Positions 1 through 64,000 of a stretch of 64,000 nucleotides of DNA are shown piece by piece. The notes beneath the pieces were generated by a model that saw nothing but the letters and a program-made list of their open reading frames with translations, did no database searches and had not been told where the DNA came from. Both the position numbers and the translations under genes were made by a program. The DNA is taken from positions 620,001 through 684,000 of the forward strand of contig NZ_CP150918.1 in assembly GCF_039908635.1 (NCBI RefSeq). The letters are read 5' to 3'. Origin of the DNA: Pseudomonas purpurea. GTDB lineage: Bacteria > Pseudomonadota > Gammaproteobacteria > Pseudomonadales > Pseudomonadaceae. Position 1 is the stretch's first letter. Each line of letters begins with the position of its first letter.

Positions 1-117
1 GCTCCTGCCGTCTATCCCGCTGACGGCAAAGGGGCTGCATCAATGGGCGCGGGCGCGTTAGGATGGCGCGAACTCGAGGGGGAACCTCGGACGCAATTGC
101 AGCAGACGAGGATTGAT
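1..117. other. Left-edge intergenic region with hairpin
   Basis: Non-coding stretch before nudF. A 7-bp inverted repeat (TGCCGTC at 6-12, GACGGCA at 22-28) could be the end of a terminator or part of a divergent promoter region. In E. coli the gene divergent from nudF is tolC, so an outer-membrane export gene may lie just outside the window; that is inference. I see no riboswitch signature here. Confidence 0.3.
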
Positions 118-735
118 ATGACTGATTTTGCCAACGCCACCCCAACCGCCGTAGACATCGTGCGCCGCGAAAACTGCTTCAAGGGTTTCTACAGACTTGA
201 TCGCGTTCACCTGCGTCACGAGCTGTTCGCCGGTGGCATGAGTCGCGAGATCAGTCGTGAACTGTTCGTTCGTCATGATGCCGTGTGTGTATTGCCTTAC
301 GATCCGCAGCGCGACGAAGTGGTGCTGATCGAGCAGTTTCGTGCAGGCGCACTGGGCAAGATCGACAATCCATGGCTGATCGAACTGGTAGCCGGTCTGA
401 TCGACAAGGATGAACAACCGGAAGAAGTTGCTCATCGCGAAGCGCAGGAGGAAGCTGGGCTTGTGTTCTCTGCGCTGTGGCCGATGCTCAACTATTTCCC
501 ATCGCCTGGCGGCAGTACCGAGTACGTGCATTTGTATCTGGGGCGTTGCGACAGTGCCGGGGTTGGCGGCCTGCATGGTCTGGTGGAGGAAGCGGAAGAC
601 ATTCGTGTCTCGGTCTGGGACTTTGAAGACGCCCTGCAAGCGGTGCGTGATGGACGGATTTCCAACGCGGCAAGCATCATTGCCTTGCAATGGCTGGCCT
701 TGAACCGCGATGAAGTGAGGGGGTTATGGTCGTAA
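118..735 (+). CDS. nudF: ADP-ribose diphosphatase (Nudix)
   Basis: A 205-residue Nudix hydrolase expected to cleave ADP-ribose and related nucleoside diphosphate sugars to AMP and a sugar phosphate in the cytoplasm. The Nudix box is complete: Gly93, five residues, Glu99, seven residues, then REAQEEAG ending at Gly114, with Glu108, Glu111 and Glu112 as metal ligands. The open frame extends 75 bases upstream, but ATG 118 is preferred because the family begins at this point (MTDFANATP). It leads a same-strand run with DUF1249, cpdA, yqiA and parE, the same order as in E. coli, and its last 10 bases overlap the next gene, which suggests translational coupling. The NudF assignment rather than another Nudix member rests on this order and on the length. 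Confidence 0.9.
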   Translation: MTDFANATPTAVDIVRRENCFKGFYRLDRVHLRHELFAGGMSREISRELFVRHDAVCVLPYDPQRDEVVLIEQFRAGALGKIDNPWLIELVAGLIDKDEQPEEVAHREAQEEAGLVFSALWPMLNYFPSPGGSTEYVHLYLGRCDSAGVGGLHGLVEEAEDIRVSVWDFEDALQAVRDGRISNAASIIALQWLALNRDEVRGLWS

Positions 736-1178
736 ACAAACAGCGCGATCGTTATCGGGTCGACCTCGTGGGGCTGCAAAGCGCCTGCGAGGCCAATTAC
801 GCCCGCCTGATGCGCCTGTTGCCGGACATGCGCAACCAGCCGGCCGCGCGGCGCATTGCGATGACCCAGGGCGACCAGATGCTCGGGGTGCTGACCCTGG
901 AAGTGATACAGGCCTGCCCTTACACCACCACGTTGCGCGTGCGTCAGGAACACAGCCTGCCGTGGCTGCCGGTGCCGCAACTTGAAGTTCAGGTCTACCA
1001 CGATGCGCGCATGGCCGAGGTCATCAGTGCCGAGCATGCGCGACGCTTTCGCGGCATCTATCCTTACCCCAACGCCTTGATGCATCAGCCAGACGAAAAG
1101 TCCCAGCTCAATGTTTTTCTCGGCGAGTGGCTCAGCCACTGCCTGGCCTGCGGGCACGAGTTCGAAGCGGTTCGATAG
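726..1178 (+). CDS. DUF1249 (YqiB family) protein
   Basis: A 150-residue soluble protein of the DUF1249/YqiB family, whose function is unknown. It starts with ATG 726 inside the 3' end of nudF (10-base overlap), and the C-terminal part is rich in acidic and aromatic residues (for example FRGIYPYPNALMHQPDEKSQL). The same gene sits between nudF and cpdA in E. coli, so conserved position is the strongest argument for identity. No signal peptide, membrane segment or catalytic motif is visible. A link to nucleotide turnover is only suggested by its neighbours, a Nudix hydrolase and a cAMP phosphodiesterase. Confidence 0.85.
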   Translation: MVVNKQRDRYRVDLVGLQSACEANYARLMRLLPDMRNQPAARRIAMTQGDQMLGVLTLEVIQACPYTTTLRVRQEHSLPWLPVPQLEVQVYHDARMAEVISAEHARRFRGIYPYPNALMHQPDEKSQLNVFLGEWLSHCLACGHEFEAVR

Positions 1179-1277
1179 ATGTGAACTGCGTCCGGTTCGC
1201 GGGTTTCCACTTTGCGCGTTCCCCCAGCATAATTGCGCCATTCATCCACACCCGTGATCTTGTCCTGGGAGGGCGCC

Positions 1278-2088
1278 TTGCCAAGCCATCTGACCGCCGC
1301 CGATTCAGTGCTGCTGGTGCAACTCTCCGACAGCCATCTGTTCGCCGAAGCCGACGGTACGCTGCTGGGCATGAAGACCCGCGAAAGCCTGCAAAAAGTC
1401 ATCGAACTGGTGGTGACGCAGCAACCCCGGGTCGACCTGATCATCGCCAGCGGTGATTTGTCCCAGGACGGTACGCTGGCGTCCTATCAGCAGTTTCGCG
1501 ACATGACCCGGCAGATCGATGCGCCGGCGCGGTGGATTCCGGGCAATCACGATGAGCCACAGATCATGGCCCACGCCGCCGTCGAAAGTCAGTTGCTGGA
1601 ACCGGTGGTGGACTTGGGCAACTGGCGGATCATCTTGCTCGACTCGGCAGTGCCGGGCTCCGTGCCGGGGTATTTGCAGGATGACCAACTGCAATTGCTT
1701 GCGCAGGCGTTGAGCGAAGCCCCGGAGCACCACCATCTGGTGTGTTTTCACCATCATCCGGTGTCCATTGGGTGTGCCTGGATGGAACCGATAGGCCCTG
1801 CGTAACCCTGACGCGTTGTTTGCTGTCCTGGATCGTTTTCCGCAGGCGCGCGCGGTACTTTGGGGTCACGTGCATCAAGAAATCGACCAGTGGCGCAACG
1901 ATGTGCGGTTGATCGCTTCACCGTCAACTTGCATTCAGTTCGAGCCGGGCAGTGAGGACTTCACGGTCGATACCCTGGCGCCGGGCTATCGCTGGTTGCG
2001 TTTGTTGCCGGATGGACGGCTGGAAACCGGTGTGGAACGGGTGACGGGGTTCGATTTTGAAGTTGATTATGGCTCGACCGGTTACTGA
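1278..2088 (+). pseudogene. cpdA: 3',5'-cAMP phosphodiesterase, frameshifted
   Basis: Calcineurin-like phosphodiesterase that would hydrolyse cAMP to AMP. The start is taken as TTG 1278, with GGGAGG 1267-1272 five bases upstream. The first part reads through the metal-site motifs DSHLF, GDLSQDG, GNHD and CFHHHP; the last motif, GHVH, lies in another frame after about 1797. Removing one C from AGGCCCT at 1794-1800 joins the two parts into a protein of about 269 residues, the usual CpdA length. As written, translation ends at TAA 1803-1805 and the product lacks GHVH and the C-terminus, so it should be inactive. The rest of both halves is clean, which points to a very recent lesion or a sequence error. 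It sits in the nudF-parE run. Confidence 0.85.
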
Positions 2089-2096
2089 GGTGCCTT

Positions 2097-2229
2097 TGTG
2101 GCGAGGGAGCTTGCTCCCGTTGGGTTGCGAAGCAGCCCCAAGACATTCGATTGCGGTTGATCTGATATACCGCTCTCGCCGAACTTACGCCCGCTTCACG
2201 GTCGAGCGGGAGCAAGCTCCCTCGCCACA
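2097..2229. repeat. REPIN, TGTGGCGAGG type
   Basis: Two inward-facing palindromic REP arms (TGTGGCGAGGGAGCTTGC at 2097 and its inverse ending at 2229) separated by a spacer, between cpdA and yqiA. It is the first of five of this subtype in the window. Confidence 0.85.
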
Positions 2230-2330
2230 GGGTTTGTCTCTGAACGGAGCAATCCGATTCGCTCCCGAGCAAGTCAATCTCGTCGACTCCCTGTAAACTG
2301 CGCCTTTTGCCAGACGTCCAGGGAGTTCAC

Positions 2331-2930
2331 ATGTCCGGTTCGATCCTTTATATCCACGGTTTCAACAGCGCCCCCGCGTCGAAAAAGGCCTGCCAACTGA
2401 TCGCCGTCATGGATTCCCTGGGCCTGGGCGAGCAATTACGGGTGCCCGCGTTGCATCACCACCCGCGTGAGGCCATCGGTCAGCTGGAGCAGGCGATTGC
2501 CGAGCTGGGACGGCCATTGCTGGTCGGAAGCTCGCTCGGCGGCTACTATGCCACTCACCTTGCCGAGCGCCATGGCCTCAAGGCCTTGCTGGTCAACCCC
2601 GCCGTCAGTCCCCACCGGATGTTCGACGGTTACCTGGGCACACAAAAGAATCTCTACACCGACGAAGCCTGGGAATTGACCCACGACCACGTGACGGCCC
2701 TGGCCGAGCTGGAAGTGCCGGCACCCCAGGACCCGCAGCGGTTCCAGGTGTGGTTGCAGACCGGCGACGAAACGCTGGACTATCGCCACGCCCAGCAGTA
2801 TTACCGAGCCTGTGCCTTGCGCATCCAGGCCGGCGGCGACCATAGCTTTCAGGGGTTCGCCGGGCAATTGCCGGCCTTGTTGAGTTTTGCCGGTATTGGC
2901 GCGGATTCGATCGACTTCACGGCACTGTGA
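2331..2930 (+). CDS. yqiA: YqiA/YcfP-type alpha/beta esterase
   Basis: A 199-residue alpha/beta hydrolase of the YqiA family, esterases of acyl-CoA or short esters. Visible features are the oxyanion region YIHGFNS near residue 7, the nucleophile elbow GSSLGG with Ser68, acidic candidates Asp146 and Asp150 (TGDETLDY) and the catalytic His171 in GGDHSFQ. There is no signal peptide, so it should be cytoplasmic. ATG 2331 has a GGGAG ribosome site 2320-2324 at good spacing; an in-frame extension upstream has no family support. A REPIN separates it from cpdA, and it lies 42 bases before parE, as in E. coli. The natural substrate is not evident. Confidence 0.88.
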   Translation: MSGSILYIHGFNSAPASKKACQLIAVMDSLGLGEQLRVPALHHHPREAIGQLEQAIAELGRPLLVGSSLGGYYATHLAERHGLKALLVNPAVSPHRMFDGYLGTQKNLYTDEAWELTHDHVTALAELEVPAPQDPQRFQVWLQTGDETLDYRHAQQYYRACALRIQAGGDHSFQGFAGQLPALLSFAGIGADSIDFTAL

Positions 2931-2972
2931 ACCTTCGCCCCCTATTTCATGAACGACTGACGACGAGACCCC

Positions 2973-4877
2973 ATGGCCACTCCCAGCGCTAGCTCTTATA
3001 ACGCAGACGCCATCGAAGTCCTCTCGGGCCTCGACCCGGTGCGTAAACGCCCCGGCATGTACACCGACACCAGTCGGCCGAACCACCTTGCCCAGGAAGT
3101 CATCGACAACAGCGTCGACGAAGCCTTGGCCGGGCACGCCAAATCGGTGCAGGTCATCCTGCACGCGGACCACTCCCTGGAAGTCAGCGATGACGGCCGT
3201 GGCATGCCGGTGGATATTCACCCGGAAGAGGGCGTCTCGGGCGTCGAGCTGATCCTCACCAAGCTCCATGCGGGCGGCAAGTTCTCCAACAAGAACTACC
3301 AGTTCTCCGGCGGTTTGCACGGGGTGGGTATTTCGGTGGTCAACGCCTTGTCGACCCAGGTGCGGGTGCGCGTCAAACGCGACGGCAACGAGTACCAGAT
3401 GACCTTCGCCGATGGCTACAAGGCCACCGACCTGGAAGTCGTCGGCACTGTTGGCAAGCGCAACACCGGGACCAGCGTGTACTTCGCGCCGGACCCGAAG
3501 TACTTCGACTCCCCCAAATTCTCCATCAGCCGCCTCAAACATGTGCTCAAGGCCAAGGCTGTATTGTGCCCCGGCCTGCTGGTCAGTTTTGAAGACAAGG
3601 CCACTGGCGAAAAAGTCGAATGGCATTACGAAGACGGCCTGCGCTCCTACCTGGTGGACGCGGTCAGCGAATTCGAACGCCTGCCGGACGAGCCGTTCTG
3701 CGGCAGCCTGGCCGGTAACAAGGAAGCGGTCGACTGGGCGCTGCTGTGGTTGCCTGAAGGCGGCGACAGTGTGCAGGAAAGCTACGTCAACCTGATCCCG
3801 ACGGCCCAGGGCGGTACTCACGTCAACGGTCTGCGTCAGGGTTTGCTCGATGCGATGCGCGAATTCTGCGAGTTCCGCAGCCTGCTGCCGCGTGGCGTGA
3901 AGCTGGCGCCAGAAGACGTCTGGGAACGCATTGCTTTTGTCCTGTCGATGAAAATGCAGGAGCCACAATTCTCCGGCCAGACCAAAGAGCGTCTATCGTC
4001 CCGCGAGGCGGCGGCGTTTGTTTCCGGTGTGGTCAAGGACGCCTTCAGCCTGTGGCTTAACGCTCACCCTGAACTGGGCCTGCAACTGGCGGAACTGGCG
4101 ATCAACAACGCCGGCCGCCGTTTGAAGGCCAGCAAAAAGGTCGAGCGCAAACGCATCACCCAAGGTCCGGCGCTGCCGGGCAAACTTGCCGACTGCGCCG
4201 GGCAGGACCCGATGCGTTCCGAGCTGTTTCTGGTGGAAGGTGATTCCGCCGGTGGTTCGGCCAAGCAGGCGCGGGACAAAGAGTTCCAGGCGATCCTGCC
4301 GTTGCGCGGCAAGATCCTCAACACCTGGGAAGTCGACGGCAGTGAAGTACTCGCCAGCCAGGAAGTGCACAACATTGCCGTGGCCATCGGCGTCGATCCG
4401 GGCGCTGCGGACATGAGCCAACTGCGTTACGGCAAGATCTGCATCCTCGCCGACGCCGACTCCGACGGCCTGCACATTGCAACCTTGCTCTGCGCGTTGT
4501 TCGTCCAGCATTTCCGCCCGCTGGTGGACGCCGGTCACGTTTACGTCGCGATGCCGCCGCTGTACCGCATCGACCTGGGCAAAGAGATTTACTACGCCCT
4601 GGACGAGGCCGAGCGCGATGGCATTCTCGATCGTCTGGTGGCCGAGAAGAAACGCGGCAAGCCGCAGGTCACCCGATTCAAGGGTCTGGGTGAAATGAAC
4701 CCGCCGCAACTGCGTGAAACCACCATGGACCCGAACACACGGCGCCTGGTGCAACTGACGCTGGAAGATTACGAAGCGACGGCGGAAATGATGGACATGC
4801 TGCTGGCGAAAAAGCGCGCCGGTGACCGTAAGTCATGGCTGGAGTCCAAAGGCAACCTGGCCGAGGTTCTGGCCTGA
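2973..4877 (+). CDS. parE: DNA topoisomerase IV subunit B
   Basis: A 634-residue GHKL ATPase subunit of topoisomerase IV, which decatenates daughter chromosomes with ParC. The ATP-binding motifs are in order: DNSVDEA near residue 42, DDGRGMP, and GGLHGVGISVVNAL. The Toprim region follows with EGDSAGGSAKQARD near residue 420 and DADSDGLHIATLL near 492. The length matches ParE (about 630) rather than GyrB (about 805), and the GyrB-specific insert is missing. It ends in TGATG overlapping the start of the next gene, so parE, two small exported proteins and parC read as one transcription unit. Confidence 0.97.
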   Translation: MATPSASSYNADAIEVLSGLDPVRKRPGMYTDTSRPNHLAQEVIDNSVDEALAGHAKSVQVILHADHSLEVSDDGRGMPVDIHPEEGVSGVELILTKLHAGGKFSNKNYQFSGGLHGVGISVVNALSTQVRVRVKRDGNEYQMTFADGYKATDLEVVGTVGKRNTGTSVYFAPDPKYFDSPKFSISRLKHVLKAKAVLCPGLLVSFEDKATGEKVEWHYEDGLRSYLVDAVSEFERLPDEPFCGSLAGNKEAVDWALLWLPEGGDSVQESYVNLIPTAQGGTHVNGLRQGLLDAMREFCEFRSLLPRGVKLAPEDVWERIAFVLSMKMQEPQFSGQTKERLSSREAAAFVSGVVKDAFSLWLNAHPELGLQLAELAINNAGRRLKASKKVERKRITQGPALPGKLADCAGQDPMRSELFLVEGDSAGGSAKQARDKEFQAILPLRGKILNTWEVDGSEVLASQEVHNIAVAIGVDPGAADMSQLRYGKICILADADSDGLHIATLLCALFVQHFRPLVDAGHVYVAMPPLYRIDLGKEIYYALDEAERDGILDRLVAEKKRGKPQVTRFKGLGEMNPPQLRETTMDPNTRRLVQLTLEDYEATAEMMDMLLAKKRAGDRKSWLESKGNLAEVLA

Positions 4878-5860
4878 TGCGCAAAGGCTTTGCCCTGGCG
4901 TTGCTGCTGTTGGCGTCGAGCGTGGCCGCAGAGCCTGCCCCCGAGCTGACTCTGGTGTCCGAGCACCCCGTGGAAGGCATGCGCGGCGGCAACCTTTCGG
5001 GGTTGGCGCTGTGCGGCAAGGCACTGTGGACAGTGTCCGACCGCGACGATGACCGAATCTATCGTCTAGACACCAGCGAAAACACCTGGCTGGCTGAAAC
5101 CGTGCGTATCGACGTACCGCCACCGCCCGACAGCGGCTTGCCCTGGGGCTTGAACTCGAGGACCTGGGCGGCATCGCTCGTGCGCGGCGGGGAGCTGGAT
5201 TTCGAAGGCATCACCTGCGACAAGGCCGGCAATCGCTACATCGTCAGCGAGTCCTATGCGGCGGTGCTGCAAGTGCCGCCATTGGGGCCTGCGTCGTGGC
5301 TCAAGATCTCGCCGATCATGGTCCGTGAAGCGCGGGCCAGTGGTTTGTTGCTGCACTTCAACGCATTGTTCGAGGGCCTGGCCGTCAACGCCGCGGGCGA
5401 CAGCATCTGGTTGGCCGCCGAGCGCGAGCGCCGCGGGCTGATGCTGATCAAACGCAAGCAGACGGTCTGGGATTGCGATGGCGGTTGTGTACTGCTGAGT
5501 GAGGCCGGCCTGGAAATGCAGCCAACACAGTTTCCCGATCCCAAGCCGGTCCCCAGGGACTTTGCCGACCTGTCGCTGTTCAACGGCAAGCTCTTCACCC
5601 TTGAACGCAATGCGTTTCAGGTCTGTCGCCGGGACACTGAAACCGCCAAGGTCGAGCGCTGCTGGTCGTATGCCCGTGAAGCGTTGCAGCCCCATCGACG
5701 TTATCCACAGCGTTACGGCCTGGCCGAAGCGCTGGTGGTGGACGCGGACGGTGCCTGGATCGGTATCGACAACAACAACGGCGCCCGTGCCGATGGCGAG
5801 AAGCGCCCGATTGTCTGGCGCTTCGCGGCGCCGGAAGGTGGCTGGAGCGCCAAGCCATGA
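4877..5860 (+). CDS. Phytase-like esterase-domain protein, exported
   Basis: A 327-residue protein with a clear signal peptide (MRKGFALALLLLASSVAA) followed by a beta-propeller-like sequence of the family described as esterase-like activity of phytase. WTVSDRDDDRIYRLD near residue 55, FEGITCDKAGNRYIVSES near 110 and a final WIGIDNNNGARADGEKRP are typical of such propeller proteins. The start is ATG 4877, overlapping the parE stop, and the stop overlaps the next start (ATGA), so it is translationally coupled on both sides. The substrate is unknown; phytase activity itself is not implied. Periplasmic location is inferred from the signal peptide. Confidence 0.75.
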   Translation: MRKGFALALLLLASSVAAEPAPELTLVSEHPVEGMRGGNLSGLALCGKALWTVSDRDDDRIYRLDTSENTWLAETVRIDVPPPPDSGLPWGLNSRTWAASLVRGGELDFEGITCDKAGNRYIVSESYAAVLQVPPLGPASWLKISPIMVREARASGLLLHFNALFEGLAVNAAGDSIWLAAERERRGLMLIKRKQTVWDCDGGCVLLSEAGLEMQPTQFPDPKPVPRDFADLSLFNGKLFTLERNAFQVCRRDTETAKVERCWSYAREALQPHRRYPQRYGLAEALVVDADGAWIGIDNNNGARADGEKRPIVWRFAAPEGGWSAKP

Positions 5861-6379
5861 GTCAACAGACACCGGGTAAACGTGCTGGCCGCGTGCTGCT
5901 GGTCCTGGCGTGGTGTGCCGGACTGTTTCTGGCGACGCGGTTTTTCGGGCAATGGGAACAGCGCCAGGAGAACCCCAATGCACAGGTCACCTCGCAACAG
6001 GGCGAGGGCTATATCGAAGTGAAACTGGTCGGTAACGGCCAGGGGCACTTCGTTGCCAGCGGCCAGATCAACGGCCAACCGGTGAGTTTCATGCTCGACA
6101 CCGGGGCGACCGATGTGTCGATCCCGTCCAGCCTGGCCGAACGGTTGAGCCTGGAAAAAGGCGCTCCGGTCACCCTGAGCACCGCCAACGGTCGCAGCGA
6201 GGGCTATCGAACCCGCCTCGACCAACTGAAGCTGGGCGACATCGTGTTGCACGATGTGCGTGCCCTGGTGGCACCAGGCCCTGGGCGGCGAGCAAGTGCT
6301 GCTGGGCATGAGCGCCCTGAAACAACTTGAATTCACTCAGCGTGGCGGCACTTTGCTGCTGCGCCAGACAACGAACTGA
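5857..6379 (+). pseudogene. Retropepsin-like aspartic protease, frameshifted
   Basis: A membrane-anchored clan AA (retropepsin-like, TIGR02281-type) protease: one N-terminal membrane segment (residues about 11-27), then the active-site motif FMLDTGATDVSIP. The frame breaks after LVAPG; removing one C from AGGCCCT at 6277-6283 restores LGGEQVLLGMSAL, a normal family C-terminus, giving about 173 residues and a stop at 6377-6379, just before parC. As written the protein ends out of frame at 6330. Such proteases act as homodimers, so loss of the C-terminal strand would matter. Its start overlaps the preceding gene by four bases. Confidence 0.75.
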
Positions 6380-6389
6380 TGAGGCCCGC

Positions 6390-8654
6390 ATGAGCGACTC
6401 CCTGGATCTCAGCCTGGACGGCGTAGAACGCCGTTCACTGGCCGACTTCACCGAAAATGCCTACCTCAACTACTCCATGTACGTGATCATGGACCGTGCC
6501 CTGCCGCACATCGGCGACGGCCTGAAACCGGTACAACGGCGAATCATCTACGCCATGAGTGAGTTGGGGCTGGACGCTGACTCCAAGCACAAGAAATCCG
6601 CACGGACCGTCGGTGACGTGCTCGGTAAATTCCACCCTCACGGCGACTCGGCGTGCTACGAAGCCATGGTGCTGATGGCCCAGCCGTTCAGCTACCGCTA
6701 CACGCTGGTGGACGGCCAGGGTAACTGGGGTGCGCCGGATGATCCGAAATCCTTCGCCGCCATGCGTTACACCGAGGCGCGCCTGTCGCGTTACTCCGAA
6801 GTGCTGCTCAGCGAACTGGGCCAGGGTACGGCAGACTGGGGCCCGAACTTCGACGGCACCCTCGACGAACCGCTGGTATTGCCGGCCCGTTTGCCGAACA
6901 TCCTGCTCAACGGCACCACCGGCATCGCCGTGGGCATGGCCACCGACGTTCCGCCGCACAACCTGCGGGAAGTCGCCACGGCCTGCGTGCGTTTACTCGA
7001 TGAACCAAAGGCCACGGTCGAACAGCTCTGTGAACACATCCAGGGCCCGGACTACCCGACCGAAGCGGAAATCATCACGCCGCGCGCTGACCTGCTGAAA
7101 ATCTACGAAACCGGTCGCGGTTCGGTGCGCATGCGCGCCGTGTACCACATCGAAGACGGCGACATCATCGTCACGTCTCTGCCTCATCAGGTGTCCGGCG
7201 CCAAGGTGCTGGAGCAGATCGCCGCGATGATGCAGGCCAAGCCGTCGAAGGCGCCGCAAGTGGCCGACCTGCGTGACGAATCCGACCACGAAAACCCGTG
7301 CCGGATCGTGATCATTCCGGTCAACAACCGGGTCGACCACGACGCGCTGATGCAGCACCTGTTCGCCAGCACCGAGCTGGAGTCGAGCTACCGGGTCAAC
7401 ATCAACATCATCGGCCTGGATGGCAAGCCGCAGCTGAAAAACCTGCGGGCGCTGCTGGTGGAATGGCTGGAGTTCCGGGTTCAGACCGTGCGTCGTCGCC
7501 TGCAATTCCGTCTGGACAAGGTCGAGCGTCGCTTGCACCTGTTGGACGGCTTGTTGATCGCCTACCTCAACCTGGATGAAGTGATCCACATCATCCGCAC
7601 CGAGGAACACCCGAAAGCCAAGTTGATCGAGCGATTCGCCCTGAGCGAAATCCAGGCCGACTATATTCTCGACACTCGCCTGCGTCAGCTGGCGCGCCTG
7701 GAAGAAATGAAGCTGCGCGCCGAGCAGGATGAACTGCTCAAAGAACAAGCCAAACTGCAAGCCTTGCTGAGCAGCGAAGCCAAGCTCAAGAAACTGGTGC
7801 GTACCGAACTGATCAAGGACGCCGAAACCTATGGCGACGACCGCCGCTCGCCTATTGTCGAGCGCGCCGAAGCCAAGGCCCTGACCGAACACGACCTGCT
7901 GCCGAACGAGAAAGTGACAGTGGTGCTGTCGGAAAAAGGCTGGGTTCGCTCTGCCAAGGGCCACGAAATCGATGCAACCGGGCTTTCCTACAAGGCAGGG
8001 GACGGTTTCAAAACCTCGGCGGCCGGTCGCTCCAACCAGTTCGCGGTGTTTATCGACTCCACCGGTCGCAGTTATTCGGTGCCGGCCCACACGCTGCCGT
8101 CGGCCCGTGGCCAGGGCGAGCCACTGACCGGCCGTCTGACACCGCCGCCGGGTGCGACTTTCGAATGCGTACTGATGCCTGAGGACGATGCGCGGTATGT
8201 CATCGCCTCCGACGCCGGTTACGGCTTTGTGGTCAAGGGCGAAGACTTGCAAGCCAAGAACAAGGCCGGCAAGGCGCTGTTGAGCCTGCCGAACAATGCC
8301 AAGGTGATCCTGCCGCGTCCGGTCGCCGACCGTGAGCAGAACTGGCTGGCCTCGGTGACCACCGAAGGGCGCCTGCTGATCTTCAAGATCAGCGACCTGC
8401 CGCAATTGGGCAAAGGCAAGGGCAACAAGATCATCGGGATTTCCGGCGAACGTGTGGCCAGCCGTGAGGAATACGTCACTGATATCGCCGTGCTGCCGGA
8501 AGGCGCCACGCTGGTTCTGCAAGCCGGTAAACGGACCCTGTCACTCAAGGCCGACGACCTGGAGCACTATAAAGGTGAGCGCGGGCGTCGTGGCAACAAG
8601 CTGCCGCGGGGTTTTCAGCGGGTTGACGCGTTGTTGGTAGAAACTCTCAATTAA
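6390..8654 (+). CDS. parC: DNA topoisomerase IV subunit A
   Basis: A 754-residue topoisomerase IV catalytic subunit. The start is ATG 6390 ([11 protein letters not shown]) with GAGG at 6381-6384; a longer open frame upstream belongs to the broken protease gene. The catalytic tyrosine is Tyr127 in [10 protein letters not shown]. The quinolone-resistance region reads [10 protein letters not shown] with Ser87 and Glu91, the residues found in quinolone-susceptible pseudomonads. A coiled segment of about residues 390-490 is followed by the C-terminal beta-pinwheel, and the gyrase-specific GyrA-box is not seen, which supports ParC over GyrA. It is probably co-transcribed with parE from upstream. 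Confidence 0.97.
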
Positions 8655-8670
8655 GCGGTCTAGAGCGTTC

Positions 8671-8694
8671 GATCTACGATTTAACCCGTAGATC
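8671..8694 (+). terminator. Hairpin after parC
   Basis: GATCTACG at 8671-8678 pairs with CGTAGATC at 8687-8694 around an 8-base loop, 17 bases after the parC stop. No clean T-run follows, so termination is plausible but weak. Confidence 0.45.
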
Positions 8695-8826
8695 GGCGCT
8701 TTCGCGCTGGAGTCGGAACGCATATTCACGGATGATATGGCCTTTCACACGCGGGCGTGGCCCAGCGTTCTTCATATTTATTGAGTATTTTTACTGTGGC
8801 TGGCCTTGTGGCCACCCCTGGATGGG

Positions 8827-9543
8827 ATGATGACTGTTCTGCGCCTTCCTCTAATTTTGTTGCTCGCCGGCGTTCTTGGCCTGGCGGGTTGCAGCGTTCA
8901 CCAGCCGGTGTCGCTGTATCAGCTGGACAGCGGAAGTCCGGCCCAGCCTGCGCAAAGCGCGGGCATGTCGGTATTGTTGGGGCCGGTGCTGGTTGCCGAT
9001 TACCTGCAACGTGAAACCCTGCTGCAACGTCAGCCCGATGGCAGCCTGCAAGCGTCCACCGATGGTCGTTGGGCGGGCAGCCTGTCGTCTGACATCAATC
9101 AGTTGTTGTTGCGTCAGGTGGCTGGCCATCTGGACAGCCAGCGCGTCGTATTGGCCCCGGCGACCCTGGGTTTCACTCCCGACGTTCAGGTGCTGCTGTC
9201 GATCACTCGCCTGGATTCGGGCGAATCGCAACCGGCGATTCTTGATGCTCAATGGCGCCTGATCGACCGTCGCGGCCAGGTTCGTGACAACCGCATCATC
9301 CACCTGCAAGAGCAGCATGCCGGTGGCACCGCCGCTCAGGTTCAGGCTCAGGGAGTGTTGTTGCAGCGCCTGGCCGATCAGTTGTCGGTAGCACTCAAGC
9401 CCTTGGCCAACCAGCCGCCGATTGCCGAAGCTCCGCGCAAACCGGCACCCAAGCCTGTGGCCGCGCCACCGGAAGCGGAAAAGCAGCAGAAGATGCCGAT
9501 GGCCTCGCCGATCCGTACGGATATGGAAGTGTTCAGGTTCTAG
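8827..9543 (+). CDS. PqiC-family lipoprotein
   Basis: A lipoprotein of about 238 residues resembling the PqiC/DUF330 auxiliary lipoproteins of MCE-type lipid transport. The signal peptide ends in LAGC (Cys22 from ATG 8827, or Cys21 from ATG 8830), so it should be lipid-modified; the residue after Cys is Ser, which favours outer-membrane sorting. The core has the family pattern YQLDSG, then LLGPVLVADYLQRE and an RWAGSLSSDINQLLL stretch. The C-terminal 50 residues are proline/alanine-rich and probably disordered. No pqiA or pqiB gene is in the window, so any partner lies elsewhere. A strong terminator follows, so it appears to be monocistronic. Confidence 0.75.
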   Translation: MMTVLRLPLILLLAGVLGLAGCSVHQPVSLYQLDSGSPAQPAQSAGMSVLLGPVLVADYLQRETLLQRQPDGSLQASTDGRWAGSLSSDINQLLLRQVAGHLDSQRVVLAPATLGFTPDVQVLLSITRLDSGESQPAILDAQWRLIDRRGQVRDNRIIHLQEQHAGGTAAQVQAQGVLLQRLADQLSVALKPLANQPPIAEAPRKPAPKPVAAPPEAEKQQKMPMASPIRTDMEVFRF

Positions 9544-9562
9544 GTTGGATTGCTGCAAAGAC

Positions 9563-9586
9563 AAAGCCCGCGTTGATGCGGGCTTT
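9563..9586 (+). terminator. Rho-independent terminator
   Basis: AAAGCCCGC 9563-9571 and GCGGGCTTT 9578-9586 form a perfect stem with a 6-base loop just downstream of the lipoprotein gene, followed by a T-rich stretch. Confidence 0.85.
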
Positions 9587-9668
9587 GTTGTTTCTGACGG
9601 TTGGAGATCTCTGGTGCTGCTTCCGGCCTCATCGCGAGCTTGTTCGCGATGGCGTCAGTGCAGGCAAC

Positions 9669-9706
9669 AAAAAGCCCGCAGACGATCACTCGTCTGCGGG
9701 CTTTTT
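9669..9706. terminator. Bidirectional terminator
   Basis: A perfect 17-bp inverted repeat (9669-9685 and 9690-9706) with a TCAC loop, bounded by A5 and T5 tracts. It lies between the plus-strand lipoprotein gene and the 3' end of the minus-strand AhpA/YtjB gene and can serve both. Confidence 0.9.
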
Positions 9707-9722
9707 CGTTCACGGGCCGGAG

Positions 9723-11252
9723 TCAGCTTTTGGCTCGGGTCTCGTGCATGCGCGCCAGTTGTCGCTCGAGCATCGATGGATAAGGCTCCATCAAGCGCTC
9801 TACGCAGCACGCGCCTTCCGGGCTGGCAATCGGGCGGATACGCGCACGCTGGCGGATCAGTGTGTCGTCGCTGATCTTGCGCTCCACCAGCAGCAGGTTG
9901 CGGCTGTGCTGGGAGAGGGCCAGGGCATCCTGGGCGGTTTCGGTGAGCAACAGGTCGATCTGGCTCAGGCCGAACAGTTCCTCGCCCAGCGTCAGGCCCA
10001 ATTGCAGTTGCAGGGTGATGCCGCTGTCGGCGACTTCAATCTGCAACTGATGGCCCAGCGCGCGCAGCAGTTCACCGCAGCAAATGGCGTTGGTCAGGTA
10101 GTCGTCGCCGCTGTCTTCGCTGTGGAACAGCATCAGTGTGCTGCCATCGTTCAGGGTGTGCAGCTCGCTTTGATACAGCGAGGCGGCCTGGTCGAGACAG
10201 TCGCGATAACGTTCAAGCAACTCGGTCAGCCGTGCGCGGGGCAGGCGACGCAGTTGTTCCTGGGCGCCCAGTTGCACGGCCAGTACCGCGCTGTGCTGAG
10301 GTAACGCCGGAACCACCGGTTTGGGTTGCGGCTTGATGGCTGGTGCGGTGGCCGTGTGGTCGCGCAGGTCGGCGAACGGGTCTTCTTCATCCAGTTCGTC
10401 TTCTTCGGCGCTCACCAGATGCCGTGGCGCAGGCTTGAGGCCGGCGACCGGGGCAGTTTCGTCGAAGCTCGGGTCGCGCAGGTTGCGGACTTCGAACACA
10501 GGATCGAGGTCTTCGGCGTCGTCGTATTCGGGCTCCGGCTCGGGCTCCGGTTCTACCCGCTCCGGGGCGAAGCTTGAGTGGAGCTGGCGGGCCAGGTCGC
10601 CGATTTCATCCTGGCGTTGAGTCGCCGGGGTGTGTTCGTCGATATCGCGCAGCCATACCCGCAATTGCAGCAATGGTGTCGAGATGTGCCGACCCAGGCG
10701 CAGGCTCAGGGCCAGGGACAATGCCAGCAGGATGGCGCTGAGAATGCCCATGCTTTGCAGGCTGATGGTCATCGGCTGCTGGAACTGGTCCATGTCCAGG
10801 CTGATGCGCAGGTGGCCGGCGGTCACGTCCTGGAAGGTGATCTTGCTCTGGTACAACCCCTCGGCTTCACCCAGCAAACTGTGTTTGGGGCGTTGGCCGG
10901 ATTCGGCGAGGATGCGGTTGTCCACGCTATAAATAGCGGCGTGGGCCACCAGCGGATTCTTGGTCAGGTTGTTCAGCAACACGTTGAGGCTGAGGATGTC
11001 GTTGGACACCAGCAACTCGGTGGCGGACGTGGCGGTCTGGGTGGTCAGGCTCTGACCCAGCGCATCGGCCTGTTCGTGCATGGCCTGTTTGAACTGCAAA
11101 CCCATCACGCAGGCGTAGATCACCAGGGCCAGGGCGACCAGGATCACGTTATGGCTGGCAATGCGTAATGCAATCGGTACACGGCGGTGGCGCAGCGCAC
11201 GGAAGATCAGCAGGAAGAAGTTGTCGGTTTTGACTGGCGTAGGCCGGTTCAC
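9723..11252 (-). CDS. AhpA/YtjB (SMP_2) family membrane protein
   Basis: A 509-residue inner-membrane protein of the AhpA/YtjB (Smp) family. Two membrane segments are visible (around residues 33-50 and 168-187, ILSAILLALSLALSLRLG), enclosing a periplasmic domain; after the second comes a HAMP-like stretch (RLGRHISTPLLQLRVWLRDID). The middle contains an acidic Pro/Glu repeat (EPEPEPEPEYDDAED) and a long cytoplasmic region. Divergent arrangement with serB is the same as smp-serB in E. coli, which supports the family call. Its biochemical role is not known; the HAMP-like element suggests sensing, but no kinase or cyclase domain is apparent. Confidence 0.75.
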   Translation of the reverse strand: MNRPTPVKTDNFFLLIFRALRHRRVPIALRIASHNVILVALALVIYACVMGLQFKQAMHEQADALGQSLTTQTATSATELLVSNDILSLNVLLNNLTKNPLVAHAAIYSVDNRILAESGQRPKHSLLGEAEGLYQSKITFQDVTAGHLRISLDMDQFQQPMTISLQSMGILSAILLALSLALSLRLGRHISTPLLQLRVWLRDIDEHTPATQRQDEIGDLARQLHSSFAPERVEPEPEPEPEYDDAEDLDPVFEVRNLRDPSFDETAPVAGLKPAPRHLVSAEEDELDEEDPFADLRDHTATAPAIKPQPKPVVPALPQHSAVLAVQLGAQEQLRRLPRARLTELLERYRDCLDQAASLYQSELHTLNDGSTLMLFHSEDSGDDYLTNAICCGELLRALGHQLQIEVADSGITLQLQLGLTLGEELFGLSQIDLLLTETAQDALALSQHSRNLLLVERKISDDTLIRQRARIRPIASPEGACCVERLMEPYPSMLERQLARMHETRAKS

Positions 11253-11386
11253 TGAGCTCGGCTCTTTTGTCCGTGAAGTTGAGGCGCAGTATAGCGATAG
11301 CCCCTAGACCGGCAAAGCGCTGGCTGTGCCCGATGGTCACTGAAAGTGGGTAGAATGCGGTTTTTTTCCACCTGCGGGGGTGCGCC

Positions 11387-12601
11387 TTGCGCGAAATCGT
11401 CCTGATAAACATCACGGGAGTCGACCGTCCGGGTCTGACTGCGGCCATTACCGGTGTTCTGGCCCAGGGTGGCGTGACCATTCTCGACATTGGTCAGGCT
11501 GTGATCCACGACACGTTGTCATTTGGCATCCTCGTTGAGATTCCAGGCACCGAGGCCGGTCAGTCGGTGCTCAAGGACATACTGTTCAAGGCTTACGAGC
11601 TGGATCAGCAGGTGCGCTTCACGCCGGTGTCCGAAGAGGATTACCAGCAATGGGTCGGTGCCCAGGGTAAAAAGCGTCACATCGTGACCCTGCTGACCCG
11701 CAAAGTGACCGCCGAACAATTGCAGCGTGTCAGTTCGATCACCGCCAAGTATGGCCTGAACATCGATCACATCGACCGTCTGTCGGGACGCATGCCGCTG
11801 GACACGCCAGCAGACCAGGGCAAGGGCTGTATCGAGTTTTCCGTGCGTGGTGAAGCGGCTGATCCGCAGGCATTGCGCGCCGAGTTCCTCAGCGTCGCGC
11901 AGGAATTGAATGTCGACATCGCGTTCCAGGAAGACTCGCTGTTCCGTCGCAATCGGCGCCTGGCGGTGTTCGACATGGACTCGACGCTGATTGAGGCCGA
12001 AGTGATCGACGAGTTGGCAAAAGCTGCCGGTGTGGGTGAGCAAGTCTCGGCGATCACCGAGCGGGCGATGGCCGGCGAGCTCGATTTTCGGGCCAGTTTC
12101 AAGGAGCGCCTGGCGTTGCTGCAAGGGCTGGACGTGAGCGTGCTGGATTCGATTGGCGCCTCGCTGCGCCTGACCGAAGGCGCAGAAACCCTGTTCGCCG
12201 AACTCAAGCGCCTGGGCTACAAAACCGCGATCCTGTCTGGCGGCTTCACCTATTTCGCCAAGCAGTTGCAGGCCAAACTCGGCATCGACTATGTGTTTGC
12301 CAACGAGTTGGAAGTGGTTGATGGGAAAGTCACGGGCGTGGTAGTCGAACCGATTGTCGATGCTCAGCGCAAGGCGGATTTGCTGCGCGAACTGGCGCAC
12401 AAGGAAGGTTTGCGACTGGAGCAGACGATTGCTGTCGGCGACGGTGCCAACGACTTGCCGATGCTGGCGATTGCAGGTTTAGGCGTAGCATTCCGTGCCA
12501 AGCCGCTGGTCAAGCAATCGGCCAAGCAGGCGATTTCGACCTTGGGGCTGGACGGTGTGTTGTATCTGCTGGGCTTGCGGGACCGCGACGGTCAGTTGTA
12601 A
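11387..12601 (+). CDS. serB: Phosphoserine phosphatase
   Basis: A 404-residue HAD phosphatase that releases serine from O-phosphoserine, the last step of serine synthesis. Residues 1-185 hold two ACT-like regulatory domains (the first begins IVLINITGVDRPGLTAAIT), followed by the catalytic domain: motif I FDMDSTLIEAEVIDE near 195, motif II serine in ILSGGFTYF, and motif III GDGANDLPML near 350. The length matches the Pseudomonas two-ACT form and exceeds the 322-residue E. coli enzyme. Initiation is at TTG 11387; no ATG exists before the first ACT strand. The two ACT domains suggest amino-acid feedback, which is an inference. Confidence 0.95.
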   Translation: MREIVLINITGVDRPGLTAAITGVLAQGGVTILDIGQAVIHDTLSFGILVEIPGTEAGQSVLKDILFKAYELDQQVRFTPVSEEDYQQWVGAQGKKRHIVTLLTRKVTAEQLQRVSSITAKYGLNIDHIDRLSGRMPLDTPADQGKGCIEFSVRGEAADPQALRAEFLSVAQELNVDIAFQEDSLFRRNRRLAVFDMDSTLIEAEVIDELAKAAGVGEQVSAITERAMAGELDFRASFKERLALLQGLDVSVLDSIGASLRLTEGAETLFAELKRLGYKTAILSGGFTYFAKQLQAKLGIDYVFANELEVVDGKVTGVVVEPIVDAQRKADLLRELAHKEGLRLEQTIAVGDGANDLPMLAIAGLGVAFRAKPLVKQSAKQAISTLGLDGVLYLLGLRDRDGQL

Positions 12602-12614
12602 CGCCGAGTGTTTT

Positions 12615-12704
12615 TGTGGGAGCGGGCTTGCTCGCGAAGAGGGCGTGTCAGTCGACATTAATGTTGTCTGATCCACCGCTTTCGCGAGCAAGCCCGCTCC
12701 CACA
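12615..12704. repeat. REPIN, TGTGGGAGCG type
   Basis: A 90-bp inward pair of REP arms (TGTGGGAGCGGGCTTGCT and its inverse) in the convergent gap between serB and psd. It may double as a terminator for both genes. Confidence 0.9.
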
Positions 12705-12721
12705 TTAGTTCTTCATGTAGA

Positions 12722-13582
12722 TCAGGCGTTTGGCAGGCCCATGCCTTGGCCCATTTCAACCGGCGAACCGGCGGCCAGTGCCTCGACCCATTTCACTTGA
12801 TTCGGGCCAAACAGTACGACGGCGGTCGAACCCAGTTTGAAACGGCCCAGTTCGGCGCCTTTTTCCAGATGGATCGGTGCGCGGGCGGCCTCGTCGTAGC
12901 GGAAGGTTTTCAGCTCGCGCTTGGGTGGCGTCACCAGCCCGGCCCAGACGGTTTCGATTGATGCAACGATCATCGCGCCCACCAGCACCACGGCCATCGG
13001 TCCACGCTCGGTGTCGAAAATGCACGCCACGCGCTCGTTACGGGCGAACAGCTCCGGAACGTTTTCGGCGGTGGTCTGGTTGACCGAGAAGATCCGGCCC
13101 GGGATGTAGACCATTTCGCGCAGGGTGCCGGCCAGCGGCATGTGCACGCGGTGGTAGTCCTTGGGCGACAGGTAAATGGTGGCGAAATCGCCGCCCATGA
13201 AAGGGGCAGCGTTTGCCGCGTCACCGCCCAGCAATTCCAGCACGCTGAAACTGTGACCCTTGGCCTGGAACACACGACCGTGTTCGATCGGGCCAAGTTG
13301 GCTGACGGCGCCGTCGGCCGGGCTGAGGATCGCGCCCGGCGTTTGGTCCAGTGGGCGTGCGCCGTCTTTCAAGGCGCGAGTGAAGAACGCGTTGAAGTGC
13401 TCGTACGCGGTCAGGTCTTCGACCAATGCCAGGGACATGTCCACCTGATAACGCTTGGCGAACCAGGCGGTAAAGGCATTCTTGAACCAGCGCACGCGGC
13501 ACTCGGCAATGCAGCCGGCCAAGCGCGACAGCAAGTGATGGGGCAGCAGGTACTGGCTGAGGATAAACAAACGCTTTTTCAT
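12722..13582 (-). CDS. psd: Phosphatidylserine decarboxylase proenzyme
   Basis: A 286-residue proenzyme that decarboxylates phosphatidylserine to phosphatidylethanolamine at the inner membrane. The self-cleavage motif is LGST, residues 250-253; cleavage between Gly251 and Ser252 would yield a large beta chain and a 35-residue alpha chain starting with the pyruvoyl group formed from Ser252. Other family landmarks are the SPADGAVSQLG motif and HRVHMPLAGTLREMVYIPG. The neighbour rhdA is on the same strand with only a 9-base gap, so they probably share a transcript. The length is close to the usual 280-320. Confidence 0.95.
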   Translation of the reverse strand: MKKRLFILSQYLLPHHLLSRLAGCIAECRVRWFKNAFTAWFAKRYQVDMSLALVEDLTAYEHFNAFFTRALKDGARPLDQTPGAILSPADGAVSQLGPIEHGRVFQAKGHSFSVLELLGGDAANAAPFMGGDFATIYLSPKDYHRVHMPLAGTLREMVYIPGRIFSVNQTTAENVPELFARNERVACIFDTERGPMAVVLVGAMIVASIETVWAGLVTPPKRELKTFRYDEAARAPIHLEKGAELGRFKLGSTAVVLFGPNQVKWVEALAAGSPVEMGQGMGLPNA

Positions 13583-13591
13583 TAACTGTCC

Positions 13592-14416
13592 TTAAGAACC
13601 TTGAATCTCGACGGGCGTGTCAGGGTGGTTGCCCCATTCGCCCCAGGAGCCGGCGTAGCCCTTGACCCGCGGATAACCGAGGGCCTTGGCCACCAGATAG
13701 GTGAAGCCAGAGCGGTGATGAGTCTGGCAGTGGGTAATCACTTCTTTATCTTTGCTGATCCCGAGCGACTCGAGGATCTGCGGCATGTCTGTGCGAATAC
13801 GCAGGCTGCGGGACGGGTCCATGCCGGCGGTCCATTCGAAATTGACCGCGCCGGGGATGTGGCCACCCTTGGCTGCCAGCACCTTCTCGCCCGAATACTC
13901 CAGCGGCCCGCGTGCGTCCCAGATCGCCAGGTCAGCGGCACCGAGACGGCTTTGCAGGTATTCGCGGGTGGCGGTGGGTTCGTCATGCAGGGTCAGCGCA
14001 ACCGGGCCGCCGACAGTTGCCGGGACCTCGGTCGAGACGGGCAAACCGTCCGCCAGCCAGGCCGGGAGGCCGCCGTCGACATAGTGGTAGCGGTGGTGGC
14101 CGATGACATCCAGCAACCAGATGAAGCGCCCGGCCCAGCCACCGCCTTCGTCGTCATAGACCACGTAGACCGCATCCTTGTTGTGCCCCAGTTCGCCGAA
14201 CAGGGTTTCCAGCGCCGCTTGAGGCGGCAGCAGTCCCGGCGCGGGCGCCTGGCCCAGTTGGGTGCGTTTGGGGTCAACGAAGTGCGCGCCGGGGATGTGG
14301 CCCGCGGCGTAGCGGGCGCTGCTGGTCAGGTCGACCAGAATCAGTTCGCGGGCGTCCAGACGGGCGAGCAGGTCGCTCGGCTCGATCACCAGCGCCAAGC
14401 CAGAGAAGTCAGACAT
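13592..14416 (-). CDS. rhdA: Thiosulfate sulfurtransferase (rhodanese)
   Basis: A 274-residue two-domain rhodanese that transfers sulfane sulfur, for example from thiosulfate to cyanide. The catalytic loop is CQTHHR with Cys230, the same loop and numbering as Azotobacter vinelandii RhdA; this CQTHHR loop differs from the CRKGVT type. The N-terminal domain (residues 1-135) lacks the cysteine and is the usual inactive copy. ATG 14416 (MSDFSGLAL) is preferred over an in-frame start 18 bases upstream. It precedes psd on the minus strand. There is no signal peptide, so it should be cytoplasmic. Confidence 0.93.
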   Translation of the reverse strand: MSDFSGLALVIEPSDLLARLDARELILVDLTSSARYAAGHIPGAHFVDPKRTQLGQAPAPGLLPPQAALETLFGELGHNKDAVYVVYDDEGGGWAGRFIWLLDVIGHHRYHYVDGGLPAWLADGLPVSTEVPATVGGPVALTLHDEPTATREYLQSRLGAADLAIWDARGPLEYSGEKVLAAKGGHIPGAVNFEWTAGMDPSRSLRIRTDMPQILESLGISKDKEVITHCQTHHRSGFTYLVAKALGYPRVKGYAGSWGEWGNHPDTPVEIQGS

Positions 14417-14464
14417 GTGAGGTCTCCAGAGCACAAAGGGGAGGATTGTAGCTCAAGCGCGGTG

Positions 14465-16003
14465 TTAACGGCCGCGGTTGGTAAAGCTATGCAGGGCCTT
14501 TTCGATGCATTGTGCGGTTTTACCGAAGGCTTGCACGGTCAAGTCCGAAAAAGGTCCGCCGCCCTGATCGGCGACGATCAGTATGACCACCCGGCCATTG
14601 CTGGCCACGGAGCGTAGCAGCAGGTGATCGCCGCCGAACAGTCCGCGCAGGCTGTTGGGCAGCAACGCGGAAAACTGCGCGTTGTTGGCCGGCGTCAGGC
14701 GCACCTGGGCTTGTTGCGCGAGCAGGCGTTGCAGCACGGTGCTCTGGCTGACCGTCAGGTTCAGGTTGGCGCATTCCTTGGGCAGGCCATAGGTTTGATG
14801 TGCCCGCAGGTTGGCCAGGTTGCGATCGGCCACCAACAGCATCACCCGACGCATACCGCACGCCGCCAACGCGTCGCGAGCGGCCAGGGTCAGGTGCATC
14901 GCGTTGCTGAACGGGCTCGGTTCGACCAGCAGTTCGGCGCATTGCTTGCGCCACTTGGCCAGGTCTTCGGTGGTGGGCGGTGGAGCGGGCCGTTGGCCGC
15001 GATGCAGGTGGTGCGTGCCCCACGGCCAGAGCAAGGCTTCGGCCGGGTGCCAGAGGTCGGCCATGTCGTGCTGGCGGGCGCTTTGTGCGGCTTGCTGGTG
15101 CAGTTGTTGTTGCAACTCGTCCATCGGCATTTGCAGATAGAGACTGGTGAGCCACTGCCAGCGTTGGCTGTGCGGGCTGTCCCAGGCCTGATGAGCTGAA
15201 AGCGCGAGACCGTTGGCCAGCAGCACGGTGTTGGCCGGTTGATTCAGCCAGCGCCGCAGGGTCGGGTCATCGTCGAGACGATTCTGCTGGCGCAACGGGT
15301 GATCGCCGTCGCGGGCGATACGCAGCACCTTCACCAGTTCGCGCTGCTCGCTGCGCAACAACCGATACCCTTGCAGCACCCAGATCGGCAAACGCCAGAG
15401 TTCGACCAGTGTCTGGCACAGCTCCAGCAGATGGACGCCGAACAGTTCCCGTTCGACCTTGGCCGCCGACTCGTGTTTGTGAATGACCCGCAGTTCCCAT
15501 TCTTCGAGCAGGTGCGGGTGGGTCAGCGCCATTGGCCACAGCGGCGACAGAAACAGCAGGCTGCCCCAGTGGATGTCTTGCCAGAGCCGCGCCAGGCGAC
15601 TGGCGAACAAGCCGTTGGCTTGTTGGGTGGCATGCTGGCTGATGAGCTGGAGCTGGCGCAGGGCGACCGGTATTTGCTCCTCAGGCATCGCCGGCAAGCG
15701 GGCGAGCAACTCTTGCGTGCGTTTCAAGCCGAGGCGAGTAATCGCGACTTCGAGGTTCTCCGCCGGGCCGGTCATGCTGCCGTGGGTATGCTGGTTGGCT
15801 TCTCGAATCACGCTCAAGGCCAGGGCCGGGCTGTCTTGCATCAGGTCGGCGATATCGCGCAGCGAACTGCGGTTGTCGGCGATGGCTTTGCAGACCCGGT
15901 CATGGCTGGCCTGGGGAACGGGAAGAGTGACGTGGTCCAGGAGTCGGACCCAACCTTGGAGAGTGGTCGGTTTCTGAGGTGGGACGCTCGTTTCATTAAC
16001 CAT
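14465..16003 (-). CDS. HDOD-domain signalling protein
   Basis: A 512-residue protein with an N-terminal HDOD domain (residues about 15-210), an HD-related fold that usually lacks phosphohydrolase residues and works in signalling. Typical pieces are SLRDIADLMQDSPALALSVIREAN and LEVAITRLGLKRTQELLARLP. The C-terminal part (about 340-510) resembles a GAF-like sensor (LAARDALAACGMRRVMLLVADR). No membrane segment is seen. It is divergent from motAB, whose sigma-28 promoter lies in the shared gap of 165 bases, so a role in motility or cyclic-di-GMP-linked control is possible but unproven. Confidence 0.8.
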   Translation of the reverse strand: MVNETSVPPQKPTTLQGWVRLLDHVTLPVPQASHDRVCKAIADNRSSLRDIADLMQDSPALALSVIREANQHTHGSMTGPAENLEVAITRLGLKRTQELLARLPAMPEEQIPVALRQLQLISQHATQQANGLFASRLARLWQDIHWGSLLFLSPLWPMALTHPHLLEEWELRVIHKHESAAKVERELFGVHLLELCQTLVELWRLPIWVLQGYRLLRSEQRELVKVLRIARDGDHPLRQQNRLDDDPTLRRWLNQPANTVLLANGLALSAHQAWDSPHSQRWQWLTSLYLQMPMDELQQQLHQQAAQSARQHDMADLWHPAEALLWPWGTHHLHRGQRPAPPPTTEDLAKWRKQCAELLVEPSPFSNAMHLTLAARDALAACGMRRVMLLVADRNLANLRAHQTYGLPKECANLNLTVSQSTVLQRLLAQQAQVRLTPANNAQFSALLPNSLRGLFGGDHLLLRSVASNGRVVILIVADQGGGPFSDLTVQAFGKTAQCIEKALHSFTNRGR

Positions 16004-16073
16004 GGTTGGGCGCGATCACTTTTGATTTCAACACGCCCGCTATGGGCCAAATTGGCTTTTCGCCTTAACTGGC

Positions 16074-16100
16074 TATAGTCTGGCGCAGTTTTGCCGATAA
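16074..16100 (+). promoter_or_regulatory. Sigma-28 (FliA) promoter of motAB
   Basis: TATAGTCT at 16074-16081, an 11-base spacer and a perfect GCCGATAA at 16093-16100 match the FliA consensus TAAAGTTT-N11-GCCGATAA (6 of 8 and 8 of 8). The position 69 bases before the motA ATG fits late flagellar gene control. Confidence 0.8.
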
Positions 16101-16168
16101 GTAGAAGAAGAGATTTTTTAACTTCCGAATATGACCTTGAACCCGACTCAGTAAGTACTCTCCTACCT

Positions 16169-17020
16169 ATGGCTAAAATTATCGGCATCATTGTCGTATT
16201 CGCGAGCGTGCTCGGCGGATACGTGCTTTCCCACGGCAAGATTGCCGCCCTGATTCAGCCTTTCGAGGTGATGATCATTGGTGGTGCAGCCTTGGGTGCT
16301 TTCCTTCAGGCCAACCCCGGCTACATGACGATGCACGTACTCAAGAAATCCTTGAGCATGTTCAGTTCGCGATTCACCCACACGTTCTACCTTGAAGTCC
16401 TGGGACTGATCTACGAGATCCTCAACAAGAGCCGCCGCGAAGGCATGATGGCGATTGAAGGCGACATTGAAGACGCCGCCGCCAGCCCGATCTTCGCCAA
16501 GTACCCGGCGGTGCTCAAAGACGAACGCATGACTGCGTTCATCTGCGATTACCTGCGCATCATGTCGTCCGGCAACATGGCCCCGCATGAACTTGAAGGC
16601 CTGTTCGACATGGAGCTCTACAGCCTCAAGGAAGACCTGGAGCACCCGTCCCACGCGGTCAACGGTATCGCGGACGCCATGCCGGGCTTCGGTATCGTGG
16701 CGGCGGTACTGGGTATCGTAGTGACCATGGCTTCGCTGGGTGAAGGTGACCAGAAGTCCATCGGCCTGCACGTGGGTGCGGCACTGGTCGGTACGTTCTT
16801 CGGTATTCTCGCGGCCTACGGTTTCTTCGGTCCGCTGGCTCACTCGCTGGCCCACGATGCCAAGGAAGAACTGAACATCTACGAAGCCATCAAGGCTTCG
16901 CTGGTTGCGTCGGCGTCGGGCATGCCGCCATCGCTGGCCGTAGAGTTCGGGCGTAAAGTGCTGTACCCGGCACACCGTCCTAGCTTCGCCGAGCTGGAAC
17001 AAGCGGTTCGCGGTCGCTAA
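16169..17020 (+). CDS. motA: Flagellar stator subunit MotA
   Basis: A 283-residue inner-membrane stator protein that, with MotB, couples ion flow to flagellar rotation. Four membrane segments are visible: the first two in the first 60 residues (MAKIIGIIVVFASVLGGYV and FEVMIIGGAALGAFLQ), the last two at about 170-225 (GFGIVAAVLGIVVTMASLGE and ALVGTFFGILAAYGFFGPL), with a large cytoplasmic loop between. ATG 16169 is chosen because homologues begin MAKIIG and because the upstream open frame overlaps the sigma-28 promoter. motB follows after 3 bases. It resembles the proton-type MotA rather than PomA. Confidence 0.96.
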   Translation: MAKIIGIIVVFASVLGGYVLSHGKIAALIQPFEVMIIGGAALGAFLQANPGYMTMHVLKKSLSMFSSRFTHTFYLEVLGLIYEILNKSRREGMMAIEGDIEDAAASPIFAKYPAVLKDERMTAFICDYLRIMSSGNMAPHELEGLFDMELYSLKEDLEHPSHAVNGIADAMPGFGIVAAVLGIVVTMASLGEGDQKSIGLHVGAALVGTFFGILAAYGFFGPLAHSLAHDAKEELNIYEAIKASLVASASGMPPSLAVEFGRKVLYPAHRPSFAELEQAVRGR

Positions 17021-17023
17021 GTC

Positions 17024-18061
17024 ATGGAAAACAATCAGCCGATTATCATCAAGCGCGTCAAGCGCATTGCTGGCGGGCATCACGGGGGCGCCTGGAAAAT
17101 CGCCTTCGCGGACTTCGCGACAGCGATGATGGCGTTCTTCCTGGTGCTGTGGCTGCTGTCCACGGCCACCCCGGAACAGAAGATCGCCATCGCCGGTTAC
17201 TTCAAGGACCCGATCGGCTTCTCCGAAAGCGGCACGCCGTTCATCATCGACCTGGGCGGTACGCCCACGCTGGCGCCGGAGACCACCCTCAACCCTGAGG
17301 TCAAGTCGCAGCCGCAGCCCGATAAAGTGACGGTCGATGCCGAGCAGGTAGAAGGCATGGCCGAACAGGTCGAAAAGGAACGCCTCGAACTGTTGCTGCA
17401 AGAGTTGCAGAACAAGGTTGAAGAAAACCCGCAGTTGCAGAAGTTCAAGGACCAGATCCTGTTCGAAATCACGCCGGATGGCTTGCGCATCCAGATCATC
17501 GATTCCGAAAACCGGCCGATGTTCGACTCAGGCTCGGCGCGTCTGAAACCGTACTTCGAAGACATCCTGCTGGCCATGGCCGACACCATCAAAGCGGTGC
17601 CGAACAAGATCAGCATCAGTGGTCACACGGATGCCAAGCCGTACTCTGGCACTGGTGACTTCGGTAACTGGGAACTCTCGGCCAACCGTGCCAACGCCGC
17701 CCGCCGTGCGCTGGTTGCAGGCAGCTATCCGGACCAGCAAGTGGCGCGAGTGGTGGGTTACGCCTCGTCGGTGTTGTTCGATCGCGAAAACCCGTTCAAC
17801 CCGGTCAATCGCCGTATCGACATCGTTGTATTGACGAAGAAAGCCCAGCGCGCCATCGAAGGCGAGCAAGGGGCGGAGCCGCAACCGGCGCCCACTCAGG
17901 GCCAGGGCGCTCCGGGTGAAGTACCGACTGATCCGAACGTTCTGCCGGCCGACCAGCAACCGCTGCCGGCCCATGAGTTGCGCGAACGCTTGAACCTGTT
18001 CGACGACCCGACGCCGAAAGCGGGTGATGCCGCCAAACCGGCTGAGCCACCCAAGCCGTGA
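17024..18061 (+). CDS. motB: Flagellar motor protein MotB
   Basis: A 345-residue stator subunit anchored to peptidoglycan. The single membrane helix FADFATAMMAFFLVLWLLS carries the ion-binding Asp30, equivalent to E. coli Asp32. The OmpA-like peptidoglycan-binding domain spans about residues 150-275, with ISGHTDAKPY and NWELSANRANAARRAL. A proline-rich, acidic tail of about 60 residues follows (EPQPAPTQGQGAPGEVPTD), which probably is disordered. It starts 3 bases after motA and ends at a strong terminator shared with the convergent rsgA. Confidence 0.96.
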   Translation: MENNQPIIIKRVKRIAGGHHGGAWKIAFADFATAMMAFFLVLWLLSTATPEQKIAIAGYFKDPIGFSESGTPFIIDLGGTPTLAPETTLNPEVKSQPQPDKVTVDAEQVEGMAEQVEKERLELLLQELQNKVEENPQLQKFKDQILFEITPDGLRIQIIDSENRPMFDSGSARLKPYFEDILLAMADTIKAVPNKISISGHTDAKPYSGTGDFGNWELSANRANAARRALVAGSYPDQQVARVVGYASSVLFDRENPFNPVNRRIDIVVLTKKAQRAIEGEQGAEPQPAPTQGQGAPGEVPTDPNVLPADQQPLPAHELRERLNLFDDPTPKAGDAAKPAEPPKP

Positions 18062-18066
18062 CCTAC

Positions 18067-18095
18067 AAAAAAGCCGCGATCATCGCGGCTTTTTT
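18067..18095. terminator. Bidirectional terminator motB/rsgA
   Basis: Inverted repeat AAAAAAGCCGCGAT and ATCGCGGCTTTTTT with A6 and T6 tails between the convergent motB and rsgA stops. Confidence 0.85.
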
Positions 18096-18113
18096 GTCTC
18101 TGCGGGGTGCTGC

Positions 18114-19145
18114 CTAGTAGCTGGTTTCGGGCAGGCTGGCGATGATCGAGCGGTAGCTGTTCATGCGCTGTTGCTGCACACGACCATCTTCCAGCGCCTT
18201 GAGCAGGGCACAACCGGGTTCGCGGTCGTGCTTGCAGTCGCGGAAGCGGCAGGTGCCGATCAAGTCGTTGAACTCGATGAAGCCTGCCTCGACGTCTGAA
18301 CGGCTGACGTGGCCCAGGCCGAACTCACGAATTCCCGGGGAGTCGATCAGTTCGCCACCACCGGGGAAGTGGAACAGGCGCGCGGTGGTCGTGGTGTGAG
18401 TGCCCTGGCCGGACAACTCGGACAACGGGCCGACGCGGGTTTCGACTTCCGGCAGCAGGCTGTTGACCAGCGACGACTTACCGACGCCCGACTGGCCGAC
18501 GAACACGCTGATGCGCCCGTCGAGCTGCTCTTGCAGCGTCTCCATGCCATTGCCGTGATGCGCCGAGACTTCCAGCACCGGGTAACCCAGCGTGCGGTAT
18601 ACCGCCAGCAAGGCATTCAGCGCCGGTGCGTTCTGCTCGTCGATCAGGTCGAACTTGTTGAGCAGCAACAACGGGCGGATGCCAGCGTGTTCGGCGGCGA
18701 CCAGGTAGCGGTCGATCAGGTTGGCGTGCGGTTCGGGCAGCGGGGCGAAGACAATCACGATCATGTCGACGTTGGCGGCTACGGGCTTGAGCTGGCCCCG
18801 GCTGTCGGGACGGCACAGCTCGGTGTTGCGCGGCAATTGCGCAACGATCACGCCGATGCCTTGGTTGCCGGCACGCCAGACCACTTGGTCGCCGGTCACC
18901 AGCGCAGGCAGGTTGGCCCGCAAGTGGCAGCGGAACACCTGGCCGGCCAGTTCGCCGTCGCGGGCTTCGACCTCGACCTGCACACCGAAGTGAGCGATCA
19001 CCAGGCCTGTTTGCTCGGGGCCGAGATCACCGCCCTCGAGCGCTTCCACGGCTGAGGATTCGCGTTTGGCGGCGCGGGCAGCGCGCTCGCCCTGAATCTT
19101 TTCGATGCGCCAGTTTTGGCGACGATTGAGTTGGCGTTTGGCCAT
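18114..19145 (-). CDS. rsgA: Ribosome small-subunit GTPase RsgA
   Basis: A 343-residue circularly permuted GTPase that helps mature the 30S subunit. The motif order is G4 (NKFDLIDE), then G1 [14 protein letters not shown], then G3 [10 protein letters not shown], the permutation typical of the family. An N-terminal OB-fold region precedes them, and the C-terminal zinc finger has [14 protein letters not shown]. It is divergent from orn with a 108-base gap, and convergent with motB. In E. coli rsgA lies between orn and psd, so the local order is partly conserved. Confidence 0.96.
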
Positions 19146-19253
19146 GGGTGTTCCGTGTCGATAATGCAGCGATTAGGTAAAACGGCCGCGAGTTTAGCAC
19201 GCCCGGCGAATCCTCTAGGCTAAACTGCGCAACACTGCCTAAGGAGCCGACAC

Positions 19254-19796
19254 ATGCAAAACCCGCAGAACCTGATTTGGATCGACCTGGAAATGACCGG
19301 TCTGAACCCTGACACCGACGTCATCATCGAGATGGCCACCATTGTCACCGACAGCAACCTCAACACCCTGGCCGAAGGCCCGGTGATCGCGATTCACCAC
19401 AGTGATGAGATCCTGGCCGGCATGGACGAGTGGAATACCCGTCAACATGGCGGCTCGGGCCTGACCCAGCGAGTGCGCGACAGCCGCATCAGTATGGCTG
19501 AAGCCGAAGCCGAAACCATCGCGTTCCTGGAGCAGTGGGTGCCCAAGGGCAAGTCGCCGATCTGTGGCAACAGCATTTGCCAGGACCGCCGCTTCCTTTA
19601 TACCCACATGAAATCGCTGGAAAGCTATTTCCACTACCGCAACCTGGACGTCTCGACCCTCAAGGAACTGGCGGCACGCTGGGCTCCAGATGTGCGCGAC
19701 AGCTTCAAGAAAGGCAGCACGCACCTGGCGCTGGACGATATCCGCGAATCCATCGCCGAGCTGCAGCACTACCGCAAGCATTTCATCAAGTTCTGA
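19254..19796 (+). CDS. orn: Oligoribonuclease
   Basis: A 180-residue DEDDh 3'-5' exoribonuclease that degrades short oligoribonucleotides, including pGpG from cyclic-di-GMP breakdown. Exo I is WIDLEMTGL with Asp11 and Glu13; the later acidic and histidine ligands lie in FCSIC-like and [14 protein letters not shown] segments ([13 protein letters not shown] and the C-terminal HLALDDI). The length and start ([11 protein letters not shown]) match Pseudomonas Orn. In Pseudomonas this enzyme is needed to finish pGpG turnover, so it is functionally tied to cyclic-di-GMP signalling. Confidence 0.97.
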
Positions 19797-19809
19797 TACA
19801 GCGGCGTTT

Positions 19810-19932
19810 TGTGGCGAGGGAGCTTGCTCCCGTTCGGCGGCGCAGCAGTCGTAAAGCACTGCGAGTGCGGTGTGACTGAAAGAATGCAGGGGAGCGCTTC
19901 GCACTCCAGCGGGAGCAAGCGCCCTCGCCACA
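19810..19932. repeat. REPIN, TGTGGCGAGG type
   Basis: Inward pair of REP arms 13 bases after the orn stop; the right arm has one change (GCGCCCTCGCC). It fills most of the gap before the TRIC-type gene. Confidence 0.85.
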
Positions 19933-20006
19933 GGTACTGTGATTGCCCTCTTCTGGTGCCGATCCGAAATGGCTAGACTGCGCGCCTTCTCGTAAGGACC
20001 GCCGCC

Positions 20007-20618
20007 ATGTTGCTGATGCTCTACCTGATCGCCATTACCGCTGAAGCCATGACCGGCGCGTTGTCTGCCGGGCGTCGAGGCATGGACTGGTTTGGCGTGG
20101 TGCTGATTGCCTGTGTCACGGCCCTGGGCGGCGGTTCGGTGCGCGACGTGCTGCTCGGCCATTACCCGCTGACCTGGGTCAAGCACCCGGAATACCTGGT
20201 GCTGACCTCCGTCGCGGCGATGTTCACGGTGTTCACCGCCCGCTGGATGCGTCATCTGCGTTCGCTGTTCCTGGTGCTCGACGCCGTGGGGCTGGTGGCG
20301 TTCACCCTGATCGGCTGCATGACTGCGCTGGAAATGGGCCACGGCATGGTGGTGGCGTCGGTCAGCGGTGTGATCACGGGCGTGTTCGGCGGCATCCTGC
20401 GGGATATTTTCTGTAACGATATCCCGCTGATCTTCCGTCGCGAGCTGTACGCCAGCGTCTCATTCGCTGCCGCGTGGTGTTACATGTTCTGCCTTTATCT
20501 GGAACTGCCCGGCGAACAGGCGATCCTCATCACTCTGTTTGGCGGCTTCCTGTTGCGCTTGCTGGCCATTCGTTTCCACTGGGAAATGCCCAAGTTCGTC
20601 TACAACGACGAACATTGA
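20007..20618 (+). CDS. TRIC-type trimeric cation channel family protein
   Basis: A 203-residue membrane protein of the UPF0126/TRIC family with about seven hydrophobic segments. Two internal repeats each carry the glycine-rich signature: GGGSVRDVLLG near residue 47 and GGILRDIFCNDIP near 130, as in bacterial TRIC channels and YicG. Ion conduction is inferred from the family; a glycine-transport role has also been suggested for related proteins. The stop overlaps the 3' end of the convergent queG gene by 19 bases. It appears to be a single-gene unit with its own upstream region after a REPIN. Confidence 0.85.
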   Translation: MLLMLYLIAITAEAMTGALSAGRRGMDWFGVVLIACVTALGGGSVRDVLLGHYPLTWVKHPEYLVLTSVAAMFTVFTARWMRHLRSLFLVLDAVGLVAFTLIGCMTALEMGHGMVVASVSGVITGVFGGILRDIFCNDIPLIFRRELYASVSFAAAWCYMFCLYLELPGEQAILITLFGGFLLRLLAIRFHWEMPKFVYNDEH

Positions 20619-21679
20619 CGGCTGGCGTGCTGTTTGAGCGCCCACTCCACATGTTCGCGCACCAGTTCTGAGGGATAGTCCGCCCGCGCCTTCAAGGCTT
20701 CCAGCACCGGGATCGTCGAAGGTGCATTGCCCAGGCCCACGGCCAGGTTGCGCAACCAGCGCTCATAACCGGCGCGGCGCAGCGGTGAGCCTTCGGTGCT
20801 GCTGAGGAACTTGTCCTCGTCCCACATGAACAGTTCGGCCAGCTCGGCGTTGTCCAGGTTGTGGCGCGGCGTGAAGTCGCTTTCGCCGGACGGCCGGGCG
20901 AAACGGTTCCACGGGCAGACAATCTGGCAGTCATCGCAACCGAATACCCGATTGCCGATCAGTGGCCGCAAGTCTTCGGGGATCGCGCTTTTCAGTTCGA
21001 TCGTCAGGTAGGAAATGCAGCGCCGGGCGTCCAGCACGTATGGGCCTATGAAGGCGTTGGTCGGGCAGATATCGAGGCACGCCGTGCAGCGGCCGCAGTG
21101 TTCGGTGCTGTGGGGCGGGTCCACGGGCAGCGGCAGGTCGACGAACAGTTCGCTCAAGAAGAAGTAGCTGCCGGCCTTGCGGTTGAGCACCAGGGTGTTT
21201 TTGCCGATCCAGCCGAGACCGGCCTGTTCGGCGATGGCCTTTTCCAGCACGGGCGCGCTGTCGACGAAGGCGCGATAACCGAAAGGCCCGATGACTTGCT
21301 GGATCTTCTCGGCCAACTGTTGCACGCGTTTGCGGATCAGCTTGTGGTAGTCGCGGCCCAAGGCGTAACGCGAGACGTAGGCTTTTGCAGGTTGTGCCAG
21401 GCGCTGGGCCATTTGCGTATCGCCCGGCAGGTAATCCATGCGCAACGACACCACGCGCAAAGTACCCGGCACCAGTTCGTCGGGGTGCGAGCGTTTGCTG
21501 CCATGGGCGGCCATGTATTCCATCTCGCCGTGGTAGCCGGCTTCGAGCCAGCGCTCCAGGTGTTGTTCATGCTCGGCGAGGTCCAGGCCACTGATGCCGA
21601 CTTGTTGAAAGCCCAACTCGCGGCCCCAGTCCTTGATCGATTGGGCGAGGGCGGGCAGATCAGTGGTAATAGCAGGCAT
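20600..21679 (-). CDS. queG: Epoxyqueuosine reductase
   Basis: A 359-residue cobalamin-dependent iron-sulfur enzyme catalysing the last step of queuosine synthesis in tRNA. Two ferredoxin-like clusters are visible: CGRCTACLDICPTNAF near residue 195, and CDDCQIVCPWNRF near 245. A HEAT-like C-terminal region (LRRAGYERWLRNLAVGLGN) binds tRNA in the family. ATG 21679 (MPAITTDLPALAQ) is favoured over an upstream start that would run into the divergent gene's promoter. It is divergent from nnrD with a 63-base gap, the E. coli arrangement of queG and nnr. Confidence 0.93.
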   Translation of the reverse strand: MPAITTDLPALAQSIKDWGRELGFQQVGISGLDLAEHEQHLERWLEAGYHGEMEYMAAHGSKRSHPDELVPGTLRVVSLRMDYLPGDTQMAQRLAQPAKAYVSRYALGRDYHKLIRKRVQQLAEKIQQVIGPFGYRAFVDSAPVLEKAIAEQAGLGWIGKNTLVLNRKAGSYFFLSELFVDLPLPVDPPHSTEHCGRCTACLDICPTNAFIGPYVLDARRCISYLTIELKSAIPEDLRPLIGNRVFGCDDCQIVCPWNRFARPSGESDFTPRHNLDNAELAELFMWDEDKFLSSTEGSPLRRAGYERWLRNLAVGLGNAPSTIPVLEALKARADYPSELVREHVEWALKQHASRQCSSL

Positions 21680-21742
21680 GAGACGAGAGAAACCGGGGCT
21701 GAGGTGCGTATAATTCTGCCAGACATCGGAGCCCGAAGACGC

Positions 21743-22603
21743 ATGCCGCAGACAAAACACGATTTACCCGACGTTCAGTCGCTGACCCCGGCCACTGTGC
21801 CGACGCTTTTTGCACGTTCGCCGAGCGCCCATAAAGGCGAGTTTGGCCATGTGCTGTTGATCGGTGGCGACCGTGGTTTCGGCGGGGCGATCCTGTTGAG
21901 CGCACAAAGCGCCCTGCGCAGCGGGGCGGGCCTGGTCTCGGTGGCCACCCGTAGCGAACACGTCCCGGCGGCGCTGGCCCGCTTGCCGGAAGCGATGGTG
22001 CTGGGCACGTCGTCGGCCAACCAACTGATGGGCTTGCTGGATCAGGCCTCGGTGCTGGTGGTGGGGCCGGGGTTGGGGCAAGGTGCCTGGGGACGCAGCC
22101 TGTTGTCGGCGGCGGCCAATGCGCCGCGGCCGCAAGTCTGGGACGCCGATGCGCTGAACCTGTTGGCTCAGGGGGGCGTCAGCCTGCCGAAAGACTGCGT
22201 GATCACACCGCATCCGGGCGAGGCGGCGCGCCTGTTGGGGATTTCGACAGCTGAGGTTCAGGCGGATCGTCTTACCGTTGCGCGCGCGCTGTGCAAAAAA
22301 TTCAATGCAGTGGCTATCTTGAAAGGGGCGGGCAGTTTGATCGCCAGCCCCGATGGCCGTGTTTTTCGGTGTGATCGCGGGCATCCGGCCATGGCCACTG
22401 CTGGCCTGGGCGATGTGCTGGCCGGGTTGGTCGGCGCATTGCTGGCCCAGGGCATGACCGCGTTTGAGGCAGCCTCGCTCGCCGTCTGGTTGCACGCCAT
22501 GGCCGGTGAACATCAAGGCCTGCTCGGTCGGGGGCTGGCGGCCAGCGATCTGATTCCCACCATTCGTCAGTTGCTGGAGGAGCAAGCACCGTGTCTGAAG
22601 TAA
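21743..22603 (+). CDS. nnrD: ADP-dependent NAD(P)H-hydrate dehydratase
   Basis: A 286-residue ribokinase-like protein repairing hydrated NAD(P)H. It holds the dehydratase half only: GEFGHVLLIGGDRGFGGA near the start, the GPGLGQGAWG loop, TPHPGEAARLLG, and the catalytic-type AMATAGLGDVLAGLVGALLAQG. The N-terminal epimerase half found in bifunctional Nnr is absent, and no epimerase gene is in the window. A long open frame runs upstream antisense to queG, but ATG 21743 is supported by homology and by the divergent layout. It overlaps tsaE by 13 bases. Confidence 0.88.
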   Translation: MPQTKHDLPDVQSLTPATVPTLFARSPSAHKGEFGHVLLIGGDRGFGGAILLSAQSALRSGAGLVSVATRSEHVPAALARLPEAMVLGTSSANQLMGLLDQASVLVVGPGLGQGAWGRSLLSAAANAPRPQVWDADALNLLAQGGVSLPKDCVITPHPGEAARLLGISTAEVQADRLTVARALCKKFNAVAILKGAGSLIASPDGRVFRCDRGHPAMATAGLGDVLAGLVGALLAQGMTAFEAASLAVWLHAMAGEHQGLLGRGLAASDLIPTIRQLLEEQAPCLK

Positions 22604-23061
22604 CCCTGTATCTGGCCAATGAAGAGGCCATGGTTGCCTTGGGCACCCGCATCGCTCAAATCACCCGGGGGCACGGGATCATCTTTCTGGACGGTGACCT
22701 GGGCGCGGGTAAAACCACCCTGTCGCGAGGCATCATCCGTGGGTTGGGGCACGTAGGGTCGGTCAAGAGCCCGACCTTTACCCTGGTCGAGCCCTATGAA
22801 ATCGGTGAGGTCCGTGCTTTCCACTTCGACCTCTATCGGTTGGTCGATCCTGAAGAACTTGAGTACCTGGGGATTCGTGACTACCTCGAAGACGACGCAC
22901 TGTGCCTGATCGAGTGGCCTCAAAAGGGTGCAGGCTTTTTGCCAAAGCCTGACCTGACCATTACCATTACACCCCATGACAGCGGGCGTTCGCTGACTCT
23001 CTTGCCCCAAGGCTCGCGTGGCGAGACCTGGTGTGCCGCTTTGGCATTGGAATTCAAATAA
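22591..23061 (+). CDS. tsaE: tRNA t6A synthesis ATPase TsaE
   Basis: A 156-residue P-loop ATPase needed with TsaB, TsaC and TsaD for threonylcarbamoyl modification of tRNA A37. The Walker A is GDLGAGKTTLSRG, followed by VKSPTFTLVEPYE and FHFDLYRLVDPEE, the family's Walker B region. The start is GTG 22591, with GGAGGA 22576-22581 upstream; it lies inside nnrD, indicating coupling. The amiB start follows the stop within 16 bases. Confidence 0.94.
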   Translation: MSEVTLYLANEEAMVALGTRIAQITRGHGIIFLDGDLGAGKTTLSRGIIRGLGHVGSVKSPTFTLVEPYEIGEVRAFHFDLYRLVDPEELEYLGIRDYLEDDALCLIEWPQKGAGFLPKPDLTITITPHDSGRSLTLLPQGSRGETWCAALALEFK

Positions 23062-23076
23062 ATGATGGGGTTAGGT

Positions 23077-24498
23077 ATGCGCTTTCGCGCGTTGGTTGCT
23101 GTCGTAGGACTATTGCTTACGGCACTGGCCGTCGACGCCGTGGCTGCAACAAAGGTCAACAGTGTTCGCCTGTGGCGGGCGCCGGATAACACGCGACTGG
23201 TGTTTGACCTCACTGGCCCGGTCCAGCACAGCGTTTTTACCCTGACATCCCCGGATCGCCTGGTGATCGACATCAACGGAGCGACCCTCGGCGCACCGCT
23301 GAAAGTCTCCACGGCGAACACCCCGATCACGGCCATGCGGTCGGCCCAGCGCACGCCGACTGACTTGCGGGTGGTCATCGACCTGAAAAAAGCCGTCACC
23401 CCGAAAAGCTTCGTGCTGGCGCCGAACGCACAGTACGGCAATCGTCTGGTGGTCGACCTGTTCGACAACGCCGCCGACGCCGCGCCGCCACCTGCGCCAA
23501 CTCCGACGCCGACCGTGGCCACGGTGCCTGCCGTCCCGGTAACTCCGGCCGAACCGTCCATCAAACTGCCGCCGGCCCCGGCGGGCAAGCGCGACATCAT
23601 TGTGGTCATCGACGCCGGTCACGGCGGTGAAGACCCGGGCGCCTCGGGCTCCCGTGGTCAGCGCGAGAAAGATGTGGTGCTGGCCATTGCCCGCGAACTG
23701 CAGCGTCAGGTCAACGGTATGAAAGGCTTCCGCGCCGAACTGACCCGTACCGGCGACTACTTCATTCCGCTGCGCGGCCGTACCGAGATCGCCCGCAAGA
23801 AGGGCGCCGATCTGTTCGTCTCGATCCACGCCGATGCCGCACCGTCCGCCGCCGCGTTTGGCGCCTCGGTGTTTGCCCTGTCCGAGCGCGGTGCCACTTC
23901 GGAGACCGCGCGTTGGCTGGCCGACAGCGAAAACCGTTCCGACCTGATCGGCGGCGCCGGCAACGTCAGCCTCGACGACAAGGACCGGATGCTGGCGGGC
24001 GTGTTGCTCGACCTGTCGATGACGGCCTCGCTGACCTCCAGCCTGAACGTCGGGCAAAAAGTCCTGAGCAACATTGGCCGTGTCACGCCGCTGCACAAAC
24101 AGCGCGTCGAGCAGGCCGGGTTCATGGTGCTCAAGTCGCCGGATATTCCGTCGATCCTGGTAGAAACCGGATTTATCTCCAACGCCAACGAAGCTTCGAA
24201 ACTGGCGGCGTCCAGCCACCAGCAGGCGCTGGCGCGCTCCATCAGCAGCGGCGTGCGGCAGTTCTTCCAGCAGAATCCGCCACCGGGCACTTACATCGCC
24301 TGGCTGCGTGACTCCGGCAAGATCGCCCAAGGCCCGCGCGACCACCGGGTCAATCCGGGGGAAACCCTGGCCATGATCGCCGTGCGTTATCAGGTGTCCG
24401 CAAGCACCCTGCGCAGCGCCAATAACCTCAAGAGCGATGAGCTCAAGGTTGGCCAGAACCTGACGATTCCGGGCACTGAGTTGGCGGCCAAGGAATGA
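23077..24498 (+). CDS. amiB: N-acetylmuramoyl-L-alanine amidase
   Basis: A 473-residue periplasmic cell-division amidase. The signal peptide ([19 protein letters not shown], cleavage near ..VAA) is followed by an AMIN domain (residues about 25-140), a proline-rich linker, and an Amidase_3 zinc domain: [21 protein letters not shown] and [10 protein letters not shown] carry the His/Glu ligands. A C-terminal LysM ([17 protein letters not shown]) binds peptidoglycan. ATG 23077 is preferred over ATG 23062 because it begins directly at the signal peptide. The position before mutL matches E. coli amiB. The stop overlaps mutL (ATGA). Confidence 0.93.
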
Positions 24499-26408
24499 AC
24501 GACGCCGTGATCAATAGCGCCCGCATCGAACTGCTCAGCCCACGGCTGGCGAACCAGATCGCCGCCGGTGAAGTGGTTGAGCGCCCGGCCTCGGTCATCA
24601 AGGAGTTGCTGGAAAACAGCCTCGACTCCGGCGCCCGGCGGATCGACGTCGATGTGGAGCAGGGCGGCGTCAAGCTGCTGCGGGTCCGCGACGACGGCAG
24701 TGGCATTTCAGCCGATGACCTGCCGCTGGCCCTGGCTCGTCACGCCACCAGCAAGATTCGCAACCTGGAAGACCTTGAACAGGTCATGAGCCTGGGGTTT
24801 CGCGGTGAGGCGCTGGCGTCGATCAGCTCCGTGGCGCGTCTGACCCTGACCTCGCGTACCCGCGATGCGGATCAGGCCTGGCAAGTCGAGACCGAAGGCC
24901 GGGACATGGCGCCTCGCGTACAGCCGGCCGCCCATCCGGTGGGCACCTCGGTGGAAGTGCGCGACCTGTTTTTCAACACCCCGGCGCGGCGTAAATTCCT
25001 CAAGACCGAAAAAACCGAATTCGATCACCTGCAAGAAGTGATCAAGCGCCTGGCCCTGGCGCGCTTCGACGTGGCCTTCCATCTGCGTCACAACGGCAAA
25101 ACCATCCTCAGCCTGCACGAGGCTCATGATGATGCGGCCCGTGCCCGGCGAGTGGCCGCGATCTGCGGCGCGGGTTTCCTGGAACAGGCGCTGCCCATCG
25201 AAATCGAGCGCAATGGCCTGCATTTGTGGGGCTGGGTCGGGTTGCCGACCTTTAACCGCAGCCAGGCGGACTTGCAGTACTTTTTTGTGAATGGCCGCGC
25301 GGTGCGCGACAAACTGGTGGCCCATGCGGTGCGCCAGGCGTATCGCGACGTGCTGTTCAACGGTCGGCACCCGACGTTCGTGCTGTTTTTCGAAGTTGAT
25401 CCGGCGGGCGTCGATGTCAACGTGCACCCGACCAAGCACGAAGTGCGTTTCCGTGACGGGCGCATGGTTCACGACTTCCTCTACGGCACCTTGCACCGTG
25501 CCTTGGGCGATGTGCGTCCGGAAGATCATCTGGCCGCGCCCGTCGCGACTCCCGGCATGGTCCGGCCCACCGGGCTCGATGCCGGTGAGTTCGGCCCGCA
25601 GGGCGAAATGCGCCTGGCCGCCAATGCGTTGCTGGAGCAACCTCAAGCGCAACCGTCCTTCAATACCACGGCAGGTTCGGGCGCTGGCGCCGGTTATCAG
25701 TATCAATACACCCCGCGACCTCAGTCCGGCGTTCCCGTCGCTGAAGCCCAGGCGGCCTATCGCGAGTTCTTCGCGCCGTTGCCCGAGGCCAGCGCGGCCG
25801 CGCTGCCGGACGGTCAGGGCGATATCCCGCCGCTGGGTTATGCACTGGCGCAGCTCAAGGGTATCTACATTCTCTCGGAAAACGCCCAGGGGCTGGTGCT
25901 GGTGGACATGCACGCGGCTCACGAGCGGATCATGTACGAACGCCTGAAAGTCGCCATGGCCAGCGAAGGCCTGAGCGGTCAGCCGCTGCTGGTGCCGGAG
26001 TCTCTGGCGGTCAGTCAGCGTGAAGCCGACTGCGCCGAAGAACACGTCGCGTGGTTCCAGCGCCTGGGCTTCGAGTTACAGCGCCTTGGCCCGGAAACCC
26101 TGGCCATCCGGCAGATCCCGGCACTGCTCAAGCAGGCTGAGGCCAACCGGTTGGTGGGCGACGTACTGTCGGACTTGATGGAATACGGCACCAGCGACCG
26201 GATTCAGGCTCACCTGAACGAACTGCTCGGGACCATGGCCTGCCACGGCGCCATCCGCGCCAACCGGCGCCTGGCCCTGCCGGAAATGAACGGACTGCTG
26301 CGTGACATGGAAAACACCGAGCGCAGCGGCCAATGCAACCATGGCCGACCGACCTGGACCCAGCTGGGCCTGGACGATCTGGACAAACTGTTCTTGCGCG
26401 GTCGTTGA
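24495..26408 (+). CDS. mutL: DNA mismatch repair protein MutL
   Basis: A 637-residue GHKL ATPase that links MutS recognition to strand removal. N-terminal motifs: [25 protein letters not shown] and [10 protein letters not shown]. The C-terminal dimerisation domain carries [12 protein letters not shown], which fits the metal-endonuclease motif DxHA(x)2E(x)4E found in MutL of organisms lacking MutH, including Pseudomonas, so this MutL is probably a nicking endonuclease. The final GQCNHGRP motif is also part of the site. The linker (about 345-430) is Gln/Ala-rich. It overlaps amiB and miaA by a few bases. Confidence 0.96.
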
Positions 26409-27379
26409 TGAGCCAACTCCCTCCAGCGATTTTTCTGATGGGCCCGACTGCTGCGGGCAAGACCGATCTGGCCATCGAACTGACCAAAGTCCTGCCTTGC
26501 GAGCTGATCAGCGTCGATTCGGCCCTGGTTTACCGTGGCATGGACATCGGCACCGCCAAACCTTCAAAGGACGTGTTGGCTGAATTTCCCCATCGGTTGA
26601 TCGATATTCTCGACCCGGCCGAGAGTTATTCGGCCGCAGATTTCCGTCGTGACGCCCTCGAGGCCATGGCGGACATCACTTCGCGGGGCAAGATTCCGCT
26701 GCTGGTCGGCGGCACAATGCTCTATTACAAGGCTTTGCTTGAAGGCCTGGCGGACATGCCAGCGGCCGATCCGCAGGTGCGCGCCGAGATCGAAGAAGAG
26801 GCTGCACGCCTTGGCTGGCAAGCCTTGCACGATCAGTTGGCGGTCATCGACCCGGAGTCGGCGGCGCGAATTCATCCCAACGATCCGCAGCGGCTCAGCC
26901 GGGCGCTGGAAGTCTACCGTGTGAGCGGCCAGAGCATGACCGTGCACCGCCAGCGACAATCTGCGCAAAGTACTGAAGCAGCCGCTTCGGGACGGGGACA
27001 ATTGCCCTATACTGTCGCGAACTTGGCCATCGCTCCGGCGAACCGTCAGGTACTGCATGAGCGCATTGAACAAAGATTCACACAAATGTTGGAACAGGGA
27101 TTCATCGACGAGGTCGTAGCCCTGCGTAAGCGAAGTGATCTGCATGCAGGGTTGCCGTCTATACGCGCGGTAGGCTACCGACAAGTCTGGGATCACCTGG
27201 ATGGCAAGCTGACGTCAGCCGAGATGCAGGAGCGTGGAGTCATTGCCACGCGCCAATTGGCGAAGCGCCAGTTCACCTGGCTGCGCAGTTGGGCTGATGT
27301 TCATTGGTTGGACAGCCTCGATTGCGACAATCTGCCACGCGCCTTGAAATACCTCGGGACCATCTCCATATTGAGCTGA
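26408..27379 (+). CDS. miaA: tRNA dimethylallyltransferase
   Basis: A 323-residue enzyme transferring a dimethylallyl group to A37 of tRNAs that read UNN codons. The P-loop is [14 protein letters not shown], followed by [17 protein letters not shown] and the [16 protein letters not shown] segment. The start is ATG 26408, which overlaps the mutL stop (TGATG); an earlier in-frame start would lie deep within mutL. The length equals that of Pseudomonas MiaA. The hfq gene follows after 95 bases with its own leader, as in other gammaproteobacteria. Confidence 0.95.
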
Positions 27380-27474
27380 GTCCTTGCAATTGCCGTCTAT
27401 CCTTGGGGGTGTGACGGTCACAGAGCCATCTGTTTACCTATTTTTATTATTGAATCCTTAAAGGAGTGCGGCAC

Positions 27475-27735
27475 ATGTCAAAAGGGCATTCGCTACAAGA
27501 CCCTTACTTGAATACTTTACGTAAAGAGAAAGTGGGGGTTTCCATCTATCTGGTCAACGGGATCAAGCTGCAAGGTACGATCGAGTCCTTCGACCAATTC
27601 GTGATCCTGCTGAAAAACACCGTCAGCCAGATGGTTTACAAGCACGCTATCTCGACAGTGGTGCCGGTTCGTCCAATTCGTCTGCCAAGTGCAACCGAAT
27701 CCGAACAGGGTGACGCTGAGCCAGGTAACGCCTGA
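27475..27735 (+). CDS. hfq: RNA chaperone Hfq
   Basis: An 86-residue Sm-like hexamer-forming RNA chaperone. The first Sm motif is [25 protein letters not shown] at residues 28-48, and the second is [10 protein letters not shown]. Gln8 (SLQDPYLN) and Lys56-His57 of the proximal face are present. The C-tail is short ([11 protein letters not shown]), the Pseudomonas type. ATG 27475 has AAGGAG 27461-27466 at 8 bases; a possible earlier ATG at 27466 lies on top of the ribosome site. It is followed by hflX after 12 bases, so hfq-hflX co-transcription is likely. Confidence 0.97.
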
Positions 27736-27747
27736 TAGGAGTCTCCT

Positions 27748-29049
27748 TTGTTCTTTGAGCGCCACGGTGGTGGTGAACGGGCAATCCTCGTTCACTTGGA
27801 TGGTCAGGACCCTGAGGCGCGCGAAGATCCGCAGGAGTTTCAGGAGTTGGCTTTATCGGCCGGCGCCGAGACCGTCGCGTTTGTTAGCGTGCCGCGTCAT
27901 CGGCCAACCGCCAAATACCTGATTGGTAGCGGCAAGGTCGAGGAACTGCGCGACCAGGTCAAAGCCGAGAAGGTCGATCTGGTGATTTTCAATCACATCC
28001 TCACGCCCAGTCAGGAACGCAACCTCGAACGTGTTTTCGAGTGCCGCGTGATCGACCGCACGGGTCTGATTCTCGATATTTTCGCCCAACGCGCCCGCAC
28101 CCATGAAGGCAAGCTCCAGGTCGAACTGGCCCAGCTTGAACACATGAGTACGCGCCTGGTTCGCGGCTGGACTCACCTTGAGCGGCAGAAGGGTGGTATC
28201 GGTCTGCGCGGTCCGGGTGAAACTCAACTGGAAACCGACCGGCGTCTCCTGCGGGTTCGCCTGCGGCAGATCAAGGGGCGGCTGGAAAAGGTCCGCAGCC
28301 AGCGTGAGCAGGCTCGTCGCGGCCGCAAACGTGCGGATATCCCTTCGGTTTCACTGGTGGGTTATACCAACGCCGGCAAATCGACACTGTTCAACTCGGT
28401 GACCGATTCCGATGTGTTCGCCGCCGACCAGTTGTTCGCCACGCTCGACCCGACATTGCGTCGACTCGAACTCGATGACCTCGGTCCAATCGTGCTGGCC
28501 GACACCGTGGGCTTCATTCGGCACCTGCCGCACAAACTGGTCGAGGCATTTCGGGCTACGCTCGAAGAGTCGAGCAACTCCGACCTGCTGTTGCACGTGA
28601 TCGATGCCCATGAACCCGAGCGCATGGCCCAGATCGAACAGGTCATGGTGGTGCTGGGTGAAATCGGTGCGCAGGACTTGCCGATCCTGGAGGTCTACAA
28701 CAAACTCGACCTGCTTGAGGGCGTAGAGCCGCAGATCCAGCGCGATGCCGATGGCAAACCGCAACGGGTCTGGTTGTCGGCGCGTGACGGCCAGGGTCTG
28801 GACCTGCTCAAACAAGCCATTGCGGAACTGCTGGGCGATGACCTGTTCGTCGGCACCTTGCGCTTGCCGCAGCGTTTTGCTCGACTGCGGGCACAGTTTT
28901 TTGCGCTCGGTGCGGTACAGAAAGAAGAACACGACGAAGAAGGCATCAGTTTGCTGGCCGTTCGTTTGCCGCGAGTCGAACTCAATCGGCTGGTGAGCCG
29001 CGAAGGCATGCAGCCGCTGGAATTCATCGAGCAACACACTTTGCAATAA
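27748..29049 (+). CDS. hflX: GTPase HflX
   Basis: A 433-residue ribosome-associated GTPase that splits stalled or stressed ribosomes. Features in order: HflX N-terminal domain with GSGKVEELRDQVKAE, a coiled glycine-rich linker with GPGETQLETDRR, then the G domain with G1 GYTNAGKSTLFN, G3 DTVGFIRHLP and G4 NKLD. The start is TTG 27748 with AGGAG 27737-27741 six bases away; homologues begin MFFERHGGGE. It lies between hfq and hflK. Confidence 0.95.
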   Translation: MFFERHGGGERAILVHLDGQDPEAREDPQEFQELALSAGAETVAFVSVPRHRPTAKYLIGSGKVEELRDQVKAEKVDLVIFNHILTPSQERNLERVFECRVIDRTGLILDIFAQRARTHEGKLQVELAQLEHMSTRLVRGWTHLERQKGGIGLRGPGETQLETDRRLLRVRLRQIKGRLEKVRSQREQARRGRKRADIPSVSLVGYTNAGKSTLFNSVTDSDVFAADQLFATLDPTLRRLELDDLGPIVLADTVGFIRHLPHKLVEAFRATLEESSNSDLLLHVIDAHEPERMAQIEQVMVVLGEIGAQDLPILEVYNKLDLLEGVEPQIQRDADGKPQRVWLSARDGQGLDLLKQAIAELLGDDLFVGTLRLPQRFARLRAQFFALGAVQKEEHDEEGISLLAVRLPRVELNRLVSREGMQPLEFIEQHTLQ

Positions 29050-29145
29050 AAGCCCGAAAAAGCGGTTGTGCCGCTTAGTCAGGCATTCTGTAGCATTGGT
29101 CGGCGCGCCGTGGGCGCGTCTTTGCTTTATCAGATGGAGAGCGCT

Positions 29146-30315
29146 ATGGCTTGGAATGAGCCGGGTGGCAACTCGAATAATCAGGATCCTTGGGGTGGTA
29201 AGCGCCGCAATAACGGCGACCGCAAGGGTCCACCAGATCTCGACGAAGCCTTCCGAAAGCTGCAGGAAAGGCTGAATGGGATGTTCGGTGGTGGCAACAA
29301 ACGGGGTGGTGACGGCGGTGGCTCGGGCAAGGGCGGTGGTTTTGGCCTGCTCGGCATCGGTCTCGTCGTGCTGGCGGCTGTGTGGCTGTACAGCGCGGTT
29401 TATGTGGTCGACGAGCAGGAGCAAGCCGTGGTGCTGCGCTTCGGCAAGTACTACGAAACCGTTGGCCCGGGCCTGAACATCTACTTCCCGCCGATTGATC
29501 GCAAGTACATGGAAAACGTCACGCGTGAGCGTGCGTACACCAAGCAGGGTCAAATGCTCACCGAAGACGAGAACATCGTCGAAGTGCCACTGACTGTGCA
29601 GTACAAGATCACCAACCTGCAGGACTTCGTGCTTAACGTCGACCAGCCGGAAATCAGCCTCCAGCACGCAACCGAAAGCGCCCTGCGCCATGTGGTGGGT
29701 TCCACCGCCATGGACCAGGTGCTGACAGAAGGTCGTGAACTGATGGCCAGCGAAATCAAGGAGCGTCTGCAACGCTTCCTCGATACCTATCGCACCGGTA
29801 TCACCGTCACCCAGGTCAACGTTCAGAGCGCAGCCGCACCGCGTGAAGTCCAGGAAGCCTTCGATGACGTGATCCGCGCTCGTGAAGATGAGCAGCGCTC
29901 GCGCAACCAGGCTGAAACCTATGCCAACGGCGTCGTGCCGGAAGCTCGTGGTCAGGCTCAGCGTCTCATTGAAGATGCCAACGGTTATCGTGACGAAACC
30001 GTGTCGCGTGCCAAGGGTGAGGCTGATCGCTTTACCAAGCTGGTGACCGAGTACCGCAAGGCGCCGGAAGTTACCCGTCAGCGTCTGTACCTGGACACCA
30101 TGCAGGAAGTTTTCAGCAATACCAGCAAGGTTCTCGTGACCGGCAACAAGAACGGCCAGAGCAATCTGCTGTACTTGCCGCTCGACAAGATGATTGACGG
30201 TGGTCGCGTCACCAGCGCTCCGGCAACGGGCGCACCGGTATCCAGCAATGAAGCGAATGCACGTGCGGCCGCTGATCTGCAGCAACAGCAAGCACGTACC
30301 AGGGAGAGTCGCTGA
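29146..30315 (+). CDS. hflK: FtsH protease modulator HflK
   Basis: A 389-residue SPFH/band-7 membrane protein that, with HflC, forms a cage around FtsH. The N-terminus is glycine- and charge-rich (EPGGNSNNQDPWGGKRR), followed by one membrane helix (LLGIGLVVLAAVWLYSAVYV, about residue 70) and the band-7 domain. The C-tail is Gln/Ala-rich. ATG 29146 has GGAG at 29135; a longer open frame upstream has no support. The stop overlaps the hflC start (TGATG at 30313-30317). Confidence 0.94.
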   Translation: MAWNEPGGNSNNQDPWGGKRRNNGDRKGPPDLDEAFRKLQERLNGMFGGGNKRGGDGGGSGKGGGFGLLGIGLVVLAAVWLYSAVYVVDEQEQAVVLRFGKYYETVGPGLNIYFPPIDRKYMENVTRERAYTKQGQMLTEDENIVEVPLTVQYKITNLQDFVLNVDQPEISLQHATESALRHVVGSTAMDQVLTEGRELMASEIKERLQRFLDTYRTGITVTQVNVQSAAAPREVQEAFDDVIRAREDEQRSRNQAETYANGVVPEARGQAQRLIEDANGYRDETVSRAKGEADRFTKLVTEYRKAPEVTRQRLYLDTMQEVFSNTSKVLVTGNKNGQSNLLYLPLDKMIDGGRVTSAPATGAPVSSNEANARAAADLQQQQARTRESR

Positions 30316-31185
30316 TGAGCAATAAATCGCTGATCGCCCTTATTGTCGGCGTCGTCGTGGCGATCGCTGCCTGGAACTGCTTCTACATCGTGGCTCAGAC
30401 CGAGCGCGCGGTGCTGCTGCAGTTTGGTCGCGTGGTTCAGGCTGATGTCCAGCCAGGGCCTGCATGTGAAAGTGCCTTACGTTAACCAGGTGCGTAAATT
30501 CGACGCACGCCTGATGACGCTCGATGCACCGACGCAACGCTTCCTGACGCTGGAAAAGAAAGCCGTCATGGTCGATGCCTACGCCAAGTGGCGCGTGAAA
30601 GATGCCGAGCGCTTCTACACCGCGACTTCCGGCCTCAAGCAGATTGCTGACGAGCGTCTTTCGCGTCGTCTGGAATCGGGCCTGCGTGACCAGTTTGGTA
30701 AGCGCACCCTGCACGAGGTGGTTTCCGGTGAGCGTGATGCGCTGATGGCGGATATCACGGCTTCGCTGAACAAGATGGCGGAAAAAGAGCTGGGCATCGA
30801 AGTGGTTGATGTTCGGGTCAAGGCCATCGACCTGCCGAAGGAAGTGAACCGCAGCGTGTTCGAACGCATGAGCACCGAGCGTGAGCGTGAAGCCCGCGAG
30901 CACCGCGCCAAGGGTAACGAGCTGGCAGAAGGCATTCGTGCCGACGCCGATCGTCAGCGCCGCGTACTGCTGGCTGAAGCCTATCGTGAATCTGAAGAGG
31001 TTCGCGGTGACGGTGATGCCCAGGCCGCAGCGATCTACTCCAAGGCCTACGGCCAGGACCAGGAGTTCTACGGCTTCTACCGTAGCCTGCGCGCCTACCG
31101 TGAAAGCTTCGCGAACAAAACCGACGTCATGGTTCTGGACCCAAGCAGCGACTTCTTCCGTTATCTGGAAAAGTCCAAGCCTTGA
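30315..31185 (+). pseudogene. hflC: FtsH protease modulator HflC, frameshifted
   Basis: Partner of HflK in the FtsH-controlling membrane complex. It starts at ATG 30315 with a membrane anchor (MSNKSLIALIVGVVVAIAAW) and reads to QADVQPG, then loses frame. Removing one G from AGGGCCT at 30455-30461 restores LHVKVPYVNQVRKFDARL and the full 289-residue SPFH protein. As written, the upstream frame stops at 30482-30484 after about 56 residues. The downstream 240 codons are free of other damage and HflK is intact, so a sequence error is more likely than a real loss; a true loss would leave HflK without its partner. Confidence 0.88.
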
Positions 31186-31206
31186 TCCAACACTGATCCA
31201 GAAGGA

Positions 31207-31296
31207 ACCCCGCCGAGCGGCTAAAGCCTCTCGCGGGGTGATCCTTTGGGAAAACGTGTGTATGATGCGGCAGCCGGGAAATTCCCGGCTTTTTTG
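31207..31296 (+). terminator. Two terminators after hflC
   Basis: The first hairpin pairs ACCCCGC 31207-31213 with GCGGGGT 31233-31239. The second pairs AGCCGGG 31272-31278 with CCCGGCT 31284-31290 and runs into a T7 tract, a strong intrinsic terminator. Together they separate the hfq-hflC run from hisZ. Confidence 0.8.
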
Positions 31297-31503
31297 CGTC
31301 TGCATGTTTGATTGCTGTATTTATTGCGACGCATCGAGTTGAACAACTCGACAGGTTTTTCGAGGAAAGTGGTTGGCGAGGCTTGTTTGAGGCCGATCGC
31401 CGCGTCGTTCATGCGCGTGGTTTGTGCACGCGAGCCGATCATTTTCTGCTTCACTCAAGGTTCGCCCGAGGGCGTTCCGCCCGGATCACAGGGGAATGGC
31501 GTA
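31297..31503 (+). other. Leader upstream of hisZ, no gene seen
   Basis: This 207-base stretch has a short inverted repeat (TCGAGTT and AACTCGA, 31336-31353) and a purine-rich ribosome site before hisZ. In E. coli the small DUF2065 gene yjeT follows hflC, but no such hydrophobic 60-residue frame is readable on either strand here. Confidence 0.5.
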
Positions 31504-32691
31504 ATGGCAACGGTAGACCGCTGGCTGCTGCCAGATGGCATCGAAGAAGTACTACCACCGCAAGCGCTGCGCATTGAAGTAGCGCGCCGCCAGGTGTTGG
31601 ATCTGTTCCAGAGCTGGGGTTACGAGTTTGTCGTGACTCCCCATATCGAGTACCTGGAATCCTTGCTGACCGGCGCGGGCCAGGACCTCGACCTGCGGAC
31701 CTTCAAGGTTATCGACCCTCAGTCGGGCCGTCAGATGGGCTTCCGTGCCGATATCACGCCGCAAGTGGCGCGCATTGACGCACACACCCTGCGTCGCGAA
31801 GGCCCGACCCGCTTGTGCTACGCCGGCAGCGTGCTGCATGCGCAGCCACGTGCCTTGTCGTCCTCGCGCAGCCCGATTCAATTGGGTGCCGAGTTGTACG
31901 GCGATGCCAGCCCGAGCAGCGATGTCGAAGTCATCAGCCTGATGCTGGCCATGCTGCAACTGGCCGATGTGCCGGATGTGCACATGGACCTGGGGCATGT
32001 CGGTATCTACCGTGGCCTGGCCCGCGCGGCCGGTTTGTCCGGTGAAGTGGAGCAACAGCTGTTCGATGCCTTGCAACGCAAGGCCATCGATGAGGTCATT
32101 ACCTTGACCGAAGGTCTGCCTGCCGATGTGGCTGGCATGCTGCGAGCGCTGGTTGATCTGTGTGGCGGCCGTGAAGTGCTGGACGCCGCTCGCGAGCGTC
32201 TGGCCAATGCGCCGGCGCCTGTGCTGGCGGCGCTGGATGACCTGCTGGCGATTGCCGAGCGGCTGTCCGTGCGTTTCCCGGACCTGCCGTTGTACTTCGA
32301 CCTGGGCGAATTGCGCGGTTACCACTACCACACTGGTGTGGTGTTCGCGGTATTTGTGCCGGGTGTTGGCCAGTCCATCGCTCAGGGCGGTCGTTACGAC
32401 GACATCGGCGCCGACTTCGGTCGCGCCCGTCCGGCGACTGGCTTTTCTACCGATTTGAAAACCCTGGTGACCCTGGGGCGTGCTGAAATCGAGCTACCGT
32501 CTGGCGGTATCTGGATGCCTGACAGTACGGATGCGGCACTCTGGCAGCAAGTTTGCCAGTTGCGCGGCGAGGGTCAGCGTGTCGTTCAGGCTTTGCCTGG
32601 GCAACCATTGGCCGCCGCCCGTGAAGCGGACTGCGACCGGCAATTGATTCAGCAGAACGGGCTTTGGCAAGTATTGCCGCTGGCTTCTTGA
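31504..32691 (+). CDS. hisZ: ATP phosphoribosyltransferase regulatory subunit
   Basis: A 395-residue HisRS-like protein that forms a hetero-octamer with short-form HisG and confers histidine feedback. The class II synthetase fold is visible in [22 protein letters not shown] text near residue 40, [19 protein letters not shown] near 80, and [20 protein letters not shown] near 275. The C-terminal anticodon domain of true HisRS is missing, which distinguishes it from hisS. ATG 31504 begins [19 protein letters not shown] as in homologues; the longer upstream frame covers the leader. It is next to purA, the usual Pseudomonas layout. hisG is not in the window. Confidence 0.94.
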
Positions 32692-34035
<1,344 letters not shown>

Positions 34036-34056
34036 TAAGCTGTTGATGTAAAACAC

Positions 34057-34080
34057 AAAGGACCCTTCATCGGGTCCTTT
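34057..34080 (+). terminator. Terminator after purA
   Basis: AAAGGACCC 34057-34065 pairs with GGGTCCTTT 34072-34080 around TTCATC, just after the purA stop. Confidence 0.8.
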
Positions 34081-34185
34081 GTCGTATCTGCCTGTCGGAC
34101 GGCATGACCTTTGCTGTGAACTTCATTAAGAGCATCGCTTCCAGCGTGCCATCAGTTTAATGGCGTCAAAGCAGAGGAATTCCCT

Positions 34186-36121
34186 GTGTCGGCCGTTCTC
34201 TCATTGTTACAAAGCCGTTTATTGCGGCCTGTCTTCGTTACCCTTGGTATCGCTCTTTTGGTGCAAGTGCTGGTCGCGGTTGCACTGACACGGAGCACGG
34301 TCACCGCGCTCGAGGTGGACTTGGGCAATCGCCTGGGGGCCGATAGCCAAAAACTGTCGGGTGAGCTTGAGCAAGCGGGGCGTGAAGTCACCTCCAGTCT
34401 CGACAGCCTTTCCACCAGTACTCGCCAGCGCCTGACGGCCGGTTTGTCCACGCGCCTCAAGGAAGAGCAGGCGCAATTGCGGGTTGCTCTGGAAAAAGAC
34501 CTGAAGGACTCGGCCAACGACATGGCGCAGTTGCTGGCCTCGGTCGCACCGCGTGCGATGTGGGACAGCGATGTGCCGACCCTGTCTGAATTCGCCCGTC
34601 GCGCCCAGCGCAATCCGAACGTCCTGTTCGTGGTCTACGACGACGCCACGGGCCAGCATTTGACGCGCTACCTGAACCGGGAAAACCCGATCAACAAGGC
34701 CCTTTTGGAGCGCGGCCAAGGCGAGCGGGCGTTGGACAAAGTGCTGGATGCGGCGAAAAGCGATCCCTCGGTCTACTACCTCGAAGCCTCGATCAACCCC
34801 AATGGCGTGGAGATTGGCAAGGTCCTGATGGGGGTTTCCACCGCATCGGTGGAAACTGACCTGGCGGCGCTGGACAAGCGTTTCTCGGCACTGATCGCCA
34901 GCAGCGACCAATTGGTGGGCGACAGCCTCAAGGGCGCGGCGGCTGATAGTGCCACCGCCATGCGTGCGCGTTTGCAATCGGCGCAAACCACCGCCACCGA
35001 AATGAAAGCCAACACCACCAGCACCGTGCAGGAAGCGGCGGGGACGCTGCGCTGGCGCATCGGCATGGCGCTGGCGCTGGTTGGCTTCGGTGTGTTGCTG
35101 TTGCTGGCCGTGGTGCTCGGGCGTCGGGTGGTGAATCGCCTGAAGTTGCTGATCGCGGCGATGGATGACCTGGCAGCGGGTGAGGGTGACCTGACCAAGC
35201 GTGTGCAGATCAACAGCAACGACGAAATCGGCGACATGGCGTCGGCGGTCAATCGCTTTGTGGATAAGTTGCAGCCCATCGTTCGTGAGGCCGGTGACGT
35301 GGCGCAGCGCACGGGCGTTGAAATCGGTGTGATGACCCAGCGCAACGCGGGGGGCCGATGCGGCGGCAGAAGCCCAGCGTGATGAAGTGGCCGAGAGCCT
35401 GCGGGCGCTGTCGCAGATGGCAGACGAGGCGCAGACCGAAAGCCACGCCATGCAAGCCGCGTTGCAGCAGGTGGTGGATATTCGGCAGGCCACGAACGAA
35501 AACACCCGCACCTCGGCCCAGGTCGGCAGCCTGATCGAGGCGCTGGCCGGGCAGGTCGACACCGGGGCCAAAGTGATCGAGCGGCTGGCGCAGCAGAGTG
35601 AGCAGATCGAGGTGGTGCTGGAGGTGATTCACGGGATCGCCGAGCAGACTAACCTGTTGGCGCTGAACGCGGCCATCGAAGCGGCGCGGGCCGGTGAGAC
35701 CGGGCGTGGTTTTGCGGTGGTTGCGGATGAGGTGCGGGCGCTGGCCAGCAAGACACAAAGCTCCACGGGCGACATTCAGGCGCACATCGGCGCCTTGCAG
35801 CAAGGCGCTCGCGAGGCGGTCGCGGCGATTGGGCAGGCGGGGCGCCAGGCCAGCGAAGGGTTGCTGGTATTGCGTGACAGTGCGCGCTTGCAGCAGTCGG
35901 TGCAGGCCTCGGTCGAGCAGGTGCATGCGGCGATCGGCCTGGCGACCCAGGCAGCGGCCCATCAGGCGCAGGGCGCGCAAGCGGTGCGTGGGCGGGTCGA
36001 GACGATTCATGCCCAGGCTGAGAAAGCGGCTCAGGCGGTGGTAGAAACCACGGCCAGCGGCAAGGTGCTGGATGGGCTGGCGGCGCAGTTGAAGGCGAGC
36101 TTGGGGCAGTTCCGGGCTTAA
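34186..36121 (+). pseudogene. Methyl-accepting chemotaxis protein, frameshifted
   Basis: A chemoreceptor of about 644 residues when repaired. Features: an N-terminal membrane helix (residues about 13-34), a periplasmic sensor domain to about 285, a second helix (MALALVGFGVLLLLAVVLG), HAMP, and the signalling domain with the conserved hairpin tip [21 protein letters not shown]. The start is GTG 34186 with AGAGGA 34173-34178. Frame is lost after VMTQRNAG: the G-run at 35349-35354 before CC has one extra base, and removing it restores [14 protein letters not shown]. As written the first product has no signalling tip. The ligand cannot be read from sequence. Confidence 0.85.
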
Positions 36122-36146
36122 AATTTTCGTTGTTCGCACTGGCCTC

Positions 36147-36239
36147 TTCGCGAGCAAGTCCGCTCCCACATTTTTCTATGTTGCTCACAAATTGTGAGTT
36201 CACAGCAGATCGAATGTTGGAGCGAGCCTGCTCGCGAAG
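36147..36239. repeat. Outward-facing pair of degenerate REPs
   Basis: A REP arm at 36147-36170 (CTTCGCGAGCAAGTCCGCTC) and a second at 36217-36239 in the opposite sense. Their order is inverted relative to the other REPINs, and the second arm carries changes. It lies between the convergent chemoreceptor and permease genes. Confidence 0.7.
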
Positions 36240-36245
36240 GCAGTG

Positions 36246-37799
36246 TCAGCGACTCAGGTACATCCGGGTCGTCAGCAGGTAAACCGGCAACCCCGATACC
36301 AGAATCAACAACGCCGCATAAGGCGCCGCCGCCGCAAACTCGACATTCGCGGTGTGCGCCCACACCTCTGTTGCCAAGGTGTTGAGCCCGGTCGGACTCA
36401 ACAGCAGCGTCGCCGTCAGCTCCTTCATGGCATCCAGGAACACCAGCGCAAACGCCGCCCCCAACGCCGGGAAGATGATCGGCAACGTCACCCGTACAAA
36501 AGCACTGAACGATGACGCCCCGAGGGTCCGTGCAGCTTCTTCCAGTTGTGGCGCAGCCTTGTTCAGCGCGGTGCGAATCGGCGCCTGCGCCAGCGGCAGG
36601 AACAGCAGCGCATAAGCGATCAGCAGCAGTCCTGATGTCTGGTACAGCGCTGGCACGTAATGCAGGGCGAAGTAGACCAGGGTCAGCGCAATCACCAGCC
36701 CTGGCAGCGCATGCAGCAGATACGGCAAGCGCTCGGCCCAGATTGCCAGGCGCCCTTTGTAGCGCACCACCAGCAAGCCAACCGGCACCGCCAGCACCAG
36801 GCACAGCGCCGCGCCGCCGAGCGATAACGCCAGTGACGACAGCAAGGCTTCGCTGATCGCCGCTACCGGGAAAGCCGCCGAAGAGCCGACCGCCAGCCAG
36901 TACGCCAGCATGCCCAGCGGAATGCCGCTGCCGATAATCGCCAGCATCAAACAGTAGAGCTGCCCGCCGATGGCCCACTTGCCCAATCGAACCTGTTCGG
37001 CCTGTCGCGCCGCCCCCTGGCCGATCCGCACATGGCGCCCTTTGCCGCGCACCCGCAACTCCAGCCACAGCAACACCAGGCACAATGCGAGCAGTACCGC
37101 TGAGAGCATCGCCGCGTTGGCGTTGCTGAACTCCAGCTCGAACTGTTGATAGATTGCCGTGGTGAAGGTTTGCAGGCCGATGATCGACAGCGCGCCGAAC
37201 TCCACCAGCATGTGCAGCGCGATCAGCAAGGAGCCGGCCAGCAGCGAAGGCCAGAGCAGGGGCAGGGTGATTTTGAAGAACACGCCCCAGCGGTTTTGCC
37301 CCAGGGTGCGGGCCGACTCTTCCAGCGACGGGTCGAGATTGCGCAGGGTGGCCGCCACCGGCAGAAACACCAGCGGATACTTGGACAGCGTCATCACCAG
37401 TATTGCCCCGCCCAGGCCTTCGAAATGCGCGCTCAGAGACACCCAGGTAAAGCTGCTGACGAACGCGGGCACCGCGAACGGTAAGCACAGGATCACGCCC
37501 CACAGGCGCCGACCGGGCAGGTTGCTGCGTTCCAGCAGCCAGGCCAGCGACAGGCCGATCACGCCGCATGCGAGGGTCACGCCCACCATCAGCAGCAGCG
37601 TGTTGCGCAGCAGGCCGAAAACGTAGGGGCGCCAGAGCAGATGCAGCGCTTCGGCCCAGCCGGCCTGCCAGGCCTTGAGGCCGACATACAGCAAGGGCAG
37701 CAGGCTCAGTGCGACTAACAACAATACCGGCAGCACCAGCCAGATTGACGGCTGTTTGCGGCGTGGCGCATAGCCGGTGCGCGAGGCGGAGGCGCTCAT
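36246..37799 (-). CDS. Iron(III) ABC transporter permease
   Basis: A 517-residue fused permease with two repeats of about six membrane helices each, of the FbpB/SfuB/AfuB type. Each half has a cytoplasmic EAA loop for the ATPase: EESARTLGQNRWGVFFKITL near residue 165 and EEAARTLGASSFSAFVRVTL near 430. It starts at 37799, overlapping the stop of the binding-protein gene (TGATG on the minus strand), so the two are co-translated. No ATPase gene follows in this window, so the ATPase must be encoded elsewhere. Confidence 0.88.
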   Translation of the reverse strand: MSASASRTGYAPRRKQPSIWLVLPVLLLVALSLLPLLYVGLKAWQAGWAEALHLLWRPYVFGLLRNTLLLMVGVTLACGVIGLSLAWLLERSNLPGRRLWGVILCLPFAVPAFVSSFTWVSLSAHFEGLGGAILVMTLSKYPLVFLPVAATLRNLDPSLEESARTLGQNRWGVFFKITLPLLWPSLLAGSLLIALHMLVEFGALSIIGLQTFTTAIYQQFELEFSNANAAMLSAVLLALCLVLLWLELRVRGKGRHVRIGQGAARQAEQVRLGKWAIGGQLYCLMLAIIGSGIPLGMLAYWLAVGSSAAFPVAAISEALLSSLALSLGGAALCLVLAVPVGLLVVRYKGRLAIWAERLPYLLHALPGLVIALTLVYFALHYVPALYQTSGLLLIAYALLFLPLAQAPIRTALNKAAPQLEEAARTLGASSFSAFVRVTLPIIFPALGAAFALVFLDAMKELTATLLLSPTGLNTLATEVWAHTANVEFAAAAPYAALLILVSGLPVYLLTTRMYLSR

Positions 37800-38811
37800 C
37801 AGTTCAGGCCAACGTCACGTTCCAGGTCCAGGGCTTCTTCGGCGTTGCCAAGGTCGGCCGGGGTGACATTCGGGGCTTGCAGTTCGCTGAATGGCTTGAG
37901 CCCGCGATCAGATTCCATGCCTTTGTGCAGCGGGTACTCGGCAGTGGTCTGGGTAATTACGCGCTGGCCTTCTTCGCTGGCCATGTAGGCCAGGAATTGC
38001 TGGGCTTCTTGTGGGTGCTTGCTGGACTTGAGCACTGCGGCGCTGGAGACGGTGATCAAGCCGCCGACATCGCCGTCGGTGAAGTAATGCAGTTTGGAGT
38101 CGAGCTTGCCTTTTTCGCGTTGCAAGGCGAACCAGTAATAGTTGTTCACCAGCACCGTGGCGACTTCGCCGTTCTCCACGGCTTTCAACGCCACCATGTT
38201 GTTACTGTAGGTCTTGCCGAACGCGCGCAGGCCGGTCAGCCATTCTTCGGCGGCGTCCATCCCATGCAGTTTGATGATTGCCACGGCTTGTTCCTGGAAC
38301 GCGCCGCTGGTTGGGACGAAGCCGACCTTGCCTTGCCATTTCGGGTCAGAGAATTCCATGACCGATTTTGGCAGGTCTTTTTCGTCGACCAGTTTCGGGT
38401 TGAAGGCGACTACACGGACGCGGGCGGTGATGCCGATCCAGGTGCCATTGGTGGCGACGTAGTCCTTGGGCAGCATTTCGAGGGTCGCGGCGTCGGTTTT
38501 AGCTAGCAGGGCCCTTGTTCGCCCAGTTTGTTCAGGGGCGGTGATTCTTCGGTGTAGATCACGTCGGCGGGGGAGCGGTCACCCTCTTCGACGACCTGGC
38601 TGGCGAGCTGATTGCTGCTGCCTTTGCGTACTTTGACGTGAATGCCGGTTTTGGCTTCGAAGGCTTTGGCGACAGCGTCGCCGACTTCTTTGTGTTGGCC
38701 GTTGTAGAGCGTCAGGGAAACCGGGTCGGCGGCGTGGGTGAGGGGAGTGGCGAGGGTCAGGCCGAGCAGCGTGAAGGTCAGGCCGCGGCGCAGGGTATTT
38801 CGAAACATCAT
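37799..38811 (-). pseudogene. Iron-binding ABC periplasmic protein, frameshifted
   Basis: An FbpA-like periplasmic ferric-iron binding protein of about 336 residues when repaired. The signal peptide is MMFRNTLRRGLTFTLLGLTL to about ..THA; the mature part begins ADPVSLTLYNGQHKEVG. Frame is lost after NKLGEQG, at GGGCCC 38509-38514; removing two bases (back to AGGCCT) joins it to EMLPKDYVATNGTWIG. The remainder has YVNNYYWFAL-like text (VLVNNYYWFALQREKG), where tyrosines bind iron in the family. ATG 38811 is favoured with GAGGA at 38821-38825. It precedes and overlaps the permease gene. Confidence 0.82.
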
Positions 38812-38850
38812 TTGCAAGGTTCCTCACTGTCGCATTGCAATAACTTGCAA

Positions 38851-38875
38851 CAATGATAAACGATATTGTTTCTCA
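38851..38875 (-). promoter_or_regulatory. Possible Fur box
   Basis: CAATGATAAACGATATTG and the following TTTCTC, 40 bases upstream of the iron-binding protein start, resemble the Fur consensus GATAATGATAATCATTATC in the left half (TGATAA) but only partly in the right. Iron control would fit the transporter's function. Confidence 0.35.
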
Positions 38876-38929
38876 AGTGCGCCTTGCGAGGGCGGCGAGG
38901 TTTTGCTAGGGGTGGCTAGAGCGGGCTTT

Positions 38930-39051
38930 TGTGGCGAGGGGGCTTGCTCCCGTTCGGCTGCGAAGCAGTCGCAAAACCTGATCACAAGGTTTATCTGGAA
39001 GAATGAAGAGGGCCGCTTCGCGCCCCAGCGGGAGCAAGCTCCTTCGCCACA
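38930..39051. repeat. REPIN, TGTGGCGAGG type
   Basis: Inward pair of REP arms between the iron-uptake genes and the tRNA-Leu pair; the left arm has GGGGCTTG in place of GGAGCTTG and the right arm CTTCGCC in place of CCTCGCC. Confidence 0.8.
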
Positions 39052-39087
39052 AAAGGCGTCTCGATATCTTTTAAAGGCCGGAAACGC

Positions 39088-39111
39088 AAAAACCCGCTTT
39101 CGCGGGTTTTT
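39088..39111 (-). terminator. Terminator of tRNA-Leu copy 1
   Basis: AAAAACCCGC and GCGGGTTTTT around TTTC, 35 bases beyond the 3' end of the minus-strand tRNA. Confidence 0.8.
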
Positions 39112-39145
39112 GTGAGATTCAAGATCGTTGACCTTGAATTTGAAT

Positions 39146-39233
39146 TGGTGCCCAGAAGAAGACTCGAACTTCCACGACCTTGCGGTCACCAGCACCTGAA
39201 GCTGGCGTGTCTACCAATTTCACCATCTGGGCA
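39146..39233 (-). tRNA. tRNA-Leu(CAG), copy 1
   Basis: An 88-nt leucine tRNA with encoded CCA. The acceptor stem is TGCCCAG with CTGGGCA; the anticodon stem CCAGC/GCTGG closes a TTCAGGT loop with anticodon CAG (39196-39198 on the minus strand), reading CUG codons. The extra arm is long, as for class II tRNA. It is identical in all 88 positions to copy 2, and has its own promoter (39267-39295) and terminator. Confidence 0.95.
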
Positions 39234-39266
39234 GTATCAGCAACGTTGCCGCTGTTGATGTGGCGC

Positions 39267-39295
39267 ACTATACGGAGAGCGATTTGATCTGTAAA
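39267..39295 (-). promoter_or_regulatory. Sigma-70 promoter of tRNA-Leu copy 1
   Basis: On the minus strand, TTTACA (39290-39295), a 17-base spacer and TATAGT (39267-39272) make a near-consensus promoter upstream of the tRNA. Confidence 0.8.
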
Positions 39296-39337
39296 CCCCT
39301 GATTTGGTTTTAATAAATCAAATGCTTAGAATGCAAA

Positions 39338-39355
39338 AACCCGCTTTCGCGGGTT
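39338..39355 (-). terminator. Terminator of tRNA-Leu copy 2
   Basis: AACCCGC and GCGGGTT around TTTC, followed on the minus strand by a T-run. It matches the copy 1 terminator and so was duplicated with the gene. Confidence 0.7.
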
Positions 39356-39397
39356 CTTGTGTGAGCCTGTCGATTGATTCAATCTACAGCTCTGAAT

Positions 39398-39485
39398 TGG
39401 TGCCCAGAAGAAGACTCGAACTTCCACGACCTTGCGGTCACCAGCACCTGAAGCTGGCGTGTCTACCAATTTCACCATCTGGGCA
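39398..39485 (-). tRNA. tRNA-Leu(CAG), copy 2
   Basis: An 88-nt leucine tRNA, identical to copy 1 and 252 bases upstream of it in the direction of transcription, with encoded CCA and anticodon CAG (39448-39450, minus strand). It has its own promoter (39521-39549). Two copies fit the heavy use of CUG leucine codons in this GC-rich genome. Confidence 0.95.
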
Positions 39486-39520
39486 GTATCGGCAACGCTG
39501 TTGCGTCGTCGATGGCGCGC

Positions 39521-39549
39521 ACTATACGGAGCGTCCTTTGAACTGTAAA
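39521..39549 (-). promoter_or_regulatory. Sigma-70 promoter of tRNA-Leu copy 2
   Basis: TTTACA (39544-39549), 17-base spacer and TATAGT (39521-39526) on the minus strand, the same layout as copy 1. Confidence 0.8.
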
Positions 39550-39711
39550 CCCCTGATATCAAAAAAATCAGGAAAATTTCGCGAGCGGCGCTCAACGGTC
39601 TATCGACAGGTGAAGGAAGGGGCTTTTTAAGGCCTTCGGGAGCCTGAAATTTCCCGTTTCATTACGCCTATGCCAAACTAACCCGCATATAGACAAGGTG
39701 AAAACTCTCTA

Positions 39712-42339
39712 ATGGCCGATTGGCAGTCCCTCGATCCCGAGGCCGCTCGTGAAGCGGAAAAATATGAAAACCCTATTCCTAGCCGCGAACTGATCCTTCA
39801 GCACCTTGCTGATCGGGGTTCGCCAGCTAACCGCGAGCAACTGGTTGAAGAGTTCGGTCTGACCACAGAAGACCAACTCGAAGCCCTGCGTCGCCGCTTG
39901 CGCGCCATGGAGCGCGACGCTCAACTCATCTATACCCGTCGTGGCACTTACGCGCCGGTCGACAAGCTCGACCTGATCCTGGGCCGCATCAGCGGTCACC
40001 GTGACGGCTTCGGCTTCCTGATCCCGGACGACGGCAGTGACGACCTGTTCATGAGCCCGGCGCAAATGCGCCTGGTGTTTGACGGCGACCGTGCCCTGGC
40101 ACGCGTTTCCGGCCTGGACCGTCGTGGTCGCCGTGAAGGCGTGATCGTTGAAGTGGTTTCCCGTGCTCACGAAACCATCGTTGGCCGCTACTTCGAAGAA
40201 GGCGGCATCGGTTTCGTGGTAGCCGACAATCCGAAGATCCAGCAGGAAGTGCTGGTCACGCCGGGCCGTAACGCCAATGCCAAGATCGGCCAATTCGTTG
40301 AAGTGAAGATCACTCACTGGCCGACCCCGCGTTTCCAGCCGCAAGGCGATGTGGTGGAAGTGGTCGGCAACTACATGGCGCCGGGCATGGAAATCGATAT
40401 TGCCCTGCGTACCTACGACATTCCTCACGTCTGGCCTGAAGCGGTACTCAAGGAAGCTGCCAAGCTCAAGCCGGAAGTCGAAGAGAAAGACAAAGAAAAA
40501 CGCATCGACCTGCGTCATCTGCCGTTCGTCACCATCGACGGTGAAGATGCGCGCGACTTCGACGATGCGGTGTACTGCGAGGCTCGTCCGGGCAAGCTGC
40601 GCCTGTTCTCCGGCGGCTGGAAGTTGTACGTGGCGATTGCCGACGTCTCCAGCTACGTGAAGATCGGTTCGGCGCTGGATGCCGAGTCCCAGGTGCGCGG
40701 CAACTCGGTGTACTTCCCCGAGCGCGTGGTACCGATGCTGCCTGAGCAGCTGTCCAACGGCCTGTGCTCGCTGAACCCGCACGTTGATCGTCTGGCCATG
40801 GTGTGCGAGATGACCATCTCCAAATCCGGCGAGATGACCGACTATTGCTTCTACGAAGCGGTGATTCACTCCCACGCTCGCCTGACCTACAACAAGGTCA
40901 GCTCGATGCTGGAAACGCCGAAGCTCGCCGAGGCTCGTCAGCTTCGTGGCGAATACAACGACGTTCTTCCGCACCTCAAGCAACTGTACTCGCTGTACAA
41001 GGTGTTGCTGGCGGCCCGTCACGTGCGTGGCGCGATCGATTTCGAAACGCAGGAAACCCGGATCATCTTCGGTTCCGAGCGCAAGATCGCCGAAATCCGT
41101 CCGACCGTGCGTAACGACGCGCACAAGCTGATCGAGGAATGCATGCTGGCGGCCAACGTGGCCACCGCCGAGTTCCTGAAAAAGCACGAAATCCCTGCGC
41201 TGTACCGCGTTCACGACGGCCCGCCACCGGAGCGTCTGGAAAAACTGCGCGCCTTCCTCGGCGAGCTCGGCCTGTCCCTGCACAAAGGCAAGGACGGCCC
41301 GTCGCCGAAGGACTACCAGGCATTGCTGGCCGGGATCAAGGATCGTCCGGATTTCCACCTGATCCAGACCGTCATGCTGCGTTCGCTGAGCCAAGCGGTG
41401 TACAGCGCTGATAACCAGGGCCACTTCGGTCTGAATTACGAAGCCTATACCCACTTCACTTCGCCAATTCGTCGCTACCCGGACTTGCTCACGCACCGGG
41501 CGATTCGCAGCGTTATCCATTCCAAAATGGACACCCCGCACGTCAAGCGTGCTGGCGCGATGACCATCCCGAAAGCGCGTATCTATCCGTACGACGAAGC
41601 GGCGCTGGAACAGCTCGGCGAGCAGTGCTCGATGAGCGAGCGCCGCGCCGACGAAGCGACCCGCGACGTGGTGAACTGGCTCAAGTGCGAGTTCATGAAG
41701 GATCGTGTGGGCGAGTCGTTCCCGGGTGTGATTACTGCGGTGACCGGTTTTGGCCTGTTCGTCGAGTTGACGGACATCTACGTCGAAGGTCTGGTCCACG
41801 TGACCGCTTTGCCGGGCGACTACTACCACTTCGACCCTGTGCATCACCGCCTGGCCGGTGAGCGTACCGGTCGTAGCTTCCGCCTCGGCGATACCGTCGA
41901 GGTGCGCGTCATGCGGGTCGACCTGGACGAGCGCAAGATCGACTTCGAGATGGCTGAAAAAACCATCAGCGCGCCGATTGGTCGCAAGAAGCGTGGTGCC
42001 GAAACGTCTGCGCCTGCTGCCAAGACTGCCGCAGAGCCTGCACTGGCGAAATCCGGTCGTCGTCCTGCCAAGGAAAAAGCCGTCGAAGCTTATCGCCCAA
42101 GCGATGCGGCGGCGAAAAACGCCGAAGTGCGTAAAAGCCGTGAAATGAAGCAGGCGTTGCTGGCCGAAGCGAAAAGCGGCGGTAAAGCGGCGTCTGGGGG
42201 AAAGGCCGGGCGGTCGGCGCCTGAAAAGGCCACCGGCGGTAAGCCAGCCAAACCGAGTAAACACCGTAAAGGCCCGCCAAAAGCGGGCTCGGCTCCAGCC
42301 AGAAGTGGCGGGGCGCGTAAACCTAAGGTCAAGTCATGA
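39712..42339 (+). CDS. rnr: Ribonuclease R
   Basis: An 875-residue 3'-5' exoribonuclease able to degrade structured RNA. Order: N-terminal helix-turn-helix (to about residue 85), cold-shock domains (about 85-240), the RNB catalytic domain with DGEDARDFDDAVYCE near 282 holding the metal-binding aspartates and FTSPIRRYPDLLTHR near 583, then an S1 domain (about 660-745, FPGVITAVTGFGLFVEL). The last 120 residues are Lys/Ala/Gly-rich and low complexity. It is the promoter-proximal gene of a pair with rlmB, overlapping it by four bases, the same neighbours as in E. coli. Confidence 0.97.
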   Translation: MADWQSLDPEAAREAEKYENPIPSRELILQHLADRGSPANREQLVEEFGLTTEDQLEALRRRLRAMERDAQLIYTRRGTYAPVDKLDLILGRISGHRDGFGFLIPDDGSDDLFMSPAQMRLVFDGDRALARVSGLDRRGRREGVIVEVVSRAHETIVGRYFEEGGIGFVVADNPKIQQEVLVTPGRNANAKIGQFVEVKITHWPTPRFQPQGDVVEVVGNYMAPGMEIDIALRTYDIPHVWPEAVLKEAAKLKPEVEEKDKEKRIDLRHLPFVTIDGEDARDFDDAVYCEARPGKLRLFSGGWKLYVAIADVSSYVKIGSALDAESQVRGNSVYFPERVVPMLPEQLSNGLCSLNPHVDRLAMVCEMTISKSGEMTDYCFYEAVIHSHARLTYNKVSSMLETPKLAEARQLRGEYNDVLPHLKQLYSLYKVLLAARHVRGAIDFETQETRIIFGSERKIAEIRPTVRNDAHKLIEECMLAANVATAEFLKKHEIPALYRVHDGPPPERLEKLRAFLGELGLSLHKGKDGPSPKDYQALLAGIKDRPDFHLIQTVMLRSLSQAVYSADNQGHFGLNYEAYTHFTSPIRRYPDLLTHRAIRSVIHSKMDTPHVKRAGAMTIPKARIYPYDEAALEQLGEQCSMSERRADEATRDVVNWLKCEFMKDRVGESFPGVITAVTGFGLFVELTDIYVEGLVHVTALPGDYYHFDPVHHRLAGERTGRSFRLGDTVEVRVMRVDLDERKIDFEMAEKTISAPIGRKKRGAETSAPAAKTAAEPALAKSGRRPAKEKAVEAYRPSDAAAKNAEVRKSREMKQALLAEAKSGGKAASGGKAGRSAPEKATGGKPAKPSKHRKGPPKAGSAPARSGGARKPKVKS

Positions 42340-43103
42340 GCCAGTTGGAAAAAATCTATGGCGTGCATGCCGTAGAAGCGTTGCTGCGTCATCACCCTAA
42401 GCGCGTCAAGCAGATCTGGCTGGCCGAAGGGCGTAGCGATCCGCGCGTGCAGACGCTGATCGAGCTGGCCAACGAAAACCGCGTTGCCGTCGGTCAGGCT
42501 GAGCGCCGTGAGCTGGATGCCTGGGTTGAAGGCGTGCACCAGGGTGTGGTGGCGGACGTGAGTCCAAGCCAGGTCTGGGGCGAGGCGATGCTCGACGAGC
42601 TGCTGGACCGTACCGAAGGCGCACCGTTGTTGCTGGTGCTCGACGGTGTGACCGATCCGCATAACCTCGGTGCTTGCCTGCGTTCTGCCGATGCGGCGGG
42701 TGCGTTGGCGGTGATCGTTCCGAAGGACAAGTCAGCCACCCTGACGCCGACGGTGCGTAAAGTCGCTTGCGGCGCAGCGGAAGTGATTCCCTTGGTGGCC
42801 GTGACCAACCTGGCGCGCACCCTGGAAAAACTCAAGCAGCGTGGCTTGTGGGTCGTCGGCACGGCGGGCGAGGCTGAGCAGGATCTGTATCAGCAAGACC
42901 TGACCGGCCCGACTATCCTGATCATGGGGGCGGAAGGTAGCGGGATGCGCCGCCTGACTCGCGATCTTTGCGACTATCTGGTGCGTTTGCCGATGGCCGG
43001 TAGCGTCAGCAGCCTCAACGTTTCCGTGGCGACGGGCGTGTGCCTGTTCGAAGCCCTGCGTCAGCGCGGCGTAAAAGCCGCCGGAACCGCCAAGAAGTCC
43101 TGA
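42336..43103 (+). CDS. rlmB: 23S rRNA 2'-O-methyltransferase RlmB
   Basis: A 255-residue SpoU-family (SPOUT) methyltransferase that modifies G2251 of 23S rRNA. The trefoil-knot motifs are present: VTDPHNLGACLRSADAAG near residue 110, MGAEGSGMRRLT near 200, and SVSSLNVSVATGVCLFE near 225. An N-terminal substrate-binding domain (IYGVHAVEALL) precedes them. The start overlaps the rnr stop (ATGA), so the two are coupled. A REPIN follows the stop. Confidence 0.95.
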   Translation: MSQLEKIYGVHAVEALLRHHPKRVKQIWLAEGRSDPRVQTLIELANENRVAVGQAERRELDAWVEGVHQGVVADVSPSQVWGEAMLDELLDRTEGAPLLLVLDGVTDPHNLGACLRSADAAGALAVIVPKDKSATLTPTVRKVACGAAEVIPLVAVTNLARTLEKLKQRGLWVVGTAGEAEQDLYQQDLTGPTILIMGAEGSGMRRLTRDLCDYLVRLPMAGSVSSLNVSVATGVCLFEALRQRGVKAAGTAKKS

Positions 43104-43119
43104 TCTGCTGCGCATCCCC

Positions 43120-43209
43120 TGTGGGAGCGAGCTTGCTCGCGATAGCGGAGTCTCATTCGGCATCAATGTTGAATGTTGCGCCCCCATCGCGAGCAAGCTC
43201 GCTCCCACA
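43120..43209. repeat. REPIN, TGTGGGAGCG type
   Basis: A 90-bp inward pair of REP arms, nearly perfect, between rlmB and the rpsF promoter. Confidence 0.9.
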
Positions 43210-43272
43210 ATGGTTTGTGTCGGGGCGAAAAGTAGTGGTGTGAACGAGCTGTTCAAATAATCACCAATTGCC

Positions 43273-43301
43273 TTGCACCTCTTCTGTCCCTTCTCTACAA
43301 T
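43273..43301 (+). promoter_or_regulatory. Sigma-70 promoter of rpsF operon
   Basis: TTGCAC (43273-43278), 17-base spacer, TACAAT (43296-43301). Transcription from about 43308 would leave a 5' leader of about 112 nt before rpsF. Confidence 0.75.
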
Positions 43302-43307
43302 TGCGCC

Positions 43308-43419
43308 CCTTGCTGTGACGGCAGGCACGCATGTGTCCTACGCCCGCAAGTCCATAAGTGTCATTCACTCCTTGTCTGACCGCTTTTGAGCGGCAGGCTA
43401 CAACCCGTAAGGAGCATTC
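43308..43419 (+). promoter_or_regulatory. rpsF leader, possible S6:S18 element
   Basis: The leader contains a hairpin CCGCT/AGCGG (43380-43393) and CCG-rich text just before the ribosome site. S6 and S18 often bind such a leader to repress their own operon. The structure was not folded here, so the identification is tentative. Confidence 0.35.
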
Positions 43420-43842
43420 ATGCGTCATTACGAAATCATCTTTTTGGTCCACCCGGATCAAAGCGAGCAAGTCGGCGGCATGGTTGAGCGTTACACCAAG
43501 CTGATCGAAGAAGACGGCGGCAAAATCCACCGTCTGGAAGATTGGGGCCGTCGTCAACTGGCCTACGCAATCAACAATGTTCACAAGGCTCACTACGTGA
43601 TGCTGAACGTTGAGTGCACTGGCAAGGCCCTGGCCGAGCTGGAAGACAACTTCCGCTACAACGATGCAGTGATCCGTAACCTGGTCATCCGTCGCGAAGA
43701 AGCCGTTACCGGCCAATCCGAGATGCTCAAGGCTGAAGAAAACCGCAGTGAGCGCCGTGAGCGTCGCGACCGTCCTGAGCACTCCGACGCTGAAGGCGTT
43801 GACAGTGATGACAGCGACAACAGCGATAACGCTGACGAGTAA
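43420..43842 (+). CDS. rpsF: 30S ribosomal protein S6
   Basis: A 140-residue S6 protein, starting [18 protein letters not shown] as in all bacteria, with a conserved core to about residue 100 and an acidic tail ([20 protein letters not shown]), a region that in E. coli receives added glutamates by RimK. AAGGAG lies 7 bases upstream. It is the first gene of the operon rpsF-rpsR-DUF2232-rplI-dnaB. The priB gene found between rpsF and rpsR in E. coli is not here. Confidence 0.97.
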
Positions 43843-43870
43843 TCCACGGACCTTTTGAGGAGCCAATTAC

Positions 43871-44101
43871 ATGGCACGTTTCTTCCGTCGTCGTAAATTC
43901 TGCCGCTTCACCGCTGAAGACGTGAAAGAGATCGATTACAAAGATCTCAACACTCTGAAAGCTTATGTATCCGAGACCGGCAAAATCGTTCCAAGCCGCA
44001 TCACTGGTACCAAAGCTCGTTATCAGCGTCAGCTGGCCACCGCTATCAAGCGCGCCCGCTTCCTGGCCCTGCTGGCCTACACCGACAGCCACGGCCGCTG
44101 A
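43871..44101 (+). CDS. rpsR: 30S ribosomal protein S18
   Basis: A 76-residue basic protein ([20 protein letters not shown]) that binds with S6 to the 30S platform. The C-terminal [31 protein letters not shown] pattern is fully conserved. It is 28 bases after rpsF with a GAGGAG ribosome site. Single-copy Cys11 is the only cysteine seen in the N-terminal zinc-type region, so this is not the four-Cys form. Confidence 0.97.
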
Positions 44102-44137
44102 GACCGGGCAGTCGACACGTAGTAAAGGATCGAATGC

Positions 44138-45028
44138 ATGCGCGCCTTAGCTGAATTCATCATGCGCGGACGTGTGCAGGCCACGCTGGTCGTGGCTGGA
44201 TCTGCGGCATTGCCGCTGTTGTTCTGGTTGAGTGCCGCTGCGGCAAGCCTTGTGCTTCTGCGGCGCGGTTCGAACGCCATGGGCGTTATTGGTGTGGGAG
44301 TGCTTTCAGCGTTAATTTGCTGGCACTTCCAGCAAGATCCCAGCGCGCTTTTGGTGCTGCTGGGGACTTGTGGTCTGGCGCTGGTTTTACGCGCTGGTCA
44401 CTCCTGGAACCGCGTGCTGCTGGTCAGCATGGCAATCGGTTTGTTGTGTGCAGTGAGTCTGGGGACGTTTTTCAGCCCCATGATCGATGGCCTTGCGCAG
44501 GAATTTGCAAAAGTTCTGCCGCAGGCCCTGGGTGACGTCTACGAGAAACTTTCGGTAGACCAGCGAGCAAGCCTCGCGTCACTGATTGCACCCCTCATGA
44601 TCAGTTCGATTGCGGTCATGTTTCAGATTTTCAGTGTGTTGTGCCTGATTCTTGGGCGCTACTGGCAAGCGTTGTTGTACAACCCTGGTGGTTTTGGTCG
44701 CGAGTTTCGCGATATCCGAATCCCGAAGGGACCGGCGATGTTGCTGCTGGCATTCATGTTTGTGGGGCCGTTCCTCGGCACGCAAATGTTGTTTTTATTG
44801 CCGTTGTGCAGCGTACCGCTGGTCTTCGCCGGGCTGGCCTTGATTCACGGGCTGGTGGCGCAAAAAAAACTGGCCGGTTTCTGGCTGGTGGGGATGTACG
44901 TGACGCTGTTGCCTTTCATGCACTTGATCGGTCCGTTACTCATGGTCTTGGCCGTTGTCGACAGCCTGATTGATTTTCGCGGTCGTTTGGCGTCGAAAGA
45001 TGTCGATAACGCGAACGGTGAAGGTTAA
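44138..45028 (+). CDS. DUF2232 membrane protein
   Basis: A 296-residue protein with seven or eight hydrophobic segments (for example ATLVVAGSAALPLLFWLSAA near residue 12 and LLLAFMFVGPFLGTQMLFLL near 205). It matches the DUF2232 family, predicted membrane proteins found in ribosomal-protein operons. It lies between rpsR and rplI, 36 and 19 bases from them, in the place typical for Pseudomonas. Function is not known. A substrate-binding or transport motif is not apparent. Confidence 0.8.
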   Translation: MRALAEFIMRGRVQATLVVAGSAALPLLFWLSAAAASLVLLRRGSNAMGVIGVGVLSALICWHFQQDPSALLVLLGTCGLALVLRAGHSWNRVLLVSMAIGLLCAVSLGTFFSPMIDGLAQEFAKVLPQALGDVYEKLSVDQRASLASLIAPLMISSIAVMFQIFSVLCLILGRYWQALLYNPGGFGREFRDIRIPKGPAMLLLAFMFVGPFLGTQMLFLLPLCSVPLVFAGLALIHGLVAQKKLAGFWLVGMYVTLLPFMHLIGPLLMVLAVVDSLIDFRGRLASKDVDNANGEG

Positions 45029-45047
45029 AAGTTAAGAGGATTTTCAC

Positions 45048-45494
45048 ATGCAACTGATCCTTCTGGAAAAAGTCGCCAACCTGGGCAACCTGGGCGACAA
45101 AGTGAACGTTAAGGCTGGTTACGGCCGTAACTACCTGCTGCCTTACGGCAAAGCTACCGCTGCGACCGCTGCCAACCTGGCTGCGTTCGAAGAGCGTCGT
45201 GCTGAGCTGGAAAAACTGGCTGCAGACAAAAAAGCATCGGCTGAAAGCCGCGCTGCCCAACTGGCTGAGCTGGAAGTGACCATCACTGCCACCGCTGGTG
45301 ACGAAGGCAAGCTGTTTGGTTCGATCGGTACTCACGACATCGCTGATGCACTGACCGCCTCTGGCGTTGAAGTTGCAAAAAGCGAAGTTCGTCTGCCGAA
45401 CGGCACCATCCGCAACGTAGGTGAATTCGACGTAGCTGTGCACCTGCACGCTGAAGTTGAAGCCACCGTACGCGTTGTCGTGGTAGCAGCTTAA
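45048..45494 (+). CDS. rplI: 50S ribosomal protein L9
   Basis: A 148-residue L9 with the N-terminal rRNA-binding domain ([24 protein letters not shown] region, split by a conserved Gly-rich loop), a long charged helix (about residues 45-75) and the C-terminal domain ([25 protein letters not shown]). The last gene of the ribosomal part of the operon; dnaB follows after 136 bases, with a hairpin in the gap. Confidence 0.97.
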
Positions 45495-45540
45495 GCAGCA
45501 CTTGTCGGCTGGCACCCTTGGGTGCTTGCCGGTAACATCG

Positions 45541-45567
45541 GGCACGATCCTGTTTACAGGTCGTGCC
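45541..45567 (+). terminator. Hairpin between rplI and dnaB
   Basis: GGCACGA 45541-45547 and TCGTGCC 45561-45567 with an inner CCTG/CAGG pair and TTTA loop, followed by a T-rich stretch. It may be an attenuator lowering dnaB expression relative to rplI. Confidence 0.6.
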
Positions 45568-45630
45568 CTTTGTCTTTCTGCGGTTCCTGCTTTTCTACAA
45601 TCCCTGCTTTTCCTGAATAACCAAGTGGCC

Positions 45631-47025
45631 ATGAACGATATCTCCGCTCCTGAGCAATACGACCTGCAAACCGCCGCGCTGAAAGTGCCGCCGCATTCCA
45701 TCGAGGCCGAACAGGCTGTACTCGGTGGTCTGATGCTGGACAACAACGCCTGGGAGCGCGTGCTCGATCAGGTCTCGGACGGCGATTTCTATCGTCATGA
45801 CCACCGCCTGATCTTCCGCGCAATCGCCAAGCTGGCCGATCAGAACTCGCCGATCGACGTCGTGACCCTTGCCGAGCAACTGGACAAGGAGGGTCAGACC
45901 TCGCAGGTCGGTGGCCTCGGTTACCTTGCCGAACTGGCAAAAAACACGCCGTCTGTCGCCAACATCAAGGCTTATGCGCAGATCGTTCGCGCACGGGCGA
46001 CCTTGCGGCAGTTGATCGGCATTGCCACCGAGATTGCCGACAGCGCCTTCAACCCGGAAGGGCGCACCGCTGAAGAAATTCTCGACGAAGCCGAGCGGCA
46101 GATCTTCCAGATTGCCGAGGCCCGTCCGAAAACCGGCGGCCCGGTGAGCGTCAACGACCTGTTGACCAAGGCCATCGACCGCATCGATACCTTGTTCAAC
46201 ACCGATAACGCCATTACCGGCCTGTCTACCGGGTACACCGACCTCGACGAGAAAACCAGCGGCCTGCAACCGTCCGACTTGATCATCGTCGCCGGCCGTC
46301 CATCGATGGGTAAAACCACCTTTGCGATGAACCTGGTGGAAAACGCCGTATTGCGCAGCGACAAGTGCGTACTGGTTTACTCGCTCGAGATGCCAGGCGA
46401 ATCGCTGATCATGCGTATGTTGTCGTCCCTTGGCCGGATCGACCAGACCAAGGTCCGTGCCGGTCGCCTGGACGACGACGATTGGCCGCGCCTGACCTCG
46501 GCGGTCAACCTGCTCAACGATCGCAAGCTGTTCATCGACGATACGGCGGGTATCAGCCCGTCGGAAATGCGTGCGCGAACCCGGCGCCTGGTGCGTGAGC
46601 ACGGCGACATCGCCCTGATCATGATCGACTACCTGCAACTGATGCAGATCCCCGGCTCGGGCGGCGACAACCGGACCAACGAGATTTCCGAAATCTCCCG
46701 GTCCTTGAAAGCCCTGGCCAAGGAATTCAACTGCCCGGTAGTGGCGTTGTCGCAGCTCAACCGCTCCCTGGAGCAACGACCGAACAAACGCCCGATCAAC
46801 TCCGACTTGCGGGAATCCGGAGCGATCGAGCAGGACGCCGACGTCATCATGTTCGTGTACCGGGACGAGGTGTATCACCCGGAAACCGAACACAAAGGCA
46901 TCGCCGAGATCATCATCGGCAAGCAGCGGAACGGCCCGATCGGTACGTCACGCCTGGCGTTTATCGGCAAGTACACGCGCTTCGAAAACCTCGCGCCGGG
47001 CAGCTATAACTTCGACGATGAGTAA
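45631..47025 (+). CDS. dnaB: Replicative DNA helicase DnaB
   Basis: A 464-residue RecA-fold hexameric 5'-3' helicase. The N-terminal domain (PPHSIEAEQAVLGGLMLDN) binds primase, and the C-terminal ATPase domain has Walker A GRPSMGKTTFAMN near residue 222, Walker B LIMIDYLQLM near 330, and the arginine-finger region RESGAIEQDADVIMFVYRD. No intein interrupts the P-loop. ATG 45631 begins MNDISAPEQYDLQTAALK, the Pseudomonas form; an earlier start at 45502 is rejected because it crosses the hairpin. Confidence 0.97.
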   Translation: MNDISAPEQYDLQTAALKVPPHSIEAEQAVLGGLMLDNNAWERVLDQVSDGDFYRHDHRLIFRAIAKLADQNSPIDVVTLAEQLDKEGQTSQVGGLGYLAELAKNTPSVANIKAYAQIVRARATLRQLIGIATEIADSAFNPEGRTAEEILDEAERQIFQIAEARPKTGGPVSVNDLLTKAIDRIDTLFNTDNAITGLSTGYTDLDEKTSGLQPSDLIIVAGRPSMGKTTFAMNLVENAVLRSDKCVLVYSLEMPGESLIMRMLSSLGRIDQTKVRAGRLDDDDWPRLTSAVNLLNDRKLFIDDTAGISPSEMRARTRRLVREHGDIALIMIDYLQLMQIPGSGGDNRTNEISEISRSLKALAKEFNCPVVALSQLNRSLEQRPNKRPINSDLRESGAIEQDADVIMFVYRDEVYHPETEHKGIAEIIIGKQRNGPIGTSRLAFIGKYTRFENLAPGSYNFDDE

Positions 47026-47052
47026 CCCGAAAATCTGTGGCTAGGGGGTTTT

Positions 47053-47146
47053 TGTGGCGAGGGAGCTTGCTCCCGCTTGAGTGCGCAGCGCTCACAAGAT
47101 TTTGGGGCCGCTTCGCAGCCCAGCGGGAGCAAGCTCCCTCGCCACA
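47053..47146. repeat. REPIN, TGTGGCGAGG type
   Basis: Inward pair of REP arms 27 bases after the dnaB stop, spacer about 50 bases. Confidence 0.85.
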
Positions 47147-47194
47147 GGGTCTATGCAAGACCTTTGGGCCTGTACGCGAACCAGCCACCGACAT

Positions 47195-47215
47195 TTCCGA
47201 CCATTGCGGTCGGAA
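47195..47215 (+). terminator. Terminator after dnaB
   Basis: TTCCGACC 47195-47202 and GGTCGGAA 47208-47215 form an 8-bp stem with a five-base loop, followed by TTGGTTATTTTTTG. An extended -10 (TGCTATATT, 47230-47238) for ygiQ lies downstream. Confidence 0.65.
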
Positions 47216-47281
47216 TTGGTTATTTTTTGTGCTATATTCCGCGCCCGCGAAATTCAATGAAAGCCAACACCGGTTATCGAC

Positions 47282-49588
47282 ATGCAAGCAGCCAAGCCGT
47301 TATTTGACTATCCGAAATACTGGGCCGAATGTTTCGGGCCAGCGCCATTCCTGCCGATGAGCAGGGAGGAGATGGATCAGCTCGGCTGGGACTCCTGCGA
47401 CATCATCATTGTCACCGGTGATGCGTACGTCGACCACCCGTCGTTCGGCATGGCAATCATCGGCCGGCTGCTGGAGTCCCAGGGCTTTCGCGTCGGGATC
47501 ATTGCCCAGCCAAACTGGCAGTCCAAAGACGACTTCATGAAGCTCGGCGAGCCGAACCTGTTCTTCGGCGTCGCGGCCGGCAACATGGATTCGATGATCA
47601 ACCGTTACACCGCCGACAAGAAAATCCGTTCCGATGACGCCTACACCCCCGGTGGCATGGCAGGCAAACGTCCGGATCGCGCAAGCCTGGTTTACAGCCA
47701 GCGCTGCAAGGAAGCCTACAAGAACGTGCCGATTGTGCTGGGTGGCATCGAAGCTTCCCTGCGCCGCATTGCGCACTACGATTACTGGCAGGACCGGGTG
47801 CGTAACTCGATCCTGATCGACGCCTGCGCCGACATTCTGCTGTACGGCAACGCCGAGCGTGCGATTGTCGAGGTCGCCCAGCGCCTGTCCTACGGTCACA
47901 AGATCGAAGACATCACCGACGTGCGCGGCACCGCGTTCATTCGTCGTGACACGCCCAAAGACTGGTACGAAGTCGACTCCACGCGCATCGACCGTCCGGG
48001 CAAGGTCGACAAGATCATCAACCCGTACGTCAACACCCAAGACACCCAGGCCTGTGCCATCGAACAGGAGAAGGGACCGGTTGAGGATCCGCAGGAAGCC
48101 AAGGTCGTGCAGATCCTGGCCAGCCCACGGATGACCCGCGACAAGACCGTGATTCGCCTGCCGTCGGTAGAAAAAGTCCGTGGCGATGCGGTGCTTTACG
48201 CTCACGCCAACCGTGTGCTTCACCTGGAAACCAACCCGGGCAACGCCCGTGCGCTGGTTCAGAAGCACGGCGAGGTCGACGTCTGGTTCAACCCGCCGCC
48301 GATTCCGATGACCACCGAAGAAATGGACTACGTGTTCGGCATGCCGTACGCCCGTGTTCCGCACCCTGCGTATGGCAAGGAGAAGATCCCGGCCTACGAC
48401 ATGATCCGCTTCTCGGTGAACATCATGCGCGGCTGCTTCGGCGGCTGTACCTTCTGCTCGATCACCGAGCACGAAGGCCGGATCATCCAGAACCGTTCCG
48501 AAGAGTCGATCATTCGCGAAATCGAAGAGATCCGCGACAAAGTCCCGGGTTTCACCGGCGTGATCTCCGACCTCGGCGGCCCGACCGCGAACATGTACCG
48601 CATCGCCTGCAAGACGCCGGAAATCGAATCCGCGTGCCGCAAGCCTTCCTGCGTGTTCCCCGGCATCTGCCCGAACCTGAACACCGACCACTCGTCGCTG
48701 ATTCAGTTGTATCGCAGTGCTCGCGCCCTGCCGGGTGTGAAGAAAATCCTGATCGCTTCCGGCCTGCGTTACGACCTCGCGGTCGAGTCGCCGGAGTACG
48801 TCAAAGAGCTGGTGACTCACCACGTCGGTGGTTACCTGAAGATCGCCCCGGAACACACCGAGGAAGGTCCGCTCAACCAGATGATGAAGCCGGGCATTGG
48901 CAGCTATGACAAGTTCAAGCGCATGTTCGAGAAGTACACCAAGGAAGCCGGGAAAGAGCAGTACTTGATTCCGTACTTCATCGCCGCTCACCCGGGCACC
49001 ACCGACGAAGACATGATGAACCTGGCCCTGTGGCTCAAGGGCAACGGTTTCCGTGCGGACCAGGTGCAGGCGTTCTATCCGTCGCCGATGGCCACCGCCA
49101 CCGCGATGTACCACTCGGGCAAGAACCCGCTGCGTAAGGTGACTTACAAGAGCGACGCGGTGACCATCGTCAAGAGCGAAGAGCAGCGTCGTCTGCACAA
49201 GGCGTTCTTGCGTTACCACGACCCGAAAGGCTGGCCGATGCTGCGTGAAGCGCTGATCCGCATGGGCCGTGCCGAGCTGATCGGGCCGGGCAAGGACCAG
49301 TTGATTCCGCTGCACCAACCGTCTACCGACAGCTACCAGAGCGCCCGTCGCAAGAACTCGACGCCCGCCGGTAGCCATAAAGTGGCCGGGAAGGAAAAGA
49401 CCACCAAGATCCTCACCCAGCACACCGGCCTGCCGCCGCGTGCCAGTGACGGTGGCAACCCGTGGGACAAGCGTGAACAGGCCAAGGCTGCGGCGTTCGC
49501 CCGTAACCAGCAGGCCGCCAAGGAGCGCAAGGACGCTGCCAAAGGCAAAGGGCCGAAGCCGGCGCGTAAACCGGTCGTGCCGCGTTAA
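47282..49588 (+). CDS. ygiQ: Radical SAM protein YgiQ (UPF0313)
   Basis: A 768-residue radical SAM protein. The iron-sulfur motif CFGGCTFC fits CxxxCxxC and lies near residue 383 in [18 protein letters not shown]. An N-terminal domain of about 350 residues precedes it, and the C-terminal 80 residues are basic and low complexity ([17 protein letters not shown]). A downstream cysteine pair in [15 protein letters not shown] may bind an additional cluster. The substrate is not known. ATG 47282 begins [19 protein letters not shown]. It appears to be a single-gene unit between terminators and REPINs. Confidence 0.93.
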
Positions 49589-49608
49589 GCGCTGTTTGAG
49601 CTGAACAG

Positions 49609-49635
49609 AACGCCAACCCTCGGGTTGGCGTTTTT
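49609..49635 (+). terminator. Terminator after ygiQ
   Basis: AACGCCAACC 49609-49618 and GGTTGGCGTT 49623-49632 around CTCG, ending in T5. It is the intrinsic terminator of ygiQ. Confidence 0.85.
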
Positions 49636-49659
49636 GCGTTCTGCGCAGTGATGAATACC

Positions 49660-49792
49660 TGTGGCGAGGGAGCTTGCTCCCGCTGGGGCGCGAAGCGGCC
49701 CTGAAATCAGGCGATGAATTTCGCCAGTAGGAATGTGCACGCCGGGTTTACGACTGCTATGCAGCCGAGCGGGAGCAAGCTCCCTCGCCACA
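49660..49792. repeat. REPIN, TGTGGCGAGG type
   Basis: Inward pair of REP arms with a spacer of about 85 bases, between the ygiQ terminator and the sigma-54 promoter region. It is the longest of this subtype together with the one at 2097. Confidence 0.85.
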
Positions 49793-49857
49793 GAGGTGGC
49801 CCCCGATCGACTTACCGCCACATTTCTGTGCAACCCTCTTCGCCGAAAATCCTGCGT

Positions 49858-49874
49858 TGCGCGGTTTTGGTGCT
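49858..49874 (+). promoter_or_regulatory. Candidate NtrC binding site
   Basis: TGCGCGGTTTTGGTGCT matches 12 of 17 positions of the NtrC enhancer consensus TGCACTATATTGGTGCA, with only one mismatch in each conserved half (TGCGC and TTGGTGCT). Its centre is about 77 bases upstream of the start predicted from the adjacent sigma-54 promoter. Confidence 0.5.
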
Positions 49875-49916
49875 GTACTGCGCTAAGCAATTGAAGAAAA
49901 CGCCGCAGATGCCGGA

Positions 49917-49931
49917 TGGCATAAGTCTTGC
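49917..49931 (+). promoter_or_regulatory. Sigma-54 (RpoN) promoter
   Basis: TGGCATAAGTCTTGC follows the -24/-12 form TGGCACG-N4-TTGC, with the GG and GC elements separated by exactly 10 bases and two mismatches at positions 6 and 7. It lies 39 bases upstream of the GTG start of the transglutaminase/amidoligase gene. Confidence 0.65.
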
Positions 49932-49970
49932 GCGCGTTCATTCACGCTTGAGGCTCGCAGGAGGCACGCC

Positions 49971-52900
49971 GTGTCGATTCATGTCGCATTGCACCATGTC
50001 ACGCATTACCTCTACGACCGTGCGGTCGAACTCGGCCCGCAGATCGTTCGCCTGCGCCCGGCGGCCCATAGCCGCACGCGGATCTTGTCTTATGCGCTGA
50101 AGGTCACGCCTGAGCAGCATTTCATCAATTGGCAGCAAGACCCTCAGGGCAACTACCTGGCGCGGCTGGTGTTCCCGGAAAAAGCCGATGAGCTGCGGAT
50201 CGAAGTCGACCTGCTGGCCGAGATGGCCGTGTTCAATCCGTTCGACTTTTTCCTTGAGCCCTACGCGGAAAAAATCCCCTTCGCCTATGCCCCGGACGAA
50301 CAGCGTGAACTGGCGCCGTACCTCGAAATCCTGCCACTGACACCAACCTTCAAGGCCTATCTGGACAGCATTGACCGTACGCCGCTGCCCGCCGTGGATT
50401 TTCTGGTGGCACTGAACCAGCGCCTGAGCGAAGACATTGCGTACCTGATCCGCATGGAGCCGGGCGTTCAAACCCCGGAATACACCCTGCAACAGGCCTC
50501 GGGTTCCTGCCGCGACTCGGCCTGGTTGCTGGTGCAATTGCTGCGCAACCTCGGGCTGGCAGCGCGGTTTGTCTCGGGTTACCTGATTCAGCTCACCGCC
50601 GACGTCAAAAGCCTCGACGGTCCCTCAGGCACCGAGGTAGATTTCACCGACCTGCACGCCTGGTGCGAAGTCTACTTGCCGGGCGCGGGCTGGATCGGCC
50701 TGGATGCTACGTCTGGGCTGTTTGCCGGTGAAGGGCATATTCCGTTGGCCTGTAGTCCCGATCCGTCCTCTGCGGCGCCGATCAGTGGCTTGGTTGAACC
50801 GTGCGAGTGCGAGTTCACCCATGAAATGTCGGTCGAGCGGATTTGGGAAGCCCCGCGGGTGACCAAGCCATACACCGAAGAACAATGGCTGGCGATCCAG
50901 GCACTGGGCCGGCAGATCGATGCCGACCTGCTGGAAGGCGATGTCCGGCTGACCATGGGCGGCGAGCCGACCTTCGTGTCTATCGACGACCCGGACGGCG
51001 CCGAGTGGAACACCGCAGCCCTTGGGCCGGACAAACGTCGGCTGTCGGCCGAACTGTTCCAGCGCATGCGCAACCATTACGCGCCTAAAGGCCTGGTGCA
51101 TTTTGGTCAGGGCAAGTGGTACCCCGGCGAGCAACTGCCGCGCTGGTCGCTCAACTGTTACTGGCGCCGCGACGGGGTGCCGATCTGGCACAACAGCGCG
51201 CTGATAGCCGACGAGCAGGAAGATTACGGCGCCGACGGTGCACTGGCCGGGCGTTTTCTGGCGAGTGTCGCCGAGCGCTTGAAGCTGCCCACGCGTTTTG
51301 TGTTTCCAGCCTACGAAGACAACTTCTATTACCTATGGCGAGAGGGCGCGTTGCCGGTCAACGTCAGCGCCGAAGACTCACGGCTGGGCGATGAACTGGA
51401 GCGTGCGCGGCTGCGTAAAGTCTTCAGCCAGGGGCTGGATAAGGTGATCGGCCAGGTCCTGCCGCTGGCACGCACCGCCAAGGGTGATCAATGGCAGAGC
51501 GGTCGCTGGTATTTGCGTGACAGCCATTGCCGCTTGGTGCCGGGGGACTCGCCACTGGGCTATCGCTTGCCACTGGCCTCGCAGCCCTGGGTGACGGCGG
51601 CGGAATATCCGTTTGTGCATCCCGCCGACCCGAATCAGGATTTCCCGGCGCTGCCGGACGCGGCTCGCTTGCAGGCCCATGGTGAGCCGGCCAGCGCCGA
51701 GGAGCGTGTGCCGACAGCCGAGGAGTCCGCCGACTGGCTGACCCGCACCGCGTTGTGCGCCGAGGCGCGGGAAGGGCGGTTGTACCTGTTCATGCCGCCA
51801 CTGGAACGGGTCGAGGATTATCTGGAACTGGTCATCGCCATCGAGGCCACCGCCCAAGAGCTGCGCTGCCCGGTGTTGCTGGAAGGCTACGAGCCGCCGA
51901 GCGACCCGCGCCTGAGCAACTTGCGCATTACCCCGGACCCCGGCGTGATCGAGGTCAACGTCCAGCCCTCGGCCAGTTGGGACGAGTTGGTGGAGCGCAC
52001 CGAATTTCTCTACGAAGAAGCACGCCAGACGCGGCTGACCACCGAGAAATTCATGATCGACGGCCGACATACGGGCACCGGCGGCGGTAACCATTTCGTA
52101 CTGGGTGGCGCGACACCGGCCGACTCACCGTTTCTGCGCCGTCCCGACCTGCTGCGCAGCCTGATCAGCTATTGGCATAACCACCCGTCGTTGTCCTACC
52201 TTTTTTCCGGACTGTTCATCGGCCCGACGTCCCAGGCGCCAAGGGTCGACGAGGCGCGCAACGATGCGCTCTATGAGCTGGAAATTGCCTTCGCGCAAAT
52301 GCCTGAGCCGGGTGAAGAGTGCGCGCCGTGGCTGGTCGATCGGTTGCTGCGCAACCTGCTGATCGACGTCACCGGCAACACCCACCGCGCCGAGTTCTGC
52401 ATCGACAAACTCTATTCGCCGGACGGTGCCACCGGGCGCCTTGGTTTGTTGGAACTGCGCGCCTTCGAAATGCCGCCCCACGCGCGCATGAGCCTGACGC
52501 AGCAGTTGCTGCTGCGGGCGTTGGTGGCGAGGTTCTGGCGCGAGCCGTATGCCCCGCCCAAACTCGCCCGTTGGGGCACTGAGTTGCATGACCGCTTCCT
52601 GCTGCCGCACTTTATCGAACAGGACTTTGCCGACGTGATCGTCGAGCTCAATAACGCCGGTTATGCGGTACGCGCCGAATGGTTTGCGGCTCATCTGGAG
52701 TTCCGTTTTCCCAAGGTTGGCGATTACGCGGTCAGCGGCATCGAGCTGCAATTGCGTCAGGCCCTGGAGCCTTGGCATGTGCTGGGCGAAGAAGGCACGG
52801 CGGGCGGCACGGTGCGTTACGTCGATTCATCGCTTGAGCGCTTTCAGGTCAAACTCACCGGGCTGCCACCGCAGCGGTATCTGCTGACCTGCAACGGCAT

Positions 52901-53345
52901 CCCGGTGCCGCTGCAACCGACCGGGCGGGTGGGGGAATTCGTGGCCGGCGTGCGCTTTCGTGCCTGGCAACCGGCCAACTGCCTGCAACCGACCATCGCG
53001 GTGCATGCGCCGCTGGTGTTCGATGTGCTCGACACCTGGATGCAGCGCTCGCTGGGCGGTTGCCAGTACCACGTCGCCCATCCGGGCGGGCGCAATTATG
53101 ACAGCCTGCCAGTGAACGCCAACGAGGCCGAGAGCCGACGCATGGCGCGGTTTTTCCGTCTCGGTCACAGCCCGGGAACCGTGGTAGTGCCGACGCTGAT
53201 CATCAACGACGAACTGCCGATGACCTTGGATTTGCGCCGGTTTGCGATAAAAATGAGTGAACACGGTACTGCAACAACGGATATCCAATGTGGGAACGGG
53301 CTTGCTCGCGATGGCGTTACAACAGTCAATATTGATGCTGACTGA
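49971..53345 (+). CDS. Transglutaminase-DUF2126 amidoligase protein
   Basis: A 1124-residue protein. Residues 1-300 form a transglutaminase-like domain with a Cys-His-Asp triad: SCRDSAW (Cys about 178), DLHAWCEV and LDATSGLF. Residues from about 320 form the DUF2126/COG4196 domain, a predicted glutamine-synthetase-like amidoligase (RLTMGGEPTFVSIDDPDGAE). GTG 49971 has AGGAGG 49959-49964. The final 18 residues (CGNGLARDGVTTVNIDAD) are encoded by a REPIN arm at 53289-53342, so the natural C-terminus probably is near residue 1106. First gene of the island behind the sigma-54 promoter; the role (peptide or amide bond modification) is inferred from domain types only. Confidence 0.85.
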   Translation: MSIHVALHHVTHYLYDRAVELGPQIVRLRPAAHSRTRILSYALKVTPEQHFINWQQDPQGNYLARLVFPEKADELRIEVDLLAEMAVFNPFDFFLEPYAEKIPFAYAPDEQRELAPYLEILPLTPTFKAYLDSIDRTPLPAVDFLVALNQRLSEDIAYLIRMEPGVQTPEYTLQQASGSCRDSAWLLVQLLRNLGLAARFVSGYLIQLTADVKSLDGPSGTEVDFTDLHAWCEVYLPGAGWIGLDATSGLFAGEGHIPLACSPDPSSAAPISGLVEPCECEFTHEMSVERIWEAPRVTKPYTEEQWLAIQALGRQIDADLLEGDVRLTMGGEPTFVSIDDPDGAEWNTAALGPDKRRLSAELFQRMRNHYAPKGLVHFGQGKWYPGEQLPRWSLNCYWRRDGVPIWHNSALIADEQEDYGADGALAGRFLASVAERLKLPTRFVFPAYEDNFYYLWREGALPVNVSAEDSRLGDELERARLRKVFSQGLDKVIGQVLPLARTAKGDQWQSGRWYLRDSHCRLVPGDSPLGYRLPLASQPWVTAAEYPFVHPADPNQDFPALPDAARLQAHGEPASAEERVPTAEESADWLTRTALCAEAREGRLYLFMPPLERVEDYLELVIAIEATAQELRCPVLLEGYEPPSDPRLSNLRITPDPGVIEVNVQPSASWDELVERTEFLYEEARQTRLTTEKFMIDGRHTGTGGGNHFVLGGATPADSPFLRRPDLLRSLISYWHNHPSLSYLFSGLFIGPTSQAPRVDEARNDALYELEIAFAQMPEPGEECAPWLVDRLLRNLLIDVTGNTHRAEFCIDKLYSPDGATGRLGLLELRAFEMPPHARMSLTQQLLLRALVARFWREPYAPPKLARWGTELHDRFLLPHFIEQDFADVIVELNNAGYAVRAEWFAAHLEFRFPKVGDYAVSGIELQLRQALEPWHVLGEEGTAGGTVRYVDSSLERFQVKLTGLPPQRYLLTCNGIPVPLQPTGRVGEFVAGVRFRAWQPANCLQPTIAVHAPLVFDVLDTWMQRSLGGCQYHVAHPGGRNYDSLPVNANEAESRRMARFFRLGHSPGTVVVPTLIINDELPMTLDLRRFAIKMSEHGTATTDIQCGNGLARDGVTTVNIDAD

Positions 53346-53378
53346 GCCACCGCTATCGCGAGCAAGCTCGCTCCCACA
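53289..53378. repeat. REPIN overlapping gene end
   Basis: A 90-bp inward pair of TGTGGGAGCG-type arms. The left arm and part of the spacer (53289-53345) supply the last 18 codons and stop of the DUF2126 gene, and the right arm lies in the gap before the ATP-grasp gene. Confidence 0.9.
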
Positions 53379-53477
53379 AGGATCTCCACGGTTGTTCACT
53401 TTGGGCAAGCCCCACACACTAGATGTGCAGCGTTTGTGAGTTAACCTGCCTTTTAATTAGCTTCTGCCGAGCGTTCC

Positions 53478-55964
53478 ATGCCTGATCTGCTTGATCGTTA
53501 CCCGCTCACGGCGGGCACTTATCATGAACTGCTCGATGACAGTGGCGCGGTGCGCCCGCACTGGCAGCGGTTGTTCGATCACTTGCAGCGCAGCACGCCT
53601 GCGCAACGGGTGCAGCGGCAAGCCTTGCTGGCCCGGCAGATCCAGGAAAACGGTGTGACCTACAACGTCTACGCCGACCCCAAAGGCGCCGACCGGTCGT
53701 GGGAGCTGGACCTGTTGCCCCATGTGATCGCGGCGCACGAGTGGCAGCAGTTGTCGGCCGGGATTGCGCAACGGGCGCGTTTGCTCAACGCGGTACTCGC
53801 GGACCTGTACGGCCCGCAGCGGCTGATCGCTGAAGGATTGTTGCCGGCCGAACTGGTGTTCGGGCACAACAACTTTTTATGGCCGTGCCAGGGTATTCAA
53901 CCACCGGACGGCGCGTTCCTGCATCTGTACGCGGTGGACCTGGCGCGTACCCCCGACGGGCGCTGGTGGGTTACCGCCGACCGGACCCAGGCGCCATCCG
54001 GTGCGGGTTATGCGCTGGAAAACCGCACCATCGTGTCGCGGGCCTTTCCCGAGTTGTATCGCGACCTGAAGGTGCAACACCTGGCGGGTTTTTTCCGCAC
54101 CTTGCAGGAAACCCTCGCCCGCCAGGCGTCGACCGATGACGAAGCACCGCTGGTGGTGGTGCTGACACCGGGGCGGTTCAACGAGAGCTATTTCGAACAC
54201 CTGTACCTGGCGCGCCAACTCGGTTATCCGCTGGTCGAGGGCGGTGACCTGACTGTGCGCAATGCCACGGTCTACCTCAAGACCCTGAGCGGTCTGCGCC
54301 GGGTCCACGCGATCATGCGTCGACTCGACGACGATTTCTGCGACCCGCTGGAGTTGCGCACCGACTCGGCGCTGGGGGTGCCGGGCTTGCTGGAAGCGGT
54401 GCGCCAGGGGCGGGTGCTGGTGGCCAATGCCTTGGGCAGCGGTGTGCTGGAGTCGCCGGGACTGTTGGGGTTTCTGCCGCGGATCAATCAGTTTCTGTTC
54501 GGTGAAGAACTGATCCTGCCGTCGATTGCCACCTGGTGGTGTGGGGAAGCGCCGGTGCTGACGCAGGCGCTGGAAAAACTGCCCGAGTTGCTGATCAAAC
54601 CAGCATTTGCATCGCAAAGTTTTGCCCCGGTGTTGGGCCGCGATCTGAGTGAGGTGCAGCGTCAAAGGTTGGCGGAACGCATACAGGCTCGGCCTTACGC
54701 CTACGTCGCGCAGGAATTGGCGCAGTTGTCCCTGGCACCGGTCTGGCAGGCCGAAGGCGGCCAGTTGCAGCCACGGGCCATTGGCATGCGCGTCTACGCC
54801 GTGGCCAGCCGGGACGGTTATCGGGTGCTGCCCGGCGGCTTGACCCGGGTGGCGGCCGAGGTCGACGCCGAAGTGGTGTCGATGCAACGCGGCGGTGCGA
54901 GCAAGGACACCTGGGTACTGGGCGACCGCGCGCCCAGTGGCGAGCAATGGAAAAGCCAACGCACCCTCGGGGTCCACGATCTGGTGCGCCGTGATCCGTA
55001 CCTGCCGTCGCGGGTGGTGGAGAACCTGTTCTGGTTCGGCCGTTATTGCGAACGGTGCGACGACAGTGCGCGGCTGCTGAGGATCATGCTTGCGCGTTAC
55101 GTTGACGGGGACGATCCACACGCCTTGCAGGCGGCGGTCGAGCTTGGTGAAAGCCTGATGCTGCTGCCTGACGAAGGCGAGTTGCCCGAGCGATTGCTGG
55201 CGGCGTTGCTCGGCGATGAGGGGTCGTTCAGCCTGCGTTCCAACCTGCAACGCTTGCAGTGGGCGGCGTCTCAGGTGCGCGGCAAGCTCTCGCGGGAGAA
55301 CTGGCAGGCGCTGGTGGAGTTGCAGCGCGAAGCCATGGCGCTGGACACCGAGGCGCCGGATTTCGGCGAGTTGCTGGATTTTCTCAACCGTCTGGTGATG
55401 TCGCTGGCGGCGCTGTCCGGGTTCGCGCTGGATGACATGACCCGCGACGAAGGCTGGCGCTTCTTGATGATGGGGCGGCGGATCGAGCGTTTGCAGTTTC
55501 TGAGCAGCAGCCTGGCGGCGTTTTTGCGCGGTGCCGGGGCGTTTGATCAGGCGACGCTGGAGTGGCTGCTGGAACTGGGTAACAGCAGCATCACCTACCG
55601 CTCGCGGTATCTGGCGATGGCGCAGTTGATTCCGGTGCTCGACCTGCTCCTGCTTGATGAGCAGAACCCCCACGCGGTGTTGTTCCAGTTGAAACTGGTG
55701 ACCCGCACCCTCAAGCGTTTGAACGACGATTTCGGTGCACCCCGGGACACTGTCCTGCCGCACTTGGTGGAACGTCTGGCGCATGTAGACCTGCGATGCC
55801 TGGAGAATTCGCTGTTCGGCGAAACCAGCATCAGTGCGGCGCTGGCGGGCCTGGCGGATCTGTTGCAGGACATCGCAGATGCCAGCGGCCAAGTCTCGGA
55901 TCGGCTGGCGTTGCGGCATTTCGCCCATGTCGATGATGTCAGCCAGCGCACGGTGTCGGTCTGA
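53478..55964 (+). CDS. Circularly permuted ATP-grasp/alpha-E protein
   Basis: An 828-residue fusion. Residues 1-500 are a circularly permuted ATP-grasp domain (DUF404/DUF407 type: GGDLTVRNATVYLKT near 255, then LLIKPAFASQSFAPVLGR near 375 and PRAIGMRVYAVA near 435), which would use ATP to join an acyl group to an amine. Residues about 510-820 are the alpha-E (DUF403) helical domain (VVENLFWFGRYCERCDDSAR). The stop overlaps the next start (TGATG). In other bacteria such genes travel with transglutaminases and sometimes with an Anbu-type proteasome; Anbu is not in this window. Substrates are not known. Confidence 0.88.
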   Translation: MPDLLDRYPLTAGTYHELLDDSGAVRPHWQRLFDHLQRSTPAQRVQRQALLARQIQENGVTYNVYADPKGADRSWELDLLPHVIAAHEWQQLSAGIAQRARLLNAVLADLYGPQRLIAEGLLPAELVFGHNNFLWPCQGIQPPDGAFLHLYAVDLARTPDGRWWVTADRTQAPSGAGYALENRTIVSRAFPELYRDLKVQHLAGFFRTLQETLARQASTDDEAPLVVVLTPGRFNESYFEHLYLARQLGYPLVEGGDLTVRNATVYLKTLSGLRRVHAIMRRLDDDFCDPLELRTDSALGVPGLLEAVRQGRVLVANALGSGVLESPGLLGFLPRINQFLFGEELILPSIATWWCGEAPVLTQALEKLPELLIKPAFASQSFAPVLGRDLSEVQRQRLAERIQARPYAYVAQELAQLSLAPVWQAEGGQLQPRAIGMRVYAVASRDGYRVLPGGLTRVAAEVDAEVVSMQRGGASKDTWVLGDRAPSGEQWKSQRTLGVHDLVRRDPYLPSRVVENLFWFGRYCERCDDSARLLRIMLARYVDGDDPHALQAAVELGESLMLLPDEGELPERLLAALLGDEGSFSLRSNLQRLQWAASQVRGKLSRENWQALVELQREAMALDTEAPDFGELLDFLNRLVMSLAALSGFALDDMTRDEGWRFLMMGRRIERLQFLSSSLAAFLRGAGAFDQATLEWLLELGNSSITYRSRYLAMAQLIPVLDLLLLDEQNPHAVLFQLKLVTRTLKRLNDDFGAPRDTVLPHLVERLAHVDLRCLENSLFGETSISAALAGLADLLQDIADASGQVSDRLALRHFAHVDDVSQRTVSV

Positions 55965-56854
55965 TGAGCGCCCGTTACCAGATTCTCCACGACACCCATT
56001 ATCACTACGACAGCCCGGTGTCCCTGGCTCAGCAGTTGGCCCATTTGTGGCCCAGGGCCTGCGACTGGCAGCGATGCACCGAGCAACAGTTACAGATCAG
56101 CCCGGTGCCGACCTCGCGTCGCGATGAGCTGGACGTGTTCGGTAACCCGCTGACCCGGCTGGCGTTCGAGCGACCTCACGATGAATTGCTGGTCAATGCA
56201 CGATTGACGGTCGAGGTGCTGGCCCGGCCGCGGCTCGATTTCAGTCGGTCGCCGGCCTGGGATGTGTCCGGTCGTGCGTTGAGCTACAGCGGCCAAGCCA
56301 TGCCCCCGGCATTTCTAGAGGCTTGCCGCTATCGATTCGAATCACCTTACGTGCACTTGAAGCGCGGCTTCGTCGAGTTCTCTGAACGCTGTTTTGCGCC
56401 GGGGCGGCCGTTGATGCTCGGGGTTCAGGCGCTGATGGAGAAGATTTTCAGCGAGTTCACCTTCGATGCCGAAGCCACGCAGGTCGCGACGCCGCTGGTG
56501 GAAGTGCTCGAGCGTCGGCGTGGCGTGTGTCAGGACTTTGCGCACCTGATGCTGGCGTGCGTGCGTTCCCGAGGATTGGCGGCGCGGTATGTCAGCGGTT
56601 ACCTGCTGACTCAGCCACCACCGGGGCAGCCACGGCTGATTGGCGCGGATGCGTCCCATGCCTGGGTGTCGGTGTTTTGCCCGGTGCTTGGGTGGGTCGA
56701 CTTTGATCCGACCAACAACGTACAACCGGCGCTGGAGCACATCACGCTGGCCTGGGGCCGGGACTTTTCCGATGTCTCGCCGTTGCGCGGGGTGATCCTG
56801 GGCGGTGGTAGCCATGACCCGGAAGTGCGGGTGACAGTCATGCCTCTGGAGTAA
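55964..56854 (+). CDS. Transglutaminase-family protein
   Basis: A 296-residue transglutaminase-like protein. An N-terminal beta domain (YQILHDTHYHYDSPVSLAQQ) precedes the papain-like catalytic core with RRGVCQDFAHLML (Cys about 188), ADASHAWVSVF (His about 226) and GWVDFDPTNN (Asp about 241), a complete triad. It may hydrolyse or transfer amide bonds. It is the third gene of the island and overlaps the ATP-grasp/alpha-E gene by one base, so equal expression is likely. A REPIN and a GC-rich hairpin follow. Confidence 0.9.
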   Translation: MSARYQILHDTHYHYDSPVSLAQQLAHLWPRACDWQRCTEQQLQISPVPTSRRDELDVFGNPLTRLAFERPHDELLVNARLTVEVLARPRLDFSRSPAWDVSGRALSYSGQAMPPAFLEACRYRFESPYVHLKRGFVEFSERCFAPGRPLMLGVQALMEKIFSEFTFDAEATQVATPLVEVLERRRGVCQDFAHLMLACVRSRGLAARYVSGYLLTQPPPGQPRLIGADASHAWVSVFCPVLGWVDFDPTNNVQPALEHITLAWGRDFSDVSPLRGVILGGGSHDPEVRVTVMPLE

Positions 56855-56865
56855 TGGAGATCTAC

Positions 56866-56954
56866 TGTGGGAGCGAGCTTACTCGCGATGACGGAGGCAC
56901 ATTCAGCACCGAAGTGACTGAGAAATCGCTATCGCGAGCAAGCTCGCTCCCACA
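56866..56954. repeat. REPIN, TGTGGGAGCG type
   Basis: Inward pair of REP arms 12 bases after the transglutaminase stop; the left arm has one change (GCTTACTCGCG). Confidence 0.85.
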
Positions 56955-56987
56955 GGGATTGTGGGATATTGCAGACTGGCCTGTGAG

Positions 56988-57010
56988 GGTCGGCAGCATG
57001 GCTGCCGACC
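56988..57010. terminator. GC-rich hairpin
   Basis: GGTCGGCAGC and GCTGCCGACC around ATG form a 10-bp stem without a T-run, between the island and the convergent small gene. Terminator function is possible. Confidence 0.5.
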
Positions 57011-57059
57011 CTGGACACAGATCCGGTGGGTTTGATCAGATCATCAAACCCTGAGGGTC

Positions 57060-57251
57060 TCAGGCGTCGGGCGCCTGATCTTTCGGTGCATCAACATCAT
57101 TTTCTGCAACCACTTCACCTTCGGCATCCGGGTTCAGTGCGCCGGCTTCTTCATCGGCAGCGGCTTTCTTGCGTTGCAACTTTTCCTCTTTCTTCTGCTC
57201 CTTGGCCAAGTCTCTCTGACGTTTGGCGAAGGAATAATTAGGTTTAGCCAT
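57060..57251 (-). CDS. Small charged hypothetical protein
   Basis: A 63-residue protein, starting MAKPNYSFAKRQRDLAKEQKK; the first half is a basic helix likely to form a coiled coil, and the second half is acidic (PDAEGEVVAENDVDAP). ATG 57251 is chosen because the upstream in-frame extension is not helix-like and has no ribosome site. The sequence is a familiar conserved type in pseudomonads, but no function is known to me. It is convergent with the transglutaminase island and follows the LOG gene on the same strand. Confidence 0.7.
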   Translation of the reverse strand: MAKPNYSFAKRQRDLAKEQKKEEKLQRKKAAADEEAGALNPDAEGEVVAENDVDAPKDQAPDA

Positions 57252-57319
57252 GGGCGATCCTCTGGGGTCGAAGGTGAGGTTGAGCGGCGCGTATTCTGCC
57301 TTTAATCGGGGTGCAAGGG

Positions 57320-57907
57320 TTAGCTGGGTTTTTGCCCGGCCCATTTTGGTGCTACCACCGGTTGCCAGGCGTCAAGCGTGTCCAGCAGATCCTGCGGCGA
57401 TTCGCTCATTTGCAGCATGTCACGGTGATGCCCGCGAACGAAGCCTTCGCCGACGACATGATCAAGAAATGCAGTGAGTTTGCTGTAAAAGCCGTTTACT
57501 TCCAGCAGCCCCAGCGGTTTGCCGTGGTAGCCGAGTTGGCCCCAGGTCCAGACTTCGAAGAGTTCTTCGAACGTGCCCAGGCCACCAGGCAGTGCGATAA
57601 AGGCATCGCTGAGTTCAGCCATGCGGGCCTTGCGCGCGTGCATGCCGTCGACCACTTCCAGCCGGGTCAGGCCGGTGTGGCCGATTTCCGAGTCTTTGAG
57701 GCTCTGGGGAATGATCCCGATCACCTCACCACCGGCCGCCAGCGCGGCATCGGCCACAATGCCCATCAGGCCTACGGCACCGCCGCCGTAGACGAGGGTC
57801 AGTTTGCGCCGGGCCAGTTCCTGTCCCAGGGCTATCGCCGCCTCACGATACGCCGGGTTGGCGCCCGTGCTGGCCCCGCAAAATACACAAACAGACGTTA
57901 AAGACAT
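57320..57907 (-). CDS. LOG-family protein (TIGR00730)
   Basis: A 195-residue Rossmann-fold protein of the LOG/YvdD family, many of which release cytokinin bases from nucleotides or act as nucleotide 5'-monophosphate phosphoribohydrolases. Motifs: [30 protein letters not shown], and the signature [12 protein letters not shown] with the catalytic Glu; Arg in [11 protein letters not shown] is also conserved. ATG 57907 (MSLTSVCVF) has an AAGG ribosome site; two further in-frame starts lie upstream. It is near azurin in Pseudomonas genomes, with no functional link apparent. Confidence 0.88.
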
Positions 57908-57967
57908 GCCTTGCTCCATGGTCAGTGACCGCTTCAGAGTAAAGGCTGTGCGTCGGCGCTCCAAGGC

Positions 57968-58057
57968 TTAACGTTCGCACCGTGGTTTTTCATACGTGCC
58001 GCTGGCGCCACAGGCATAGGCGGCGAGCACACTGCACAACAGGCTGTTGAAGGACAT
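57968..58057 (-). CDS. Possible 29-residue peptide
   Basis: ATG 58057 opens a 29-codon frame (MSFNSLLCSVLAAYACGASG..) preceded by GGAG at 58066-58069, eight bases away. The N-terminus is hydrophobic and holds two Cys, followed by a basic tail (YEKPRCER), suggesting a small membrane or secreted peptide. It lies upstream of the LOG gene on the same strand. Short length means chance cannot be ruled out. Confidence 0.4.
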   Translation of the reverse strand: MSFNSLLCSVLAAYACGASGTYEKPRCER

Positions 58058-58153
58058 GACGAACGCTCCAGGACGGGGATGACGCTGCCGATCATAGGTC
58101 TGCATCCGGTGCCTGGCCGTTTAATTGTTTCGATCAGTGTCATAGCCTGAAAG

Positions 58154-58181
58154 TTGTATACACCTTCTTGATACAAGTCAT
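58154..58181 (+). promoter_or_regulatory. Candidate Anr box / operator before azurin
   Basis: TTGATACAAGTCAT (58168-58181) matches the Anr/Fnr form TTGAT-N4-ATCAA at 8 of 10 positions, and TTGTAT/ATACAA (58154-58176) forms an overlapping 6-bp inverted repeat. Anaerobic control by Anr is known for azurin in P. aeruginosa. Confidence 0.4.
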
Positions 58182-58252
58182 AGGAACTCTTCTCATTTTC
58201 AGGCAGTCTTGACGCGATATGGATTTTGTTAACCCTGCCTTGGAGATTCACC

Positions 58253-58699
58253 ATGTTTGCCAAACTTGTTGCGGTATCCCTGCTGACACTGGCCAGCAGC
58301 CAATTGATGGCTGCCGAGTGCTCGGTCGATGTCGACTCCACCGATCAGATGTCCTTTAACACCAAGGAAATCACCATCGACAAGAGCTGCAAGACCTTCA
58401 CCGTGAATCTCGCGCACTCCGGCAGCTTGCCGAAGAACGTCATGGGCCATAACTGGGTCCTGAGCAAGGCTGCCGACGCGCCGGGGATTGCGACTGACGG
58501 CCTGGCCGCCGGCATCGACAAGAACTACCTGAAAGACGGCGACACCCGCGTCATTGCCCACACCAAAATCATCGGTGCCGGCGAGAAAGATTCGGTGAGC
58601 TTCGACGTGTCGAAACTCACCGCAGGCGAAACTTACCAGTTCTTCTGCTCGTTCCCGGGCCACATCTCGATGATGAAGGGCGCTGTCACTCTGAAGTGA
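58253..58699 (+). CDS. azu: Azurin precursor
   Basis: A 148-residue blue copper protein, periplasmic electron carrier in denitrification and redox stress. The signal peptide is 20 residues (ending ..SSQLMA), leaving a mature 128-residue protein starting AECSVDVD, the classic azurin length. Copper ligands are His46 (GHNWVLS), Cys112, His117 and Met121 in [14 protein letters not shown], plus Gly45. The disulfide Cys3-Cys26 pair is present (AEC and DKSC). ATG 58253 has GGAG 8 bases upstream. A strong terminator follows, so it is monocistronic. Confidence 0.98.
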
Positions 58700-58720
58700 T
58701 CCGACTGGTTCAGCGGTTAC

Positions 58721-58749
58721 AAAAAAACGCCCCGCCGGGGCGTTTTTTT
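58721..58749 (+). terminator. Terminator after azurin
   Basis: A7 tract and ACGCCCCG, paired with CGGGGCGT and a T8 tract (58721-58749), 22 bases after the azu stop. A textbook intrinsic terminator. Confidence 0.9.
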
Positions 58750-58822
58750 TTGCCCGGTCGCAGGCGTTGCCCCGTCACGGAGCGGATGCAATGGCAGGGA
58801 GGGGGCTGCTGATTGAGAGATG

Positions 58823-58948
58823 CCGCTGGTCGGAAATCAGCGCTTACCTGTTATTTCTGACAGTAGGCAGTGCCCATGAGCCCGGTATTAGATGGCGTCA
58901 TCGTTGCCCGTCAACTTGCGGCGACACCGCCGAGACAGGAGATCGCTC
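58823..58948 (+). promoter_or_regulatory. Duplicated leader of first Ig-like gene
   Basis: This leader is repeated at 61753-61878 with few changes. It contains a small hairpin (CTGGT and ATCAG around CGGAA, 58826-58840), a CT-N12-AG palindrome CTGTTATTTCTGACAG at 58848-58863 that resembles a lux-type box, and an AGGAG ribosome site before ATG 58949. Regulator identity is not known. Confidence 0.4.
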
Positions 58949-61432
58949 ATGACCGTTCAAGTCACCGCTCCCGCAAAACGCCTTGCCCTACCGGATCCTC
59001 TTCCGCCACTGACCGTCAAGCAGGCCCCGGATAACCAAAACCTGGACCCGTTGCGGGTTGATCGCGACGAAGCATTGACAGCAGAAATCCCGACGGAAGG
59101 GCTTGAAAGCACTGACCAGTTTTATATCGACGTCGTGGGGGCGCCGGGCACGCACCCCGACGCTTCGTACACGCTGGGGCCCATCCCCCTGGGCGGTGTG
59201 AGACCGCGAGAAGTGAACCTGCGCGCAAGCATCGTTGCCCTGCTGTTGAAAAAATTGGTGACCCTGAGCTACAGAATCGTGCGTGGGGCGCAGGAGAAAC
59301 CCTCCGAGCCACTGGAGCTGAGGGTTTCAGCCCTTGAAGTGAAGGTGCCGGTCGCACGGATCCTGGAGGCGCAGGGCAACGGTCATGGCTTTGAACTGGA
59401 CCTGACCTCCGGCACCCGTGACCTGACCGCACGGCTGGATCGCTGGCCCTTGCTCGCAAAAGATCAATTAGTCTGGGTGACCCTCAAGGGGAAGGATGCC
59501 GAAGGGAACGACCACATCCTGGCCCTGTTGGCGCCACCGGCGGGCACGGTCAGCCAGCGCTGGGAGGATCTGGGCTATCACGAACTCCCGATAGACCGTG
59601 GCTACCTGGCGAAGCTGGGAAACAGCACGACGCTGATCATCGAACAGCGGGTTGCATGTGACCGGGTGAATGACGCAGACGCGGCAGTCGTCTTTGCGGA
59701 CCGGACCTATACCGTTAAAACTATTGCGGTCGTGAAACCCGAGATCACCTCCGTGAAGGATTCGGCGGGTCAGGACGTCGCGGATAACGGCACAACCACA
59801 GACACCACACTGACCCTGCGCGGCACGGTTGAGTTGGGTAAAAAAGTCGAAATTCATGACGGCAACGTTTGGCGGGAAGGAACCACGACCGGGGTGAACT
59901 GGACGTACGAGGCCAGTGGCTTGAGCGCGAAAACCTATGCCTTCAAGGCCCGGGTGGTGGGCAGCACTGCGGAGTCAAATACCTGGACCGTGACCGTGCA
60001 AGCGGCGCAGGTGGCCCCGATTATTACAGGTATGAAGGATTCGGCAGGTCAGGACGTCGCGGATAACGGCACAACCACAGACACCACACTGACCCTGCGC
60101 GGCACGGTTGAGTCGGGTAAAAAAGTCGAAATTCATGACGGCAATGCTTGGCGGGAAGGAACCACGACCGGGATCAACTGGACGTACGAGGCCAGTGGCT
60201 TGAGCGCGAAAACCTATGCCTTCAAGGCCCGGGTGGTGGGCAGCACTGCGGAGTCAAATACCTGGACCGTGACCGTGCAAGCGGCGCAGGTGGCCCCGAT
60301 TATTACAGGTATGAAGGATTCGGCAGGTCAGGACGTAGCGGATAACGGCACAACCACAGACACCACGCTGACCCTGCGCGGCACGGTTGAGTCGGGTAAA
60401 AAAGTCGAAATTCATGACGGCAATACTTGGCGGGAAGGGACCACGACCGGGATCAACTGGACGTACGAGGCCAGTGGCTTGAGCGCGAAAACCTATGCCT
60501 TCAAGGCCCGGGTGGTGGGCAGCACTGCGGAGTCAAATACCTGGACCGTGACCGTGCAAGCGGCGCAGGTGGCCCCGATTATTACAGGTATGAAGGATTC
60601 GGCAGGTCAGGACGTCGCGGATAACGGCACAACCACAGACACCACACTGACCCTGCGCGGCACGGTTGAGTCGGGTAAAAAAGTCGAAATTCATGACGGC
60701 AATGCTTGGCGGGAAGGAACCACGACCGGGATCAACTGGACGTACGAGGCCAGTGGCTTGAGCGCGAAAACCTATGCCTTCAAGGCCCGGGTGGTGGACA
60801 GCACTGCGGAGTCAAATACCTGGACCGTGACTGTAGAAACCGCTTCGGACGGGAAGTTGGCGATCATCCAAATCATCGACGCCCTGGGTAACGAGATCTA
60901 TCGTGGAGGTGCCACAACATTCGCGGCGGCCACGTCCATTACCCTCAAGGGTACGGCAGTACCTGAGGCCAGAGTCTCGGTTTTCGACGTGTTCGACCTT
61001 ATTGACACCCAACCCGCCCGGAAGTCAGGGCGCTGGACGATGACCCTCAGTGCGTTGAAACAGAAGTCTTACAACTTTGCCATCAGCGCTTCCGGTGCCG
61101 ATTCTCCTGCGCTTTGGCCATTGAGCATCATGGCGGACGGAACGCCCATTATCGGTTTGGTGATGGATAAAAAGGGGCAAGTCATTGCGCCTTACGGCGA
61201 GACCTACGAGCAGGTCTTCACGCTCTCGGGCCAGGGAACGGCGAACGGCAGCATCAAGGTTCATGAGTTGCTCGGCGATACATCAGTCACTGTTGTCGTC
61301 AATGCGCAAGGACGGTGGGAGCACGAAGTGAGCGTAGCGTCCCCCCGTGAGTATCACTACGTGGCTTCAGCGCCAGAGGCGGGTTCAGTGAAGTCAAACC
61401 TGTGGCGTGTGCGCGTCGTGAAGCAGCCCTGA
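58949..61432 (+). CDS. Ig-like repeat protein, paralogue 1
   Basis: An 827-residue protein with no signal peptide. Residues 1-255 form a unique domain (MTVQVTAPAKRLALPDPLPP..), repeated almost exactly in paralogue 2. Then come four 93-residue Ig-like units (DNA period 279 bp, units starting near 59756, 60035, 60314 and 60593) with the pattern KDSAGQDVADNGTTTDTTL and ending in WTVTVQAAQ. Two more diverged units follow (to 61432). The family looks like Pseudomonas proteins of repeated Ig-like beta domains, possibly surface or toxin-associated; no secretion signal, RTX or anchor is seen, so the export route is open. Confidence 0.75.
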   Translation: MTVQVTAPAKRLALPDPLPPLTVKQAPDNQNLDPLRVDRDEALTAEIPTEGLESTDQFYIDVVGAPGTHPDASYTLGPIPLGGVRPREVNLRASIVALLLKKLVTLSYRIVRGAQEKPSEPLELRVSALEVKVPVARILEAQGNGHGFELDLTSGTRDLTARLDRWPLLAKDQLVWVTLKGKDAEGNDHILALLAPPAGTVSQRWEDLGYHELPIDRGYLAKLGNSTTLIIEQRVACDRVNDADAAVVFADRTYTVKTIAVVKPEITSVKDSAGQDVADNGTTTDTTLTLRGTVELGKKVEIHDGNVWREGTTTGVNWTYEASGLSAKTYAFKARVVGSTAESNTWTVTVQAAQVAPIITGMKDSAGQDVADNGTTTDTTLTLRGTVESGKKVEIHDGNAWREGTTTGINWTYEASGLSAKTYAFKARVVGSTAESNTWTVTVQAAQVAPIITGMKDSAGQDVADNGTTTDTTLTLRGTVESGKKVEIHDGNTWREGTTTGINWTYEASGLSAKTYAFKARVVGSTAESNTWTVTVQAAQVAPIITGMKDSAGQDVADNGTTTDTTLTLRGTVESGKKVEIHDGNAWREGTTTGINWTYEASGLSAKTYAFKARVVDSTAESNTWTVTVETASDGKLAIIQIIDALGNEIYRGGATTFAAATSITLKGTAVPEARVSVFDVFDLIDTQPARKSGRWTMTLSALKQKSYNFAISASGADSPALWPLSIMADGTPIIGLVMDKKGQVIAPYGETYEQVFTLSGQGTANGSIKVHELLGDTSVTVVVNAQGRWEHEVSVASPREYHYVASAPEAGSVKSNLWRVRVVKQP
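59756..60836 (+). repeat. Four 279-bp tandem repeats
   Basis: Four head-to-tail copies of 279 bp inside the first Ig-like gene, starting at 59756, 60035, 60314 and 60593. Copies 2 to 4 differ from each other at only a handful of positions. They encode 93-residue Ig-like units. Confidence 0.95.
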
Positions 61433-61505
61433 TGACTCGGGATGACTGTTCATGAGCCGTTTTCGCGCGGACATGATCTGGCGTATTGAGTCGTAAACCA
61501 AAACA

Positions 61506-61516
61506 CCCCTCTGGGG
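61506..61516. repeat. Left target-site duplication (11 bp)
   Basis: CCCCTCTGGGG, identical to 61673-61683, flanks the 156-bp element. In one copy with its flanks it restores a terminator (AAAACACCCC-TCT-GGGGTGTTTT). Confidence 0.8.
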
Positions 61517-61672
61517 TAATGCCAGTCAGTTAAGGCACGTAACCTGTGGGAGCGGGCTTGCTCGCGAAGAGGGCATTGCATTCAACATCAATGTTGACTG
61601 TGACGCCGCTTTCGCGAGCAAGCCCGCTCCCACAAGGATTGCAGTGCTCAAACTCTTAACTGACAAGCATTA
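61517..61672. mobile_element. IS4-like 156-bp MITE carrying a REPIN
   Basis: Terminal inverted repeats TAATGCCAGTCAGTTAAG (61517-61534) and its near-inverse (61655-61672) differ at two positions and closely resemble the ends of E. coli IS4 (TAATGCCGATCAGTTAAG from memory). The element is flanked by an 11-bp direct repeat (CCCCTCTGGGG), within the 11-13 bp range of IS4. It has no transposase and would need one in trans. Its interior is almost entirely a 90-bp REPIN (61545-61634). Confidence 0.75.
61545..61634. repeat. REPIN inside the IS4-like element
   Basis: A near-perfect inward pair of TGTGGGAGCG-type REP arms, located centrally between the terminal inverted repeats of the element. Confidence 0.9.
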
Positions 61673-61683
61673 CCCCTCTGGGG
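61673..61683. repeat. Right target-site duplication (11 bp)
   Basis: CCCCTCTGGGG followed by TGTTTTTTT. With the left flank AAAACA it forms the interrupted terminator of the first Ig-like gene. Confidence 0.8.
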
Positions 61684-61752
61684 TGTTTTTTTGAGATGCC
61701 TGTTGTCCTGCCCCTGAACGGCTGGCGGAGGGCATGAGACCGGGGCGATATA

Positions 61753-61878
61753 CCGCTGGTCGGAAACCAGTGCTTGCCTGTTATTTCTGACAGTAGGCAG
61801 AAACCCTGGGCCCGGTATTAGATGGCGTCATCGTTGCCCGTCAACTTGCGGTGACACCGCCGAGACAGGAGATCGCTC
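61753..61878 (+). promoter_or_regulatory. Duplicated leader of second Ig-like gene
   Basis: The same leader as 58823-58948 at an exact offset of 2930 bp. The hairpin reads CTGGT-CGGAA-ACCAG, the palindrome CTGTTATTTCTGACAG is at 61778-61793, and an AGGAG site precedes ATG 61879. Confidence 0.4.
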
Positions 61879-64000
61879 ATGACCGTTCAAGTCACCGCTC
61901 CCGCAAAACGCCTTGCCCTACCGGATCCTCTTCCGCCACTGACCGTCAAGCAGGCCCCGGATAACCAAAACCTGGACCCGTTGCGGGTTGATCGCGACGA
62001 AGCATTGACAGCAGAAATCCCGACGGAAGGGCTTGAAAGCACTGACCAGTTTTATATCGACGTCGTGGGGGCGCCGGGCACGCACCCCGACGCTTCGTAC
62101 ACGCTGGGGCCCATCCCCCTGGGCGGTGTGAGACCGCGAGAAGTGAACCTGCGCGCAAGCATCGTTGCCCTGCTGTTGAAAAAATTGGTGACCCTGAGCT
62201 ACAGAATCGTGCGTGGGGCGCAGGAGAAACCCTCCGAGCCACTGGAGCTGAGGGTTTCAGCCCTTGAAGTGAAGGTGCCGGTCGCACGGATCCTGGAGGC
62301 GCAGGGCAACGGTCATGGCTTTGAACTGGACCTGACCTCCGGCACCCGTGACCTGACCGCACGGCTGGATCGCTGGCCCTTGCTCGCAAAAGATCAATTA
62401 GTCTGGGTGACCCTCAAGGGGAAGGATGCCGAAGGGAACGACCACATCCTGGCCCTGTTGGCGCCACCGGCGGGCACGGTCAGCCAGCGCTGGGAGGATC
62501 TGGGCTATCACGAACTCCCGATAGACCGTGGCTACCTGGCGAAGTTGGGACACGACACGACGCTGACCATCGAACAGCGGGTTGCATGTGACCGGGTGAA
62601 TGACGCAGACGCGGCAGTCGTCTTTGCGGATCGGATCTACGCCGTAAAAAACTATAAGCTTGCCATCACCAAGGTGACAGACTCCCAGGACAGGCTTGTT
62701 GCCGATGAAAGTGAAACCACCGACACCACGCTGAAGCTGGAGGGCACAGCGCAGAAAGGGGCCCGCGTCGACATTTATGTCGGGCCGGATGTGGTTGCCA
62801 CGGATGTAGCCGTAGACGGGAAGTGGAAGGCCGAGCTGAGCGGGTTGACTCTCAACACCCATGTCATCAAGGCTGTCGCGGGCGGGCAGGACTCCAATAT
62901 CTGGAGCGTCACCGTAGCGCTACGCGAACCAGCGGTAAAAGAAGCCAATGGCAGTGCCAGCCTGAATCCGGTCGACGCAGTGACAGAACTGACCGTGATT
63001 GTGCCTGGGACCTTGCTGCCGCAGGCCCTGCTCAGTGTTAGCTGGGCAGGTGCAGCAGGCACACCTGACGGGGGGTCGCATGCCACTGTGCCGGCAGAGG
63101 TGAGCACCATCGGCCAAGCCATCAAGATGCCGGTGTCGATGATTGCCTTTAACCTGGGCACAACGGTCACGGTGACGTACACCGTGACCCAGCATGGCAC
63201 CTCGCAAACCTCGGAACCGTTGACGCTTGCAGTCGAGCGGCTGCCAGAGACTGCGCTAAAAAAGCCTGTGATAACGCAAGCATCGGACAGTGGCGAAGGC
63301 ACTGAATGGGATGTCACGGATCTGACGGCTAATGGCACCGTGAGAGCCTACAGTTGCCCACATATGGCTGTAGGGCCAATACCTGTGGCTGCGTTTGAGG
63401 GGTAGAACAACGGCCGGTGGCGAATACGACAAGATTATCTGGAAAGCGCCAGGGGCGTACGTCAACCAAACGATGATCAACGTAGGCTATTTCGACGTTT
63501 CGTGGCTGCCGCTCAGTGAGATGCAGGCACTGATGCATGGCAGCGACTTGCACGTCGAGCTCAAAGTGGCTCTTGGGCGGGATCCGGATGAAAACCTGGC
63601 AGTGGTTTACCCGTTGCGTACCTACACCATTCTGAAAATTGCTATTACCCGGGTGACAGACTCTGAAGGGAGTGAGGTGGGCAACGGGGGCACAACCACG
63701 GACACCACGCTGAACCTCTCGGGCACGGTGACCAAGGGGAGTGACGTCGACATCTATAATGGCGAGACTCGGTTGGGTAGGGCTACGCCGACCGAGACCG
63801 GGTGGGAGTATGAGGCGAGTGGTCTCCAGGACAAAACCTATACCTTCGAGGCTTGGATTGTGGGCAGTGGGTTCTGGTCAGATGCCTGGACCGTTACCGT
63901 GCAAGCCCCTCAAGGGCACGGCAGCATCCAGGGCGAATGTCTCGGTGTCTGACGTATTTGACCTTCTTGGCACCGAAACAGTCCGCGACACCGGGCACTG
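61879..64000 (+). pseudogene. Ig-like repeat protein, paralogue 2, partial, frameshifted
   Basis: The N-terminal domain is almost identical to paralogue 1 (identical DNA for the first 666 bp), followed by Ig-like units of other sequence (LAITKVTDSQDRLVADE.., then a second diverged copy of the N-terminal-type domain and an Ig unit ending WTVTVQA). One extra G at AGGGCC 63373-63375 shifts the frame; repair gives MAVGQYLWLRLRGRTTAGGE, which parallels AKDQLVWVTLKGKDAEGN in the N-domain. As written the first frame stops at 63403-63405. A second shift near 63905 joins a WTVTVQA end to LKGTAASRANVSVSDVFDLL, with about 35 residues missing relative to paralogue 1, then the gene leaves the window. Confidence 0.7.

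Follow-up and report, generated by a model that had tools for sequence, protein, structure and literature searches.

The three-gene island examined in the window (the whole 64,000-nucleotide stretch of Pseudomonas purpurea DNA analysed here) appears to be a nitrogen-starvation-induced, intracellular module that makes and cuts amide bonds and works together with a second operon of the same genome; we give this reading a probability of roughly 0.6. Its predicted nitrogen control through NtrC and sigma54 is well supported by the conservation of the promoter. The ATP-grasp, Alpha-E, transglutaminase (TG) and DUF2126 gene set has been the subject of predictions since 2008-2009, no demonstrated function was found for it in the literature, and of 398 genomes sampled from the phylum, 120 carry DUF2126. 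The conserved nitrogen-starvation promoter names a condition in which the product of the gene set can be sought, and the role of a widespread enzyme set thereby becomes testable through the predicted switch. The elements of the island are:

49816-49832, + strand: NtrC-like site B, CGCCACATTTCTGTGCA, 8 of 12 consensus letters
49858-49874, + strand: NtrC-like site A, TGCGCggtttTGGTGCT / TGCGCGGTTTTGGTGCT, 9 of 12 consensus letters
49917-49931, + strand: sigma54-type -24/-12 element, TGGCATAAGTCTTGC, GG-N10-GC with TGGC and TTGC cores
49971-53345, + strand: gene 1, TG domain fused to DUF2126, GTG start
53478-55964, + strand: gene 2, circularly permuted (CP) ATP-grasp fused to Alpha-E
55964-56854, + strand: gene 3, second transglutaminase-like protein

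The ORF coordinates and Pfam matches bear out the three genes described in an earlier, sequence-only reading of this DNA. Gene 1 matches Bact_transglu_N, Transglut_core and DUF2126, gene 2 CP_ATPgrasp_2/CP_ATPgrasp_1 and Alpha-E, and gene 3 Bact_transglu_N and Transglut_core, so that CP-ATP-grasp, Alpha-E and TG are encoded together. Genes 1 and 2 are separated by 132 bp, while the stop of gene 2 is overlapped by the start of gene 3. The last 32 or so codons of gene 1 (1093-1124) extend beyond the usual end in its relatives and enter a REP-like repeat.

The -24/-12 element occurs once in the window, with 39 bp between its end and the GTG start codon of gene 1 (49971), exactly as had been claimed; transcription would start near 49943. 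The pattern TGGC-N-Y-N5-TTGC has five matches in the window and 341 in the 5.93-Mb genome (200 + 141, against 38 + 61 when the pattern is read backwards), and since it is this common a single match proves little and conservation decides. Within the genus, 108 matches were obtained, of which 90 had their upstream regions fetched (18 did not) and 89 could be anchored. The element is kept in 87 of these 89 upstreams, 52-55 bp before the start, and the exact 15-mer TGGCATAAGTCTTGC in 82, with variable flanks. The two upstreams that lack it (L097 and L098) belong to copies of 60 and 61% identity, and in the one fetched upstream left out of the anchored set (L078) the element is nonetheless visible. 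A lack of GG-N10-GC conservation in orthologues had been named beforehand as refuting; this test was run, and the idea was not refuted. A chance match to the pattern was considered as a candidate and ruled out by this conservation. A sigma54-like site also precedes 24 of 24 named Pseudomonas operon heads, compared with 3 of 24 in the reverse-strand control, and an rpoN gene is present in the genome.

Promoters activated by NtrC carry sites of the TGCACC-N5-GGTGCA type upstream, often in tandem. Site A is the best NtrC-like match in the 317-nt upstream region. It is the site already proposed from sequence, although its distance from the -24/-12 element is 42 bp and not the 43 bp given then. Site B, which is new here and additional to site A, is the second-best match in the same region and lies 42 bp above site A. 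In 72 non-redundant genus upstreams, conservation peaks at two offsets relative to the -24 T, near -100 (site B) and at -58 to -61 (site A); the site B peak was reached by none of 296 randomly permuted palindromes, and neither fixed-offset peak was reached by permuted palindromes. NtrC itself is encoded in the genome (TIGR01818, above cut-off, at 391563-392933).

A link between this enzyme set and nitrogen limitation is already known from three papers (PMC5491218, PMC7801951, PMC3325844). In Burkholderia cenocepacia H111, the genes of the cluster I35_5080-83 are down 8.2-, 9.4-, 9.4- and 6.0-fold when ntrC is mutated and nitrogen is limiting, and the cluster is counted there among the common targets of sigma54 and NtrC (PMC5491218). 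The cluster has the same families as the island, namely a DUF404/DUF407 ATP-grasp, a DUF403 Alpha-E, a TG and a large TG protein, but ATP-grasp and Alpha-E are separate genes, unlike the fused gene 2, and their numbers precede that of the large protein, an order shared with the second operon type of this genome. Because DUF2126 is not named for I35_5083 in the passages on this cluster (PMC5491218), we infer its orthology to gene 1 from its description and from how a Burkholderia locus (L234) is arranged. The sigma54/NtrC control put forward in the sequence-only reading is supported by the conserved sites together with the ntrC mutant data (PMC5491218). Phosphorylated NtrC would bind the tandem sites at 49816-49832 and 49858-49874 and activate sigma54 RNA polymerase at 49917-49931. 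This step, predicted from the conserved sites and shown by others for the like B. cenocepacia cluster, is very probably correct for the island.

The Anbu operon of P. putida, PP_2685-2688, is likewise described as induced under nitrogen limitation (PMC7801951, PMC3325844), and it has CP-ATP-grasp, Alpha-E and TG in common with the island (PMC7801951, PMC3325844, PMC6376114, PMC5666114); it contains Anbu, whereas DUF2126 is not described in it in the portions of these four papers that concern the operon. It is matched in this genome by a second CP-ATP-grasp/Alpha-E/TG operon, which has the same promoter design of sigma54 and NtrC-like sites. Among 30 loci of this second island, one (L282) lacks the element under the pattern used.

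The catalytic residues of the TG domains are intact. The complete Cys-His-Asp triad claimed for gene 3 holds up as C189-H232-D248, and in an alignment of 69 proteins each of these residues is conserved in 97% or more; the PDB relatives of this protein are 6g49 and 3isr. The TG domain of gene 1 has a triad as well (C180-H229-D245, invariant in 19 of 19 and in 37 of 37 aligned proteins), where none had been credited before. DUF2126 is predicted to have a glutamine synthetase (GS) fold; the mean pLDDT of the model is 72, and Foldseek alone finds GS chains at E 0.025 or weaker only. As fold and family suggest, both DUF2126 and the CP-ATP-grasp domain may use ATP to activate a carboxylate and couple it to an amine, so that a peptide or protein would acquire isopeptide or gamma-glutamyl-type conjugates, and the two TG-like domains, with their intact triads, would hydrolyse or transfer these amides. 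Judged by fold, family and triads, amide ligation combined with hydrolysis or transfer is probably the right class of chemistry.

Amine salvage would use the same chemistry differently: DUF2126 would be a gamma-glutamyl-amine synthetase, comparable to GmaS or to gamma-glutamylpolyamine synthetases, that is induced through NtrC so that amines can be taken up into metabolism as nitrogen sources, with the TG domains releasing glutamate. The NtrC-type promoter agrees with this, as do the nitrogen-scavenging roles of other gamma-glutamyl ligases and the predicted GS fold, to which the GmaS chains 7cql, 7cqw and 7cqn align with 16% identity, a value that no other GS match listed exceeds. However, 96 of 115 loci have the set TG-DUF2126, ATP-grasp-Alpha-E and TG, and such a pathway has no use for the second ligase or for Alpha-E. 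In addition, among the 25 largest clusters of neighbouring ORFs within 3 kb, most of which have no family-search identification, we saw no transporter, oxidase or dehydrogenase that recurs widely. We consider amine salvage unlikely.

A cycle like that of glutathionylspermidine, in which the ATP-grasp enzyme links a small peptide to a polyamine by an amide bond that the TG-like enzymes hydrolyse, so that the level of free polyamine is adjusted during nitrogen stress, is suggested by the sole strong PDB relative of gene 2, 3n6x (E 1.9e-94), deposited as a putative glutathionylspermidine synthase, and by the known logic of a synthetase paired with a papain-like amidase. The name of 3n6x is itself a prediction, and the cycle leaves the GS-like second ligase and Alpha-E unexplained. 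We regard it as improbable.

The sigma54 promoter might also be driven by an enhancer-binding protein other than NtrC, the NtrC-like letters being due to chance or to another use. Sigma54_activat matches are numerous in the genome (26 rows), and sites A and B are imperfect at 9/12 and 8/12, which counts against the NtrC reading. Outside Pseudomonas, a sigma54-like site precedes 50 of 79 operon heads in named loci (reverse-strand control 7/79). It is missing from the other 29 of the 79, among them the Serratia, Herbaspirillum and Marinobacter heads, which have none within 206 nt. In a separate set of the same class, 21 of 29 heads have such a site (control 1/29). Genomes sampled from the rest of the phylum do not rise above the control (4 of 46 in both), and the sigma54 route is therefore not universal. 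An NtrC-like match of at least 9 is absent from 38 of the 65 non-Pseudomonas upstreams with a sigma54-like site, so that another activator is possible there. For the island itself this is very improbable, given the two fixed-offset peaks that permuted palindromes did not reach, the ntrC mutant effect in B. cenocepacia (PMC5491218) and the same promoter design before an operon family that is nitrogen-induced in P. putida (PMC7801951, PMC3325844).

Most improbable is nitrogen storage, as proposed in the sequence-only reading, or a secreted peptide product, with the ligases making an amide-linked storage peptide: ligases and hydrolases, as indicated by the Pfam content, could make and mobilise a polymer, but induction is predicted at nitrogen shortage, when storing makes little sense, no pointer to a stored product was found, and the 25 largest neighbour clusters (a scope that excludes small precursor peptides) contain no recurrent export or precursor gene.

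Nitrogen recycling, the other role proposed from sequence, is one that the island may have. As a starvation-induced amide-bond module, it would act with the second operon and with peptidases (Peptidase_Mx and, in some lineages, Anbu) to turn over peptides or proteins and return nitrogen to the cell. This step, which we propose tentatively, is suggested by co-occurrence, by the promoter design common to both operons and by the peptidase genes that neighbour them in other species. In this genome Peptidase_Mx lies far from the island (2103389), no Anbu gene was seen adjoining either operon, and no proteasome-type Pfam match was found among the ORFs scanned after the TG-DUF2126 island; PF00227 has a single match in the genome, at 457094.

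A more ambitious version treats the two dispersed islands as one starvation system. The CP-ATP-grasp/Alpha-E/TG operon would make or attach a peptide tag, the TG-DUF2126 island would extend or edit it, and tagged proteins or peptides would be sent to Peptidase_Mx or Anbu, while the unvarying spacer ATAAGTC in the Pseudomonas promoter would carry a second control. The island would depend on the second operon, because among 108 genomes of the genus a single one has gene 1 but lacks the other ATP-grasp gene, and in that genome gene 1 is present as fragments only. If true, this would be a counterpart of ubiquitin or Pup tagging that serves nitrogen recycling; we regard it as distinctly unlikely.

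Iyer and colleagues reportedly predicted, in 2009, a CP-ATP-grasp / GS-like / Alpha-E / NTN-hydrolase system, with the same domain set and architecture as the island. The Rv2566 family of Mycobacterium tuberculosis combines TG with a GS-fold domain, the architecture of gene 1, with a function that is likewise a prediction; the passages on this family report no Pup-like small protein gene near it and give no promoter evidence, in contrast to the conserved sites found here (Iyer 2008, PMC2588565). In the present genome, a cytochrome-c-type gene follows the second operon.

The three-gene set and the -24/-12 element proposed in the sequence-only reading were both confirmed, the genes by their domain content and the element by its conservation, and the observation was extended (see below). 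The features of this region, in the window (620001-684000) of the 5.93 Mb genome, and the related second island elsewhere in that genome, are as follows.

47282-49588: radical-SAM gene, which we take to be of the YgiQ type, upstream of the REPIN-like repeat, the promoter and gene 1
49659-49793: REPIN-like inverted repeat (47-nt arms, 81% complementary), upstream of the promoter
49816-49832: candidate NtrC site B (8/12 consensus letters)
49858-49874: candidate NtrC site A (9/12 consensus letters)
49917-49931: -24/-12 element of sigma54 type
49971-53345, + strand: gene 1, TG_N, transglutaminase (TG) core and DUF2126
~53298-53380: REP-like repeat, overlapping the C-terminal extension of gene 1
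53478-55964, + strand: gene 2, circularly permuted (CP) ATP-grasp and Alpha-E
55964-56854, + strand: gene 3, second TG
~2.0036-2.0068 Mb of the genome: second island (L131), in which separate genes encode CP-ATP-grasp, Alpha-E and TG

The stretch 49655-49800, which holds the REPIN-like repeat, has a DNA fold z of -8.05. The closest named relative of gene 1 is from P. brassicacearum (95%; records of the source genome itself were possibly excluded). For most relatives the alignment stops at about residues 1090-1096 or continues only across a stop codon; the frame in the window carries approximately 32 additional C-terminal codons (53246-53345), entering the REP-like repeat.

The pattern TGGC-N-Y-N5-TTGC matches the genome at 341 places and its backward-read version at 99; the motif by itself is therefore weakly informative. 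Gene 1 is present in 108 of 149 genus genomes (E 1e-50 or better); upstream regions were fetched for 90 of these, and 89 of them were anchored to their start codon. The element lies 52-55 bp upstream of the start in 87 of the 89, as an identical 15-mer in 82, and is absent from the two belonging to 60- and 61%-identical gene 1 copies (L097, L098). Information content averages 1.96 bits per column inside the element, compared with 0.40 in the preceding 38 columns (-40 to -3). Both promoters were read in 12 genomes. Per genome pair, the 15-mer here differs by 1.21 letters (6 variants) and its second-island counterpart by 2.39 (11 variants), the latter differing more in 46 of the 66 pairs and less in 9. 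The spacer ATAAGTC seems to be held constant in Pseudomonas by more than the GG and GC.

NtrC recognizes the consensus TGCACC-N5-GGTGCA. Measured from the -24 T, its best fits across 72 non-redundant upstream regions fall at offsets of -58 to -61 and at -100 to -102, both peaks standing 3.5 to 3.9 standard deviations over the mean of about 280 offsets; none of 296 randomly permuted palindromes (repeats possible) attained either. The first peak is the offset of site A, the NtrC-like site noticed from sequence alone, and the second that of candidate site B, an addition, 42 bp or about four helical turns away. The upstream region of glnK, a standard NtrC target, has in this genome an NtrC-like match of similar quality (9/12) and a plain GG-N10-GC, with no match to the narrower -24/-12 pattern.

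The second island carries TGGCACGGGCCTTGC 34 bp upstream of its first start. A joint pattern derived from site A (NtrC half-sites, 30-60 bp, then -24/-12) has three matches in the genome. This island is one, by construction; the others are the second island and G000:C1:3986437-3986517 (L303). The backward-read control gave none. The second-island element is present in 29/30 close loci and in 20/20 divergent genus genomes, and in all of the latter the best NtrC-like match falls exactly at -68, scoring at least 9 in 19. As to the two single genes tabulated, gene 1 and the second-island ATP-grasp gene, both occur in 107 of the 149 genus genomes and neither in 22; 19 have only the ATP-grasp gene and one (G087) only gene 1, fragmented there (Fisher p 4e-14, kinship ignored). 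The two gene sets often adjoin in other species: in 53 of 115 loci the stretch fetched includes a gene whose best label is the second-island type, and in 96 the complete trio lies on a single strand.

Outside the genus, a sigma54-like site (score 10/12 or better, within 206 nt) was found in 39 of 53 named loci with an operon head, including Azoarcus, Zoogloea, Variovorax, Hydrogenophaga, Paraburkholderia, Burkholderia and Thiomonas, and not within that distance in, for example, Serratia, Herbaspirillum and Marinobacter. Counted by heads, 50/79 have the site, versus 7/79 when the same stretches are read on the opposite strand, and 2.35% of 20850 random windows. Further genomes of the same class gave 21/29 heads (control 1/29). 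In genomes of the phylum beyond the class, 4/46 equals the control (4/46), and the promoter is therefore not universal. Among 65 non-Pseudomonas upstream regions bearing the site, the NtrC-like match reaches 10/12 or better in 13, versus 1.8% of shuffles, and stays below 9 in 38. Three MAG contigs titled Verrucomicrobiota, Verrucomicrobia or Akkermansiaceae (L255, L257, L261) have -24/-12-like sites 31-45 bp upstream of the gene 1 start, which could mean that the cassette moved together with its promoter, or that the contigs were misbinned.

Predicted from this conservation, regulation of the island by NtrC and sigma54 is well supported; the further idea of a role in nitrogen storage is unsupported. 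In an ntrC mutant of B. cenocepacia H111 under nitrogen limitation, the cluster I35_5080-83 (DUF404/DUF407, DUF403, TG and a large TG protein) decreases 8.2-, 9.4-, 9.4- and 6.0-fold; it is counted among the shared sigma54 and NtrC targets (PMC5491218). P. putida PP_2685-2688, of the second-island operon family, are induced under nitrogen limitation (PMC7801951, PMC3325844). Two papers cite higher expression of Anbu, a proteasome-like protein of related operons, upon nitrogen limitation (PMC6376114, PMC5666114), one of them detecting no peptidase activity of Anbu on the substrates tested (PMC6376114). An association of these domains with urea metabolism domains in marine metagenomes is also noted (PMC3597751). 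No publication on the Pseudomonas DUF2126-island promoter was found in the open-licence literature. The predicted control would open a long-standing puzzle, the role of this gene set, to direct experiment.

Downstream of the island, an 846-aa ORF (58892-61432) contains a tandem repeat at 59754-60831 (279-bp unit, 3.9 copies at 98%) and is followed by a 508-aa ORF (61879-63405). The recurrence of a single 15-mer, at genome positions 678893, 681823 and 684351, suggests a series of large repeat genes.
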